Virus record (IMG/VR): IMGVR_UViG_3300037247_000508
Span: 1 to 38,672 of that record
Reading direction: 5' to 3' (one strand)
DNA from: a virus
DNA length: 38,672 nucleotides
Shown here: piece after piece, positions 1 through 38,672 of the stretch
How positions within the stretch are numbered: the stretch's first letter is position 1
How the letters are laid out: every line of letters starts with the position of its first letter
Position numbers and translations under genes: made by a program
The notes under the pieces: generated by a model
What the model saw: the letters and a program-made list of their open reading frames with translations, nothing else
What the model was told of the DNA's origin: nothing
The model's database searches: none

Positions 1-46
1 GGCTTTTTTTTACGTGCGCAGGTTAGAGATGGTAAAAATAATATAA
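1..46 (+). CDS. 3' end of a small ORF that begins at 38539 if the window ends join
   Basis: If base 38672 is joined to base 1, the ORF that begins at 38539 continues in frame through positions 1-46 and stops at TAA 44-46. The joined product would be about 59 residues, Cys- and Arg-containing (CVGARC, GRCKSRR), ending AFFYVRRLEMVKII. It would lie between the gene at 38178 and the small terminase gene, a common place for small unknown genes beside an HNH endonuclease. No function is recognised. Fifteen extra sense codons could remain open by chance, so support from the frame alone is modest. Confidence 0.4.
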   Translation, partial: AFFYVRRLEMVKII

Positions 47-128
47 AGTTGACAAATAAAAAATATTGTAATTCAGTCAATTGAGGATTTCAGAATGAAA
101 ATATCAGAATTAGTTTAGGAAAGTAAAA

Positions 129-623
129 ATGTCAAGTCCTGGCACAAAGAGAAAAACCCCAGCGTTAAAATCTATTGATGGTTCACGATCAAGAAATAAA
201 AATGCTGATAAAAAAGCAGCGGCTCTTGCAAAGAAGATAGCCAGTGATAAAGTTCTAGCACCAGGATATTTAAGTCAAAGGGAAATGGAAAAGTTTGATT
301 TAATATCAATTAGACTAAAAGAAATTAATGTTCTTTCTGATAGTTTCACAGAAATACAAGCCATATGTGCTCAAAGACTTGCTCAAATCGAAGAATTAAG
401 CGAAGTACTTGAAGCTGAAGGCATGACATATCAGTCTGTAAATCAACATGGCGGACAAATGATCAAGCCACATCCTGCTGTGGCAATGCGAAATGATGCA
501 ATGCGCCATTCACAATCACTACTTTCTGAAATGGGATTAACTCATACTGCAATTTCAAAACTGGCAGGAGCACTTCCACCACATAAAAATACAAAAAAAG
601 GAAATGCATTTGCGAAATTCTGA
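129..623 (+). CDS. terS: Terminase small subunit (P27-type)
   Basis: Predicted to recognise the packaging site on phage DNA and recruit the large terminase to it. The 164-residue product has a basic, Lys/Arg-rich N-terminus (about residues 6-40), a helical middle, and a C-terminal part of the form HPAVAMRNDAMRHSQSLLSEMGLT, which matches the NP...A..Q...LL.ELGLT region of P27-family small terminases. Length is normal for the family. The start is preceded by AGGAAAGTAAAA. It overlaps the large subunit ORF by 20 bp, as is usual for packaging genes. Assignment rests on this pattern and position, not on a search. Confidence 0.8.
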   Translation: MSSPGTKRKTPALKSIDGSRSRNKNADKKAAALAKKIASDKVLAPGYLSQREMEKFDLISIRLKEINVLSDSFTEIQAICAQRLAQIEELSEVLEAEGMTYQSVNQHGGQMIKPHPAVAMRNDAMRHSQSLLSEMGLTHTAISKLAGALPPHKNTKKGNAFAKF

Positions 624-2280
624 ACACATAAAACGAATGAACGCATATATAAGGAAAATAGTTTCAGGAAAATTACCTGCTTGCAATGAACACCGCCAAG
701 CGTGTCAAAGGCACATTAATGATATCAAAGCAAAGAAATTCAGGTTTGATAAGAAAGCAGCTGATAGAGCATGTGATTTTATTGAAATGTTACCACATGT
801 TAAAGGGAAATGGGCCCGCGAAAAAGAAACATTAAAGCTTAGAGACTGGCAATTATTCATTGTCTGTTCAATATTCGGATGGAAAAGGAAAGACAAAACT
901 CGCCGTTATCGTGTGGTATATATCAAGATCCCCCGTAAAAATGGAAAATCAACACTGGTGGCCTGCATGGGTGTATATATGTTTGTCGCTGATAACGAAG
1001 AATCGGCAGAAGTATACAGCGGAGCGACTACTGAAAAGCAAGCATGGGAAGTATTTGGCCCGGCTAGGGAAATGATAAAGCGTACACCGGAATTGCAAGA
1101 TCATTATGGTGTACAGGTCAATGCACGAAATATGAACATGCCTGGATCAATGGCAAAGTTTGAACCGGTCATTGGTGATCCAGGTGATGGGTCAAATCCA
1201 TCATGTGCCATAACTGATGAATATCATGAACACAAAACAAGTGCTCTTTATGATACGATGTTAACTGGTATGGGTTCAAGGGAACAGCCATTGCAAATGG
1301 TGATCACAACAGCGGGTGATAATATAGCCGGCCCTTGTTATGATTTAGAAGATGCTGCCAAAAAATGTTTAAGCGGGGCAGTAAAAAATGAAGAAATGTT
1401 TGCAATTATATTTGGTATCGATCCAGATGATGAATGGGATAGTATCAAAGCCCTAAAGAAAGCTAACCCAAATTACGGCATAAGCGTTAAGGCAGATTTT
1501 TTAAAGGCGCGTTTGAATGACGCAAAGTCCAGGGCAAGCCGGCGAGGAATATATAAAACAAAACATTTGAATGTTTGGGTGAATGCCCGCGCCGCATATT
1601 TTGATATGGAAGCATGGCAAGCCAGCGCGTGTGATATTACGATGGATGATTATTTAGGGCGCAAATGTTATGCTACTCTTGATCTTGCATCTAAAATAGA
1701 TGTTGCAGTGCGTTTATTTCTTTTTCCGCCAGACGGTGATTATAAAGATTGGGGAGTGTTCCCGCGCTTTTATATTCCAGAAGAAAAAATAGAGGATCCT
1801 GAAAATCAGCAGTATGCAGCCTGGGTGGAAGATGGCTGGATTGTGACCACACCGGGCAATGTAATTGATTTTGATATTATTGAAGAAGAACTTGAAGAAG
1901 ATTGTAAAAAATTCAACCCGGAGGATGTAGCTTATGATCCGTTCCAGGCAACGCAAATGGCAACGCAAATGGTTAAGCGCGGAATTGAAATGGTGGAATA
2001 TGGCGCGACAGTTCGGAACTTTTCAGAGCCAATGAAAAATCTTGATGCTTTAATCTTAAAGCGGTTAATAAAACATGATGGGAATCCGTGTATGTCATGG
2101 ATGATGTCAAATGTTGTTGCTAAGGAAGATGCAAAAGAAAATGTATTTCCCCGAAAAAATAAACCAGAACAGAAAATAGATGGTGGTGTAGCCTTGATTA
2201 TGGGCATTGGTCGTAGTATGGTGGAAGAAGAAGGCCCGATTGAAAGCGTTTACAACAGCAGAGGAATCACAGTCATATGA
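604..2280 (+). CDS. terL: Terminase large subunit
   Basis: ATPase-nuclease that drives DNA into the prohead and cuts it. The 558-residue product carries a Walker A-like PRKNGKS at residues 110-116 and a Walker B AITDEYHE at 202-209. A nuclease half follows, with LDLASKIDVA (first acidic residue), AYDPFQA and the late KIDGGVALIMG motif, in the order seen in Terminase_1 (HK97/P27-type) proteins. The start is uncertain: ATG 604 has AAGGA only one base upstream, and ATG 637 has no clear ribosome site. Translation may be coupled to the small subunit. The stop overlaps the portal start (ATGA). Confidence 0.93.
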   Translation: MHLRNSEHIKRMNAYIRKIVSGKLPACNEHRQACQRHINDIKAKKFRFDKKAADRACDFIEMLPHVKGKWAREKETLKLRDWQLFIVCSIFGWKRKDKTRRYRVVYIKIPRKNGKSTLVACMGVYMFVADNEESAEVYSGATTEKQAWEVFGPAREMIKRTPELQDHYGVQVNARNMNMPGSMAKFEPVIGDPGDGSNPSCAITDEYHEHKTSALYDTMLTGMGSREQPLQMVITTAGDNIAGPCYDLEDAAKKCLSGAVKNEEMFAIIFGIDPDDEWDSIKALKKANPNYGISVKADFLKARLNDAKSRASRRGIYKTKHLNVWVNARAAYFDMEAWQASACDITMDDYLGRKCYATLDLASKIDVAVRLFLFPPDGDYKDWGVFPRFYIPEEKIEDPENQQYAAWVEDGWIVTTPGNVIDFDIIEEELEEDCKKFNPEDVAYDPFQATQMATQMVKRGIEMVEYGATVRNFSEPMKNLDALILKRLIKHDGNPCMSWMMSNVVAKEDAKENVFPRKNKPEQKIDGGVALIMGIGRSMVEEEGPIESVYNSRGITVI

Positions 2281-3551
2281 TTTGGTGGGATAATTTAATA
2301 AATTTATTTAGTGAACATGAGAAATCCGCATCACAGGATCCATCTGATGATTTCTGGTGGACCCATTTATCAGGTTCGCGTATTATTAATGAAGAAAGAT
2401 TATTATCAATCCCTGCTGCCTATGATGCAATCAATGCCGTTTTAAATCCTCTTAAAACATTGCCTTTAATCTTTTTTGAAAAAATATCCGACAAAGAAAA
2501 AAAACGTATTGATAATAATGATATTGCCAAATCTTTACAGCAACCAAACAACATGCAGAACAGTGTTGAATTTTTAGATTTCGTGGGTCGTAACCTGTTA
2601 ATATATCATAATGCTTTTGCTGAAATTTTAAGCGACAATCGGGGTAATATTTTGGGATATATACCCTTTCATCCTGATATAGTCAGCATTGAAAAAAGAC
2701 CAACCGGATTTGTATATAAGATTAGTGATGGATTTAATATCCGTTTTATTACACCTGATAGAATGTGGCATTTGAAGGCCGGACCGTTTACGCGTGATGG
2801 TTTAATGGGAAGAGGTCCTATTGTAACCCAGACCAAAACGCTAAATGCTACTTTAGATGTGATTGATTTTGGTGCCCGTTATTTTCAAAACAATACACAG
2901 CTTGGTGGTGTTCTTGAAATAGCAGGCGAATTATCACCGGAAGGACAAAGAGAATTAGCTAAATCGTGGCAAAGAGCACACAGCGGAGCCAATATTCATA
3001 AAACAGCAGTACTTGAACAGGGATCAAAATATACACCAACTACAGTTGAAAATAATAAAGCACAATTTATTGAAACCAGAAAAGCGGATGATATAGAAAT
3101 TGCTAGGATTTGGAATGTTCCACCCCATAGAATTAAATCCCTTGCCGATGCTACTTATTCAAACATTGAACAACAATCAATAGAATATATTGTTCACTCA
3201 TTACAGCCGTGGTTTAGACTTGTGGAAACATCAATAAAATCCAATTTGATAGGTATGGATAATAATATATTCGCGGAATTTAATATTTTAGGTTTGTTGC
3301 GCGGTGATATTAAAGCCCGTTTTGAAGCATATTCTAAAGCCCGCAATTGGGGATGGATGTCTGTAAATGATATTAGAAAACTGGAAAGAATGAATCCAAT
3401 TGAAGATGGGGATATTTATTTGCAACCGCTTAATATGCAGGAAGCCGGCGCACAAGATAGGACAGAAACACCACCCGACAATCAACAAACCGCAGAAACA
3501 GATGAAAAAGATACAAAATTAAAATTAATTGAAGGGTCAAAAAATGATTGA
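2277..3551 (+). CDS. Portal protein (HK97 family)
   Basis: Forms the dodecameric portal at the capsid vertex through which DNA passes and to which the tail attaches. The 424-residue protein shows the family pattern: an early LLSIPAAYDAINAVLNPLKTLPL segment, FVGRNLLIYHNAFAEI, then VPPHRIKSLADATYSNIEQQSIEYIVHSLQPW, which is close to the standard PHRL...SYSNIEQQ...F....L.P signature. Length is typical. The ATG overlaps the terL stop by four bases, indicating coupled translation, and the 3' end overlaps the protease start. Confidence 0.93.
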   Translation: MIWWDNLINLFSEHEKSASQDPSDDFWWTHLSGSRIINEERLLSIPAAYDAINAVLNPLKTLPLIFFEKISDKEKKRIDNNDIAKSLQQPNNMQNSVEFLDFVGRNLLIYHNAFAEILSDNRGNILGYIPFHPDIVSIEKRPTGFVYKISDGFNIRFITPDRMWHLKAGPFTRDGLMGRGPIVTQTKTLNATLDVIDFGARYFQNNTQLGGVLEIAGELSPEGQRELAKSWQRAHSGANIHKTAVLEQGSKYTPTTVENNKAQFIETRKADDIEIARIWNVPPHRIKSLADATYSNIEQQSIEYIVHSLQPWFRLVETSIKSNLIGMDNNIFAEFNILGLLRGDIKARFEAYSKARNWGWMSVNDIRKLERMNPIEDGDIYLQPLNMQEAGAQDRTETPPDNQQTAETDEKDTKLKLIEGSKND

Positions 3552-4344
3552 TTATATTTTAGGCATTCATCCACAAGGCGCGGAAGCGTTTTGCAAAGAA
3601 GAAATAACCGGCAGCACAGAAAAAGCTTTTATCAGTTCTGCGCGTGTTGGTGGATCCATTGCCGTACTTCCAATGATGGGTGGTATACGTCATAGGGGCG
3701 GATTTATGGGAACCAGTATTGAAAGCTTCCGTGAAAGATTCAGGGCAGCTATTGCCAACCCGGAAGTTAAAGCCGTTGTATTTAATGTGGATAGTCCAGG
3801 CGGTACCGTGTCAGGTGTACCTGAAATGGCAGAAGAAATATTTGAGGCCAGATCACAGAAGCCTATAATTGCAGTTGCTAATACAATGGCAGCATCCGCA
3901 GCCTACTGGCTTGCATCCGCAGCTTCAAGGGTGGTGGTTACACCTTCCGGGTCTGTTGGTTCAATAGGCGTCTTTGCAATGCATATTGATCAATCAAAAA
4001 TGCTTGATGATTTTGGTCTTAAAGTTACATTAATTTCTGCCGGCAAATATAAAGTTGAAGGCAATAGCTTTCAGCATATAACGGAAGAAGCATATGCCCA
4101 AATTCAAAAAGAAGTAAACGATGTATATGGAGATTTTATTTCTGATGTTGCCAAATTCCGGGGTACCGATATTGAGCGTGTTTTAAATGATTTTGGACAG
4201 GGTCGGATGGTACGTGCTAAAGATGCCGTTAAACTAAATATGGCTGATAGTATTGACACTGTGGAAAATGTAATTAATAATCTGGTAACGGTTCAACAGA
4301 GCCGCACAAGAGCAAGTGCCAAATTAAAGCTTGCAATACTTTAA
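3544..4344 (+). CDS. Prohead protease, S49 (SppA/lambda C-like) family
   Basis: Serine-lysine protease expected to process head proteins during prohead maturation. The 266-residue protein has the S49 landmarks: VDSPGGTVSG at residues 82-91 (oxyanion loop region), candidate nucleophile Ser118 in MAASAAYWLA, PSGSVGSIGVF at 134-144 and candidate base Lys168 or Lys170 in SAGKYK. ATG 3544 is preferred over an upstream in-frame TTG because GAAGGG lies at a normal distance before it. It overlaps the portal stop. A structured 77-base RNA region follows before the capsid gene. No scaffold domain is obvious at the C-terminus, which is short. Confidence 0.88.
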   Translation: MIDYILGIHPQGAEAFCKEEITGSTEKAFISSARVGGSIAVLPMMGGIRHRGGFMGTSIESFRERFRAAIANPEVKAVVFNVDSPGGTVSGVPEMAEEIFEARSQKPIIAVANTMAASAAYWLASAASRVVVTPSGSVGSIGVFAMHIDQSKMLDDFGLKVTLISAGKYKVEGNSFQHITEEAYAQIQKEVNDVYGDFISDVAKFRGTDIERVLNDFGQGRMVRAKDAVKLNMADSIDTVENVINNLVTVQQSRTRASAKLKLAIL

Positions 4345-4421
4345 TCACGGGCGGTCCGTGATAACGATTTGATCAATGCCGAGTAGATCAAATTGTTAAA
4401 TACTCGGCGGAGTGAAAAAAC
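4345..4421 (+). promoter_or_regulatory. Structured leader of the capsid gene: interlocking stems (pseudoknot or switch)
   Basis: Directly after the protease stop is a hairpin TCACGG/CCGTGA (4345-4350 with 4356-4361). Next, 4363-4374 pairs with 4386-4397 (12 pairs, one G-U). The loop of that stem holds GCCGAGTA (4378-4385), which is perfectly complementary to TACTCGGC (4401-4408). The second stem ends at the capsid Shine-Dalgarno sequence (CGGAG, 4408-4412). The two long stems interlock, so they form a pseudoknot or exclude each other. There is no U-run, so this does not look like a terminator. Control of capsid expression or RNA processing is inferred. Confidence 0.6.
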
Positions 4422-5687
4422 ATGAAAATTCATGAACTAAGAAAGCAACGGGCCGCTTTAAAAGTAGAGGCCGAGGCTCTAATTAAAAAAGCTGATGATG
4501 ATTCTGTTGAACTTACAGCAGAAGATTTAAAAGCTGTTGATAAATTGCAAACGGATATTGCAGATATTGATCAAAAAATTGAAACCGCACAAAAGCTTGA
4601 AGAAATTACTGCAAGCTTTGCAAATGATGATGAAAATACAGAAGTAGTTTTTGCATCACCCAAATCTGCCAAAGATAAAGACCAAGGCGGTTTTAATGAT
4701 ATTGGTGAATTTGCTACTGCTGTACGTAATTTTGCAATGACCGGCAGCGCAGATGATCGACTACAGGCACAAGCCCCTACTGATTCCCACCAGGAAAGCG
4801 GTTCATCAGACGGGCACATGGTACCAACTCAATTCAGAATGGATATCTGGAAACTGGTAACAGACGGTGATGGTTTTATAAACATGATCACAACAGAAGA
4901 CACTATTAGTAATAATGTTAGTATGTTGCGCGATGAAAGCACCCCTTGGGGCAATCTGGGGCTTCAAGCTTTCTGGAGTGGTGAACTTGATCAATTTACA
5001 CCTTCACGCCTTGAAACCGATGGCGATATTTTAAAACTGCAAAAAGTTTATGTATTTGCTGAAGCATCTGATGAACTATTGGAAGATGCCCCCCGGTTAA
5101 CTTCGCGATTAACACAAGGTGCTGCTGATGCAATCAATTTCAAACTTGATGAAGGCATTTATAGTGGTAATGGTGCAGGGAAACCAGAAGGTATTCTAAA
5201 TTCAGGTGCCCTAATCAGCGTTGCTAAAGAAGGCAGTCAAGTGGCCGATACAATTGTTTCTGCTAACGTGTTGAAAATGTATAGCCGCCAATGGAATATA
5301 CGAAATGCAGTATGGCTTGCGAATATTGATACCTTTCCGCAGTTAGCACAAATGACTATTGGTGATCAACCAATGTTCCAGCCGCCAACTGGCATGGCAG
5401 GGGCACCATTTGGTACATTGATGGGAAGGCCATTATTTTATAATCAACAATCAGAAGCACTCGGCGATGTGGGTGATTTGGTTTTTGCTGATATGAAAGG
5501 CTATTATGGTATCAAAAAATCAGGCGGTGTTAAGTTTGCCGAAAGTATGCATCTTTTCTTTGATAGAGATGCCCATGCTTTCCGCTGGACTTTCCGCTTC
5601 AATGGGCAGACATTTATGTCACAGCCCGTAACCCCAAATAAGGGCACTACAAAATCTCATTTTGTCGCCCTAGCAGAAAGGGCCTAA
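4422..5687 (+). CDS. Major capsid protein (HK97 fold)
   Basis: Builds the icosahedral shell. The 421-residue protein begins with a charged coiled-coil delta-like domain (about residues 1-75, MKIHELRKQRAALK...) that is normally cut off by the prohead protease. The HK97-fold core follows: MVPTQFRMDIWKL, a long E-loop and spine region, GIYSGNGAGKPEGILN (a hallmark of the Phage_capsid family) and a C-terminal FFDRDAHAFRWTFRFNG strand region. Probable cleavage lies in the Q/S/D-rich linker near residues 105-130. The ribosome site GGCGGAG is close to a structured leader. Length fits the family. Confidence 0.95.
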   Translation: MKIHELRKQRAALKVEAEALIKKADDDSVELTAEDLKAVDKLQTDIADIDQKIETAQKLEEITASFANDDENTEVVFASPKSAKDKDQGGFNDIGEFATAVRNFAMTGSADDRLQAQAPTDSHQESGSSDGHMVPTQFRMDIWKLVTDGDGFINMITTEDTISNNVSMLRDESTPWGNLGLQAFWSGELDQFTPSRLETDGDILKLQKVYVFAEASDELLEDAPRLTSRLTQGAADAINFKLDEGIYSGNGAGKPEGILNSGALISVAKEGSQVADTIVSANVLKMYSRQWNIRNAVWLANIDTFPQLAQMTIGDQPMFQPPTGMAGAPFGTLMGRPLFYNQQSEALGDVGDLVFADMKGYYGIKKSGGVKFAESMHLFFDRDAHAFRWTFRFNGQTFMSQPVTPNKGTTKSHFVALAERA

Positions 5688-5691
5688 GATT

Positions 5692-6141
5692 ATGGTAAAT
5701 ATTAATATAAACCTTTATGAAGAAACTTGTATTGTTGGTGTTATTGATCCCGATGTAACCGTAGCCGGTGCAGTTTCTACTGGATGGATTGCCGCAAAAG
5801 ACATGTTTTCTTATATGGCAATCATCATGGCGGGTACTCTAGGCACCGCCGCCACACTTGATGCCAAACTTGAACAGGCAACGGACGGATCAGGAACTGG
5901 TGCAAAAGACATCACTGGCAAGGCAATCACCCAACTTGTAAAAGCATCAAACGATGATGATCAGGCTGTTATTAACATCAAGCAACAGGATCTTGATATT
6001 GAAAATGATTTCACTCATTTTCGATTAACAATGACGGTAGCAGTCGCTGATAGTGATGTTGCCGGCCTTGTTCTTGGTTCAGCATTCCGGCACGGCGATG
6101 GATCAGATAATGATCTGGCATCTGTTGTGGAAGTAGTATAA
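5692..6141 (+). CDS. Probable head decoration/virion protein
   Basis: 149 residues, placed five bases after the capsid gene. It has a beta-rich, acidic composition with the segments GWIAAKDMFSYMAIIMAGTLGTAATLDAKLEQATD and FTHFRLTMTVAVADSD. This resembles small phage proteins downstream of capsid genes that measure signal over time-like beta repeats (T...D..LEQS.D). No catalytic motif is seen. A role in stabilising the capsid surface is inferred from position and composition. The stop overlaps the next ATG (TAATG). Confidence 0.55.
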   Translation: MVNININLYEETCIVGVIDPDVTVAGAVSTGWIAAKDMFSYMAIIMAGTLGTAATLDAKLEQATDGSGTGAKDITGKAITQLVKASNDDDQAVINIKQQDLDIENDFTHFRLTMTVAVADSDVAGLVLGSAFRHGDGSDNDLASVVEVV

Positions 6142-6536
6142 TGGCAAACCGTGAAGTAGAATTTAATCAGGATTACCGGGTTAAAGATGAAGAAGGCAAA
6201 AAATATTATAAGGGTAAAAAATATTCAATGTCTGAAGCATCTGCCAACCATTTTTTTAAGCGTGGATTAGCTGAAAAAATTGATACTGCTGATGAAAAAA
6301 AAGCTCGCAAAGCGGCTGATGATGCCGCGAGAATAGCTAAAGAAGCTGCTCAATTGGCAGCGGATGTTACCGATGCCGCGAAAACATCTAAAGATGCTAA
6401 TTTAACTGTTATTGATGCTGAAAATGCACTTGAAAATGCAGATGATGCAGATAAAAAAGGTGCAGAAGCTTATTTAAAAGAAACTAAAAAAGCTGCAGCA
6501 GAAGCATCTAAAAATCTAAAAGCTTTAGAAAAATGA
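6141..6536 (+). CDS. Ala/Lys-rich coiled-coil head protein, function unknown
   Basis: 131 residues. The first 45 residues (VEFNQDYRVKDEEGKKYYKG...) look like the small N-terminal module found in phage proteins of the head operon in which a charged sheet ends with a short helix and AEKI. The remainder is almost pure Ala/Lys/Asp/Glu helix (AADDAARIAKEAAQLAADV and so on), predicted to form a coiled coil. It overlaps the next gene by four bases (ATGA). A structural or scaffold-like role is possible, but no family can be named with certainty. Confidence 0.5.
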   Translation: MANREVEFNQDYRVKDEEGKKYYKGKKYSMSEASANHFFKRGLAEKIDTADEKKARKAADDAARIAKEAAQLAADVTDAAKTSKDANLTVIDAENALENADDADKKGAEAYLKETKKAAAEASKNLKALEK

Positions 6537-6811
6537 GCTATCAAATTAAAAAAACATCGGCGGTCATTCAGTTGACCGCCGATGTTACAGATGATTTAAT
6601 AGGTAGTGAAGTTATCACCGGCACACCAACAGTATCTATTGAACCATCTGGATCATTAACGGCTGGGGTTGTTACTCTTTCAAGCACTGCTAAAATTGCT
6701 TTTGCAGATTTTAGCGCGGGTATTGCCGGTGAAAGTTACCAAGTGCAATTTGAATTTGTTACAGACGTATCAAGAATATATAGAAAGTGCCAAACTGTGA
6801 AAGTTATCTAA
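6533..6811 (+). CDS. Small beta-rich structural protein
   Basis: 92 residues, Thr/Ser/Val-rich with regular strands (TSAVIQLTADVTDDLIGSEVI, GVVTLSSTAKIAFADF, YQVQFEFVT). This looks like an Ig-like or fibre-adaptor-type small virion protein between head and connector genes. Codons 7-18 hold an exceptional 14-bp perfect hairpin described separately. The stop TAA overlaps the ATG of the next gene. The exact function is not recognised. Confidence 0.5.
   Translation: MSYQIKKTSAVIQLTADVTDDLIGSEVITGTPTVSIEPSGSLTAGVVTLSSTAKIAFADFSAGIAGESYQVQFEFVTDVSRIYRKCQTVKVI
6547..6586 (-). terminator. Intrinsic terminator on the minus strand, inside a coding sequence
   Basis: AACATCGGCGGTCA (6553-6566) and TGACCGCCGATGTT (6573-6586) form a perfect 14-bp stem with a six-base loop. 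Read on the minus strand the stem is followed immediately by TTTTT and further A/T, which is the canonical form of an intrinsic terminator. On the plus strand the hairpin is followed by ACAGATGA, so it should not stop the structural-gene transcript. It may block antisense transcription into the capsid genes. Confidence 0.6.
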
Positions 6812-7407
6812 TGACACTAATTTTAAAAACAGCACCAACCACCCCACTGTTCACCCTTGATCAGATAAAAAATCATCTTTGTTTAACAGATGATTATATA
6901 ATTCAGGATGCTAATATCACAGATTATGGCGATGCGGTGACAGATTATCTTGATGGCAATGATGGTGTGTTGGGCCGTGGGCTCATTACCCAGACATATA
7001 CCATGATTATTAATTTTTTCCCCAATGTTATTCATGTTCCTTTGCCACCGCTGCAAACAGTGGATGAAATTCGCTATCTGGATACTGCGGGCGTTCAACA
7101 AATTCTTGCGGCTTCTATTTATCGTGTTGTTTATGCAGGCGCAGTTAATCGGCGGGCAATTATAACCCTTGCCAAGGATCAATCATGGCCTTCTGTTGAT
7201 ATCCAGATAGGAGCCGTGGAAATAGATTTCACATGTGGCTATGGCGATAGCTGGAATAATATTCCACCAAACACTAGACAGCTTGCATTATTACTTTTAG
7301 GATCTTTATTTGAAACCCGCGATGCAGAAATCACAGGAACATCTTTTGATGATAACCCTGCAGCCAAAAGAGCGATTGTACTGGCTAAATTTCAAGAGGC
7401 AGTATAG
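6811..7407 (+). CDS. Head-tail connector protein (HK97 gp6-like)
   Basis: Expected to bind under the portal as the first connector ring. The 198-residue protein follows the gp6-type plan: LDQIKNHLCLTDDY at the N-terminus, helix FV..AT-type segment around LGRGLITQTYTMII, PLPPLQTVDEIRYLDTAG, AAIDFTCGYGDSWNNIPPNTRQLALLLLGSLFETRD near the end. The last block (Y.CG.....P..R.A.L.L....E.R) is diagnostic for these connectors. ATG 6811 overlaps the previous stop (TAATG); an upstream in-frame ATG at 6787 is inside the previous gene. Confidence 0.8.
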   Translation: MTLILKTAPTTPLFTLDQIKNHLCLTDDYIIQDANITDYGDAVTDYLDGNDGVLGRGLITQTYTMIINFFPNVIHVPLPPLQTVDEIRYLDTAGVQQILAASIYRVVYAGAVNRRAIITLAKDQSWPSVDIQIGAVEIDFTCGYGDSWNNIPPNTRQLALLLLGSLFETRDAEITGTSFDDNPAAKRAIVLAKFQEAV

Positions 7408-7733
7408 TGACTTGTGGAAGAACATTCATTGAAATACAAAAAAAACTAATCACAGATGATGGATCCGGTGGTCGTGAAGGGGAATGGGTCAGATTTGCTA
7501 CATCATTTGCTTCGCCAAGATGGGTAAAAGGTAATGAACAAACAACATCCAGTGATGGGGACCGCGTGGCCGCTGTTGAAACCTGGTTATTAAAAATCAA
7601 TTTTATTAATGGCATTACAACAGATATGCGGGTCGTTTGGGATGGCAGAAATTATAATATAAGATCAGCTGCTGATCGTGAACAAAAAAGAAGGCACATT
7701 ACCCTGGAAATTGAAGCAGGGGTTGCAGACTGA
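7407..7733 (+). CDS. Head-tail adaptor / head closure protein
   Basis: 108 residues, likely the SPP1 gp16-like closure ring that seals the portal channel after packaging. It shows the family flow IEIQKK..DDGSGGREGEWVRFATSFASPRWVKG, then VAAVETWLLKINFINGITTDMRVVWDGRNYNIRSAAD, with the typical W..R........R near the C-terminus. It starts with GTG at 7407, sharing bases with the preceding TAG stop (TAGTG). Position between the gp6-like and gp10-like genes supports the assignment. Confidence 0.75.
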   Translation: MTCGRTFIEIQKKLITDDGSGGREGEWVRFATSFASPRWVKGNEQTTSSDGDRVAAVETWLLKINFINGITTDMRVVWDGRNYNIRSAADREQKRRHITLEIEAGVAD

Positions 7734-8146
7734 TGGCAAGGCGTAGAAAATCAGGATTGATAGGTGTTAACAATCTCAATAGAAAATTGCGTAAAATGGG
7801 CCCCGCTGTTAAGAAGGGTTTGGGCCCGGCATTACAACAAGTTGCTGATGCTGTTCATGCTGATGCATTAAAACGGATTCCGGTTCGCGAAGGGGATCTT
7901 GCAGCAGCCTTAAAAAAGCAAGTTATGTCAAAGGGCACCAATGCCAGGGTAGGATATTGGAAAAAAGGCAATAAAAAGAATTGGGAATTGGGTGGTTGGC
8001 GGGCACATTTTATTGAATTTGGAACACTTAATGCACCGGCAATACCATTTTTAAGACCCGCTTTCAGGGAAAATATTGCATTTGCCATGAAAACAATTGA
8101 TAAAGCAACAGATAAAGTTTTAAGAAAGGTTGCACGCGGTGGCTGA
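7733..8146 (+). CDS. HK97 gp10-like tail completion/connector protein
   Basis: 137 residues. The pattern is that of HK97 gp10: basic N-terminus (MARRRKSGLIGVNNLNRKLRKM), VADAVHADALKRIPVREGDLAAALKK, VGYWKKG..., and HFIEFGTLNAPAIPFLRPAFREN, where the EFGT...PFLRPA motif is characteristic. The protein is thought to act at the head-tail joint or tail terminus. It is translationally linked to the genes on both sides. Confidence 0.85.
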   Translation: MARRRKSGLIGVNNLNRKLRKMGPAVKKGLGPALQQVADAVHADALKRIPVREGDLAAALKKQVMSKGTNARVGYWKKGNKKNWELGGWRAHFIEFGTLNAPAIPFLRPAFRENIAFAMKTIDKATDKVLRKVARGG

Positions 8147-8543
8147 TACATCATTAGAAGTACAAACGGAAATTGTTAAATTGCTTAAGGCATCCAATGC
8201 CATTGCCGCGATTGTTAAAACACTTATTTATGATACAGTCCCCGATAAAACCGATTTTCCATTTATTAATATTCCACCTTTTGATAGTGCGACAGAAGAA
8301 ACAAAAGATAAGGATGGGCAGGTTCATGATGTTCAAATTGATACATGGTCAAGAACAAGTGGGCAAAAACAAACACGCGAATTAATTAAAGCTATACGTG
8401 ATGCAGTTCATCGTGTAACATTCACTATATCAGATGCTACAGTTCTTTTTAGTCGTGTTACCAACACAAGAGTATTGATGGATTCAGATAAACGCACTAT
8501 ACATGGAATTATAGAAATGCAAATTAAGGTTCTTTCAGATTAG
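8139..8543 (+). CDS. Tail terminator/completion protein (DUF3168-like)
   Basis: About 134 residues from GTG 8139, chosen because AAAGG lies nine bases upstream; an in-frame TTG at 8130 abuts that site. The DUF3168 plan is visible: LEVQTEIVKLLKAS near the N-terminus, YDTVPDKTDFPFINI, HDVQIDTWSRTSGQKQTRELIKAIRDAVH, VTNTRVLMDSDKRTIHGIIEMQIKV. These proteins cap the tail tube at its head-proximal end. It overlaps the gp10-like gene and precedes the tail tube genes. Confidence 0.8.
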   Translation: MADTSLEVQTEIVKLLKASNAIAAIVKTLIYDTVPDKTDFPFINIPPFDSATEETKDKDGQVHDVQIDTWSRTSGQKQTRELIKAIRDAVHRVTFTISDATVLFSRVTNTRVLMDSDKRTIHGIIEMQIKVLSD

Positions 8544-8552
8544 GAGATTAAA

Positions 8553-8963
8553 ATGTCAGGCGAAGATGGAATTAATGTAATATTACAGGTTGATGATGGG
8601 GCAGCTGGTTTTGATATTCTTGGTGGTCAGGTTAGCACCACTTTAAATTTGCAGACAGTTATTGCAGATACTACCGATAAAGACGGTGCAGGATGGCAGG
8701 GAAGCCTGGGAACCACCAGAAGCGGTGATGTTTCGGTCAATGGCATTCTTGATGCTACAGATGCTGCCTGGGAAACTTTACGCGCCGCATGGCTTGCGGG
8801 TACATCAGAATCATGTGAATTAATTTTAAATGCAGCAGGTGATAAATGGGCAGGTGATTTCTTTGTTGAAGCATTGCCCGGCGCAGGTGATATTGGTGGT
8901 GCAACCACATATGATTTCACACTAAAATCAAACGGTGTTTTGACTTATACAGATATACCATAG
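8553..8963 (+). CDS. Tail tube protein, copy 1
   Basis: 136 residues, TP901-1/GTA-like major tail protein pattern: GINVILQVDDG, GGQVSTTLNLQTVIADTTDKDGAGWQ, TTRSGDVSVNGILD, FVEALPGAGDIGGATTYDFTLKSNGVLTYT. Such proteins polymerise into the hollow tail tube. The preceding TAGGAGATTAAA is a strong ribosome site and is repeated exactly before the next gene. The next gene is a close paralogue, with this copy about seven residues longer. Either copy could be the main tube subunit. Confidence 0.8.
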   Translation: MSGEDGINVILQVDDGAAGFDILGGQVSTTLNLQTVIADTTDKDGAGWQGSLGTTRSGDVSVNGILDATDAAWETLRAAWLAGTSESCELILNAAGDKWAGDFFVEALPGAGDIGGATTYDFTLKSNGVLTYTDIP

Positions 8964-8972
8964 GAGATTAAA

Positions 8973-9359
8973 ATGTCAGGTGAAGACGGAATTAATGTAA
9001 TATTAAAAGTGGGTGCAAATACGCTGGGTGGGCAGGTTAGCACCACCCTCAATTTGCAAACGGTTATGGCTGATACTACCAGTAAAGATGATGCTGGATG
9101 GCAGGCCATGATACCCACAACACGCAGTGGCGATGTATCAGTTAATGGTATACTTGATACCGGTGATACTGCTTATGAAGCTTTACGTGCCGCATGGGTG
9201 GCAGGAACTGCCATTGCATGTACATTGGTGCTAAATCTTGCGGGCAAACAGTGGGCAGGTAGCTTTTTTGTTGAAGCATTACCCGGTGCCGGTGATATTG
9301 GATCTGCATCTACTTATGATTTTACACTAAAATCTGATGGTGTTTTAACTTATACTTAA
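8973..9359 (+). CDS. Tail tube protein, copy 2 (tandem paralogue)
   Basis: 128 residues, colinear with copy 1 through the whole length, sharing MSGEDGINVIL, GGQVSTTLNLQTV, TTRSGDVSVNGILD and FVEALPGAGDIG. It is slightly shorter near residues 13-20 and at the C-terminus. The leader TAGGAGATTAAA and first codons are nearly identical to copy 1, so the whole gene unit was duplicated. Synonymous and amino-acid differences are spread along the gene, so the duplication is not very recent. Both may be incorporated into the tube. Confidence 0.8.
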   Translation: MSGEDGINVILKVGANTLGGQVSTTLNLQTVMADTTSKDDAGWQAMIPTTRSGDVSVNGILDTGDTAYEALRAAWVAGTAIACTLVLNLAGKQWAGSFFVEALPGAGDIGSASTYDFTLKSDGVLTYT

Positions 9360-9370
9360 TGAGGTAAATA

Positions 9371-9691
9371 ATGGCTAATAAAGAAAGAGGTGAAGTAAAA
9401 ATCACCCTTAATGGAAAAGAAATAACGCTTGTTCCATCATATGAAAATTTTGTTGAAATTGAAAGTGCTCTGGATATTTGTCTGTTTGATTTAACTCAAA
9501 ATATGGCGGTTGGAAAATGTTCTTTAAAAGATTTAACAAAATCTGTTGAAATTTTGAGTGGTGAAAAAAATATTGGCAATGCAATTTTTAAAGAAGGTTA
9601 TCCTAATATCATGGTAAAAGTTGGCGAAGCACTTGTAATTGGTATTGCCGGCAATCCATCAAAAAAGGAGATGGAGAAGGAGAAGAATTAG
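9371..9691 (+). CDS. Tail assembly chaperone, unshifted form (GTA gp10-like)
   Basis: 106 residues. The pattern EVKITLNGKEITLVPSYENFVEIESALD...LF, then VGEALVIGIAGN, resembles the gene transfer agent-type chaperone (Phage_TAC_11-like), which binds the tape measure during tail assembly. At codons near 9661 the sequence tcA AAA AAG forms a canonical -1 slippery heptamer. Ribosomes that do not slip end at TAG 9689-9691 after a Lys/Glu tail. Slipping joins the ORF ending at 9900, giving the longer chaperone. Confidence 0.75.
   Translation: MANKERGEVKITLNGKEITLVPSYENFVEIESALDICLFDLTQNMAVGKCSLKDLTKSVEILSGEKNIGNAIFKEGYPNIMVKVGEALVIGIAGNPSKKEMEKEKN
9661..9667 (+). promoter_or_regulatory. Programmed -1 frameshift site A AAA AAG
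   Basis: The zero-frame codons are TCA AAA AAG, so the heptamer sits exactly in the X XXY YYZ register. The following sequence GAGATGGAGAAGGAGAAG contains SD-like AAGGAG elements just after the site. A -1 shift enters an open frame encoding the second chaperone domain to 9900. Frameshifts here are established for tail chaperone pairs of many long-tailed phages. Confidence 0.75.
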
Positions 9692-9900
9692 ACGGATTTC
9701 CTTTTGAAGCACATATGCGCATAGCATTAGGCGTATTAAAATGGCCCCCGTCTGTTTTTTGGCAATCAACGCCACATGAATTTGTTGCTGCTTGTGAAGG
9801 TTCACAAGGCGAATTTGGACAAACAAAAAGGAAAGAAACCGCATTCCAGAAACTTTATAAAGAAGTAAAAGAGGCAGATAAAAATGGCGACAACAATTGA
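9661..9900 (+). CDS. Tail chaperone, frameshifted extension (T domain, GTA TAC-like)
   Basis: Open in the -1 frame from the slippery site to TGA 9898-9900, with no good independent start for its beginning (an internal ATG lies at 9715). The product includes DGFPFEAHMRIALGVLKWPPSVFWQSTPHEFVAA, matching the short TAC family of rcc01693 type, whose hallmark is LG.LR..P..FW..TP.E. In gene transfer agents this is often a separate gene; here it is best read as the C-terminal part of a fusion made by frameshifting. It overlaps the tape measure start by 17 bases. Confidence 0.7.
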   Translation, partial: KKGDGEGEELDGFPFEAHMRIALGVLKWPPSVFWQSTPHEFVAACEGSQGEFGQTKRKETAFQKLYKEVKEADKNGDNN

Positions 9901-11911
9901 AGAATTAGCAGTCCGGTTTTCTGCCCAGACAGAAGATTTAAACAGAGAATTAAGACGCCTTGAAGCCACTGCTTCAAGAACCGGGAAAAAAGTCACTAAA
10001 AAACTTGGTGGCATTCAAACTTCATTAAATAAAATTGGTAAAGCGGCAAAATCAGCAGGTGCTGCAATTGCTGCTATTATTATTACCAGAAAATTAATAG
10101 ATTTAGGATTGAGCTTTAAAAATGCTGCCCGCGATGCGGAAGAAATGGAAAATAAATTTGATGCGGTTTTCAAGAGTTCTTCTAAAGATGTCAGAATATG
10201 GGCAGATACTTTAGCCAAAGAAGTCAAGCGTTCAAGATTTTCCTTAATGGAATTTGCAAGCACTTTTCAGGATACATTTGTTCCTTTGGGATTTGCCCGG
10301 CGCGAAGCTGCAGAATTATCAAAACAACTGGTTGAATTGGCTGTTGATGTGTCCAGTTTTTCAAATAAACTGGAATCTGATGTTATAAGAGATTTTCAAA
10401 GTGCTTTGGTGGGTAATCATGAGACGGTTAGAAAATATGGTATTATTGTAACAGAAGCCACATTGACCCAAGAAGCACTTTCATCCGGATTAGCAAACAC
10501 AAAAGCAGAAATTACGGAAATGAATAAAGTTCAGGCTCGGCTGAATCTTATCATGAAGGGCACAGCTGATGCACAGGGGGATGCAGCCCGGACTGCTGGA
10601 AGTCAAGCCAATAAAGAAAAGGAATTATCTGCTGCTTTTGAAGAATTATCAATAACACTTGGTACTCTTTTGACCCCCGCAACGCTGGCAGCTACCAATG
10701 GTTTGATTGATATAACAAATGCTCTGGTTAAGCTTTTTAACACCACAGAACTTGAAAAAATAAATGATGAAGTTGAAGCATTGGAAAACAGATTATTTGA
10801 TTTGGGTTTTCTAAAAATAAGGCTGGGAAAAACAGAAGAGGGTGATAGGGACACTATTAGACTAGAAAGAACTAACGCCAGTATTCAACGAACAATAGAT
10901 AAAATTAATGAATTGCTGGCAAAACGAAGGGAATTATTGGATCCTCCAAAAACAGCAAAAGATTTAGAAGCCGAAGCTGCTGATGCAGCAGAGGCTGCAG
11001 CACTAAGAAAAGCCGCTGCCGAAAAACGAGCCGCCGCAGAAGCTGAAAAAGCAGCCAAAGAACACGCAAAAATACTTTCTAAAGTAACTGCCGAATTAGA
11101 AAAATTGCGCAATGAAGTTTTTAAAATAAATAATGATATATTTGCTGTTATTGATGAAACTGCAAAGCTTGAACTTGCGGCATTCAGAAAAACATTTGAT
11201 GGTAAAGTAGGCTTTGAGGAACAATTTCTTGAGGCTAAGAAATTAATTGAAGCCAAGCGTGTACAATCTACAATTGAAGCACAACAGAAAATTGATGAAG
11301 AAGCTGCAAAAGCACTGGAAAAACGATTAAAAGACGAACAGACTAAACAGAAAAAGGCAGCAGATATTGCAAGAAAAACTTTAGAGGCGAATATGAGGGC
11401 CGCGCAGCAACACGCAGATGATTTTGCAATGTCTTTTGACCGTGCTTTTAATGATTTGATATTTTCAGGCGGCAAACTTTCTGATGTTCTTAAAAATCTC
11501 TTAAAGGATTTGGCCCGGATGGCCGCACAAAAGATTTTCCTGGATGCCGTTTCAAGATCATTGGGTGGTAGTGTTGCTTCATTTTTTGGCTTTGCAAAAG
11601 GCGGTGTTATGACGGGTGGTGGACCTGCCTCACTTAATAAATATGCAGGCGGTGGCATTGCAAGATCCCCACAATTGGCATTATTCGGAGAAGGCAGTAG
11701 ACCAGAAGCATTTGTACCACTTCCCGATGGCCGCAATATACCAGTTAAAATAGAAGGTGGCGGCGGTATGGCTGGACAAACTATAGTTAATCATTTTTCT
11801 TTTGTCACCGATGTTAAAAATACTGTTAGGGCGGAAATATTGGCAGCAATACCACTCATAATTCAGGCAACTAAAGGCCAGGTTATTGCCGAACAACGAG
11901 GAATCAGATAA
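9884..11911 (+). CDS. Tape measure protein
   Basis: 675 residues. It sets tail length and is likely ejected with the DNA. Features: N-terminal helical region, a hydrophobic stretch near residues 55-75 (SAGAAIAAIIITRKLIDLGL), long Ala/Glu/Lys coiled coil (about 360-510), and a C-terminal segment with FAKGGVMTGGGPASLNKYAGGGIARSPQLALFGEGSRPEAFVPLPDGR, a typical tape measure ending. Using the usual ratio of about 0.15 nm per residue, the tail would be near 100 nm (inference). The stop overlaps the next ATG. Confidence 0.9.
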   Translation: MATTIEELAVRFSAQTEDLNRELRRLEATASRTGKKVTKKLGGIQTSLNKIGKAAKSAGAAIAAIIITRKLIDLGLSFKNAARDAEEMENKFDAVFKSSSKDVRIWADTLAKEVKRSRFSLMEFASTFQDTFVPLGFARREAAELSKQLVELAVDVSSFSNKLESDVIRDFQSALVGNHETVRKYGIIVTEATLTQEALSSGLANTKAEITEMNKVQARLNLIMKGTADAQGDAARTAGSQANKEKELSAAFEELSITLGTLLTPATLAATNGLIDITNALVKLFNTTELEKINDEVEALENRLFDLGFLKIRLGKTEEGDRDTIRLERTNASIQRTIDKINELLAKRRELLDPPKTAKDLEAEAADAAEAAALRKAAAEKRAAAEAEKAAKEHAKILSKVTAELEKLRNEVFKINNDIFAVIDETAKLELAAFRKTFDGKVGFEEQFLEAKKLIEAKRVQSTIEAQQKIDEEAAKALEKRLKDEQTKQKKAADIARKTLEANMRAAQQHADDFAMSFDRAFNDLIFSGGKLSDVLKNLLKDLARMAAQKIFLDAVSRSLGGSVASFFGFAKGGVMTGGGPASLNKYAGGGIARSPQLALFGEGSRPEAFVPLPDGRNIPVKIEGGGGMAGQTIVNHFSFVTDVKNTVRAEILAAIPLIIQATKGQVIAEQRGIR

Positions 11912-12591
11912 TGGCTATTACATATCCGCGCACATGGCCCGGTTTCGGTATCAGATTATCAAGTTTTGGGCTCAATCGTTTGCAATCAGCTTTTGAAGCG
12001 GATGCAACAAGACAAGTCCAAGTACAGAATTTTAATGCCGGCCTTTCTGATCGATGGGAAGGGATATGGACCGTTAGAAAGCTTATTCAAGTGGATGTAG
12101 CAAATTTATCAGCATGGCTCACTTCATTAAATGGCAGGTTGGGCACCTTCTTTGCATATGATCCCGACAGAAGAATACCCAATGGAAGTATAAGTATTGG
12201 CCAAGGTTCAATCACATGTGACAATAATATTATAACATGTGATAGCGATTTAATCAGCAGCGATAATGGAAATGGTATAATTACCGTTAATGGAAACGGT
12301 CAAACAGGGAAATCATTAAATGTAAATATGGATGCAGTTGCAAATGCATTATTACCAGGTGATTATGTTCAGGTTGGTACGGGCTTTCATATAATGCTTG
12401 AGGTTACAAATGGGGGAGCTACCACACTGGAATTTGATCCTGTAATGAGAAGTAGCCCCACGGATGGACAAGAAGTTATATTTATAAATCCGGTTTTAAT
12501 TGCCCGTCTGGTAACTCAATTTAAACAATGGGATACAGATCAAAGTAAAATAGGCGATTTTTCTTTTGCATTTGAGGAAGTGCTACAATGA
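11911..12591 (+). CDS. Distal tail/minor tail protein
   Basis: 226 residues directly after the tape measure, the usual position of the distal tail protein. N-terminus PRTWPGFGIRLSSFGLNRLQSAFEADATRQVQVQNF, then DRWEGIWTVRKLIQVDVANLSAWLTSLNGRLGTFFAYDPDRR, fits phage proteins in which a thumb-like region adopts a W...L...GR...F..YDP pattern. It overlaps the next gene by four bases. Its exact counterpart in lambda (M or L) is uncertain. Confidence 0.65.
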   Translation: MAITYPRTWPGFGIRLSSFGLNRLQSAFEADATRQVQVQNFNAGLSDRWEGIWTVRKLIQVDVANLSAWLTSLNGRLGTFFAYDPDRRIPNGSISIGQGSITCDNNIITCDSDLISSDNGNGIITVNGNGQTGKSLNVNMDAVANALLPGDYVQVGTGFHIMLEVTNGGATTLEFDPVMRSSPTDGQEVIFINPVLIARLVTQFKQWDTDQSKIGDFSFAFEEVLQ

Positions 12592-13256
12592 CCAGGGATT
12601 TAGATGCAGGTGTACAACAGGCAATAGATGATGCAGATACAGATGGCCTTAACATGGCACTTTTGTTTTTTGCAGATTATGAAGATGATCCCGTTTATGT
12701 TTGGACCGGTATTGGTGATCTTGAACATAATGGCAATACATATTTGGGTGTTGGTGATTTGGGAAACATTTCTTCAATCATTGAAGATTCAAAGCTTAAA
12801 GATGTTAGATATAGTGCAACCTTATCTTCAATCCCACAAGGATCCATACCCGATATTATTAGTGCAGTTACTGATGGCAACCCAACAGGCCGGGATTTCA
12901 CTATTGATCTTGCTTTTTTTACCCCTGATGTACAATTAGTAGGCGTATTACCATTAACTGCTGGATTTATGGACGGTTCACAAATTAATGAATCACCAAC
13001 AGAAGATGGTGGATTTATTGGTTCAATCACCCAAAATCTGGCAAGTGACGCAACCAGATTAAGTAAAAGAAAATTTATAAGACAAACTAATCAGGCCCAA
13101 CAACAATTATTTCCCAGCGATTTAGGCTTCGAATTTGTATCAGACACCAATATGGGTGAAATATATTGGGGACAAAAAGCAAGTGTTGTAGCAGGTCAAT
13201 CAACAGGTGATCGTGGTGGTGGGGGAAATAGGCGTGGCAGAAGGATAGATTTATAA
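12588..13256 (+). CDS. Tail tip assembly protein
   Basis: 222 residues. Contains VYVWTGIGDLEHNGNTYLGVGDLGNISSI, a W.G.G.L...G..Y.G.G.L..I pattern common to tail-tip proteins upstream of the NlpC/P60-like gene in alphaproteobacterial phages. The C-terminus carries a Gly/Arg-rich tail (GDRGGGGNRRGRR). The position corresponds to lambda L, although the Cys cluster that binds iron-sulphur in lambda L is not present. Overlaps on both sides suggest coupled translation. Confidence 0.6.
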   Translation: MTRDLDAGVQQAIDDADTDGLNMALLFFADYEDDPVYVWTGIGDLEHNGNTYLGVGDLGNISSIIEDSKLKDVRYSATLSSIPQGSIPDIISAVTDGNPTGRDFTIDLAFFTPDVQLVGVLPLTAGFMDGSQINESPTEDGGFIGSITQNLASDATRLSKRKFIRQTNQAQQQLFPSDLGFEFVSDTNMGEIYWGQKASVVAGQSTGDRGGGGNRRGRRIDL

Positions 13257-13669
13257 TGAATAATCATAATAATCTTATTAAATATATTGAAAGTGTTAAA
13301 GATGAGCCATTCAAATGGGGTGAGCATAATTGCTGTATATTTGTTAATAATTGTTTGAAAGCATATACCGGTAAAAGCTACATGCCAGATGTTGCTTTTA
13401 ATTATAATGATATGAAAAGTGCAATAAAGGCTTTAAGATCAACAAAATCAAAATCACTATATAATAATCTCATTAAAATCTTTGGAAATCCATTTAATGT
13501 AGTTCGGGCCATGCGCGGGGATATCGTTTATAAAAATGATGGTTTAGAAGGGCCAAGCATAGGCATGTGCATGGGTAATATATCTTATTTTGTTGGTGAA
13601 GACGGATTACAGGAAATTAAAACTTTGGAGTGTAAATCAGCGTGGGCAAGACAGTTGGAAAAATATTAA
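13256..13669 (+). CDS. NlpC/P60-like tail protein (DUF6950)
   Basis: 137 residues. The opening FKWGEHNCCIFVNNCLKAYTG matches DUF6950, an NlpC/P60-related domain in which the Cys after the (H/N)C pair is the presumed nucleophile. GDIVYKNDGLEGPSIGMCMGN forms the second block. These proteins sit at the lambda K position and may trim peptidoglycan during infection or assist tip assembly. The catalytic His is not clear in this copy. The 3' end overlaps the tip protein gene by 28 bases. Confidence 0.72.
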   Translation: MNNHNNLIKYIESVKDEPFKWGEHNCCIFVNNCLKAYTGKSYMPDVAFNYNDMKSAIKALRSTKSKSLYNNLIKIFGNPFNVVRAMRGDIVYKNDGLEGPSIGMCMGNISYFVGEDGLQEIKTLECKSAWARQLEKY

Positions 13670-16005
13670 AAATAGTTGGGAAAGTGGTAGTTGGCGTTGC
13701 GCTGGTTACTGCTGTTGTTCTTGGTGTTATGACCGGCAACCCCGCAGTAGTGGGATGGGCACTGGGTCAATTTTCTTCTGTAATATTAGCGGGTACCATT
13801 GCCATGTCAGTTGGTCAGATGCTTGACCCGCCAACATTTACAGATTCATTAGAAGATGATCAGAGTGGATTAAATCTTTCTTTAACAGGAAACCCCACAG
13901 AACCCAGAAAGGTTCTGTTTGGAAAAGCAGCTACTGGTGGCAATATTATTTATAGGGCAAACACGGGCAATGATGGCGAAGATTTACATATAGTGATTGG
14001 ACTCGCGGGTCATTTAATAACCAGCTTTGACAGTTTTAAATTTGGTGCTGATATTATCACATTTACCGCTAATAATGCGGATGGTGATTTAAACGGTTTT
14101 TTATTCAAGTATGATCATTTAGGGGCAGATGATCAAACAGCAGATACAAATCTGGTAGCAAACAGCACAGAATGGACGACAGCACATAGATTAAGAGGCA
14201 TTGCATATAGTTATTTAAAAGCCATATGGGATCAGGAAAAGTTTCCTAATGGCTTGCAAAAAATGATTTTCACTATATCAGGAACCGCCGTTTACGATCC
14301 ACGCCTTGATAGCACCAATGGCGGATCAGGAAGCCAAAGATTTGATGATCAGTCAACATGGGTATTTAGCGATAATCCTATTTTATGTATGGCAACATAT
14401 GGTTTGGGGCTTAAAGTTGGTGGTGAAGTTATTGCTGGCATGGAGATTAGCCCATCAAGAATTGATTGGCCAAGCGTTATAGCCCAGGCAAATATATGTG
14501 ATGAATTGGTGGCTTTAAAAGCAGGCGGCACAGAAAAGAGATATACTTGTAATGGTTGGATAAATACTGAAAGAGATCACAGATCAAATCTTACTTTATT
14601 ATCGTCTGCATGTGCCGGTGGTGTAGCCTTCCAGGCGGCATTATGGCGGTCTTATGCAGCAGCTGCCATACCCGCTATTAAAACACGTTCCGGCTTTAAT
14701 ATAATGGGCCCTAAAAGCTATACAACAAAGCGCGGGTTGGATGCTATGCATAACGGTATTCAGGGTCGTTTTTCTGATCCATCATCAGATTATAGCCTTG
14801 TGGATTATCCGGCAAGAAACAATGCCACATTTTTAGTAGAAGATGGCGGACAAGAAAATATAATGCAGCTTGATTTCCCCATGACAAAATCGCAGACCAT
14901 GTGCCAAAGATTATCAAAAATAGCTTTAGGTAGGAACAGAATGCAGCGCAGCTTAGATGCAGTTTTTAGTCCTGTTGCACTTGAAGATACGGTTTTAGAC
15001 ACCATAACATTTAATTATGCACCATTTAATCTTGTTAATCAGAAAATGAGAATATCAGATTGGGAACTTGTTATACAGGATACAGAAGATGGACCGCTTT
15101 TGTTGGTTAAAGAATCATTAATTGAAGATGATGATGATATATATGCATGGGATGAAACAACTGATGAACTTGATTTTGTTGGACCAGTAGCTGTACCATC
15201 AAGCAAAATGCTTAATATCACCGCAGAAAATTTTCAGAATGTGGCAACAGCACAAGGATTGCCGGCAGGTATTAAAGCAGATCAGGGTGATGGTGTAAAA
15301 CGGGTTGTTTCAATCGGTAATTCACAAAGGACTGCAAGAGATGGGGACGCAATAACATTTAACCAAACATGGGATGCTAATAATCTACCGGAAGTAGAAT
15401 TTTATAACGGTGGATTAACATTTGATAGCGGTGGTACACTTACCGGTGATCAGGTGCAGCAATTTAAAGCATTAAATATAAGCGCATCAGGGTTCACTGC
15501 AGAGCTTTTATTATCAAGCACAGCAGGTGCCACAACTTTGCATACTGATGGCCCTGGAACCGAAACAACAACGGATGTTTGGGAATTAGACAAAAGCCAG
15601 GCAGCAGAAGCATGGGATGATCAATACACATTTCAAATTGATGTAACTTTGGGTTCAAGATTTATAGTACGTCTAAATGATTGGGTCCCTACAAATACTG
15701 CATTTGGCTTTTATACTAATGATGGTGGTGGATTTGTTCAAAGGGCAACATTAACATTGATAAGTGATGGTGGATCGTCTTCAAATACTGCTTTAAATCA
15801 GACGAAAACAATCACTGTTGATGGTTTAGGGCAACATGCAGGATTTGAATTTAAGGTACTTATTGAAAGTGGTAATGCATCATCAAGCATTGATAATCTG
15901 GATAGCGTAAAATATTCAACAGCAGGAGCCCCAACAACAATTAATGCAACACCTACTACTGTATCACCAGTACCATATGTAGTTAAAGGAGGTTTGGACT
16001 CGTAA
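13642..16005 (+). CDS. Tail tip / central fibre protein (J-like)
   Basis: 787 residues starting at GTG 13642. The N-terminus has a hydrophobic VGKVVVGVALVTAVVLGVMTGNP stretch typical of alphaproteobacterial phage tip proteins, then QMLDPPTFTD and LTGNPTEPRKVLFGKAATGG (PRPVVYG-like entry to the J fold). The middle part has hub-type domains (CDELVALKAGGTEKRYTCNGWINTE). The last 300 residues are beta-rich and likely surface exposed, so this protein probably contacts the host receptor. Its length and position after the DUF6950 gene support the call. Confidence 0.8.
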   Translation: MGKTVGKILKIVGKVVVGVALVTAVVLGVMTGNPAVVGWALGQFSSVILAGTIAMSVGQMLDPPTFTDSLEDDQSGLNLSLTGNPTEPRKVLFGKAATGGNIIYRANTGNDGEDLHIVIGLAGHLITSFDSFKFGADIITFTANNADGDLNGFLFKYDHLGADDQTADTNLVANSTEWTTAHRLRGIAYSYLKAIWDQEKFPNGLQKMIFTISGTAVYDPRLDSTNGGSGSQRFDDQSTWVFSDNPILCMATYGLGLKVGGEVIAGMEISPSRIDWPSVIAQANICDELVALKAGGTEKRYTCNGWINTERDHRSNLTLLSSACAGGVAFQAALWRSYAAAAIPAIKTRSGFNIMGPKSYTTKRGLDAMHNGIQGRFSDPSSDYSLVDYPARNNATFLVEDGGQENIMQLDFPMTKSQTMCQRLSKIALGRNRMQRSLDAVFSPVALEDTVLDTITFNYAPFNLVNQKMRISDWELVIQDTEDGPLLLVKESLIEDDDDIYAWDETTDELDFVGPVAVPSSKMLNITAENFQNVATAQGLPAGIKADQGDGVKRVVSIGNSQRTARDGDAITFNQTWDANNLPEVEFYNGGLTFDSGGTLTGDQVQQFKALNISASGFTAELLLSSTAGATTLHTDGPGTETTTDVWELDKSQAAEAWDDQYTFQIDVTLGSRFIVRLNDWVPTNTAFGFYTNDGGGFVQRATLTLISDGGSSSNTALNQTKTITVDGLGQHAGFEFKVLIESGNASSSIDNLDSVKYSTAGAPTTINATPTTVSPVPYVVKGGLDS

Positions 16006-16340
16006 TGTTTACACCACCAAATTATGAAACACACCCGGACGGAACAAAAGATATTGATGAAAAAGGCCGCGTTAAATGCAAATGTGGCAGAAAAGTATGG
16101 CCATTTGTCTTGGTTAAAGTTACCCAATTTGATAATGTTGATCAAAATTGGGCATGTGATGGATGCTGGACGGATTGGCAGAGACACAGAAAGCCATTAA
16201 AGAAAGTTGATAATCATAAAGATTTAATGCATAATGATCGGCAAAAGAGCCGTAAAGCATGGGATGAAGATTGGTTATCCGGTCATGGCGCACCAAAAGA
16301 ATTGATTGACAAAATGAAACAGACAAAGAGAAGGGCTTAA
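16005..16340 (+). CDS. Small protein with zinc-ribbon-like cysteines
   Basis: 111 residues. KCKCGRKVWPF and CDGCWTDWQRHRK provide CxC and CxxC pairs about 35 residues apart, a likely metal-binding ribbon. The C-terminal half is basic and helical (KAWDEDWLSGHGAPKELIDKMKQ). It is transcribed with the tail tip gene (TAATG overlap). It could be a small virion or DNA-associated protein; no family is recognised. Confidence 0.5.
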   Translation: MFTPPNYETHPDGTKDIDEKGRVKCKCGRKVWPFVLVKVTQFDNVDQNWACDGCWTDWQRHRKPLKKVDNHKDLMHNDRQKSRKAWDEDWLSGHGAPKELIDKMKQTKRRA

Positions 16341-16341
16341 A

Positions 16342-16938
16342 ATGAGTTTATATTCAATTCAATCTGATGCAACAAGCATTGGTGCAGCTGCTAATGATGA
16401 TACCGGAACAGATTTAAGAACGGCTGTTGATAGAATTGTTCAAGATTTTACGGCTATAAAGGCTGCTTTTAGTCCTGATAATGCTGGTGGTATATATTTG
16501 GGCGGTAGTGCTGCTGCGAATTTGTTTAATGATTATGAAGAAGGCACTTTTACTCCTGCTTTAGTGGCAGGAACATCTGGAACACTAGCCCTTTTCGCGT
16601 CTGCTAATACTTTAAACTATACCAAAATAGGCCGAATTGTTCATATAACAGGGCAGATACAGGTACAAACATCCACCTCCCCATTAGGTACCTTAAGAAT
16701 GACCGGGCTTCCTTTCGCTGTAGGAAATTCTTCGGATAATGCAGAACGGGCAGGGGGTGTTCTTAGTTTTATAGGATTAACTGCTGCGGGGGTTAGTACA
16801 ATATGGGAAGTTAGAGCGGGGGAAACAGAATTAAGAATATTAAAATTTGATGGTCAATCCTCAACAGATGACCAAGCAGCACAAGCAGCGGTAAATTCCA
16901 CACTATTTTTCGATCTGTCATATACAACCGATTTATAA
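16342..16938 (+). CDS. Tail fibre/adhesin-like protein
   Basis: 198 residues. The sequence NLFNDYEEGTFTPALVAGTSG...LNYTKIGRIVHITGQI is the EGTFTP...Y.KIG..V motif seen at the ends of many phage tail fibres and spikes. A short helical N-terminus (TDLRTAVDRIVQDFTAIKAAF) may mediate trimerisation or attachment. Beta-rich sequence follows. It probably helps recognise the host surface, judging from motif and position after the tail tip genes. Confidence 0.62.
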   Translation: MSLYSIQSDATSIGAAANDDTGTDLRTAVDRIVQDFTAIKAAFSPDNAGGIYLGGSAAANLFNDYEEGTFTPALVAGTSGTLALFASANTLNYTKIGRIVHITGQIQVQTSTSPLGTLRMTGLPFAVGNSSDNAERAGGVLSFIGLTAAGVSTIWEVRAGETELRILKFDGQSSTDDQAAQAAVNSTLFFDLSYTTDL

Positions 16939-16951
16939 GAAAGGAAATGCA

Positions 16952-17161
16952 ATGGCACAATACACAGAAGAAACAGAAACACACGTAACTATAAAAAATG
17001 ACGGGGCAAAAGAAGTTCGCATCGTTACTATCGTTTTAAAAGACGGTGTTGAGGTAGGACGATCTAATCATAGAACAATTATACCTTATGATGCAGACGT
17101 TCCTGCTAAAATAGAGAATTTTATTAATGCCAAAAAAGGCAAACAACCCAAAAAGGAATAA
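16952..17161 (+). CDS. Small acidic/basic protein, unknown
   Basis: 69 residues preceded by AAAGGAAATGCA. Sequence THVTIKNDGAKEVRIVTIVLKDGVEVGRSNHRTIIPYDADVPAKI suggests a small beta-sandwich; the tail is Lys-rich. Phages of many kinds carry such short proteins after the fibre gene (sometimes chaperones), but no direct evidence shows this. Co-directional with the lysis genes. Confidence 0.45.
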   Translation: MAQYTEETETHVTIKNDGAKEVRIVTIVLKDGVEVGRSNHRTIIPYDADVPAKIENFINAKKGKQPKKE

Positions 17162-17163
17162 TT

Positions 17164-17484
17164 ATGTATCAAATAGGTCCTTTTATTATTAAAGCAAAAT
17201 GCCTTGGTTATCCAGATGATGACGCAAAGCCATTATGGAGATGGACAGGATTTCACCATTATTTATTCACCCTTTTTAACATCACATTAGGATTTATTTT
17301 TTATGGTGTTGAAGGTGCCGCTGGTGCATGGATTGCTACATGTATGCATTATCTTATAAAAGAAATACGCGAAGGTGGAAAACAGTTTGAAGTTCTGGAT
17401 TTTTTAACGCCGCTTGTATTTGGTCAAATAACAATTATAATATTATTGAATATTGAAAGGTTGATACAATATGCCACAAGCTAA
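17164..17484 (+). CDS. Membrane protein, holin candidate
   Basis: 106 residues with two to three hydrophobic segments (FTLFNITLGFIFYGVEGAAGAWIATCMHYL and LDFLTPLVFGQITIIILLNIERL). It stands directly before a coiled-coil membrane protein, the endolysin-like gene and the spanins, the usual holin position. A strong ribosome site AAAAAGGAATAATT precedes it. Holin function is inferred from size, membrane segments and neighbours only. Confidence 0.5.
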   Translation: MYQIGPFIIKAKCLGYPDDDAKPLWRWTGFHHYLFTLFNITLGFIFYGVEGAAGAWIATCMHYLIKEIREGGKQFEVLDFLTPLVFGQITIIILLNIERLIQYATS

Positions 17485-17878
17485 TCAAACACCGCTGGTA
17501 AAAAATAGTGGGGTAGTTATGATGGAAGTTATGGAAAAAATAAGAGAAAAAATTGATAGCACCAGAGAAGAAGTAATTAAACTTGGCACCCGGCAGGAAG
17601 AAGACAGAAAGCGGCATGATGAAAGACACCTTGAAAATCAGGATTGGCGCAAAGAGCATAACAGAAAACACGATGATATCATGAAACAACTTGAAGAAAT
17701 TGATCAGCATACATCCAATTTATCACAAATTGAACCTTCAAAACCAATTGATAAAAACAGAATGATGACATTTGGTTTTATTATATTCATTTTGTTAATT
17801 GCACTTATATATGGTCTAACAGGTAATGAAATGCCTTCAGTGGGTGACATTGCAAATATTGCCGGTGGTGTACAATGA
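17471..17878 (+). CDS. Coiled-coil protein with C-terminal membrane anchor
   Basis: 135 residues. A charged helical region (about 20-85; many Arg/Glu/His) is followed by one hydrophobic segment MTFGFIIFILLIALIYGLTG and a short tail. This topology is like haemolysin XhlA-type or accessory lysis proteins, which act with holins. ATG 17471 lies within the end of the previous gene; internal ATGs at codons 17-18 are possible starts. The stop overlaps the endolysin start (ATGA). Confidence 0.5.
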   Translation: MPQANQTPLVKNSGVVMMEVMEKIREKIDSTREEVIKLGTRQEEDRKRHDERHLENQDWRKEHNRKHDDIMKQLEEIDQHTSNLSQIEPSKPIDKNRMMTFGFIIFILLIALIYGLTGNEMPSVGDIANIAGGVQ

Positions 17879-18384
17879 AAATTGATCAATATTTATATGA
17901 TGAAATAAGGCCCGCTTTAAAGCAAATGGATTTATGGTCCCTTTCTGCTGAAAAGATTTTGATAATGATTGCAAGTCATGAATCATCAGGTTTAAAACAC
18001 CGCAAGCAAATTAAAGGACCGGCATTAAGTTATTTTCAAATTGAACCATCAACCTTTAAAGATATATGGGACAGATATCTGAAAGCAAGAAAGCATTATA
18101 AAAGCCTGGTTGCGCAATTTCTGCCGGCAGACGTTGAAGAAGATGATATTGATCTTCTGGATGAATTAAAGAAGAATGATAAATTTGCCATTGCGGTGGC
18201 GAGAATGAAATTATTCATGATTCCGGAAACATTGCCACAAGTCACTGATGATCAGGGATTGGCGGAATATGCTAAGAAATATTGGAATACATATAAGGGC
18301 AAAGCTACCCCGGAAAAATATTTAAAAGACTTTAAAATACATGCCTTGGATAAGCTGGAAGAAATCCCTGAAGGGTGGTCTTGA
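17875..18384 (+). CDS. Endolysin-like protein (lytic transglycosylase-type)
   Basis: 169 residues. ILIMIASHESSGLKHRKQIKGPALSYFQIEPSTFKDIW has the ESS/ESG..Q..GPALG.FQ.EP plan of phage lysozyme-like proteins, with Glu36 as the likely catalytic acid. The C-terminal half is helical (AKKYWNTYKGKATPEKYL, similar to W..Y.T..G in the same group). No signal peptide or anchor is seen, so export would depend on the holin. It is flanked by membrane proteins and spanins, which supports a role in peptidoglycan cleavage. Confidence 0.72.
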   Translation: MKIDQYLYDEIRPALKQMDLWSLSAEKILIMIASHESSGLKHRKQIKGPALSYFQIEPSTFKDIWDRYLKARKHYKSLVAQFLPADVEEDDIDLLDELKKNDKFAIAVARMKLFMIPETLPQVTDDQGLAEYAKKYWNTYKGKATPEKYLKDFKIHALDKLEEIPEGWS

Positions 18385-18831
18385 ATGTTTGCAAAAATAT
18401 TTGGTGGTATAGCGGCAGTTTCGGCAATTGCCGCTTTATTATTTTGGGGCTTATGGAATAGTGAGAAGGTAAAAAGTAAAGAGCTTGAAAACAGATTAGT
18501 ATTATCAATTGAAAATACTGAAACATTAAAAGATGAATTAAAAAATAATTCTGATCAAATGGTAATGCTTATTGACCTTCAATCAAAAAATATGGATATG
18601 ATAAATGACCAGATTGCTAAAAATGATAGGATCGATGCAGAAAAGAACACTGCACTGGCAGAGAACAGACAAATGCGGGCTGATGAAGCTTACAAGGCCC
18701 TGCAGCAGCCTTTTGAAAGGGGTAATGCTGCTTCTGATCGTGTTACTAAGCTCATGCGCGGGATTGCCGGGCGTGGACCGGATAGAGATAGTAAGAATCC
18801 CGATAGCACAAAAACCAATAATCCTAAGTGA
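18385..18831 (+). CDS. Inner-membrane spanin (Rz-like)
   Basis: 148 residues: one N-terminal membrane helix (IFGGIAAVSAIAALLFWGLW) followed by a long charged coiled coil through about residue 120, then a Pro/Asn/Lys tail. This is the signal-anchor plus periplasmic helix design of Rz. It starts right after the endolysin stop (TGAATG) and contains the start and lipobox of a second lysis gene in the +1 frame, the classic overlapped Rz/Rz1 arrangement. Confidence 0.8.
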   Translation: MFAKIFGGIAAVSAIAALLFWGLWNSEKVKSKELENRLVLSIENTETLKDELKNNSDQMVMLIDLQSKNMDMINDQIAKNDRIDAEKNTALAENRQMRADEAYKALQQPFERGNAASDRVTKLMRGIAGRGPDRDSKNPDSTKTNNPK

Positions 18832-19189
18832 TATTTTAAACCCGGATCCACAAGGGCCCAGAATGTACGTCCTGGAACGTCAGTTTGCCAGCAATTTAAT
18901 TGAAGCATGTGAAGATTATCAGGAAGTAGGTAATGAAGGGCGGCTAACACTTGAAGAAATACAGATTGCCTATCCTGGGGTTGATGAACAATATGCCTGT
19001 AATTTTGCTATATATGGTTCATCACCGGAAGATCAATTAGATTTTGAAGCGGAATTAATTGAACTGGAAGCTTATGCAGATAAATTAAGATCAAGAATTG
19101 AATTTTACATTCAGCAGCTTCTTAATCAGTACGAATCATTCAATATACCAATGGGGGATAATAAAAAAATAATGGAGCTAGAACAATGA
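18683..19189 (+). CDS. Outer-membrane lipoprotein spanin (Rz1-like), extended
   Basis: 168 residues from ATG 18683. MKLTRPCSSLLKGVMLLLIVLLSSCAG is, in short pieces, a positively charged n-region, a hydrophobic core and lipobox LSSC with Cys25. The gene overlaps Rz by about 150 bases in another frame. ATG 18725 has a better ribosome site (AAAGGGG) but would leave only 11 residues before the Cys, and 18605 is also open. The mature part is about 144 residues, far longer than usual Rz1, with an acidic helical extension. Confidence 0.72.
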   Translation: MKLTRPCSSLLKGVMLLLIVLLSSCAGLPGVDRIEIVRIPIAQKPIILSDILNPDPQGPRMYVLERQFASNLIEACEDYQEVGNEGRLTLEEIQIAYPGVDEQYACNFAIYGSSPEDQLDFEAELIELEAYADKLRSRIEFYIQQLLNQYESFNIPMGDNKKIMELEQ

Positions 19190-19545
19190 AATTAGATACA
19201 TGGGGTAAAAAAGCAACGGCAATTGTTGCAATTATTGCCCTTATTGGGTTAATCGGGACTAAGTTAAACCTTAATTGGCCTAAAAATGCCTATATGTCAG
19301 ACGTAGCAGCCGCACAAGAGCCATTAAAGAAAAAAAATGATGCACAGGACCGAGAACAGGCAAAGATAGCCACAGAGCTTTATAATATACAGAAACGGGC
19401 TATCAGAAGAGAATTAAGAGCGGTTCAAAAAGAAATGGAAGGGATGGACAGCGTGCCAGATCGTTTAATTGATGATGAGGCAGATTTAATAAGTGATCTT
19501 GAATATTATAATGAGGAATTAAAAAAAATTAATCCACCAAGATAA
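19186..19545 (+). CDS. Single-pass membrane protein with coiled coil
   Basis: 119 residues, overlapping the Rz1-like stop by four bases. The N-terminus has a hydrophobic helix (ATAIVAIIALIGLIGTKL), followed by a charged helical region to the end (EPLKKKNDAQDREQAKIATELYNI...). It is the last plus-strand gene of the lysis/tail block and ends 30 bases before a convergent minus-strand gene; no terminator hairpin is visible in that gap. It may be an additional lysis accessory protein, but this is only positional inference. Confidence 0.5.
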   Translation: MKLDTWGKKATAIVAIIALIGLIGTKLNLNWPKNAYMSDVAAAQEPLKKKNDAQDREQAKIATELYNIQKRAIRRELRAVQKEMEGMDSVPDRLIDDEADLISDLEYYNEELKKINPPR

Positions 19546-19575
19546 ATTCATTTATTTTCCCTATTAGCACTTTCA

Positions 19576-19821
19576 TCATTTAGGAAAAATATTATTATCA
19601 TTTCTATCAAAAAAAAGTTTAAAATTGTATTTTAATTTCAGATAAAAAGATAAAATCAATATACTACCTAATGTAAATATTATAGTTTGAAATGGCCATT
19701 TATACAAAAGATAAAGCCATAACCACGGTGCAGCAATTAAAATAAAATATCCCAAGAATTTTAACCATCCTCTTATTTTCAAATAATTGTGAACTTCTGT
19801 TATTTCTTCTTTTTCAGTCAT
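19576..19821 (-). CDS. Small membrane protein, unknown
   Basis: 81 residues with two hydrophobic segments (FLGYFILIAAPWLWLYLLY and FQTIIFTLGSILILSFYL) and a charged N-terminus. GAGG lies before the ATG. It is the last gene of the leftward block. No family is recognised; membrane accessory proteins such as superinfection-exclusion factors often have this form, but nothing here proves that role. Confidence 0.5.
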   Translation of the reverse strand: MTEKEEITEVHNYLKIRGWLKFLGYFILIAAPWLWLYLLYKWPFQTIIFTLGSILILSFYLKLKYNFKLFFDRNDNNIFPK

Positions 19822-19830
19822 AATAAAACC

Positions 19831-20361
19831 TCAATCTTCATTAATTTTATAAAGCCTTTTAATACAATCTGGTGATTTATTTACCACATTATTTTCTGAC
19901 TTATTATTTTCTCTTTTTAAATATCTGACTTGTTCACCGGACAAAGAACCTCTTTGAAACTTATGCATCTCTATCAAAGTAGATTTTTTTGTATAAAAAT
20001 AATCAGGAATATAAATTATAAATTCATCTTCTTTTAATGAAATATCACATTGACGAATATTTATAGGTTCATCAATCATATCTTTTAATAATGGAACATC
20101 AATTCTGCAACTATTGCCGGCATGGCCGTGTGTAACTAGTAACCAGTCCCCATTGATAATTTTAAGGGATCTTTCATCATCATCTGTGCCCACATAAAGA
20201 TCAATATAATCACCTGGATTTATATTAAATTTCTTCAAAAAATCAATCTTGGCAGTAATTCTTAGCCTGAAAGACTTTTTATATTTTACAAGGCTGATGG
20301 CCACATTTTCCCATCTTTTATAATGTACAGACATTCCAAATTTTTTAAAACCCATAATCAT
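19831..20361 (-). CDS. Unknown protein, leftward block
   Basis: 176 residues, mixed alpha/beta: FRLRITAKIDFLKKFNINPGDYIDLYVGTDDDERSLKIINGDW looks like a SpoVT/AbrB-type or swapped-hairpin sheet (I.P.G....D.DE..L.I). The C-terminal region (FQRGSLSGEQVRYLKRE) could be a small helical DNA-binding segment (CIKRLYKINED end). AAGGA precedes ATG 20361; a second ATG follows two codons later. The first codons overlap the upstream gene's stop. Function unknown. Confidence 0.5.
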   Translation of the reverse strand: MIMGFKKFGMSVHYKRWENVAISLVKYKKSFRLRITAKIDFLKKFNINPGDYIDLYVGTDDDERSLKIINGDWLLVTHGHAGNSCRIDVPLLKDMIDEPINIRQCDISLKEDEFIIYIPDYFYTKKSTLIEMHKFQRGSLSGEQVRYLKRENNKSENNVVNKSPDCIKRLYKINED

Positions 20362-20588
20362 AAATCCTTATTAAAATTAAATTCCATTTTTTCAGCTTTT
20401 TTTAGATATTCCATACAGTCAATAATATCTTTTTTCCATGAACAGATACCAATATAATCCACATATTTGACTTCAATAAGCTTTCTATCTTTAGCCCCAT
20501 TAAATTGACCAATATAAAAAATGAAAGTCATACTGATGATAATTAAAATTGACATTTTTATAAACGAGATAATTTTGGAAAGTGGCAT
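20358..20588 (-). CDS. Small single-pass membrane protein
   Basis: 76 residues. One N-terminal helix (MSILIIISMTFIFYIGQF), then a soluble tail with two cysteines (IGICSWKKDIIDCMEYLKKAEKM). The pattern C-x7-C-x3-L is shared with the neighbouring gene product at 20599-20862 (ICIEKRDYLKCYDHILEALKK), so the two may be diverged paralogues. AAAGGA precedes the start. Function unknown. Confidence 0.5.
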   Translation of the reverse strand: MPLSKIISFIKMSILIIISMTFIFYIGQFNGAKDRKLIEVKYVDYIGICSWKKDIIDCMEYLKKAEKMEFNFNKDL

Positions 20589-20598
20589 ATTAAATCCT

Positions 20599-20862
20599 TT
20601 AAAGGGATGGATATAGGGAAGGCTTTTTTAAAGCTTCTAAAATGTGATCGTAGCATTTTAAATAATCACGCTTTTCAATACAGATCTGATGTATGTATTT
20701 TACTTGCATCTGGGTTTGTAATTCTCTCAAATCACCAATGATATAACCACCAGTATATGTAAGAGCGACAAAAGCAACGCAGGCAATTAATTTAACAATT
20801 GTCCCTATGGAAATTTCACCATCTTTAAGTAAAAATAATTGCGCAGTTTTAGAAAATTTCAT
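20599..20862 (-). CDS. Small membrane protein with two-Cys tail
   Basis: 87 residues from ATG 20862, which overlaps the end of the upstream gene by 14 bases; a longer frame upstream would lie entirely inside that gene. One membrane helix (VKLIACVAFVALTYTGGYIIG), then QVKYIHQICIEKRDYLKCYDHILEALKK. The tail resembles VKYVDYIGICSWKKDIIDCMEYLKKA in the next gene, suggesting duplication. A weak ribosome site fits translational coupling. Function unknown. Confidence 0.5.
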   Translation of the reverse strand: MKFSKTAQLFLLKDGEISIGTIVKLIACVAFVALTYTGGYIIGDLRELQTQMQVKYIHQICIEKRDYLKCYDHILEALKKPSLYPSL

Positions 20863-21169
20863 GACATTGGCCAGGTGTATATTTAATAGGCGGATCATAT
20901 TGTATTTCTTTATCAATTGGTTTACCATCAAAACAGGATATATCTTTATAAAGGCAAAAGTCTTCACCTTCCTGTGTAACAAAACCGCGTCTTAATTGAC
21001 CAATACCAAACCAAGAACGATGAGCCCAAAAAACATGACCTTTTTCCAGCAATTCAGATTTTAAGATATTAGCATCATTTTGTAATGATTTAATATCACC
21101 ATTAAGAGTTTCATTTTCCTCAAATATCTTAGGATATAAAACCCGTGCGATTTTTTCTCTTAATGTCAT
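20849..21169 (-). CDS. Unknown protein with N-terminal coiled coil
   Basis: 106 residues. Helical region KIFEENETLNGDIKSLQNDANILKSELLEKGH, then an aromatic-rich part (VFWAHRSWFGIGQLRRGFV) and a Cys/His-containing tail. AATAAGGAAAAGAA gives a good ribosome site. A junction element with a GCCCA/TGGGC hairpin lies before it. No family recognised. Confidence 0.5.
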   Translation of the reverse strand: MTLREKIARVLYPKIFEENETLNGDIKSLQNDANILKSELLEKGHVFWAHRSWFGIGQLRRGFVTQEGEDFCLYKDISCFDGKPIDKEIQYDPPIKYTPGQCHEIF

Positions 21170-21184
21170 TTCTTTTCCTTATTT

Positions 21185-21216
21185 GCCCAATTAATATGGG
21201 CGTTTAGTAATTATTA
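21185..21216 (-). repeat. Junction element copy d (stop-hairpin-SD type)
   Basis: Minus strand reads TAATTACTAAACGCCC, then a loop, then GGGC, with GCCCA/TGGGC pairing (21197-21201 with 21185-21189). The TAA is the stop codon of the gene at 21204, and the ribosome site of the next gene follows. Confidence 0.6.
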
Positions 21217-21470
21217 TTTATTTCTTCAATTCTTGGTCCATAACGTATTTCTGAATGACATATTTCACTAGGAAAATATTCTGATTTTATGGGGCTATCT
21301 TTACCCTCATTTATACAATCAATATATCCAAGTGCCCGCTGTAATTTTTGTTTAGTAATCAACATCAGAATTTCTTGACTTTCTGATAATTTTTGTAAGC
21401 GGTTAATTTCATTTTGCATGGATTCAATATGATCCATTAAATCAACTTTTGATTGTTTGAGTAGGTTCAT
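21204..21470 (-). CDS. Unknown coiled-coil protein
   Basis: 88 residues, largely helical (VDLMDHIESMQNEINRLQKLSESQEILMLITKQKLQRAL) with Cys residues in the last third. GGAAAGGAAAGATA before the ATG is a strong ribosome site. It is the first gene after the 358-base gap that carries the tRNA-like element. The stop codon forms the start of a repeated junction element. Function unknown. Confidence 0.5.
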   Translation of the reverse strand: MNLLKQSKVDLMDHIESMQNEINRLQKLSESQEILMLITKQKLQRALGYIDCINEGKDSPIKSEYFPSEICHSEIRYGPRIEEINNNY

Positions 21471-21660
21471 TATCTTTCCTTTCCGTTCCCATCAATAGTC
21501 GTTAAAATGTTTTTCGTATATTCATCACCGCGCAAAACCCTCAAGTGGTTAACCTCAAGTTATGAAGATTGCAGTGGCCGAGGGAAGAATACACGAGAAC
21601 CCTTATCCGGCTTTGCCCACGCTTCACCGATTTACCAAATCGTCAGGCGTTTATTTGTTT
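21471..21660. other. Non-coding gap with small repeats
   Basis: No supported ORF on either strand. Seen here: a direct repeat CCTCAAGT (21539-21546 and 21553-21560) around the palindrome GGTTAACC (21547-21554), and a 6-bp hairpin CGATTT/AAATCG with a three-base loop (21628-21642). Short ORFs crossing this gap are translations of the tRNA-like sequence (GGIRTHGHR-type peptides) and are not genes. It may hold regulatory sites or precursor RNA for the tRNA-like element. Confidence 0.5.
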
Positions 21661-21800
21661 ACCTAGTGGTGGGATTCGAACCCACGGCCACCGAAGTATC
21701 ATTACATGCTTTGCTTCAATGATCTTGCTATGTCTCATCATTAGTCCTCAGTATTAAGCTTAACCAATTGGTATCTTATACCATACTCTGAAACACTAGG
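21661..21800 (-). ncRNA. tRNA-like element, 140 nt, with perfect T-arm
   Basis: Minus strand ends GTGGG TTCGAAT CCCAC CACTAGG T (21685-21661), a perfect T-arm followed by a seven-base acceptor strand. Its exact complement CCTAGTG occurs at 21800-21794, which would close a molecule of about 140 nt, too long for a normal tRNA. Between them lie a long D-side hairpin, AATGAT/ATCATT with a 13-base loop, and GAAG/CTTC. No standard anticodon arm was found and CCA is not encoded. Alternatives: an expanded tRNA relic, a tRNA mimic, or an attachment-site copy of a host tRNA 3' end. Confidence 0.45.
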
Positions 21801-21805
21801 TTAGT

Positions 21806-21833
21806 GCCCGAAAAACGGGCGTATAGTGTTAAT
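21806..21833 (-). repeat. Junction element copy c
   Basis: Minus strand reads TAACACTATACGCCCG TTTTT CGGGC; TAA is the stop of the gene at 21829 and the 5-bp GCCCG/CGGGC hairpin lies between it and the tRNA-like element. A further inverted repeat AACACTA/TAGTGTT (21792-21798, 21824-21830) encloses the hairpin. Confidence 0.6.
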
Positions 21834-22053
21834 CTTCTTCTGGCACTTCCGCACCCTGTATAAGAGTATAATTAGGGATAGGTGTTAATTCAAATTCTTC
21901 GTTGTCTTGAATACCGTGTGCCAACACATCACCGAATGAAATCTCAAATCCCTGAAAAATATCTCTGATGGAGCTATCTTGTAGACCGGCATATTCAGTT
22001 AAATCACTAGCTAAATCTTTTGCTTGTTTTCTTGATAAAAATAATTTTTTCAT
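21829..22053 (-). CDS. Small acidic protein, unknown
   Basis: 74 residues: basic first part (MKKLFLSRKQAKDLASDL), then acidic (GIQDNEEFELTPIP, GAEVPEED). AAGAAAGG before the ATG lies in the loop of a small hairpin of the junction element. Its size and composition resemble early phage proteins that bind host factors, but no family is recognised. Confidence 0.5.
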   Translation of the reverse strand: MKKLFLSRKQAKDLASDLTEYAGLQDSSIRDIFQGFEISFGDVLAHGIQDNEEFELTPIPNYTLIQGAEVPEED

Positions 22054-22058
22054 AATCT

Positions 22059-22085
22059 GCCTTTCTTGGCGTTTAGTAATTATTC
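22059..22085 (-). repeat. Junction element copy b
   Basis: Minus strand TAATTACTAAACGCC AAGAAA GGC, with TAA the stop of the gene at 22080 and the loop carrying the ribosome site of the next gene. The 15 bases TAATTACTAAACGCC are identical to copy d. Confidence 0.6.
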
Positions 22086-22277
22086 GTAAGCGCCGATTGT
22101 CGTTAATTTATCATTGTCAAAATCAAATGCGGTATAGAAGTATGAAAATCCTTTAATTTTAGGGTTTTCAGAATGCTCTTTCAACTTCCATTCTTTGCCT
22201 TTTTCTGGTAATGGTTCGCCAATTCTTTTGAATAATTCGGCTACTATTTCTCTATCAGTGTATTTGGATAAGCTCAT
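22080..22277 (-). CDS. Small protein, first gene of the leftward operon
   Basis: 65 residues from ATG 22277, preceded by CAGGAGAAAATA; the longer open frame to 22400 crosses the divergent promoter region and has no better start. Sequence MSLSKYTDREIVAELFKRIGEPLPEKGKEWKLKEHSENPKIKGFSYFYTAFDFD suggests a helix followed by a small sheet. Likely among the first leftward products, because it follows the divergent promoter. Function unknown. Confidence 0.5.
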   Translation of the reverse strand: MSLSKYTDREIVAELFKRIGEPLPEKGKEWKLKEHSENPKIKGFSYFYTAFDFDNDKLTTIGAYE

Positions 22278-22288
22278 TATTTTCTCCT

Positions 22289-22312
22289 GCCCGTAATCGG
22301 GCGTAAAGTATT
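22289..22312 (-). repeat. Junction element copy a
   Basis: Minus strand AATACTTTACGCCCG ATTA CGGGC directly before GGAG, so a 5-bp hairpin sits just upstream of the ribosome site of the first leftward gene. It shares ACTTTACG with the plus-strand elements and ACGCCCG with copy c. Confidence 0.6.
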
Positions 22313-22321
22313 TCATAATTA

Positions 22322-22370
22322 GTATTGACTTATTCCCTTTTATTTCATATCTTGTTTCATAAGTCAATAC
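22322..22370. promoter_or_regulatory. Divergent promoter/operator with 11-bp inverted repeat
   Basis: GTATTGACTTA (22322-22332) and TAAGTCAATAC (22360-22370) are a perfect inverted repeat with a 27-base spacer. Each arm contains TTGACT. On the plus strand TTGACT (22325-22330), 17 bases, TATCTT (22348-22353) is a good promoter for the gene at 22386. On the minus strand TTGACT (22367-22362) has only a weak -10. A protein bound to both arms would cover both -35 boxes. Confidence 0.65.
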
Positions 22371-22385
22371 ATAAAGGTTATGAAA

Positions 22386-22886
22386 ATGGAAAATAAGCAT
22401 AAAATAGGATTTATAAAACCATGCACCGGTGTTATGCCGAGCGAGAAACAGCGCAAGGAATTAGAAAAATTCGGCTGTACGGTGCATGACGATCTGCAAG
22501 CGGCACTGGATGATATTACACGGGGTGATGAAGTGTTGGTTGTTATCAGTCCGGCTGTACTCGGGTCTAAAATTCCCGAAGTCATGGCGACTTTATGTGC
22601 AAAGCAAGCTTCTCTATATAGTATAGTATCTGAAAAAGAATATAACACTTGTGATGTAAACGACATTGTAAGCGCGAGAAACGAGCTATCAGAGCGCAAA
22701 ACCGCTTATCTGGCTAATCGTACCGGAAAAGCTAAAGGCGGTCGCCCCTCAAGCTTAAGCGTGGCACAGAAGCAGGAAATGCGTGATCTAATTGATACCG
22801 GCATGACCCGCGATAAAATAATGAGCCGGTTTAATTGTTCTGCATCCACTATATCAAGGGTGTTAAATGCAGAGGTGTTTGAATGA
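22386..22886 (+). CDS. Serine-recombinase-like protein without catalytic residues (pseudo-resolvase)
   Basis: 166 residues from ATG 22386 (AAAGG eight bases upstream; ATG 22380 is too close). The whole resolvase/invertase plan is visible: KIGFIKPCTG in place of (Y)ARVST, DDITRGDEVLVV in place of L.PGD.LVV, SPAVLGS in place of KLDRLGR, the long helix near 92-112, KAKGGRP, and a C-terminal HTH (RDLIDTGMTRDKIMSRFNCSASTISRVL). The nucleophile Ser aligns with Cys13, and the motif Arg/Asp residues are lost, so recombination is unlikely. DNA-binding regulator is inferred. Its stop overlaps the methyltransferase start. Confidence 0.72.
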   Translation: MENKHKIGFIKPCTGVMPSEKQRKELEKFGCTVHDDLQAALDDITRGDEVLVVISPAVLGSKIPEVMATLCAKQASLYSIVSEKEYNTCDVNDIVSARNELSERKTAYLANRTGKAKGGRPSSLSVAQKQEMRDLIDTGMTRDKIMSRFNCSASTISRVLNAEVFE

Positions 22887-23608
22887 AACTTGATGTATTA
22901 GAATTATTTGCTGGTATTGGCGGATTTACCGAAGGATTAGAGGCTACCGGTGGATTTAAAACCGTTGCTTTTGTTGAAAAAGATGAATTTCGCCAGAAAG
23001 TTTTAAAGAAGAATAACCCGGGTGTAGAGGTGTATGATGAAGTTACCAATTTCAGATATAAAAAGAATGTGGACTTGGTTACGGCGGGTTTCCCCTGCCA
23101 GGACGTGTCTATCGCTGGAGAACGTGCCGGACTTACCGGCGAACGTACAGGGCTGTTCTGGTATGTCATACGCACCCTTTGCATGGTGGGACGGACAAAA
23201 GCATTGTTGGAGAACGTGGCAGACTTGCTTACTAACGGGCTATCAACAATACTCGGAGCCTTGGCCACGTTCGGGTATGACACGGAATGGCATTGCATAC
23301 CGGCTTCCTATGTTGGTGCCTGGCATGAACGGGACAGAATCTGGATATTTGCCGACCCCAACGAAATCAACCCACAAGGGGTCTGTAAGGGGCCGATTTT
23401 GGGGCAGTCCAACTTATCGCAGCAACTTACACGAAGCTTTGAGAAATGGGAAGGACGATCCAATTTGCCCGAGTCCAGATTTTGTAGAAAAAATGATGGG
23501 GTTCCCGACAAAGTACACAGACTTAAAGCGTTAGGTGATGCGGTGGTTTCACAGATACCAGAAATTTGGGGTAATGCAATTTTAGAAGCGGATAAAAATA
23601 ATGGGTAA
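22883..23608 (+). CDS. DNA (cytosine-5) methyltransferase
   Basis: 241 residues. Motif I LELFAGIGGF (7-15), motif IV GFPCQDVS with catalytic Cys72, motif VI LENVADLL (109-116), motif VIII HERDRIWIFA (148-157), and the C-terminal RLKALGDAVVSQIPEIWGNAI (motifs IX-X; Asp replaces the usual Asn in LGNAV). It transfers methyl groups to cytosine in a specific sequence, probably protecting phage DNA from restriction. The target recognition part between VIII and IX is short (about 45 residues). A second open frame in the same DNA (23253-23534) also looks like methyltransferase-associated protein. Confidence 0.88.
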   Translation: MKLDVLELFAGIGGFTEGLEATGGFKTVAFVEKDEFRQKVLKKNNPGVEVYDEVTNFRYKKNVDLVTAGFPCQDVSIAGERAGLTGERTGLFWYVIRTLCMVGRTKALLENVADLLTNGLSTILGALATFGYDTEWHCIPASYVGAWHERDRIWIFADPNEINPQGVCKGPILGQSNLSQQLTRSFEKWEGRSNLPESRFCRKNDGVPDKVHRLKALGDAVVSQIPEIWGNAILEADKNNG

Positions 23609-23915
23609 ATATATTTGTCATAAAGATGGAATATTTTTTGAATGGTCAACGATTGTAGATGCACCCGTGACGAATGGAATGACCGAAAAAGAATTTAGAG
23701 CATATTATAAAGATGAACACGGTAGGCGTGGGCTTTTAGGTTTGGAAGATAGACTGCAAAGGGCTATTGAAAGAGGCACTAGCGGATTTGCAGGGGAAAG
23801 TTTAGAGAATTTAATTTTCAATAACCGTGCGGGACCAGATGAAACAACCGCGACATTGGAAGATATTATGCAACAACTTTATGTTAGTGAAAGGACTGAT
23901 CATGACACCAGCTAA
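23601..23915 (+). CDS. Unknown small protein
   Basis: 104 residues. The first 45 residues (YICHKDGIFFEWSTIVDAPVTNGMTEKEFRAYYKDEHGR) are a form repeatedly seen beside early phage genes, followed by LEDRLQRAIERGTSGFAG. It starts inside the methyltransferase tail, so it is likely coupled. Its end overlaps the next gene by 14 bases. Function unknown. Confidence 0.55.
   Translation: MGKYICHKDGIFFEWSTIVDAPVTNGMTEKEFRAYYKDEHGRRGLLGLEDRLQRAIERGTSGFAGESLENLIFNNRAGPDETTATLEDIMQQLYVSERTDHDTS
23883..23901 (+). repeat. Start-associated element, plus strand, copy 1
   Basis: GTTAGTGAAAGGACTGAT directly before ATG 23902. AAAGGACTGA is shared exactly with the copy at 26281 and GTTAGTGA with those at 25160 and 26003. 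Confidence 0.5.
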
Positions 23916-24084
23916 AAGATGTAAAGAAATAGGTTTAACCGGCTTAAGCGAGGTATGCGGGGCAACTAGGCAAAGCCCGCAGTGCCTTGATAACTGGTTC
24001 AAAAATAAACCTGAATTGTTTGATATTATCATTAAAGGTGTTTTATTTGATAAAAACATAAAGATATTTGATAAAAACGCTTGA
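23902..24084 (+). CDS. Small helix-turn-helix protein (YdaS/Cro-like)
   Basis: 60 residues from ATG 23902 (AAAGGA upstream); an earlier in-frame ATG at 23827 has no ribosome site. AKRCKEIGLTGLSEVCGATRQSPQCLDNWFKNKPELFDIIIKG fits small phage HTH proteins in which a short helix, turn and (S)..TL.NW recognition helix are followed by NP.LF..ii.G. Likely a DNA-binding regulator or antirepressor-type factor. A strong promoter begins at its 3' end. Confidence 0.62.
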   Translation: MTPAKRCKEIGLTGLSEVCGATRQSPQCLDNWFKNKPELFDIIIKGVLFDKNIKIFDKNA

Positions 24085-24108
24085 CTATATCAAAATGTTT
24101 GTTATAAT
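24081..24108 (+). promoter_or_regulatory. Strong sigma70-type promoter
   Basis: TTGACT (24081-24086), 16-base spacer, TATAAT (24103-24108). It drives the gene at 24138, about 25 bases downstream of the expected start point, and probably the rest of the accessory block. Confidence 0.8.
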
Positions 24109-24137
24109 AGGGGTATAGAAACAAAGGAAACAACATT

Positions 24138-24317
24138 ATGACATACGAAGCACAATTAAACGGTCAACCAGTTCAAGCTAAAAAAGTAAACAACACCTGG
24201 TTAGTTGGCGGAGATAAAGTTGACACATCAATTAACTCTGCTTTAATTCGGTTGGACGATGGTAAGGTTTATGCTCTTCGCGGTGCTGTTCTTAAATTTC
24301 ACGGATGGGAGTTTTAA
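24138..24317 (+). CDS. Short protein, unknown
   Basis: 59 residues: MTYEAQLNGQPVQAKKVNN, then TWLVGGDKVDTSINSALIRLDDGKVYALRGAVLKFHGWEF. Ribosome site AAAGGA at 24123-24128. It is the first gene after the strong promoter, so it is likely highly expressed early. Small beta-barrel-like pattern with two short repeats (LNGQPV / VGGDKV). No family recognised. Confidence 0.6.
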   Translation: MTYEAQLNGQPVQAKKVNNTWLVGGDKVDTSINSALIRLDDGKVYALRGAVLKFHGWEF

Positions 24318-24318
24318 T

Positions 24319-24507
24319 ATGACACAGGAATTTTATTTAGACGAAATCAAACGGTATGAAGATTGCGCCGTTGTTATAATCACACGTGTTAATATTGATG
24401 ATGATGGCCACAGAAAATATACAGACGTTTCAGAATATGAGACAGCTAGTAAGGGTGCTACAGCAAGTGCTAGAAAAGAAATCAAAAGATTGGAAATGGA
24501 GAAATAA
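24319..24507 (+). CDS. Short protein, unknown
   Basis: 62 residues from ATG 24319, one base after the upstream stop, so translation is probably coupled. Sequence YLDEIKRYEDCAVVIITRVNIDDDGHRKYTDVSEYETASKGATASARKEIKRLEMEK has a small sheet followed by a charged helix. An upstream in-frame start at 24259 lies inside the previous gene and was not used. Confidence 0.55.
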   Translation: MTQEFYLDEIKRYEDCAVVIITRVNIDDDGHRKYTDVSEYETASKGATASARKEIKRLEMEK

Positions 24508-24508
24508 A

Positions 24509-24727
24509 ATGTCAACTATACGCACAGTTAAAGAGTTAAAAGAACTAATAGAATACATGGGTGATGATCAATTAATATTAACAAGTGTATACGATATGCG
24601 ACAAGGTACCACTACCTATATGGCCGTTGAAATTGAAGAAGAGTCCATAAGTTTGGATAATGAAAACCAGCCCATTGAATGTCAAGAGGGCGATGGTGGA
24701 AACAATATGGCTCTTATATTAGTTTGA
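24509..24727 (+). CDS. Small acidic protein, unknown
   Basis: 72 residues from ATG 24509, two bases after the previous stop. STIRTVKELKELIEYMGDDQLIL followed by YMAVEIEEESISLDNENQPIECQEGDGGNNMALILV resembles the small DUF-type phage proteins that begin with a TV.EL...L..L..D..V. helix and then an acidic sheet (commonly found in phages and plasmids). Function not known. Confidence 0.55.
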   Translation: MSTIRTVKELKELIEYMGDDQLILTSVYDMRQGTTTYMAVEIEEESISLDNENQPIECQEGDGGNNMALILV

Positions 24728-24743
24728 TGGAAGGAAAATAGAC

Positions 24744-25142
24744 ATGAGTATATCAAAATATTTAGAAGAACAATATGACCTTGTTTTGTCTGTAGAAGAA
24801 TATGGCGTATGGAAAGGTAGTAAATACTATAAAGAGTTCGCAATGGCAGAACCTTCATGGTGGGGCGATACTGCACAAAAAGAATATGTTTGCCAGCAGT
24901 TTGAATATTGGTTAGTTGATAGGGCATTAACGCATATAGGGTCATTCACAGAGCTTATGGATACCACCATTAACACGATGGAAGAGAACCTTAAGTTTCT
25001 TGGCGATATTGCCATGTGGGCAGACATCACGAAAAGCAATCAAGCTGTTGAAAAAGCTATGCGGCTAAAGCTTGGATTAATGATGCTTAGACAGGGTGCG
25101 CCAAAAGGCATGACAATAAACGCAAAGGTGCATCAATGGTAA
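24744..25142 (+). CDS. Unknown helical protein
   Basis: 132 residues, mostly helical with many aromatic residues (EPSWWGDTAQKEYVCQQFEYWLVDRALTHIG) and a C-terminal KAMRLKLGLMMLRQGAPKGMTINAKVHQW. GGAAGGAAAATAGAC before the ATG is a good ribosome site. Lies between small early genes. Function unknown. Confidence 0.5.
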   Translation: MSISKYLEEQYDLVLSVEEYGVWKGSKYYKEFAMAEPSWWGDTAQKEYVCQQFEYWLVDRALTHIGSFTELMDTTINTMEENLKFLGDIAMWADITKSNQAVEKAMRLKLGLMMLRQGAPKGMTINAKVHQW

Positions 25143-25152
25143 TATTGAAATT

Positions 25153-25175
25153 ACTTTACGTTAGTGAGGATCAAA
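25153..25175 (+). repeat. Start-associated element, plus strand, copy 2
   Basis: ACTTTACGTTAGTGAGG (25153-25169) then ATCAAA before ATG 25176. The 12 bases ACGTTAGTGAGG are identical to the copy at 25995. GTGAGG supplies the ribosome site. Confidence 0.6.
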
Positions 25176-25742
25176 ATGTTCGATAAAATAAAACAATTCA
25201 TAGATGATAACAAGCCTGTTCGAAATGCGAGATTGAGAGAATGGAAACTTTGCGCGGAAACATTATATGATTATGTTGATGCTGTAGAAGTTTATCCTGG
25301 TGGGACAGGCCAGAATATTACCGTAACAGATAAATTGATAATTATACACAGTGATACATATACTGATAATATTACCCTCTTTGGAAATGCAAAACTCATG
25401 ACTTGGCCTGAATCAAAAAATATTGCAATTGGTTCACTTAGATCAAAAGGGCAAGCGATGGGTGAATGGCCACCAGTAGAAATTGCACCTAAAGGCGGAG
25501 GTGCAAATGTATGGCGGAAAGGTGATGTTGTAAAGAAAGATATCCCAACAATAGATAATAATGATTCAGTCCTTGTGGGGTGGGTGAGGCTCACAGATGG
25601 AACAGCAAACGTTCTAGGAAAAGACTGGGCACTTATGAGAATTACCCGCGATGCCTACGATAAATCTGAGCATTTAATGGGATTTCAAAACAAAAGCGTC
25701 TCACCAGACGTTCAAAAAAGTGACCCCCCAGGGTGCGCATAA
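25176..25742 (+). CDS. Unknown beta-rich protein
   Basis: 188 residues from ATG 25176, preceded by GTGAGG; a GTG four codons earlier is part of that site. Basic helical N-terminus (DKIKQFIDDNKPVRNARLREWK), then strands (NITVTDKLIIIHSDTYTDNITLFGNAKLMTW) and KDWALMRITRDAYDKSEHLMGF. Ends in a hairpin-forming C-rich stretch (ACCCCCCA). Function unknown. Confidence 0.5.
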   Translation: MFDKIKQFIDDNKPVRNARLREWKLCAETLYDYVDAVEVYPGGTGQNITVTDKLIIIHSDTYTDNITLFGNAKLMTWPESKNIAIGSLRSKGQAMGEWPPVEIAPKGGGANVWRKGDVVKKDIPTIDNNDSVLVGWVRLTDGTANVLGKDWALMRITRDAYDKSEHLMGFQNKSVSPDVQKSDPPGCA

Positions 25743-25760
25743 TTTAGAGGCGTGGGGGGT
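25723..25760 (+). other. Hairpin ACCCCCCA/TGGGGGGT at a gene end
   Basis: Perfect 8-bp inverted repeat with a 22-base loop that spans the stop codon of the preceding gene. No U-run follows, so it is not a typical intrinsic terminator; it could protect mRNA from exonucleases. Confidence 0.45.
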
Positions 25761-25816
25761 GTTGTCTATGATTGCATAACCATTAGAATAAGTATTATAG
25801 CAGAAAGAAATTAAAA

Positions 25817-26032
25817 ATGAAACTAAGTAAAGCCGAAAAAAAAGCAATAGGCAGAATGCGGGATGGTGGCGGCAGTGGTGTCATTGATAGATATGGTCGC
25901 GTGATTGTAGCTGGTGAAATTTTACCCCATACACCCGATACATTTTTAAGACTGGTAAGCAAGGGTATCATAACTGGTGGGGGCGGCAGGCTCTCACTTA
26001 ACGTTAGTGAGGCTAAAAATGACCAACCATAA
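25817..26032 (+). CDS. Small protein, winged-helix-like
   Basis: 71 residues. LSKAEKKAIGRMRDGGGSGVIDRYGRVIVAGEILPHTPDTFLRLVSKGII resembles short phage proteins with an L..M..GGG.GV.DRYGRV..GGE helix-wing pattern. It overlaps the following gene by 14 bases and contains that gene's start-associated element. DNA or RNA binding is possible but unproven. Confidence 0.55.
   Translation: MKLSKAEKKAIGRMRDGGGSGVIDRYGRVIVAGEILPHTPDTFLRLVSKGIITGGGGRLSLNVSEAKNDQP
25995..26018 (+). repeat. Start-associated element, plus strand, copy 3
   Basis: CACTTAACGTTAGTGAGG (25995-26012) before ATG 26019. CACT and AGTG are complementary around TAACGTTA. The element is coding DNA of the upstream gene. Confidence 0.6.
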
Positions 26033-26666
26033 AAACATATCTGAATATGATGGAGCTTTTAATTGTCATGATTGCGGCGCGTCATGGGGTGCATTACCGG
26101 GTAATCCTGTAGAACCAGAACTATGCAAAAGAAAGAACAATATACCAAATTATTTCTGGATAGGAACTTCTTTAATGAGAACCCGAGAAGATAAAATGTC
26201 AAGTGAAGTGGTTTTGCTTTTGGATGAAACGTTTCCTCACAAGGAAGATGTCAAAATTCAAATCGTAAAATCACTTAACGTTAAGAAAGGACTGAGAATG
26301 AAAAATGATCTTATTGAGAAAATAGCTAATGGGTGGGACTATAAAGCAGGAGAGTTAATCCAGGCATTAAATATAAATGGCCTTGAAGAACCAAACAGAT
26401 TTGCTGATGCGGTTACGGCCATGACGGGAAGCGTTAATTATTCACTAAAATTAATTCCCGAGGATTACCGAGTTTTCACAATTCGCCAAACCACCGCCGA
26501 GCTTATCACAGATGGTAATGATGCTTTATTTTGGGAATGTAGGCTGGCTAAATATGGGGATATTCCAGAAAAGATGATCATGCACAAAGATTTGGGAACT
26601 GCAATATTATTAGCCGTTTTGCAATTACCAGACGTTCCCAAACAAACAGAAAAGGAAAAACCATAA
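26019..26666 (+). CDS. Probable fusion of two small early proteins
   Basis: 215 residues from ATG 26019. Part one (1-85) begins with FNCHDCGASWGALPGNPVEPELC, a short Cys-containing module (C, CxxC) seen in small phage proteins. Part two begins at Met94 (ATG 26298) with IEKIANGWDYKAGELIQALNINGLEEPNRFADAVTAMTG. Between them the DNA is another start-associated element, CACTTAACGTTAAGAAAGG, translated as part of the linker. So either this is a fusion formed by loss of a stop, or a second product starts at 26298. Function unknown. Confidence 0.55.
   Translation: MTNHKNISEYDGAFNCHDCGASWGALPGNPVEPELCKRKNNIPNYFWIGTSLMRTREDKMSSEVVLLLDETFPHKEDVKIQIVKSLNVKKGLRMKNDLIEKIANGWDYKAGELIQALNINGLEEPNRFADAVTAMTGSVNYSLKLIPEDYRVFTIRQTTAELITDGNDALFWECRLAKYGDIPEKMIMHKDLGTAILLAVLQLPDVPKQTEKEKP
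26272..26297 (+). repeat. Start-associated element, plus strand, copy 4, in frame inside a gene
   Basis: CACTTAACGTTAAGAAAGG with perfect 12-bp palindrome CTTAACGTTAAG, followed by ACTGAGA and ATG 26298. It would provide a normal ribosome site for an internal start. Confidence 0.55.
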
Positions 26667-26846
26667 ACAGAAATATTGTTGTAACCGTCCAAGCAAACGG
26701 GCTTTGTTTAAATCTCGCGGCCCTGGTCGTTCTAGCAATCGTAAGATCCGCCCGGAAATTAAACCGGGAATTGGTGGCATTAATCCAATGAGTGCAATGA
26801 TAAGTGCCGCGATTCAACAATTTGTTGTCCGGCAGGGAAATCGATA

Positions 26847-27311
26847 ATGCAAAGAGAAAAAAAGATAAGTGATAAAGATTTTTTGATATTGCAAAAATTA
26901 TATAAATTGTGCCCGCCCCCAGGATGTTTTGATATAAGAGATACTAGAAATCCAAATTTAGCAGAAAAACTCTGGGGGGAGATGGCGAATAAGGGATATG
27001 TTAAAATTGATGATTTTGCATCGGTGGGCATTGAAAAGATCAAGGGAAAGTTTGTTACAATTACTAATGCTGGGGTAAATGCGCTCTTTGGATCCGGTGA
27101 TAAGAAATATGACGATATTATAATGACCAGAATAATGACATATCACATCAATGTTCAGGGGCAGATGATTATTGTTATTGATGCTTACAATGAGGATGAA
27201 GCAAAGAAAAAAGCTTTTGATGCATATAGTGGCTTTGATACAGCGATGGAACAACATTCATTTGATCAGATTATATCTATTACAAAAAAGCCGGTGGGGT
27301 GTTTTAAATAA
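26847..27311 (+). CDS. Unknown protein, winged-helix-like N-terminus
   Basis: 154 residues. First part DKDFLILQKLYKLCPPPGCFDIRDTRNPNLAEKLWGEMANKGYVKIDDF...FVTITNAGVNAL has the pattern of an MarR/winged-helix domain (L..L...G.V.......IT..G...L). The second part TYHINVQGQMIIVIDAYNEDEAKKKAFDAY is a small sheet-helix domain similar in style to phage proteins with an 'A.s.eeAk..A' motif. The 180 bases before it hold no ORF with a usable start. AGGGAAATCGATA precedes the ATG. Confidence 0.55.
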   Translation: MQREKKISDKDFLILQKLYKLCPPPGCFDIRDTRNPNLAEKLWGEMANKGYVKIDDFASVGIEKIKGKFVTITNAGVNALFGSGDKKYDDIIMTRIMTYHINVQGQMIIVIDAYNEDEAKKKAFDAYSGFDTAMEQHSFDQIISITKKPVGCFK

Positions 27312-27340
27312 ATTATTAACTTACATATAAAGGAACGCAA

Positions 27341-27511
27341 ATGACATTTAAAGAATTTATGAATATAGAATTATCAATGGGATATTTAGTGGTGGTCTGC
27401 TTAATTTACACAGTTATTTTAATAATTGAAATAATAAGAAATCACCGCAAGGTTAACCGATTGGCAGATGAATTGGAGCAATCCCGCGAAGCAAGTGAAT
27501 ATAGGTGGTGA
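27341..27511 (+). CDS. Short single-pass membrane protein
   Basis: 56 residues: MTFKEFMNIELSMG, then a hydrophobic helix GYLVVVCLIYTVILIIEII, then a basic/acidic tail (RNHRKVNRLADELEQSRE). AAAGGAACGCAA gives a good ribosome site. The stop is one base before the next ATG. It could be an early membrane protein; no family recognised. Confidence 0.6.
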   Translation: MTFKEFMNIELSMGYLVVVCLIYTVILIIEIIRNHRKVNRLADELEQSREASEYRW

Positions 27512-27512
27512 T

Positions 27513-27818
27513 ATGCATGACCCTATAGTAAAAAACCTTGATAAAATGACTGATAAAATAAACCACGCTGTTGCGAATATAAAGAAAAAATCACCTTGTG
27601 AATATTCAATTCAGGAATTTATGGCTAGACAGGCCGTTATTTTTGAAGCTAATGCGGCAAATCGCCACAGGAAGTGTGTGTTAGCCGGTCGCAAGGCAGT
27701 GAGCACCATGCTTGACATTAAAGCGCGTGTGCGGGGCTTAAAATACATTTTAACGAAGCCGCTAAAACGGAAAAAAAGAAAGAAAATTATATCAACTAAT
27801 CAACTCTCATTATTTTAA
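27513..27818 (+). CDS. Small basic helical protein
   Basis: 101 residues from ATG 27513, preceded by GGTGGTGAT; an upstream start at 27468 lies in the previous gene. Helical, with a strongly basic end (GLKYILTKPLKRKKRKKIIS) and final NQLSLF. The last five residues QLSLF resemble clamp-binding or similar QxSLF-type peptides (a beta-clamp motif), so interaction with the host sliding clamp is conceivable (inference). Confidence 0.5.
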   Translation: MHDPIVKNLDKMTDKINHAVANIKKKSPCEYSIQEFMARQAVIFEANAANRHRKCVLAGRKAVSTMLDIKARVRGLKYILTKPLKRKKRKKIISTNQLSLF

Positions 27819-27828
27819 AGGAACGAAA

Positions 27829-28737
27829 ATGGCGGAGAATAGCAAAATAGAATGGACTGATCATACATTTAACCCGTGGATAGGTTGCCAAAAGATATCA
27901 GATGCCTGTGATAATTGTTATGCAGCAACTTGGGACCAAAGATTTAAGGGCGATCGATGGGGGCCTTTTGCAAAGAGAACATTAACCGTAAATTCAACAT
28001 GGTTTAAGCCGTTAAAATGGAATAGAGATGCAATAAGCGAAGGTGTTAGAAAGAAAGTATTTTGCGCGTCTTTAGCTGATATATTTGACAATCATCATTC
28101 AATATTATCTGGATGGCGCAAAGACCTTTGGCAACTTATAAGAGCTACACCAAATCTTGATTGGCAGCTGCTGACAAAACGCCCACAGAATATTGAACAG
28201 TATCTTCCTGATGATTGGAGTAATGGTTACAAAAATGTATGGCTTGGCATTACTGCCGAAAATCAGCTTGAATATAAAAGACGATGGAAAGCTTTATCAT
28301 TTGTACCCTGCAAAATTAAATTTCTTTCCTGTGAACCATTATTAGGGCCTATCGATCTACATGATGAAAGTGAAATTGACTGGATTATAATTGGTGGGGA
28401 AAGCGGCAGTAAGGCAAGACCTATGAACCCGCAATGGGCAGATGATATCGTTTTACAATGCGAAAAATTAAATATACCTGTATTTTTTAAGCAATGGGGA
28501 GAGTGGGCACCAAAAAGCTTTTGTCAAAATATTTCGGAAAGAAAATTCAGAAATATGGAATTTGTTGCAATGAATAAGTATATGAATAAAAAATGCCGCA
28601 ATTGCTATGGTCATGATATGTATAAAGTAGGTAAGAAAAACACAAGAAATATGCTGCATTTAGGTGAGTATCACGATTTTCCATTAACAAAAGAATTTTA
28701 TCATTTTCATAATCAGGTTTATAATCAGGAAAAATAA
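27829..28737 (+). CDS. DUF5131 (phage Gp37/Gp68 family) protein
   Basis: 302 residues. IEWTDHTFNPWIGCQKISDACDNCYA (Cys20, Cys27, Cys30) with FCASLADIFDN, WQLLTKRPQNI, WLGITAENQ, FLSCEPLLGPI, WIIIGGESGSKARPM and VFFKQWGEW match the Gp37/Gp68 family, whose TIM-barrel-like order and three-Cys cluster resemble radical SAM enzymes. Function remains unknown. The usual KVGKK...L.G...D.FP ending is present, with an additional CRNC cysteine pair before it. Not seen: the TcmP partner that sometimes accompanies it. Confidence 0.85.
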   Translation: MAENSKIEWTDHTFNPWIGCQKISDACDNCYAATWDQRFKGDRWGPFAKRTLTVNSTWFKPLKWNRDAISEGVRKKVFCASLADIFDNHHSILSGWRKDLWQLIRATPNLDWQLLTKRPQNIEQYLPDDWSNGYKNVWLGITAENQLEYKRRWKALSFVPCKIKFLSCEPLLGPIDLHDESEIDWIIIGGESGSKARPMNPQWADDIVLQCEKLNIPVFFKQWGEWAPKSFCQNISERKFRNMEFVAMNKYMNKKCRNCYGHDMYKVGKKNTRNMLHLGEYHDFPLTKEFYHFHNQVYNQEK

Positions 28738-29162
28738 TGAAAATATTATTACCATATCCGATATCAGTCAATCACATGTATACAAATGTAAAAGGTGTGG
28801 GGCGTGTTAAATCGAAAAAATATAGAATATGGCAAAATCATGCGCGGGCGGATTTGCAGGAACAGCTGCTAAAAATGAACTTATACAAGCGTAATTTTAA
28901 AACTAGGGTTGATATCTGCATCAGAATTTTACGTCCTGATAAACGTGTCCGAGATGGCGACAATACCGTTAAATGTCTATTTGACATGCTTAAAAGCTGC
29001 AATGTGTTCATTGATGATGATCGGGTAGAACATCATGACATGGGTTGGCGCTATGACGGGCCGGCAGGAACAATTTTAGAAATATGGGAATTTGGCGAAC
29101 AAAACCCATATAGCCATGAGAAAGGAATTGATTATGCAGAATTACAAATTAATAGAAAATAA
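28737..29162 (+). CDS. rusA: RusA-like Holliday junction resolvase
   Basis: 141 residues. LPYPISVNHMY at the N-terminus and RPDKRVRDGDNTVKCLFDMLKSCNVFIDDDRVEHHDMGW hold the RusA signature, with Asp73, Asp75 and Lys79 as catalytic candidates and Asp93/Asp94. It would resolve branched DNA made in replication or recombination before packaging. ATG 28737 overlaps the DUF5131 stop (TAATG). The C-terminus extends about 20 residues beyond the core and overlaps the next gene by 29 bases. Confidence 0.85.
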   Translation: MKILLPYPISVNHMYTNVKGVGRVKSKKYRIWQNHARADLQEQLLKMNLYKRNFKTRVDICIRILRPDKRVRDGDNTVKCLFDMLKSCNVFIDDDRVEHHDMGWRYDGPAGTILEIWEFGEQNPYSHEKGIDYAELQINRK

Positions 29163-29634
29163 AGATCCCTTCCAAAAGCGTTTGGGAACATATTGTTATG
29201 CGATGGTAACGACTAGCGAAACTTCTGATCAAGAGCTTATCGGCAAATTATGTGATCATGAACATAGAACAATTGATGGTGCCAAAGGTTGTGAAGAAGC
29301 GATAAACAGACTTGAAGTAGCTGGTTATGATCCTACCGGGCGTATGGCAATCATCAGAGATAAAAAATATTTATTGGACCTTATAAAAAAATATCCCAAT
29401 AATATTATGACCCGATTTGATTATATGGATATTGAAACATGGCCTAAAGATTGTGCAGATGTTTTAATGTTTTCCACTGAAATTGGCTTTGCAGTAGGGC
29501 AATATCAGGTTGACGAACTTACAAATATTGGTGTTTTTTCTGATTGGAATGATAGGATATCAGATGATGAAGATGCTGATTATATTGAGGTGCCCGCAGT
29601 CACACATTATTTGCTTTTGGAGGTACCGGAATGA
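29134..29634 (+). CDS. Unknown acidic protein
   Basis: 166 residues from ATG 29134 (AAAGGA upstream). Sequence includes FQKRLGTYCYAMVTTSETSDQELIGKLCDHEHRTIDGAKGCEEAINRLEVAG and an acidic DRISDDEDADYIEVPA near the end. Two histidines and cysteines in CDHEH could bind a metal. Nothing identifies a family. Overlaps rusA and the next gene. Confidence 0.5.
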   Translation: MQNYKLIENKDPFQKRLGTYCYAMVTTSETSDQELIGKLCDHEHRTIDGAKGCEEAINRLEVAGYDPTGRMAIIRDKKYLLDLIKKYPNNIMTRFDYMDIETWPKDCADVLMFSTEIGFAVGQYQVDELTNIGVFSDWNDRISDDEDADYIEVPAVTHYLLLEVPE

Positions 29635-29966
29635 ATATAAAAAAATCAAATCTACTGGTGGTTGGTTTAGATGATGCATCTGAAATATATATTTTTGACA
29701 GTTCAACCGAATACGAGGGCCCAATAAATTCGCCTTTATCGCCACAAAAATATAATCTAAGCACTGAAATTAAAAAAGCATATACCAGGGGATATAGAGC
29801 TGCAGAACAAAAAAATAATTCATTTAAGGTTGGACGTAGGCGCGGTGTAATTGAAGTCAAGCGAGATATACGGGGTTTTATAACTGGTACTCGTTCCTGC
29901 AAATGGTTACCCGATTTATTGCAGGAATTGGGTTATGAATTAACCGAGATTAAGGATAAGAAATGA
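29631..29966 (+). CDS. Unknown basic protein
   Basis: 111 residues. First half acidic (DDASEIYIFDSSTEYEGP), second half basic (KVGRRRGVIEVKRDIRGFITGTRSCKWLPDLLQELGYELTEIKDKK). The C-terminal part could bind nucleic acid. Translational coupling with both neighbours (ATGA overlaps). No family recognised. Confidence 0.5.
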   Translation: MNIKKSNLLVVGLDDASEIYIFDSSTEYEGPINSPLSPQKYNLSTEIKKAYTRGYRAAEQKNNSFKVGRRRGVIEVKRDIRGFITGTRSCKWLPDLLQELGYELTEIKDKK

Positions 29967-30259
29967 CCCCATTTCAAAAAACTGTATTGAATGCAATGAC
30001 TGATAGATTAAATCATGGTGGTGCATATTTTGCTTATGCGTGTGGGGTGGACAGAAAAAATCAACCTGCCCAGGCAGGCAGAATAATAAACGGATATTTA
30101 AAAAAACTATCAAAAAAGGGTTTGGTTAAAAAATGTTTTAGCTTAAGAAAATCTTTTGCAAAATATAAAATAACCGAAAAAGGTTTGAAATTAATAAACG
30201 AAGAAAATAAAACTCTATTTGATAATGTTGAGGAAAATGTTGATGGGCAAGTCTTATAA
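29963..30259 (+). CDS. Winged-helix-like DNA-binding protein
   Basis: 98 residues. FQKTVLNAMTDRLNHGGAYFAYACGVDRKNQPAQAGRIINGYLKKLSKKGLVKKCFSLRKSFAKYKITEKGLKL: helices, then LxxLxxKGLV.......YKITEKG, the wing/strand pattern of MarR-like domains. Predicted to bind DNA. Its 3' end overlaps the methyltransferase start by 17 bases. Confidence 0.6.
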   Translation: MTPFQKTVLNAMTDRLNHGGAYFAYACGVDRKNQPAQAGRIINGYLKKLSKKGLVKKCFSLRKSFAKYKITEKGLKLINEENKTLFDNVEENVDGQVL

Positions 30260-31019
30260 GAAAAAGGTCGTTATCGGCGATTGTGTTTTATATCATGGTG
30301 ATTGTCTTGAGGTCATGCCTACGCTTGATAAGGTTGAACATATCATATCAGATCCGCCATACGAAGAATATATGCACACAGCAAAAAGAAATGCCAGTCG
30401 CCGCCTTAGAACTGACGGACGTGATGAAATTAAAAGCCTAAATTTTAGTTCTATAGATGCCATTCGCGATGATGTTGTTCAACACGCAAGCAACCTATCT
30501 ACTGGTTGGGCTATATTTTTCTGCACGCCAGAGGGGGTTGGAAAGTGGGCAGATAGCATTAATAATAGCACCGCCAAATATAAGCGTGCTTGCGTCTGGA
30601 TAAAGCCAGATTCAACGCCACAGCTTAACGGCCAAGGCCCTGCTATGGGCGCAGAGAACTTTGTAGTCGCTTGGTGTGGTTCAGGTTTTGCTAAGTGGAA
30701 CGCTGGCGGCAAAAGAGGGGTATATAGACACTTAACAAACCCACCTGATAGAGACCACCGACACCCAACAGAAAAGCCGTGGAGATTATTAGTAGAATTA
30801 TTGAATGATTTTACTAATAAGAACGAAACAATTTTAGATCCATTCATGGGAAGCGGCACAACAGGCGTTGCATGTGCCAAGCTAGGCCGTAAGTTTATAG
30901 GCATAGAGCTTGACGAGGATTATTTCAATATAGCCTGTGAACGCATTCGCAAGGCATACGACCAGCCAGATTTATTTATTGAACCACCCAAGCAATTCAT
31001 ACAGGATCAATTATTATGA
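30243..31019 (+). CDS. DNA adenine-N6 methyltransferase (beta class)
   Basis: 258 residues from ATG 30243; earlier in-frame ATGs lie inside the preceding gene. DPPY (37-40) comes before DPFMGSGTTG (199-208), the order of beta-class enzymes such as CcrM and M.RsrI, and HPTEKPWRLLVELL is the usual companion motif. LILDPF-type AdoMet pocket and GIELDEDYFNIACERI complete the fold. It methylates adenine (or N4-cytosine) in an unknown sequence, probably for protection or gene control. The C-terminal domain of true CcrM is missing. Confidence 0.88.
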   Translation: MGKSYKKKVVIGDCVLYHGDCLEVMPTLDKVEHIISDPPYEEYMHTAKRNASRRLRTDGRDEIKSLNFSSIDAIRDDVVQHASNLSTGWAIFFCTPEGVGKWADSINNSTAKYKRACVWIKPDSTPQLNGQGPAMGAENFVVAWCGSGFAKWNAGGKRGVYRHLTNPPDRDHRHPTEKPWRLLVELLNDFTNKNETILDPFMGSGTTGVACAKLGRKFIGIELDEDYFNIACERIRKAYDQPDLFIEPPKQFIQDQLL

Positions 31020-31204
31020 AATTATATGCAGTAAAAGACGATAAGGGCCAATTGTGTGTTTGGCAGCTTGGCTATCACGAAAACTACGCTATTGATAAAT
31101 TCTTACATAGGGCTAACGGCATAGGCGAACACCACACTTGGCGCGAATTTATGGATAAGGGATATACTGTTGTCCCTGTCTCAATACAAGAGGTGAAGAA
31201 ATAA
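31016..31204 (+). CDS. Small protein, unknown
   Basis: 62 residues, starting at an ATGA overlap. MKLYAVKDDKGQLCVWQLGYHENYAIDKFLHRANGIGEHHTWREFMDKGYTVVPVSIQEVKK has a short sheet, helix, sheet form seen in other small phage proteins (kw..f...Gy.v..v.i). No known function. Confidence 0.55.
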   Translation: MKLYAVKDDKGQLCVWQLGYHENYAIDKFLHRANGIGEHHTWREFMDKGYTVVPVSIQEVKK

Positions 31205-31413
31205 TGACCCAAACACGCACAGGAAGCGCACTGGAAATGGCAGCAAGTACCGGGGCGGGTTTTTTGATATCATTCTTTCTTACGATACATTTGTTGCCTT
31301 GGTGGGGGTTTAAACCAACCCCAGGTGAAGCTATTGAGATATCAATTATATACACCATTGCAAGTTTATTGCGTGGATATGGCATTAGAAGAATGTTTAA
31401 TAAATATTATTAA
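31204..31413 (+). CDS. DUF7220-like small membrane protein
   Basis: 69 residues with two hydrophobic segments: ALEMAASTGAGFLISFFLTIHLLPWWG and EAIEISIIYTIASLLRGYGIRRMF. The S..E......G......Q...P..G..........i...Ft..S..R.Y..RR.F plan is that of DUF7220 phage membrane proteins. It overlaps the previous stop by one base (TAATG). Role unknown. Confidence 0.72.
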   Translation: MTQTRTGSALEMAASTGAGFLISFFLTIHLLPWWGFKPTPGEAIEISIIYTIASLLRGYGIRRMFNKYY

Positions 31414-31418
31414 CAATG

Positions 31419-31446
31419 TTGAATATTAAAAATTCTTCTATATAAT
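31419..31446 (+). promoter_or_regulatory. Promoter TTGAAT-16-TATAAT
   Basis: TTGAAT (31419-31424), 16-base spacer and a consensus TATAAT (31441-31446) just after the DUF7220-like gene. Transcription should start near 31453 and pass through the structured leader to the HTH protein gene. Confidence 0.75.
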
Positions 31447-31557
31447 CAGCTTTGCTTTCATAGCAAAGGCGAAAAAATGTTAAGGGTCGCAGCTTGACAG
31501 GTCCCTCGTTCCGGACTCGCCTTTTACTTTTCCCAGGAACGAATATAGGAACGGATA
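31447..31557 (+). ncRNA. Structured leader RNA with two exclusive stems
   Basis: CTTTGC/GCAAAG (31450-31455, 31463-31468) forms a small hairpin. AAAGGCGA (31465-31472) is also fully complementary to TCGCCTTT (31517-31524), so the two stems cannot exist together. Inside the second, AGGG/CCCT (31483-31486, 31503-31506) can pair. A T-rich tail TTTTACTTTT follows the long stem. This looks like an attenuator or riboregulator before the HTH gene. No known riboswitch class is recognised. Confidence 0.5.
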
Positions 31558-31590
31558 ATGTATAAATCCTTTAAAATAAATGAGTGTTAA
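31558..31590 (+). CDS. Leader peptide MYKSFKINEC
   Basis: Ten codons, with a good ribosome site AGGA (31547-31550) seven bases before ATG. It ends at TAA 31588-31590, overlapping the start of the HTH gene (ATG 31580). The HTH gene has no ribosome site of its own, so translation of this short ORF probably carries ribosomes to it. Confidence 0.5.
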   Translation: MYKSFKINEC

Positions 31591-32176
31591 AGCGTCAAAT
31601 TGGGTGTGGTATCAACCATTAAAACCAACACCAAAACTTGTGCTTATGAGGCTTGCAGACTTTGCCGGGCAGGATGGGAAATGCTATGCATCTTTCAACC
31701 GGTTAATAAAGGATGTTTGTGTCTCTAAAAATACGATAATAAGGGCGTTAAAGGAACTTGAAGAAAATGGATTTATTACTAAAATAAGAAATCAAAGAAA
31801 AAACATGGGACACGCCGCCAATAGTTATATTTTAAACATGCATATACAAGATGTTGTGTACCCTAGTGCCAAAACTGAACAAGGGGGTAGTACCAAAAAT
31901 GAACAAGGGCTAGTGCCAACTGTTGAACAAGGAAAGGAACTTACTTTAAAACAAAAAAAAAGAAAAAAGAAAAAAAAGATTAAAAAAACATTTCCAGAAC
32001 CGGACTATAATTTTCAATTTATCAATAAACAATACTGGATTGATATTTTCAGTTTGCAATTATTTGAACCACATAAAAAACCAGATCATAAATCTGATTG
32101 CAACTGTGATTACTGCCAAAAAACCCGCTTGTGGCATGAATGCCATAACAATAAAAAAATAAAAGCGTGTGGTTAA
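31580..32176 (+). CDS. HTH_36-type replication/regulatory protein
   Basis: 198 residues. ASNWVWYQPLKPTPKLVLMRLADFAGQDGKCYASFNRLIKDVCVSKNTIIRALKELEENGFI is an HTH_36 winged helix of the kind found in phage replication initiators (L...AD.A...G..(Y/W).S...L......S..T..RAL..LE..G.I). Then follow a linker with repeated (K)TEQGGS..NEQG motifs (PSAKTEQGG, STKNEQGLV, PTVEQG), a very basic run encoded by long A tracts (31953-31987) and a Cys-rich end (CNCDYCQKTRLWHEC). Probably binds an origin or promoter. Confidence 0.7.
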   Translation: MSVKASNWVWYQPLKPTPKLVLMRLADFAGQDGKCYASFNRLIKDVCVSKNTIIRALKELEENGFITKIRNQRKNMGHAANSYILNMHIQDVVYPSAKTEQGGSTKNEQGLVPTVEQGKELTLKQKKRKKKKKIKKTFPEPDYNFQFINKQYWIDIFSLQLFEPHKKPDHKSDCNCDYCQKTRLWHECHNNKKIKACG

Positions 32177-32200
32177 GATTTTGGCTTGGCAAGAAAACAA

Positions 32201-32230
32201 TTGACAAATTTTATTTTATCAGTCTAAGAT
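32201..32230 (+). promoter_or_regulatory. Candidate promoter TTGACA-18-TAAGAT
   Basis: TTGACA (32201-32206) is consensus; TAAGAT (32225-32230) matches four of six -10 bases, spacer 18. It lies 25 bases after the HTH gene and about 25 bases before a terminator hairpin. Confidence 0.5.
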
Positions 32231-32254
32231 ATTTTGTTAGTACCTCCCAGAACT

Positions 32255-32284
32255 TGAGCACTCTTTCCCGGTGCTCATTTTTTT
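32255..32284 (+). terminator. Rho-independent terminator
   Basis: TGAGCAC (32255-32261) pairs perfectly with GTGCTCA (32271-32277), nine-base loop, then seven T (32278-32284). It ends the early transcript, or a short RNA from the promoter at 32201. Confidence 0.85.
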
Positions 32285-32290
32285 ATCTTT

Positions 32291-32367
<77 letters not shown>

Positions 32368-32439
32368 TTATCTTTATAAAATTATTTACTATCAATAAAA
32401 TTTATGTAATATTTAATTCTTTAATGAAAGAGGTTCATC

Positions 32440-32640
32440 ATGCCAAATGCAAATAACAGTCATTATAAAGTTACTCCTACAATCAGCCCTGCAATGTGGA
32501 AAGCACGACATAAAGGAAGGCTGGCACGTATTGACAGTGTTATTGATTTACCACAATATGCAAATATGCGCGGTAGTCTTCAAGCCGAAATTGCCCGCAG
32601 GCACGCACATCTTGAAGAACTAGCAGATGGAAAGGGTTAA
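32440..32640 (+). CDS. Small basic protein, start of the late block
   Basis: 66 residues: SHYKVTPTISPAMWKARHKGRLARIDSVIDLPQYANMRGSLQAEIARRHAHLEELADGKG. Helical, Arg/His-rich. GAAAGAGGTTCATC precedes the ATG. The 70 bases after the tRNA contain a weak TTTACT-16-TAATAT promoter (32385-32412), which could start the structural transcript. No family recognised. Confidence 0.5.
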   Translation: MPNANNSHYKVTPTISPAMWKARHKGRLARIDSVIDLPQYANMRGSLQAEIARRHAHLEELADGKG

Positions 32641-32643
32641 ATT

Positions 32644-33096
32644 ATGACAGCTGTAACAAATAATCTATATGATTTATTCAGAAAAAAAACTTATGAATCC
32701 GGTGCATTGGATATTCCTGGTGCTACACTAAAAGCAATGATTGTAACTAGTGCTTATACGCTTGATCAGAATTTACATGATTTTATTGATGATGTGAATA
32801 CTAATGAGGTAACAGGAACAGGTTATACCGCTGGTGGTAATGCTTGTGCCAACCCGATTGTAAGTATGGATGGATCCGGCAATATAACAGTTGATTGTGA
32901 TGATCCGGCATCATATGCCCAAAATGGGGGCGGTTGGAGCAATGGACGCAGAACAATAATTTATGATGATACTGGTACACCGAGTACAAGCCCATTGGTT
33001 TCATTTTCAAATGATTATGGTGCTGACCAGGGCAATGTTGCCGGCGCATTTGCAACAACAATCAATGCATCCGGTCTTATTACCGATGCCAGATAA
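32644..33096 (+). CDS. Phage virion protein (conserved small structural type)
   Basis: 150 residues. YDLFRKKTYESGALDIPGATLKAMIVTSAYTLDQNLHDFIDDVNTNEVTGTGYTAGG, then NPIVSMDGSGNITVDCDDPASYAQNGGGWSNGRRTIIYDDTGTPSTSPLVSFSNDYGADQGN. This order (short helix, LK.ALVTSAYTP, FDDI..EVSGTGYTAGG, ...YKDTGT...SPL......G.D) is a widely found phage structural protein, probably attached to the tail or capsid. The start follows a stop four bases earlier. Confidence 0.68.
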   Translation: MTAVTNNLYDLFRKKTYESGALDIPGATLKAMIVTSAYTLDQNLHDFIDDVNTNEVTGTGYTAGGNACANPIVSMDGSGNITVDCDDPASYAQNGGGWSNGRRTIIYDDTGTPSTSPLVSFSNDYGADQGNVAGAFATTINASGLITDAR

Positions 33097-33362
33097 TGAC
33101 GCTGGTTCAAACAAGAGAATGTGATTTTGCCTGTTGTAAATCAAAACCGAGTTTCCCGGATGGCAAAGGTAGCTGCTTATTTTTAGGAAAGAAAGGCTGT
33201 AAAATAATGACCGGCGAAGCCAATTTACCGCAAGGAAATTGTCCGGCACTCCCAGAAATGACAGCACAAGATGGTTTTAATTACCGTTGCAGAGATTGGC
33301 CCGATAACATGCCCGGCAGAGACACGGGCGGATGCTGCAGGGAATGGATAGATGGCAAATGA
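33096..33362 (+). CDS. Cysteine-rich small protein
   Basis: 88 residues with ten cysteines: ECDFACCKSKPSFP, GSCLFLGKKGCKIM, NCPALPEM, YRCRDWP, GGCCREW. The spacing suggests a metal or iron-sulphur site, in the manner of small YkgJ-like Cys proteins, but no family is secure. It overlaps the long repeat protein gene by 11 bases in another frame. Confidence 0.5.
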   Translation: MTLVQTRECDFACCKSKPSFPDGKGSCLFLGKKGCKIMTGEANLPQGNCPALPEMTAQDGFNYRCRDWPDNMPGRDTGGCCREWIDGK

Positions 33363-35967
33363 AAGTTTATTCCCAAATGGTGGTTCAAGTTCCGGTCCGG
33401 GCTCATGGGGATTTACGGGTGGTTCAAATTTATGGGATGGTATTGATAATGGCATAGCAACGCCTGTTGATGGTGAATTTGATAGTGTAAGTGGTGCCAG
33501 TGTTGAGGGAACAGTATTAACTTTAGATTTAACTTCCACAACAATTGCAGATGCAGATACAGTAACAAACATTGATATAAAAATTCGTGCTGATGGTGTT
33601 GATGCTGATGATGGATTGGATGTTGAACTTGTCATAGGGGGCACAGGACAAGGCGTAGTTTCACAAGCTATAACTTCCACAACAACAGATTATACTTTAA
33701 ATACTGCCGCATGGAATGTTGATCGAACCGCCGCACAATTAAATGGTGCCCAGGTTACAATAAGCAATACACAAGCTGGTATGCCTACATCATCAACCTG
33801 GACAGTATACGAGGTTGAAGTAGATATAACATTTACACCGGCAGCGGCAGATTTTACCGCAGAATTAAGTGCGGTTGCCCGGTCCCGGACGGTCCCATCA
33901 TTGGATGTTGAGGCCGAGATTGATTTTACCGCCGAATTAACAGCCATTGCCCACAGCAGGACGGTGCCTGATTTGGATGTAAGTGTAACAGCCGCATTTC
34001 CTAGCGGTTGGGACCGTGTGGTAAAATTATCATCAGATAATACAAAGGTTGCCGGGTCTGGTTCGCATACAGATATTGTTTTATTGGTTGACCTTTCAAA
34101 CGTACCCACAGAAGCCATAGATGATGGTAGTAATTCAGCCAAAGTGAATGGGGATGATCTTGCTTTTTCATCTGATAGGGCTGGCACAAGTCGTTTAGAT
34201 ATTGATGTTGTCAATTTCATTGCTGATGCAACACCAGGTAACCGAAAATGTCTTATAAAAGTAAAAATCCCCAGTCTTTCAACATCTGCTGATACTGATG
34301 TTCATATGTGGTATAAAAATGCTGCTGCAACTCTGCCCGCGGTTGGTAATGCTTTTGGACAATATGCAACATGGTCAAATGAGGAATTAGTTTTAGAATT
34401 TGCTAATATTGATGCTGCAGATGTAACTGACAGAACAGGAAATCACACAGTTTCAGATGTTGGAACTTTTAGCGCGTCTGATGATGATGGCTTAAGTTTT
34501 GATGGTTCAACTAATTATTTTTCTGTTCCTGATGCAGCGGGACTTGATTTTTCAACAGCAGTATCTTTAAGGGCCTTTGCTTCTGATGTAAATACTACAG
34601 CAGAAGGGCATATTATATCTAAACCTGTTACTTCCGGTTGGACAAGCCCGTTTGCTGCTTATGCAATGCGTTCTTCATCTGCTGAAAAATTGGAAGGTTG
34701 GGTCGCCACTTCATCAACCAGAGACGGGAGAGTATTTAGCACAACAGATATTGCCACTGGAACAACACCACATCATCTTGCTTTTACTTATGATCAAATA
34801 AATGGCCAAATACATGTTGATGGTACAGAAGAAGATACTGATGCAGCAACTTTAACAATTGATAACACTGCGGAACCTTTAGCAATAGGAACCCGCAGCA
34901 CTACAAATACGGGTGAATTTTTTAATGGTATTCTTAAGAGCATTCAAATTCGTGGTGCCTTTTTAACTGATGGCTGGATTTCTACAGAAAGCAATAATTT
35001 AAGTGATCCTGCAAATTTCTGGAATACAGGAACACCAGAATCAGCGGAAGGATTTACGGCAGAATTAAGTGCGGTTGCCCAGTCCCGGACAATACCCGCG
35101 CTGGACATTGAAGCAGAGATTGATTTTACCGCAGAGTTAAGTGTAGTTGCCCGGCCTCGCACTATCCCCGCGCTTGATGTTGAAGCAGAAATTGATTTTA
35201 CTGCTGATCTAAGTGCGATTGCCCGGCCCCGTATTATACCAGCACTTGATGTTGAGGCCGAGATTGATTTTACATCTGAATTAACAGCCGTTGCCCGTAT
35301 CCGCACCACACCTGATATTGATATCACTGTTACAACAGCATTCAGTGCTGATTTGAGCGTTGTGGTGAGGTCCCGTACGGTACCCGCACTTGACGTTGAA
35401 GCAGAAATTGATTTTACATCTGAATTAAGTGCGGTTGCCCGCAGCCGTACGGTCCCGGATATTGATATCACTGTTACAACAGCATTTAATGCTGATTTAA
35501 GCGCGGTTGCCCGGTCCAGGACGGAACCCGCACTTGATGTTGAGGCCGAGATTGATTTTACCGCCGAATTAACATCAGTTTCCCGGTTGCGAACAATCCC
35601 CGCGCTGGACATTGAGGCCGAGATTGATTTTAACGCTGATCTAAGCAATGTTTCCCGCAGCCGTACCTTGCCGGATTTGGATGTTGAGGCCGAGATTGAT
35701 TTTACATCAGAACTAAGTGCCGTTATCCGTAACCGGACAATACCCGCGCTGGACATTGAGGCCGAGATTGATTTTACTGCCGAATTAAGCGCGGTTGCCC
35801 GCAGCCGGACGGTCCCGGATTTGGATATAACCACAGTAATTGCATTGGTTTTTATTCCGCCAAACAGAACTATTAAATATTTGTTAAAAAAACGATCAAT
35901 ATTGCGTCTAAGACAAAATAGAACTATATTTACCATTAAGAGAAACAGGAGCATTAAAAATGAGTGA
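33352..35967 (+). CDS. Repeat-containing virion/tail-fibre-like protein with LamG-type domain
   Basis: 871 residues. Order: beta-rich N-terminal domain (residues 1-160), two 24-residue repeats of the form FTAELSAVARSRTVPSLDVEAEID (about 162-210), a DUF2341-like region (WDRVVKLSSDNTKV...NVHMWYKN), a LamG/concanavalin-like domain (SLRAFASD...WVATSSTRDGR...HHLAFTYDQINGQIHVDG...LAIGTRS), eleven more 24-residue repeats (567-830), and a very basic tail. A surface adhesin or fibre is likely from the sugar-binding-type domain and repeats. The start overlaps the previous gene. Confidence 0.65.
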   Translation: MANESLFPNGGSSSGPGSWGFTGGSNLWDGIDNGIATPVDGEFDSVSGASVEGTVLTLDLTSTTIADADTVTNIDIKIRADGVDADDGLDVELVIGGTGQGVVSQAITSTTTDYTLNTAAWNVDRTAAQLNGAQVTISNTQAGMPTSSTWTVYEVEVDITFTPAAADFTAELSAVARSRTVPSLDVEAEIDFTAELTAIAHSRTVPDLDVSVTAAFPSGWDRVVKLSSDNTKVAGSGSHTDIVLLVDLSNVPTEAIDDGSNSAKVNGDDLAFSSDRAGTSRLDIDVVNFIADATPGNRKCLIKVKIPSLSTSADTDVHMWYKNAAATLPAVGNAFGQYATWSNEELVLEFANIDAADVTDRTGNHTVSDVGTFSASDDDGLSFDGSTNYFSVPDAAGLDFSTAVSLRAFASDVNTTAEGHIISKPVTSGWTSPFAAYAMRSSSAEKLEGWVATSSTRDGRVFSTTDIATGTTPHHLAFTYDQINGQIHVDGTEEDTDAATLTIDNTAEPLAIGTRSTTNTGEFFNGILKSIQIRGAFLTDGWISTESNNLSDPANFWNTGTPESAEGFTAELSAVAQSRTIPALDIEAEIDFTAELSVVARPRTIPALDVEAEIDFTADLSAIARPRIIPALDVEAEIDFTSELTAVARIRTTPDIDITVTTAFSADLSVVVRSRTVPALDVEAEIDFTSELSAVARSRTVPDIDITVTTAFNADLSAVARSRTEPALDVEAEIDFTAELTSVSRLRTIPALDIEAEIDFNADLSNVSRSRTLPDLDVEAEIDFTSELSAVIRNRTIPALDIEAEIDFTAELSAVARSRTVPDLDITTVIALVFIPPNRTIKYLLKKRSILRLRQNRTIFTIKRNRSIKNE
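35050..35841 (+). repeat. Eleven tandem 72-bp repeats
   Basis: Encodes eleven 24-residue units of consensus FTAELSAVARSRTVPALDVE followed by AEID. Units differ at a few sites, with two variants where VEAEID is replaced by ITVTTA. All are in frame without gaps. Two further units occur upstream in the same gene (near 33850-33990). Confidence 0.9.
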
Positions 35968-36328
35968 AGCTATAAAATTTAATGATGCAATGTGCCCGGT
36001 TGAGGATCAACCCTTTCTTTTTGATTTTTCAGAAGAATTAAATGAAATAAATGATGATATTGCATCTATTACATCAATCACAATTGACGCCGCCGCAACC
36101 ACAGCGGGTTTTGAACAACATTCAGATGTGATCACCGATGTTAATAATGATGGAAAATTAACTGAAAATGGTGGTGTCACTGTTTCATTTAGAGTGAATG
36201 CACTTAAACAATCAGATATTTATTGGGATAATCCAGGCAATGAAGTTTGCATAACAGTCTTAATCGCAACAACAGGTGCTATCAAATTGGCTCTCACCGG
36301 CCTTCTAACAGTTTCTCAACCATGTTAG
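35960..36328 (+). CDS. Fibre-tail adaptor-like protein
   Basis: 122 residues. DQPFLFDFSEELNEINDDIASITSITIDAAATTAGFEQHSDVITD..., then VTVSFRVNALKQSDIYWDNPGNEVCITVLIATTGAIKLALTGLLTV. A strand plan of I......P.GL.......(d)...V......G......Y.V......T..G (Ig-like) fits small adaptor proteins next to fibre genes. It overlaps the end of the repeat protein gene by eight bases. Confidence 0.52.
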   Translation: MSEAIKFNDAMCPVEDQPFLFDFSEELNEINDDIASITSITIDAAATTAGFEQHSDVITDVNNDGKLTENGGVTVSFRVNALKQSDIYWDNPGNEVCITVLIATTGAIKLALTGLLTVSQPC

Positions 36329-36337
36329 GGAAATAAA

Positions 36338-37825
36338 ATGATTGATATTACCAGATTTCAGACAGACGAAGGCGCACCAATTGAAGTAAAAAGATTAAGT
36401 CCGCTTCCAGTTGTGGATAATTCTTTACCATTTACTGCATTTAATGAATTAGCGACAGCCACTCCAGACCCTATTATACAAATTCTTGGAATGCGCGGCA
36501 TTAATGGCAAGACGTTTGAGCTTGAAATACTCGGTGGAACTGTCACCTCCTCAAACGGTGAACTTATATGTTCAACAGGAGTAAATGCAGCAGGATTGGC
36601 AGCACTTACATCAAGCCGGACAATTGCATATAGGCCAGGTCAGGGCCTTAAATCCATGTTCACTGCAAGATTTACGCAGGGCGTAGCAGATTCTTTACAA
36701 CTCGCTGGATTGAACAACGCAGGTAACGGTTTCAATTTTGGATATTCAGGCGAAACATTTGGAATCAATCGCAGATTTGATGGTGCGCAGGAAATACAGG
36801 ATTTACAAGTCACTGTTGCTGCCAGCGGTGCGGAAGATGCCACAGTTACAGTTGATGGAGTTGGGTATACAGTTTCATTAACTGCTATTACTATTCCGGG
36901 CAACGCAAGAGAAATAGCAGATAGTCTTAATACACAGGTACCAAATTGGGATTTTGAGCAAAATGATGATACGGTTGTTGCGCGATCAACACTCGCAGTA
37001 AGTATATCAGGCGCATTTTCCTTTTCAAGCTCAACAGCAGCCGCAACATGGACGCAAATAGCATCAGGAATTGAAGCAGATATAGATTTTACGCCACAAG
37101 ATGAGTGGAACATTGATAAGATGCCTAAACTTAACCCAATAAAGGGGAACGTTTACAAAATTACAATTCAATATCTTGGTTATGGTGCTATAGTTTTTTC
37201 AGCAGAAAATCCTGAAACCGGGAGGCTAACGAAGGTTCACCGCATACAATATGCGAATGCGAATACTAAACCAGTTGTTACAGATCCCACATTTACATTG
37301 GGCATAAGTGCTATAAATGAAGGTAATACATCAGATGTAATTGTCAGAACTTCTTCTTTAGCAGCTTTCAATGAAGGTTTGATCAAGGTGACAGAACCGC
37401 CCAGGGCTTTTGATATAACTGTTACAGGAATTACTGATACAGAAGTTCCAATTTTTTCAATTAGAAATAGATTAGTTGCCCCAGCCTCAATTGGCAACTT
37501 GGCAGAAATTATTAATTTTGATATAACAGGTTATACTGATTCAGATAAAGGCATGATATTTAGATTATATTTGAATGGCACGTTAACAGGATATAATTTT
37601 AATTATGTTGAGAAGATTGGATCAATATCATCTATTGATACGTCTGCAACAGCTGTGGCTGGGCCTTCTTCCTTTCCTTCTATAGCCACACCAAGTACAC
37701 CCAGCAGGATCATTCCAAAAGGACTTATTTTGGAAAATGGTGATCTACTGACTGTTACCGCACAATCATTAATTGCGGCACCCGCTTTTGCGGTATTAGC
37801 TATAGTTTGGCAGGAAGATTTATAA
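36338..37825 (+). CDS. Large surface/structural protein, receptor-binding candidate
   Basis: 495 residues, beta-rich. Segments include TSSRTIAYRPGQGLKSMFTARFTQGVADSLQLAGLNNAGNGFNFGYSGETFGI, FDGAQEIQDLQVTVAASGAEDATVTVDGVGYTV and IKGNVYKITIQYLGYGAIVFSAENPETG. This R.I.YR.GQG....FTA.F..G.......aG.g....Gf.fGY.g..FGI plan recurs in virus surface proteins. A capsid fibre or receptor-binding role is inferred. Start GGGAAATAAAATG; the stop overlaps the HNH gene. Confidence 0.55.
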   Translation: MIDITRFQTDEGAPIEVKRLSPLPVVDNSLPFTAFNELATATPDPIIQILGMRGINGKTFELEILGGTVTSSNGELICSTGVNAAGLAALTSSRTIAYRPGQGLKSMFTARFTQGVADSLQLAGLNNAGNGFNFGYSGETFGINRRFDGAQEIQDLQVTVAASGAEDATVTVDGVGYTVSLTAITIPGNAREIADSLNTQVPNWDFEQNDDTVVARSTLAVSISGAFSFSSSTAAATWTQIASGIEADIDFTPQDEWNIDKMPKLNPIKGNVYKITIQYLGYGAIVFSAENPETGRLTKVHRIQYANANTKPVVTDPTFTLGISAINEGNTSDVIVRTSSLAAFNEGLIKVTEPPRAFDITVTGITDTEVPIFSIRNRLVAPASIGNLAEIINFDITGYTDSDKGMIFRLYLNGTLTGYNFNYVEKIGSISSIDTSATAVAGPSSFPSIATPSTPSRIIPKGLILENGDLLTVTAQSLIAAPAFAVLAIVWQEDL

Positions 37826-38184
37826 TGGCAATTCTTAATCATAAACACCGCTTGCAAACACCAGAAGTCAAACGTATCAGCTATGGTGCAAAGGATTTAA
37901 GAGAAGCCGCAAGCCGCCGTGGTTATGGTGCAGCTTGGCGTCAACTAAGAGCTAATGCTATGGCTTCTATTGCATTGTCGCAAGGTTGGCCTTATGCTTT
38001 ATGTGAGACACATTTAAAGCGCGGCGAGAGGGTCAAGGCATCAGACCTTGATCATAAGGTATCAAGGAAGCTTGGCGGTACTGATGAGCCTAATAATCTA
38101 CAAGCCTTATGCCACTCATGCCACAGTAGAAAAACAGCCAAGGAAGATGGTGGATTTAAGAACAGGAGAAAGAAAAAATGTTAG
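37825..38184 (+). CDS. HNH endonuclease
   Basis: 119 residues from ATG 37825 (AGGAAGATTTATA upstream); the longer frame from 37807 lies within the previous gene. RRGYGAAWRQLRANAMA..., CETHLKRGE (Cys pair partner), DLDHKVSRKLGGTDEPNNLQALCHSCHSRKT: the DH...G...PNNLQALC..CH..KT block is the HNH signature with a zinc-binding Cys pair. HNH genes just upstream of terminase genes often supply the nick or cut needed for packaging. Confidence 0.88.
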   Translation: MAILNHKHRLQTPEVKRISYGAKDLREAASRRGYGAAWRQLRANAMASIALSQGWPYALCETHLKRGERVKASDLDHKVSRKLGGTDEPNNLQALCHSCHSRKTAKEDGGFKNRRKKKC

Positions 38185-38549
38185 AAGAAAAATTACAATT
38201 ATTAAGTATACTGTCAGCACACATAATTGATAGTGAGGATTTAAGATCAAAAGATTTTAAAAATTCACGCAAAGCAGAGTATGCAGAAATGTTTAATATG
38301 GTTGCAAACGATTGTATGAATTTATTATATCCATCGGATGAAATGGAATTAGAAACCACTGGTAATCCTTACAAAGATTTACGTATAGCTTGTGAAAGTA
38401 ATGATGTTTCATTTGAAGAAGTGAAGCGGCATGGTGATACATATATTAATTTATTATATAGACCACAGGAAAAAATAGATGTTGGGGTTCATGCATTGCT
38501 TATTAAATTATGGGAAAAAGCAACAAAGGAAACAATTAATGATAAATAA
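38178..38549 (+). CDS. Unknown protein between HNH and terminase
   Basis: 123 residues, helical: LSAHIIDSEDLRSKDFKNSRKAEYAEMFNMVANDCMNLLYPSDEMELE and NDVSFEEVKRHGDTYINLLYRPQEKIDVGVHALLIKLWEKATKE. The start is in the last codons of the HNH gene (overlap seven bases), so it is coupled. It resembles no family that can be named. Confidence 0.5.
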   Translation: MLEEKLQLLSILSAHIIDSEDLRSKDFKNSRKAEYAEMFNMVANDCMNLLYPSDEMELETTGNPYKDLRIACESNDVSFEEVKRHGDTYINLLYRPQEKIDVGVHALLIKLWEKATKETINDK

Positions 38550-38672
38550 CATGCCCCTAGAAAGCGATATAAAGCCCACTGATAGCCCCTATTGTGTTGG
38601 TGCCCGGTGCATCAGAATAACTTTTAAAGGGGAGGGGCGGTGCAAATCACGCCGTTATAGCCCAGAAAAAAC
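38539..38672 (+). CDS. Small Cys-containing ORF running off the window end
   Basis: Starts at ATG 38539 (AAAGGA upstream), overlapping the previous gene's last 11 bases in another frame. 44 complete codons are present: acidic/polar start, then YCVGARCIRITFKGEGRC and SRRYSPEKT. Joined to positions 1-46 it stops after about 59 residues. Function unknown. Confidence 0.5.
   Translation, partial: MINNMPLESDIKPTDSPYCVGARCIRITFKGEGRCKSRRYSPEK

Follow-up and report, generated by a model that had tools for sequence, protein, structure and literature searches.

What does a short sequence do when it recurs, always in the same orientation, at the junctions of small genes within a single viral operon? 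This question is raised by four repeats that lie between 21,185 and 22,314 of the window, by which we mean the whole 38,672-bp stretch of DNA that was analysed. The reading we favour is that they are copies of one repeated intercistronic RNA boundary element of a leftward operon, and that this element acts in the mRNA. Judging from the nucleotide sequence, we consider this proposal about equally likely to prove right or wrong, and rival explanations are therefore weighed below wherever the evidence that bears on them is described.

The window is a bacterial virus record of 38.6% GC that carries a siphophage-type packaging, portal, head and tail block on the plus strand. Eight small genes constitute the leftward operon, which runs from 22277 down to 19576, and the rightward genes begin with one for a resolvase-type HTH protein (22380-22886), followed by that for a cytosine methyltransferase. 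The GC content of the leftward operon (19546-22379) is 31%, compared with 39% in the rest of the record, and this disparity suggests that the operon has a different origin from its surroundings. The nearest terminase match is to Paraburkholderia phage IPK (~50% identical), and the viruses with the closest terminases (42-50% identity) have neither the element nor any of the leftward genes. Searches of viral contigs and phage records with those leftward genes that were tried returned no relative, a search of viral contigs likewise returned none for the HTH gene, and a family search of the leftward genes gave no convincing match for any of them. Two adjacent minus-strand genes of the operon (20358-20588 and 20599-20865) code for small proteins that appear similar by eye, each with a hydrophobic stretch followed by a like tail rich in Cys and Lys, and these are possibly duplicated small membrane proteins.

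Several features elsewhere in the record were also recorded. A match to the abiF RNA family is present on the minus strand at 25723-25759 (score 39.2, gathering score 37), and in the neighbouring genes that were searched PADLOC detected no defence protein. A large gene for a laminin-G-type protein (33352-35967, plus strand) has a long open frame on its opposite strand, and near its 3′ end there are DNA repeats (35248-35756) whose spacing is in multiples of 72 bp. Identical ribosome-site and start regions (TAGGAGATTAAAATGTCAGG; 8541-8590 and 8961-9010) precede the neighbouring genes 8553-8963 and 8973-9359, which probably arose through tandem duplication.

The element is 24-29 nt long, and all four of its copies (named a to d in the direction of the operon) reside on the minus strand, with the 3′ ends of their hairpins at 22289, 22059, 21806 and 21185, exactly where the original prediction had placed them. 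Common to all copies is the sequence ACTWWACGCC, from which a hairpin follows; an alignment of the four shows that this sequence and a closing GGC are kept, and that the base directly after the hairpin is A in every case. The core had been proposed in the longer form TAAnnACTAWACGCC, which is exact only in copies b and d (these have the 17-mer AATAATTACTAAACGCC in common), whereas copy c departs from it by one mismatch (TTAACACTATACGCC) and copy a by two (GAAATACTTTACGCC). The GCCC/GGGC hairpin of that description also needs some amendment: a hairpin is indeed present in each copy, but in copy b the stem is reduced to GCC/GGC.

Table 1. Positions of the repeat copies and of associated features in the window
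Feature	Positions	Strand	Description
Copy a	22289-22314	-	GAAATACTTTACGCCCGATTACGGGC; leader of leftward gene 1; 5-bp stem, 4-nt loop; covariance model 33.8 bits
Copy b	22059-22082	-	TAATTACTAAACGCCAAGAAAGGC; junction of 22080-22277 / 21829-22053; 3-bp stem, 6-nt loop; covariance model 27.8 bits
Copy c	21806-21832	-	TTAACACTATACGCCCGTTTTTCGGGC; after gene 21829-22053; 5-bp stem, 5-nt loop; covariance model 33.1 bits
Copy d	21185-21213	-	TAATTACTAAACGCCCATATTAATTGGGC; junction of 21204-21470 / 20849-21169; 5-bp stem, 7-nt loop; covariance model 32.5 bits
Ribosome site AGGAG after copy a	22284-22288	-	begins at -11 from ATG 22277
Ribosome site AAGGA after copy d	21176-21180	-	begins at -11 from ATG 21169
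Leftward gene 1	22080-22277	-	65 aa; no convincing family match
Leftward gene 2	21829-22053	-	74 aa; no convincing family match
Leftward gene 3	21204-21470	-	88 aa; no convincing family match
Leftward gene 4	20849-21169	-	106 aa; no family match
Divergent control region	22322-22370	.	12-bp perfect inverted repeat GTATTGACTTAT / ATAAGTCAATAC (22322-22333 / 22359-22370); one TTGACT box per direction
tRNA-like stretch	21661-21801	-	8-nt complementary ends ACCTAGTG (21801-21794) / CACTAGGT (21668-21661); T arm 21669-21685

Given that four short sequences might resemble each other by accident, the significance of the repeat was assessed in several ways. A covariance model built from all four copies scores them at 27.8-33.8 bits when the virus is scanned, with the next site at 12.4. 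Since the copies match this model by construction, the fair test is the leave-one-out procedure, in which weight matrices made from three copies gave the held-out copy 14.0-20.3 bits; outside the elements, the highest score over both strands was 11.9. Thus, neither scan revealed a random non-junction site with a score equal to those of the copies, an outcome that had been named in advance as one that would count against the element. A pattern search permitting up to two mismatches yielded five matches, compared with a mean of 1.29 in shuffled sequences (2 of 100 shuffles reached five), and is not decisive alone. The held-out matrix scores reject a chance origin, and the repeat of four copies is real. 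One further weak candidate (17121-17140, plus strand) was rejected, as it scores 8 bits and lies within the end of a gene.

The placement of the copies within the operon is equally distinctive. All four hairpin midpoints are intergenic, on the gene list used, in a record whose intergenic share is 4.6%. The element is present in the operon leader and in each of the three gaps of at least 26 nt (26, 358 and 34 nt), and it is absent from all four operon junctions where genes overlap or are separated by at most 10 nt, which are those located downstream of leftward gene 4. In accordance with the original prediction, the ribosome site of the next gene follows copies a, b and d, starting at -11 in each instance, and in copy b this site (AAAGG, 22064-22060) shares positions with the hairpin. 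Copy c differs in that no gene follows it directly, the next start codon being 358 nt past the stop.

The original prediction also held that the TAA of the core serves as the stop codon of the upstream gene in copies b, c and d. A stop codon does fall inside the element in all three, but its register is not fixed: the first TAA is used in copy b (22082-22080), a TAA shifted by one in copy c (21831-21829), and the second TAA in copy d (21206-21204, inside ACTAAACGCC). Because the register differs among the copies while ACTWWACGCC remains constant, the coding sequence of the upstream gene does not account for the core.

The hairpins were evaluated in isolation and in context. As isolated structures, those of copies a to d have predicted free energies of -7.9, -2.8, -8.3 and -7.3 kcal/mol, and in predicted local folds the hairpins of a and d form at 0.95-1.0 and those of b and c, according to the context, at 0.66-1.0. 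Across the whole record, only 1.5% of GCC trinucleotides open a perfect stem of at least 5 bp, and 7.2% open one of at least 3 bp, and therefore stems in four of four copies are not expected from the background. The fifth stem pair is G-C in copies a and c and A-U in copy d, with both sides changed, and when the pairing partner is slid by one column the fraction of paired cells falls from 90% to 44-50%. The covariation score was reached by 78 of 500 shuffles, a control that is weak with four sequences and one compensated pair. A search of Rfam returned no family at the four copies, either at the gathering threshold or at E values of up to 5.

These structural attributes are relevant to the possibility that the copies are instead DNA sites, of the stoperator type, for a repressor that could be the product of the divergent HTH gene. 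The copies have a single orientation, are intergenic, and are confined to one operon that adjoins this HTH gene and its symmetric control region, a layout that is also seen for stoperators (PMC5712189). The control region itself (Table 1) looks like an operator common to the divergent promoters of the leftward operon and the HTH gene. However, the inverted repeat that it holds (GTATTGACTTAT) is a different sequence, and the core is not found there; nor does any copy occur elsewhere in the genome, compared with about 24 in L5. Moreover, changing loop length and a compensated pair are better suited to RNA pairing than to fixed half-sites. The variable loop (4-7 nt) and the compensating change in the stem favour an element that pairs as an RNA structure over one that acts as a DNA operator, and we regard repressor sites as an unlikely explanation.

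Short GC-rich hairpins between genes also call to mind weak intrinsic terminators, on one strand or the other, and T runs do follow the motif in two of the matches found in other genomes (L005 and L065). However, a terminator scan of 19400-23000 finds none at the copies on either strand, and no T run follows any copy. The lack of a T run on both strands indicates that the copies are not intrinsic terminators, and we give this explanation hardly any credence.

A different role in transcription would be served if each copy were a promoter combined with a stem-loop, such that transcripts start just upstream of each hairpin. Mobile cassettes of promoters and stem-loops have reportedly been described by Arbiol et al. 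(2010; cited in PMC4177764) between small variable-region genes of T4-type phages, where they were proposed to mark sites of gene shuffling. The present element likewise places a stem-loop between small genes, but there is no convincing promoter in its copies, and the phage is of another type. Minus-strand promoter-like matches do end at the core in copies b (22106-22079) and d (21240-21213), and a TTGACT box is located just upstream of copy a. However, such matches are not commoner than in shuffled sequence (19 versus 17.1 ± 4.1), and copy c lacks one at the corresponding position. Accordingly, we consider promoter cassettes to be quite improbable. The likeness of ACTAWA to a T7-type promoter was also pursued, and this reading fails because no gene resembling a single-subunit RNA polymerase was seen among those searched and because the next bases are CGCC, not a G at which transcripts would initiate.

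Translation control, RNA processing and the marking of gene-insertion sites, the roles raised by the original prediction, are conjectural. If the four copies indeed constitute an RNA boundary element, then it would most likely act, as far as sequence can indicate, by causing the polycistronic message to be processed or protected. The conserved single-stranded flank ACUWWAC leads directly into a small hairpin that starts at the conserved GCC, and this flank together with the base of the stem would most likely be recognised by an RNA-binding protein or nuclease of the host or the phage. Cutting or protection of the message at the element would then give every downstream cistron a short hairpin at its 5′ end together with an accessible ribosome site, and downstream initiation would thereby be separated from upstream translation. 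More direct gating of translation is unsupported by the folding model, since hairpin formation has no consistent effect on access to the ribosome site: with the 5′ arm of the hairpin blocked, this site is predicted to open in copies a and b and to close slightly in copy d. Points against an RNA boundary element include this inconsistency, the low number of copies (four) and of compensated pairs (one), the 3-bp stem of copy b, and the absence of a gene directly after copy c.

The region beyond copy c deserves separate description. No leftward gene occupies the roughly 330 nt between this copy and the ribosome site of gene 3, and a tRNA-like stretch lies there (Table 1) that includes a CTTCGG sequence resembling a variable arm. 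The only Rfam match in this region is a weak one to tmRNA (16.7 bits, below the gathering score), and ARAGORN at normal settings reports no tRNA or tmRNA gene there. A functional tRNA was therefore rejected, as none is recognisable at normal thresholds, and the stretch has the appearance of a tRNA end, either decayed or captured, or else of an attachment-site remnant. Among the genes searched, none was noticed to code for an integrase.

Copy c resembles a junction that has been split by a tRNA-like insert, and this brings into consideration the idea that the copies are relics of cassette assembly, in which units composed of a gene and its junction were copied or recombined and function is limited to that of an ordinary ribosome site. 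In keeping with this idea, the element makes up almost the whole of the gap at both b and d, and stoperators provide a documented case of short repeats that recombine with each other (PMC5712189). However, mere relics do not readily account for hairpin pairing that survives sequence change, or for a core that stays constant though the register of the stop codon shifts, and we judge this explanation to be rather unlikely. In the reading that we favour, the copies of the RNA boundary element would themselves have arisen through duplication or capture of gene-plus-junction cassettes as the operon was assembled.

Similar sequences were also sought in other genomes. In the viral collection, the pattern TAATTACTAAACGCC recovered 23 stretches, of which L007 alone is element-like by inspection, while TTACTAAACGCCCN{3,10}GGGC gave 7 matches and ACTAWACGCCCN{4,7}GGGCA gave 38; most of the matches from these three patterns have no junction context. 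In four other viral contigs (L007, the L079 family, L097 and L111), a ribosome site and ATG follow immediately after the motif, and each contig that was examined over its full length has a single strong copy. Placement at a gene start was observed for 4 of 29 distinct viral motif matches, compared with 5 of 173 other GCCC hairpins at the same loci (one-sided Fisher p = 0.026, post hoc), and this enrichment is a lead only, because the criterion was tightened after the matches were seen. Bacterial and archaeal matches exhibit no gene-start enrichment (1 of 36 versus 0 of 96). Conceivably, though we assign this notion a low probability, the element belongs to an RNA boundary signal of broader distribution (ACTAAACGCCC-loop-GGGC plus a ribosome site), found repeatedly at gene starts in unrelated phages and recognised by one shared RNA-binding protein of host or phage origin. 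A separate observation in L007 is that three GCCCCC/GGGGGC junction hairpins lie between small genes (1990-2450), only one of them with an ACTAAAC flank. The candidate origin of the repeat as host sequence borrowed by the phage was rejected after a scan of 84,980 species, in which 38 single matches were distributed across unrelated phyla and showed no enrichment in any genus; by inspection, these bacterial and archaeal matches mostly lack junction context.

With these results in hand, the element can be described as local to this virus and new in sequence, although the kind of junction element to which it belongs is already known. A small number of phage clusters have junction elements of this repeated type. 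The present example offers a compact case, in that one short operon contains four copies with a defined hairpin and flank, and its element-free junctions provide internal controls. Consequently, an RNA signal, a repressor site and an assembly scar could be told apart with a small number of constructs.

Among known phage repeats, the stoperators of cluster A mycobacteriophages (L5 and D29) are also asymmetric intergenic sites with a fixed direction, as are the four copies here, all of which are intergenic and on the minus strand. However, stoperators are 13-bp protein-binding sites with about 24 copies genome-wide and a known repressor, and no hairpin is described for them (PMC5712189). The 17-bp inverted repeats of cluster O mycobacteriophages are likewise short, repeated, in many cases intergenic and of unknown function, but they have a fixed 3-bp centre and invariant arms, number 34 copies, have no meaningful orientation, and are intragenic in approximately one third of cases (PMC4351075).

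The original prediction compared the repeat in concept with the start-associated sequences (SAS) of cluster K mycobacteriophages while noting that the sequence is different, and this comparison is sound, as the cluster K repeats also occur at gene starts in one orientation (PMC3203893). SAS and extended SAS (ESAS) are short asymmetric repeats found at successive gene starts, mostly in one orientation and only among non-structural genes. They can overlap the upstream stop codon, and their function is unknown (PMC3203893). Copies a, b and d share with SAS the adjacency to a start codon and the single orientation, copy c being the exception. In contrast, the 13-bp SAS consensus (GGGATAGGAGCCC) is not matched here, where all four cores consist of ACTWWACGCC plus a hairpin, and the copy numbers differ (11-19 for SAS versus four). 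The SAS itself holds the Shine-Dalgarno sequence and lies 3-7 bp from the start, whereas here the ribosome site comes after the element (overlapping it in copy b). Likewise, little support for RNA pairing was found by the authors who described the inverted repeats of ESAS (PMC3203893), whereas pairing is supported for the present element. On the basis of the sequence features compared here, the element is nearest in concept to the cluster K start-associated sequences, yet it is not a member of that group.
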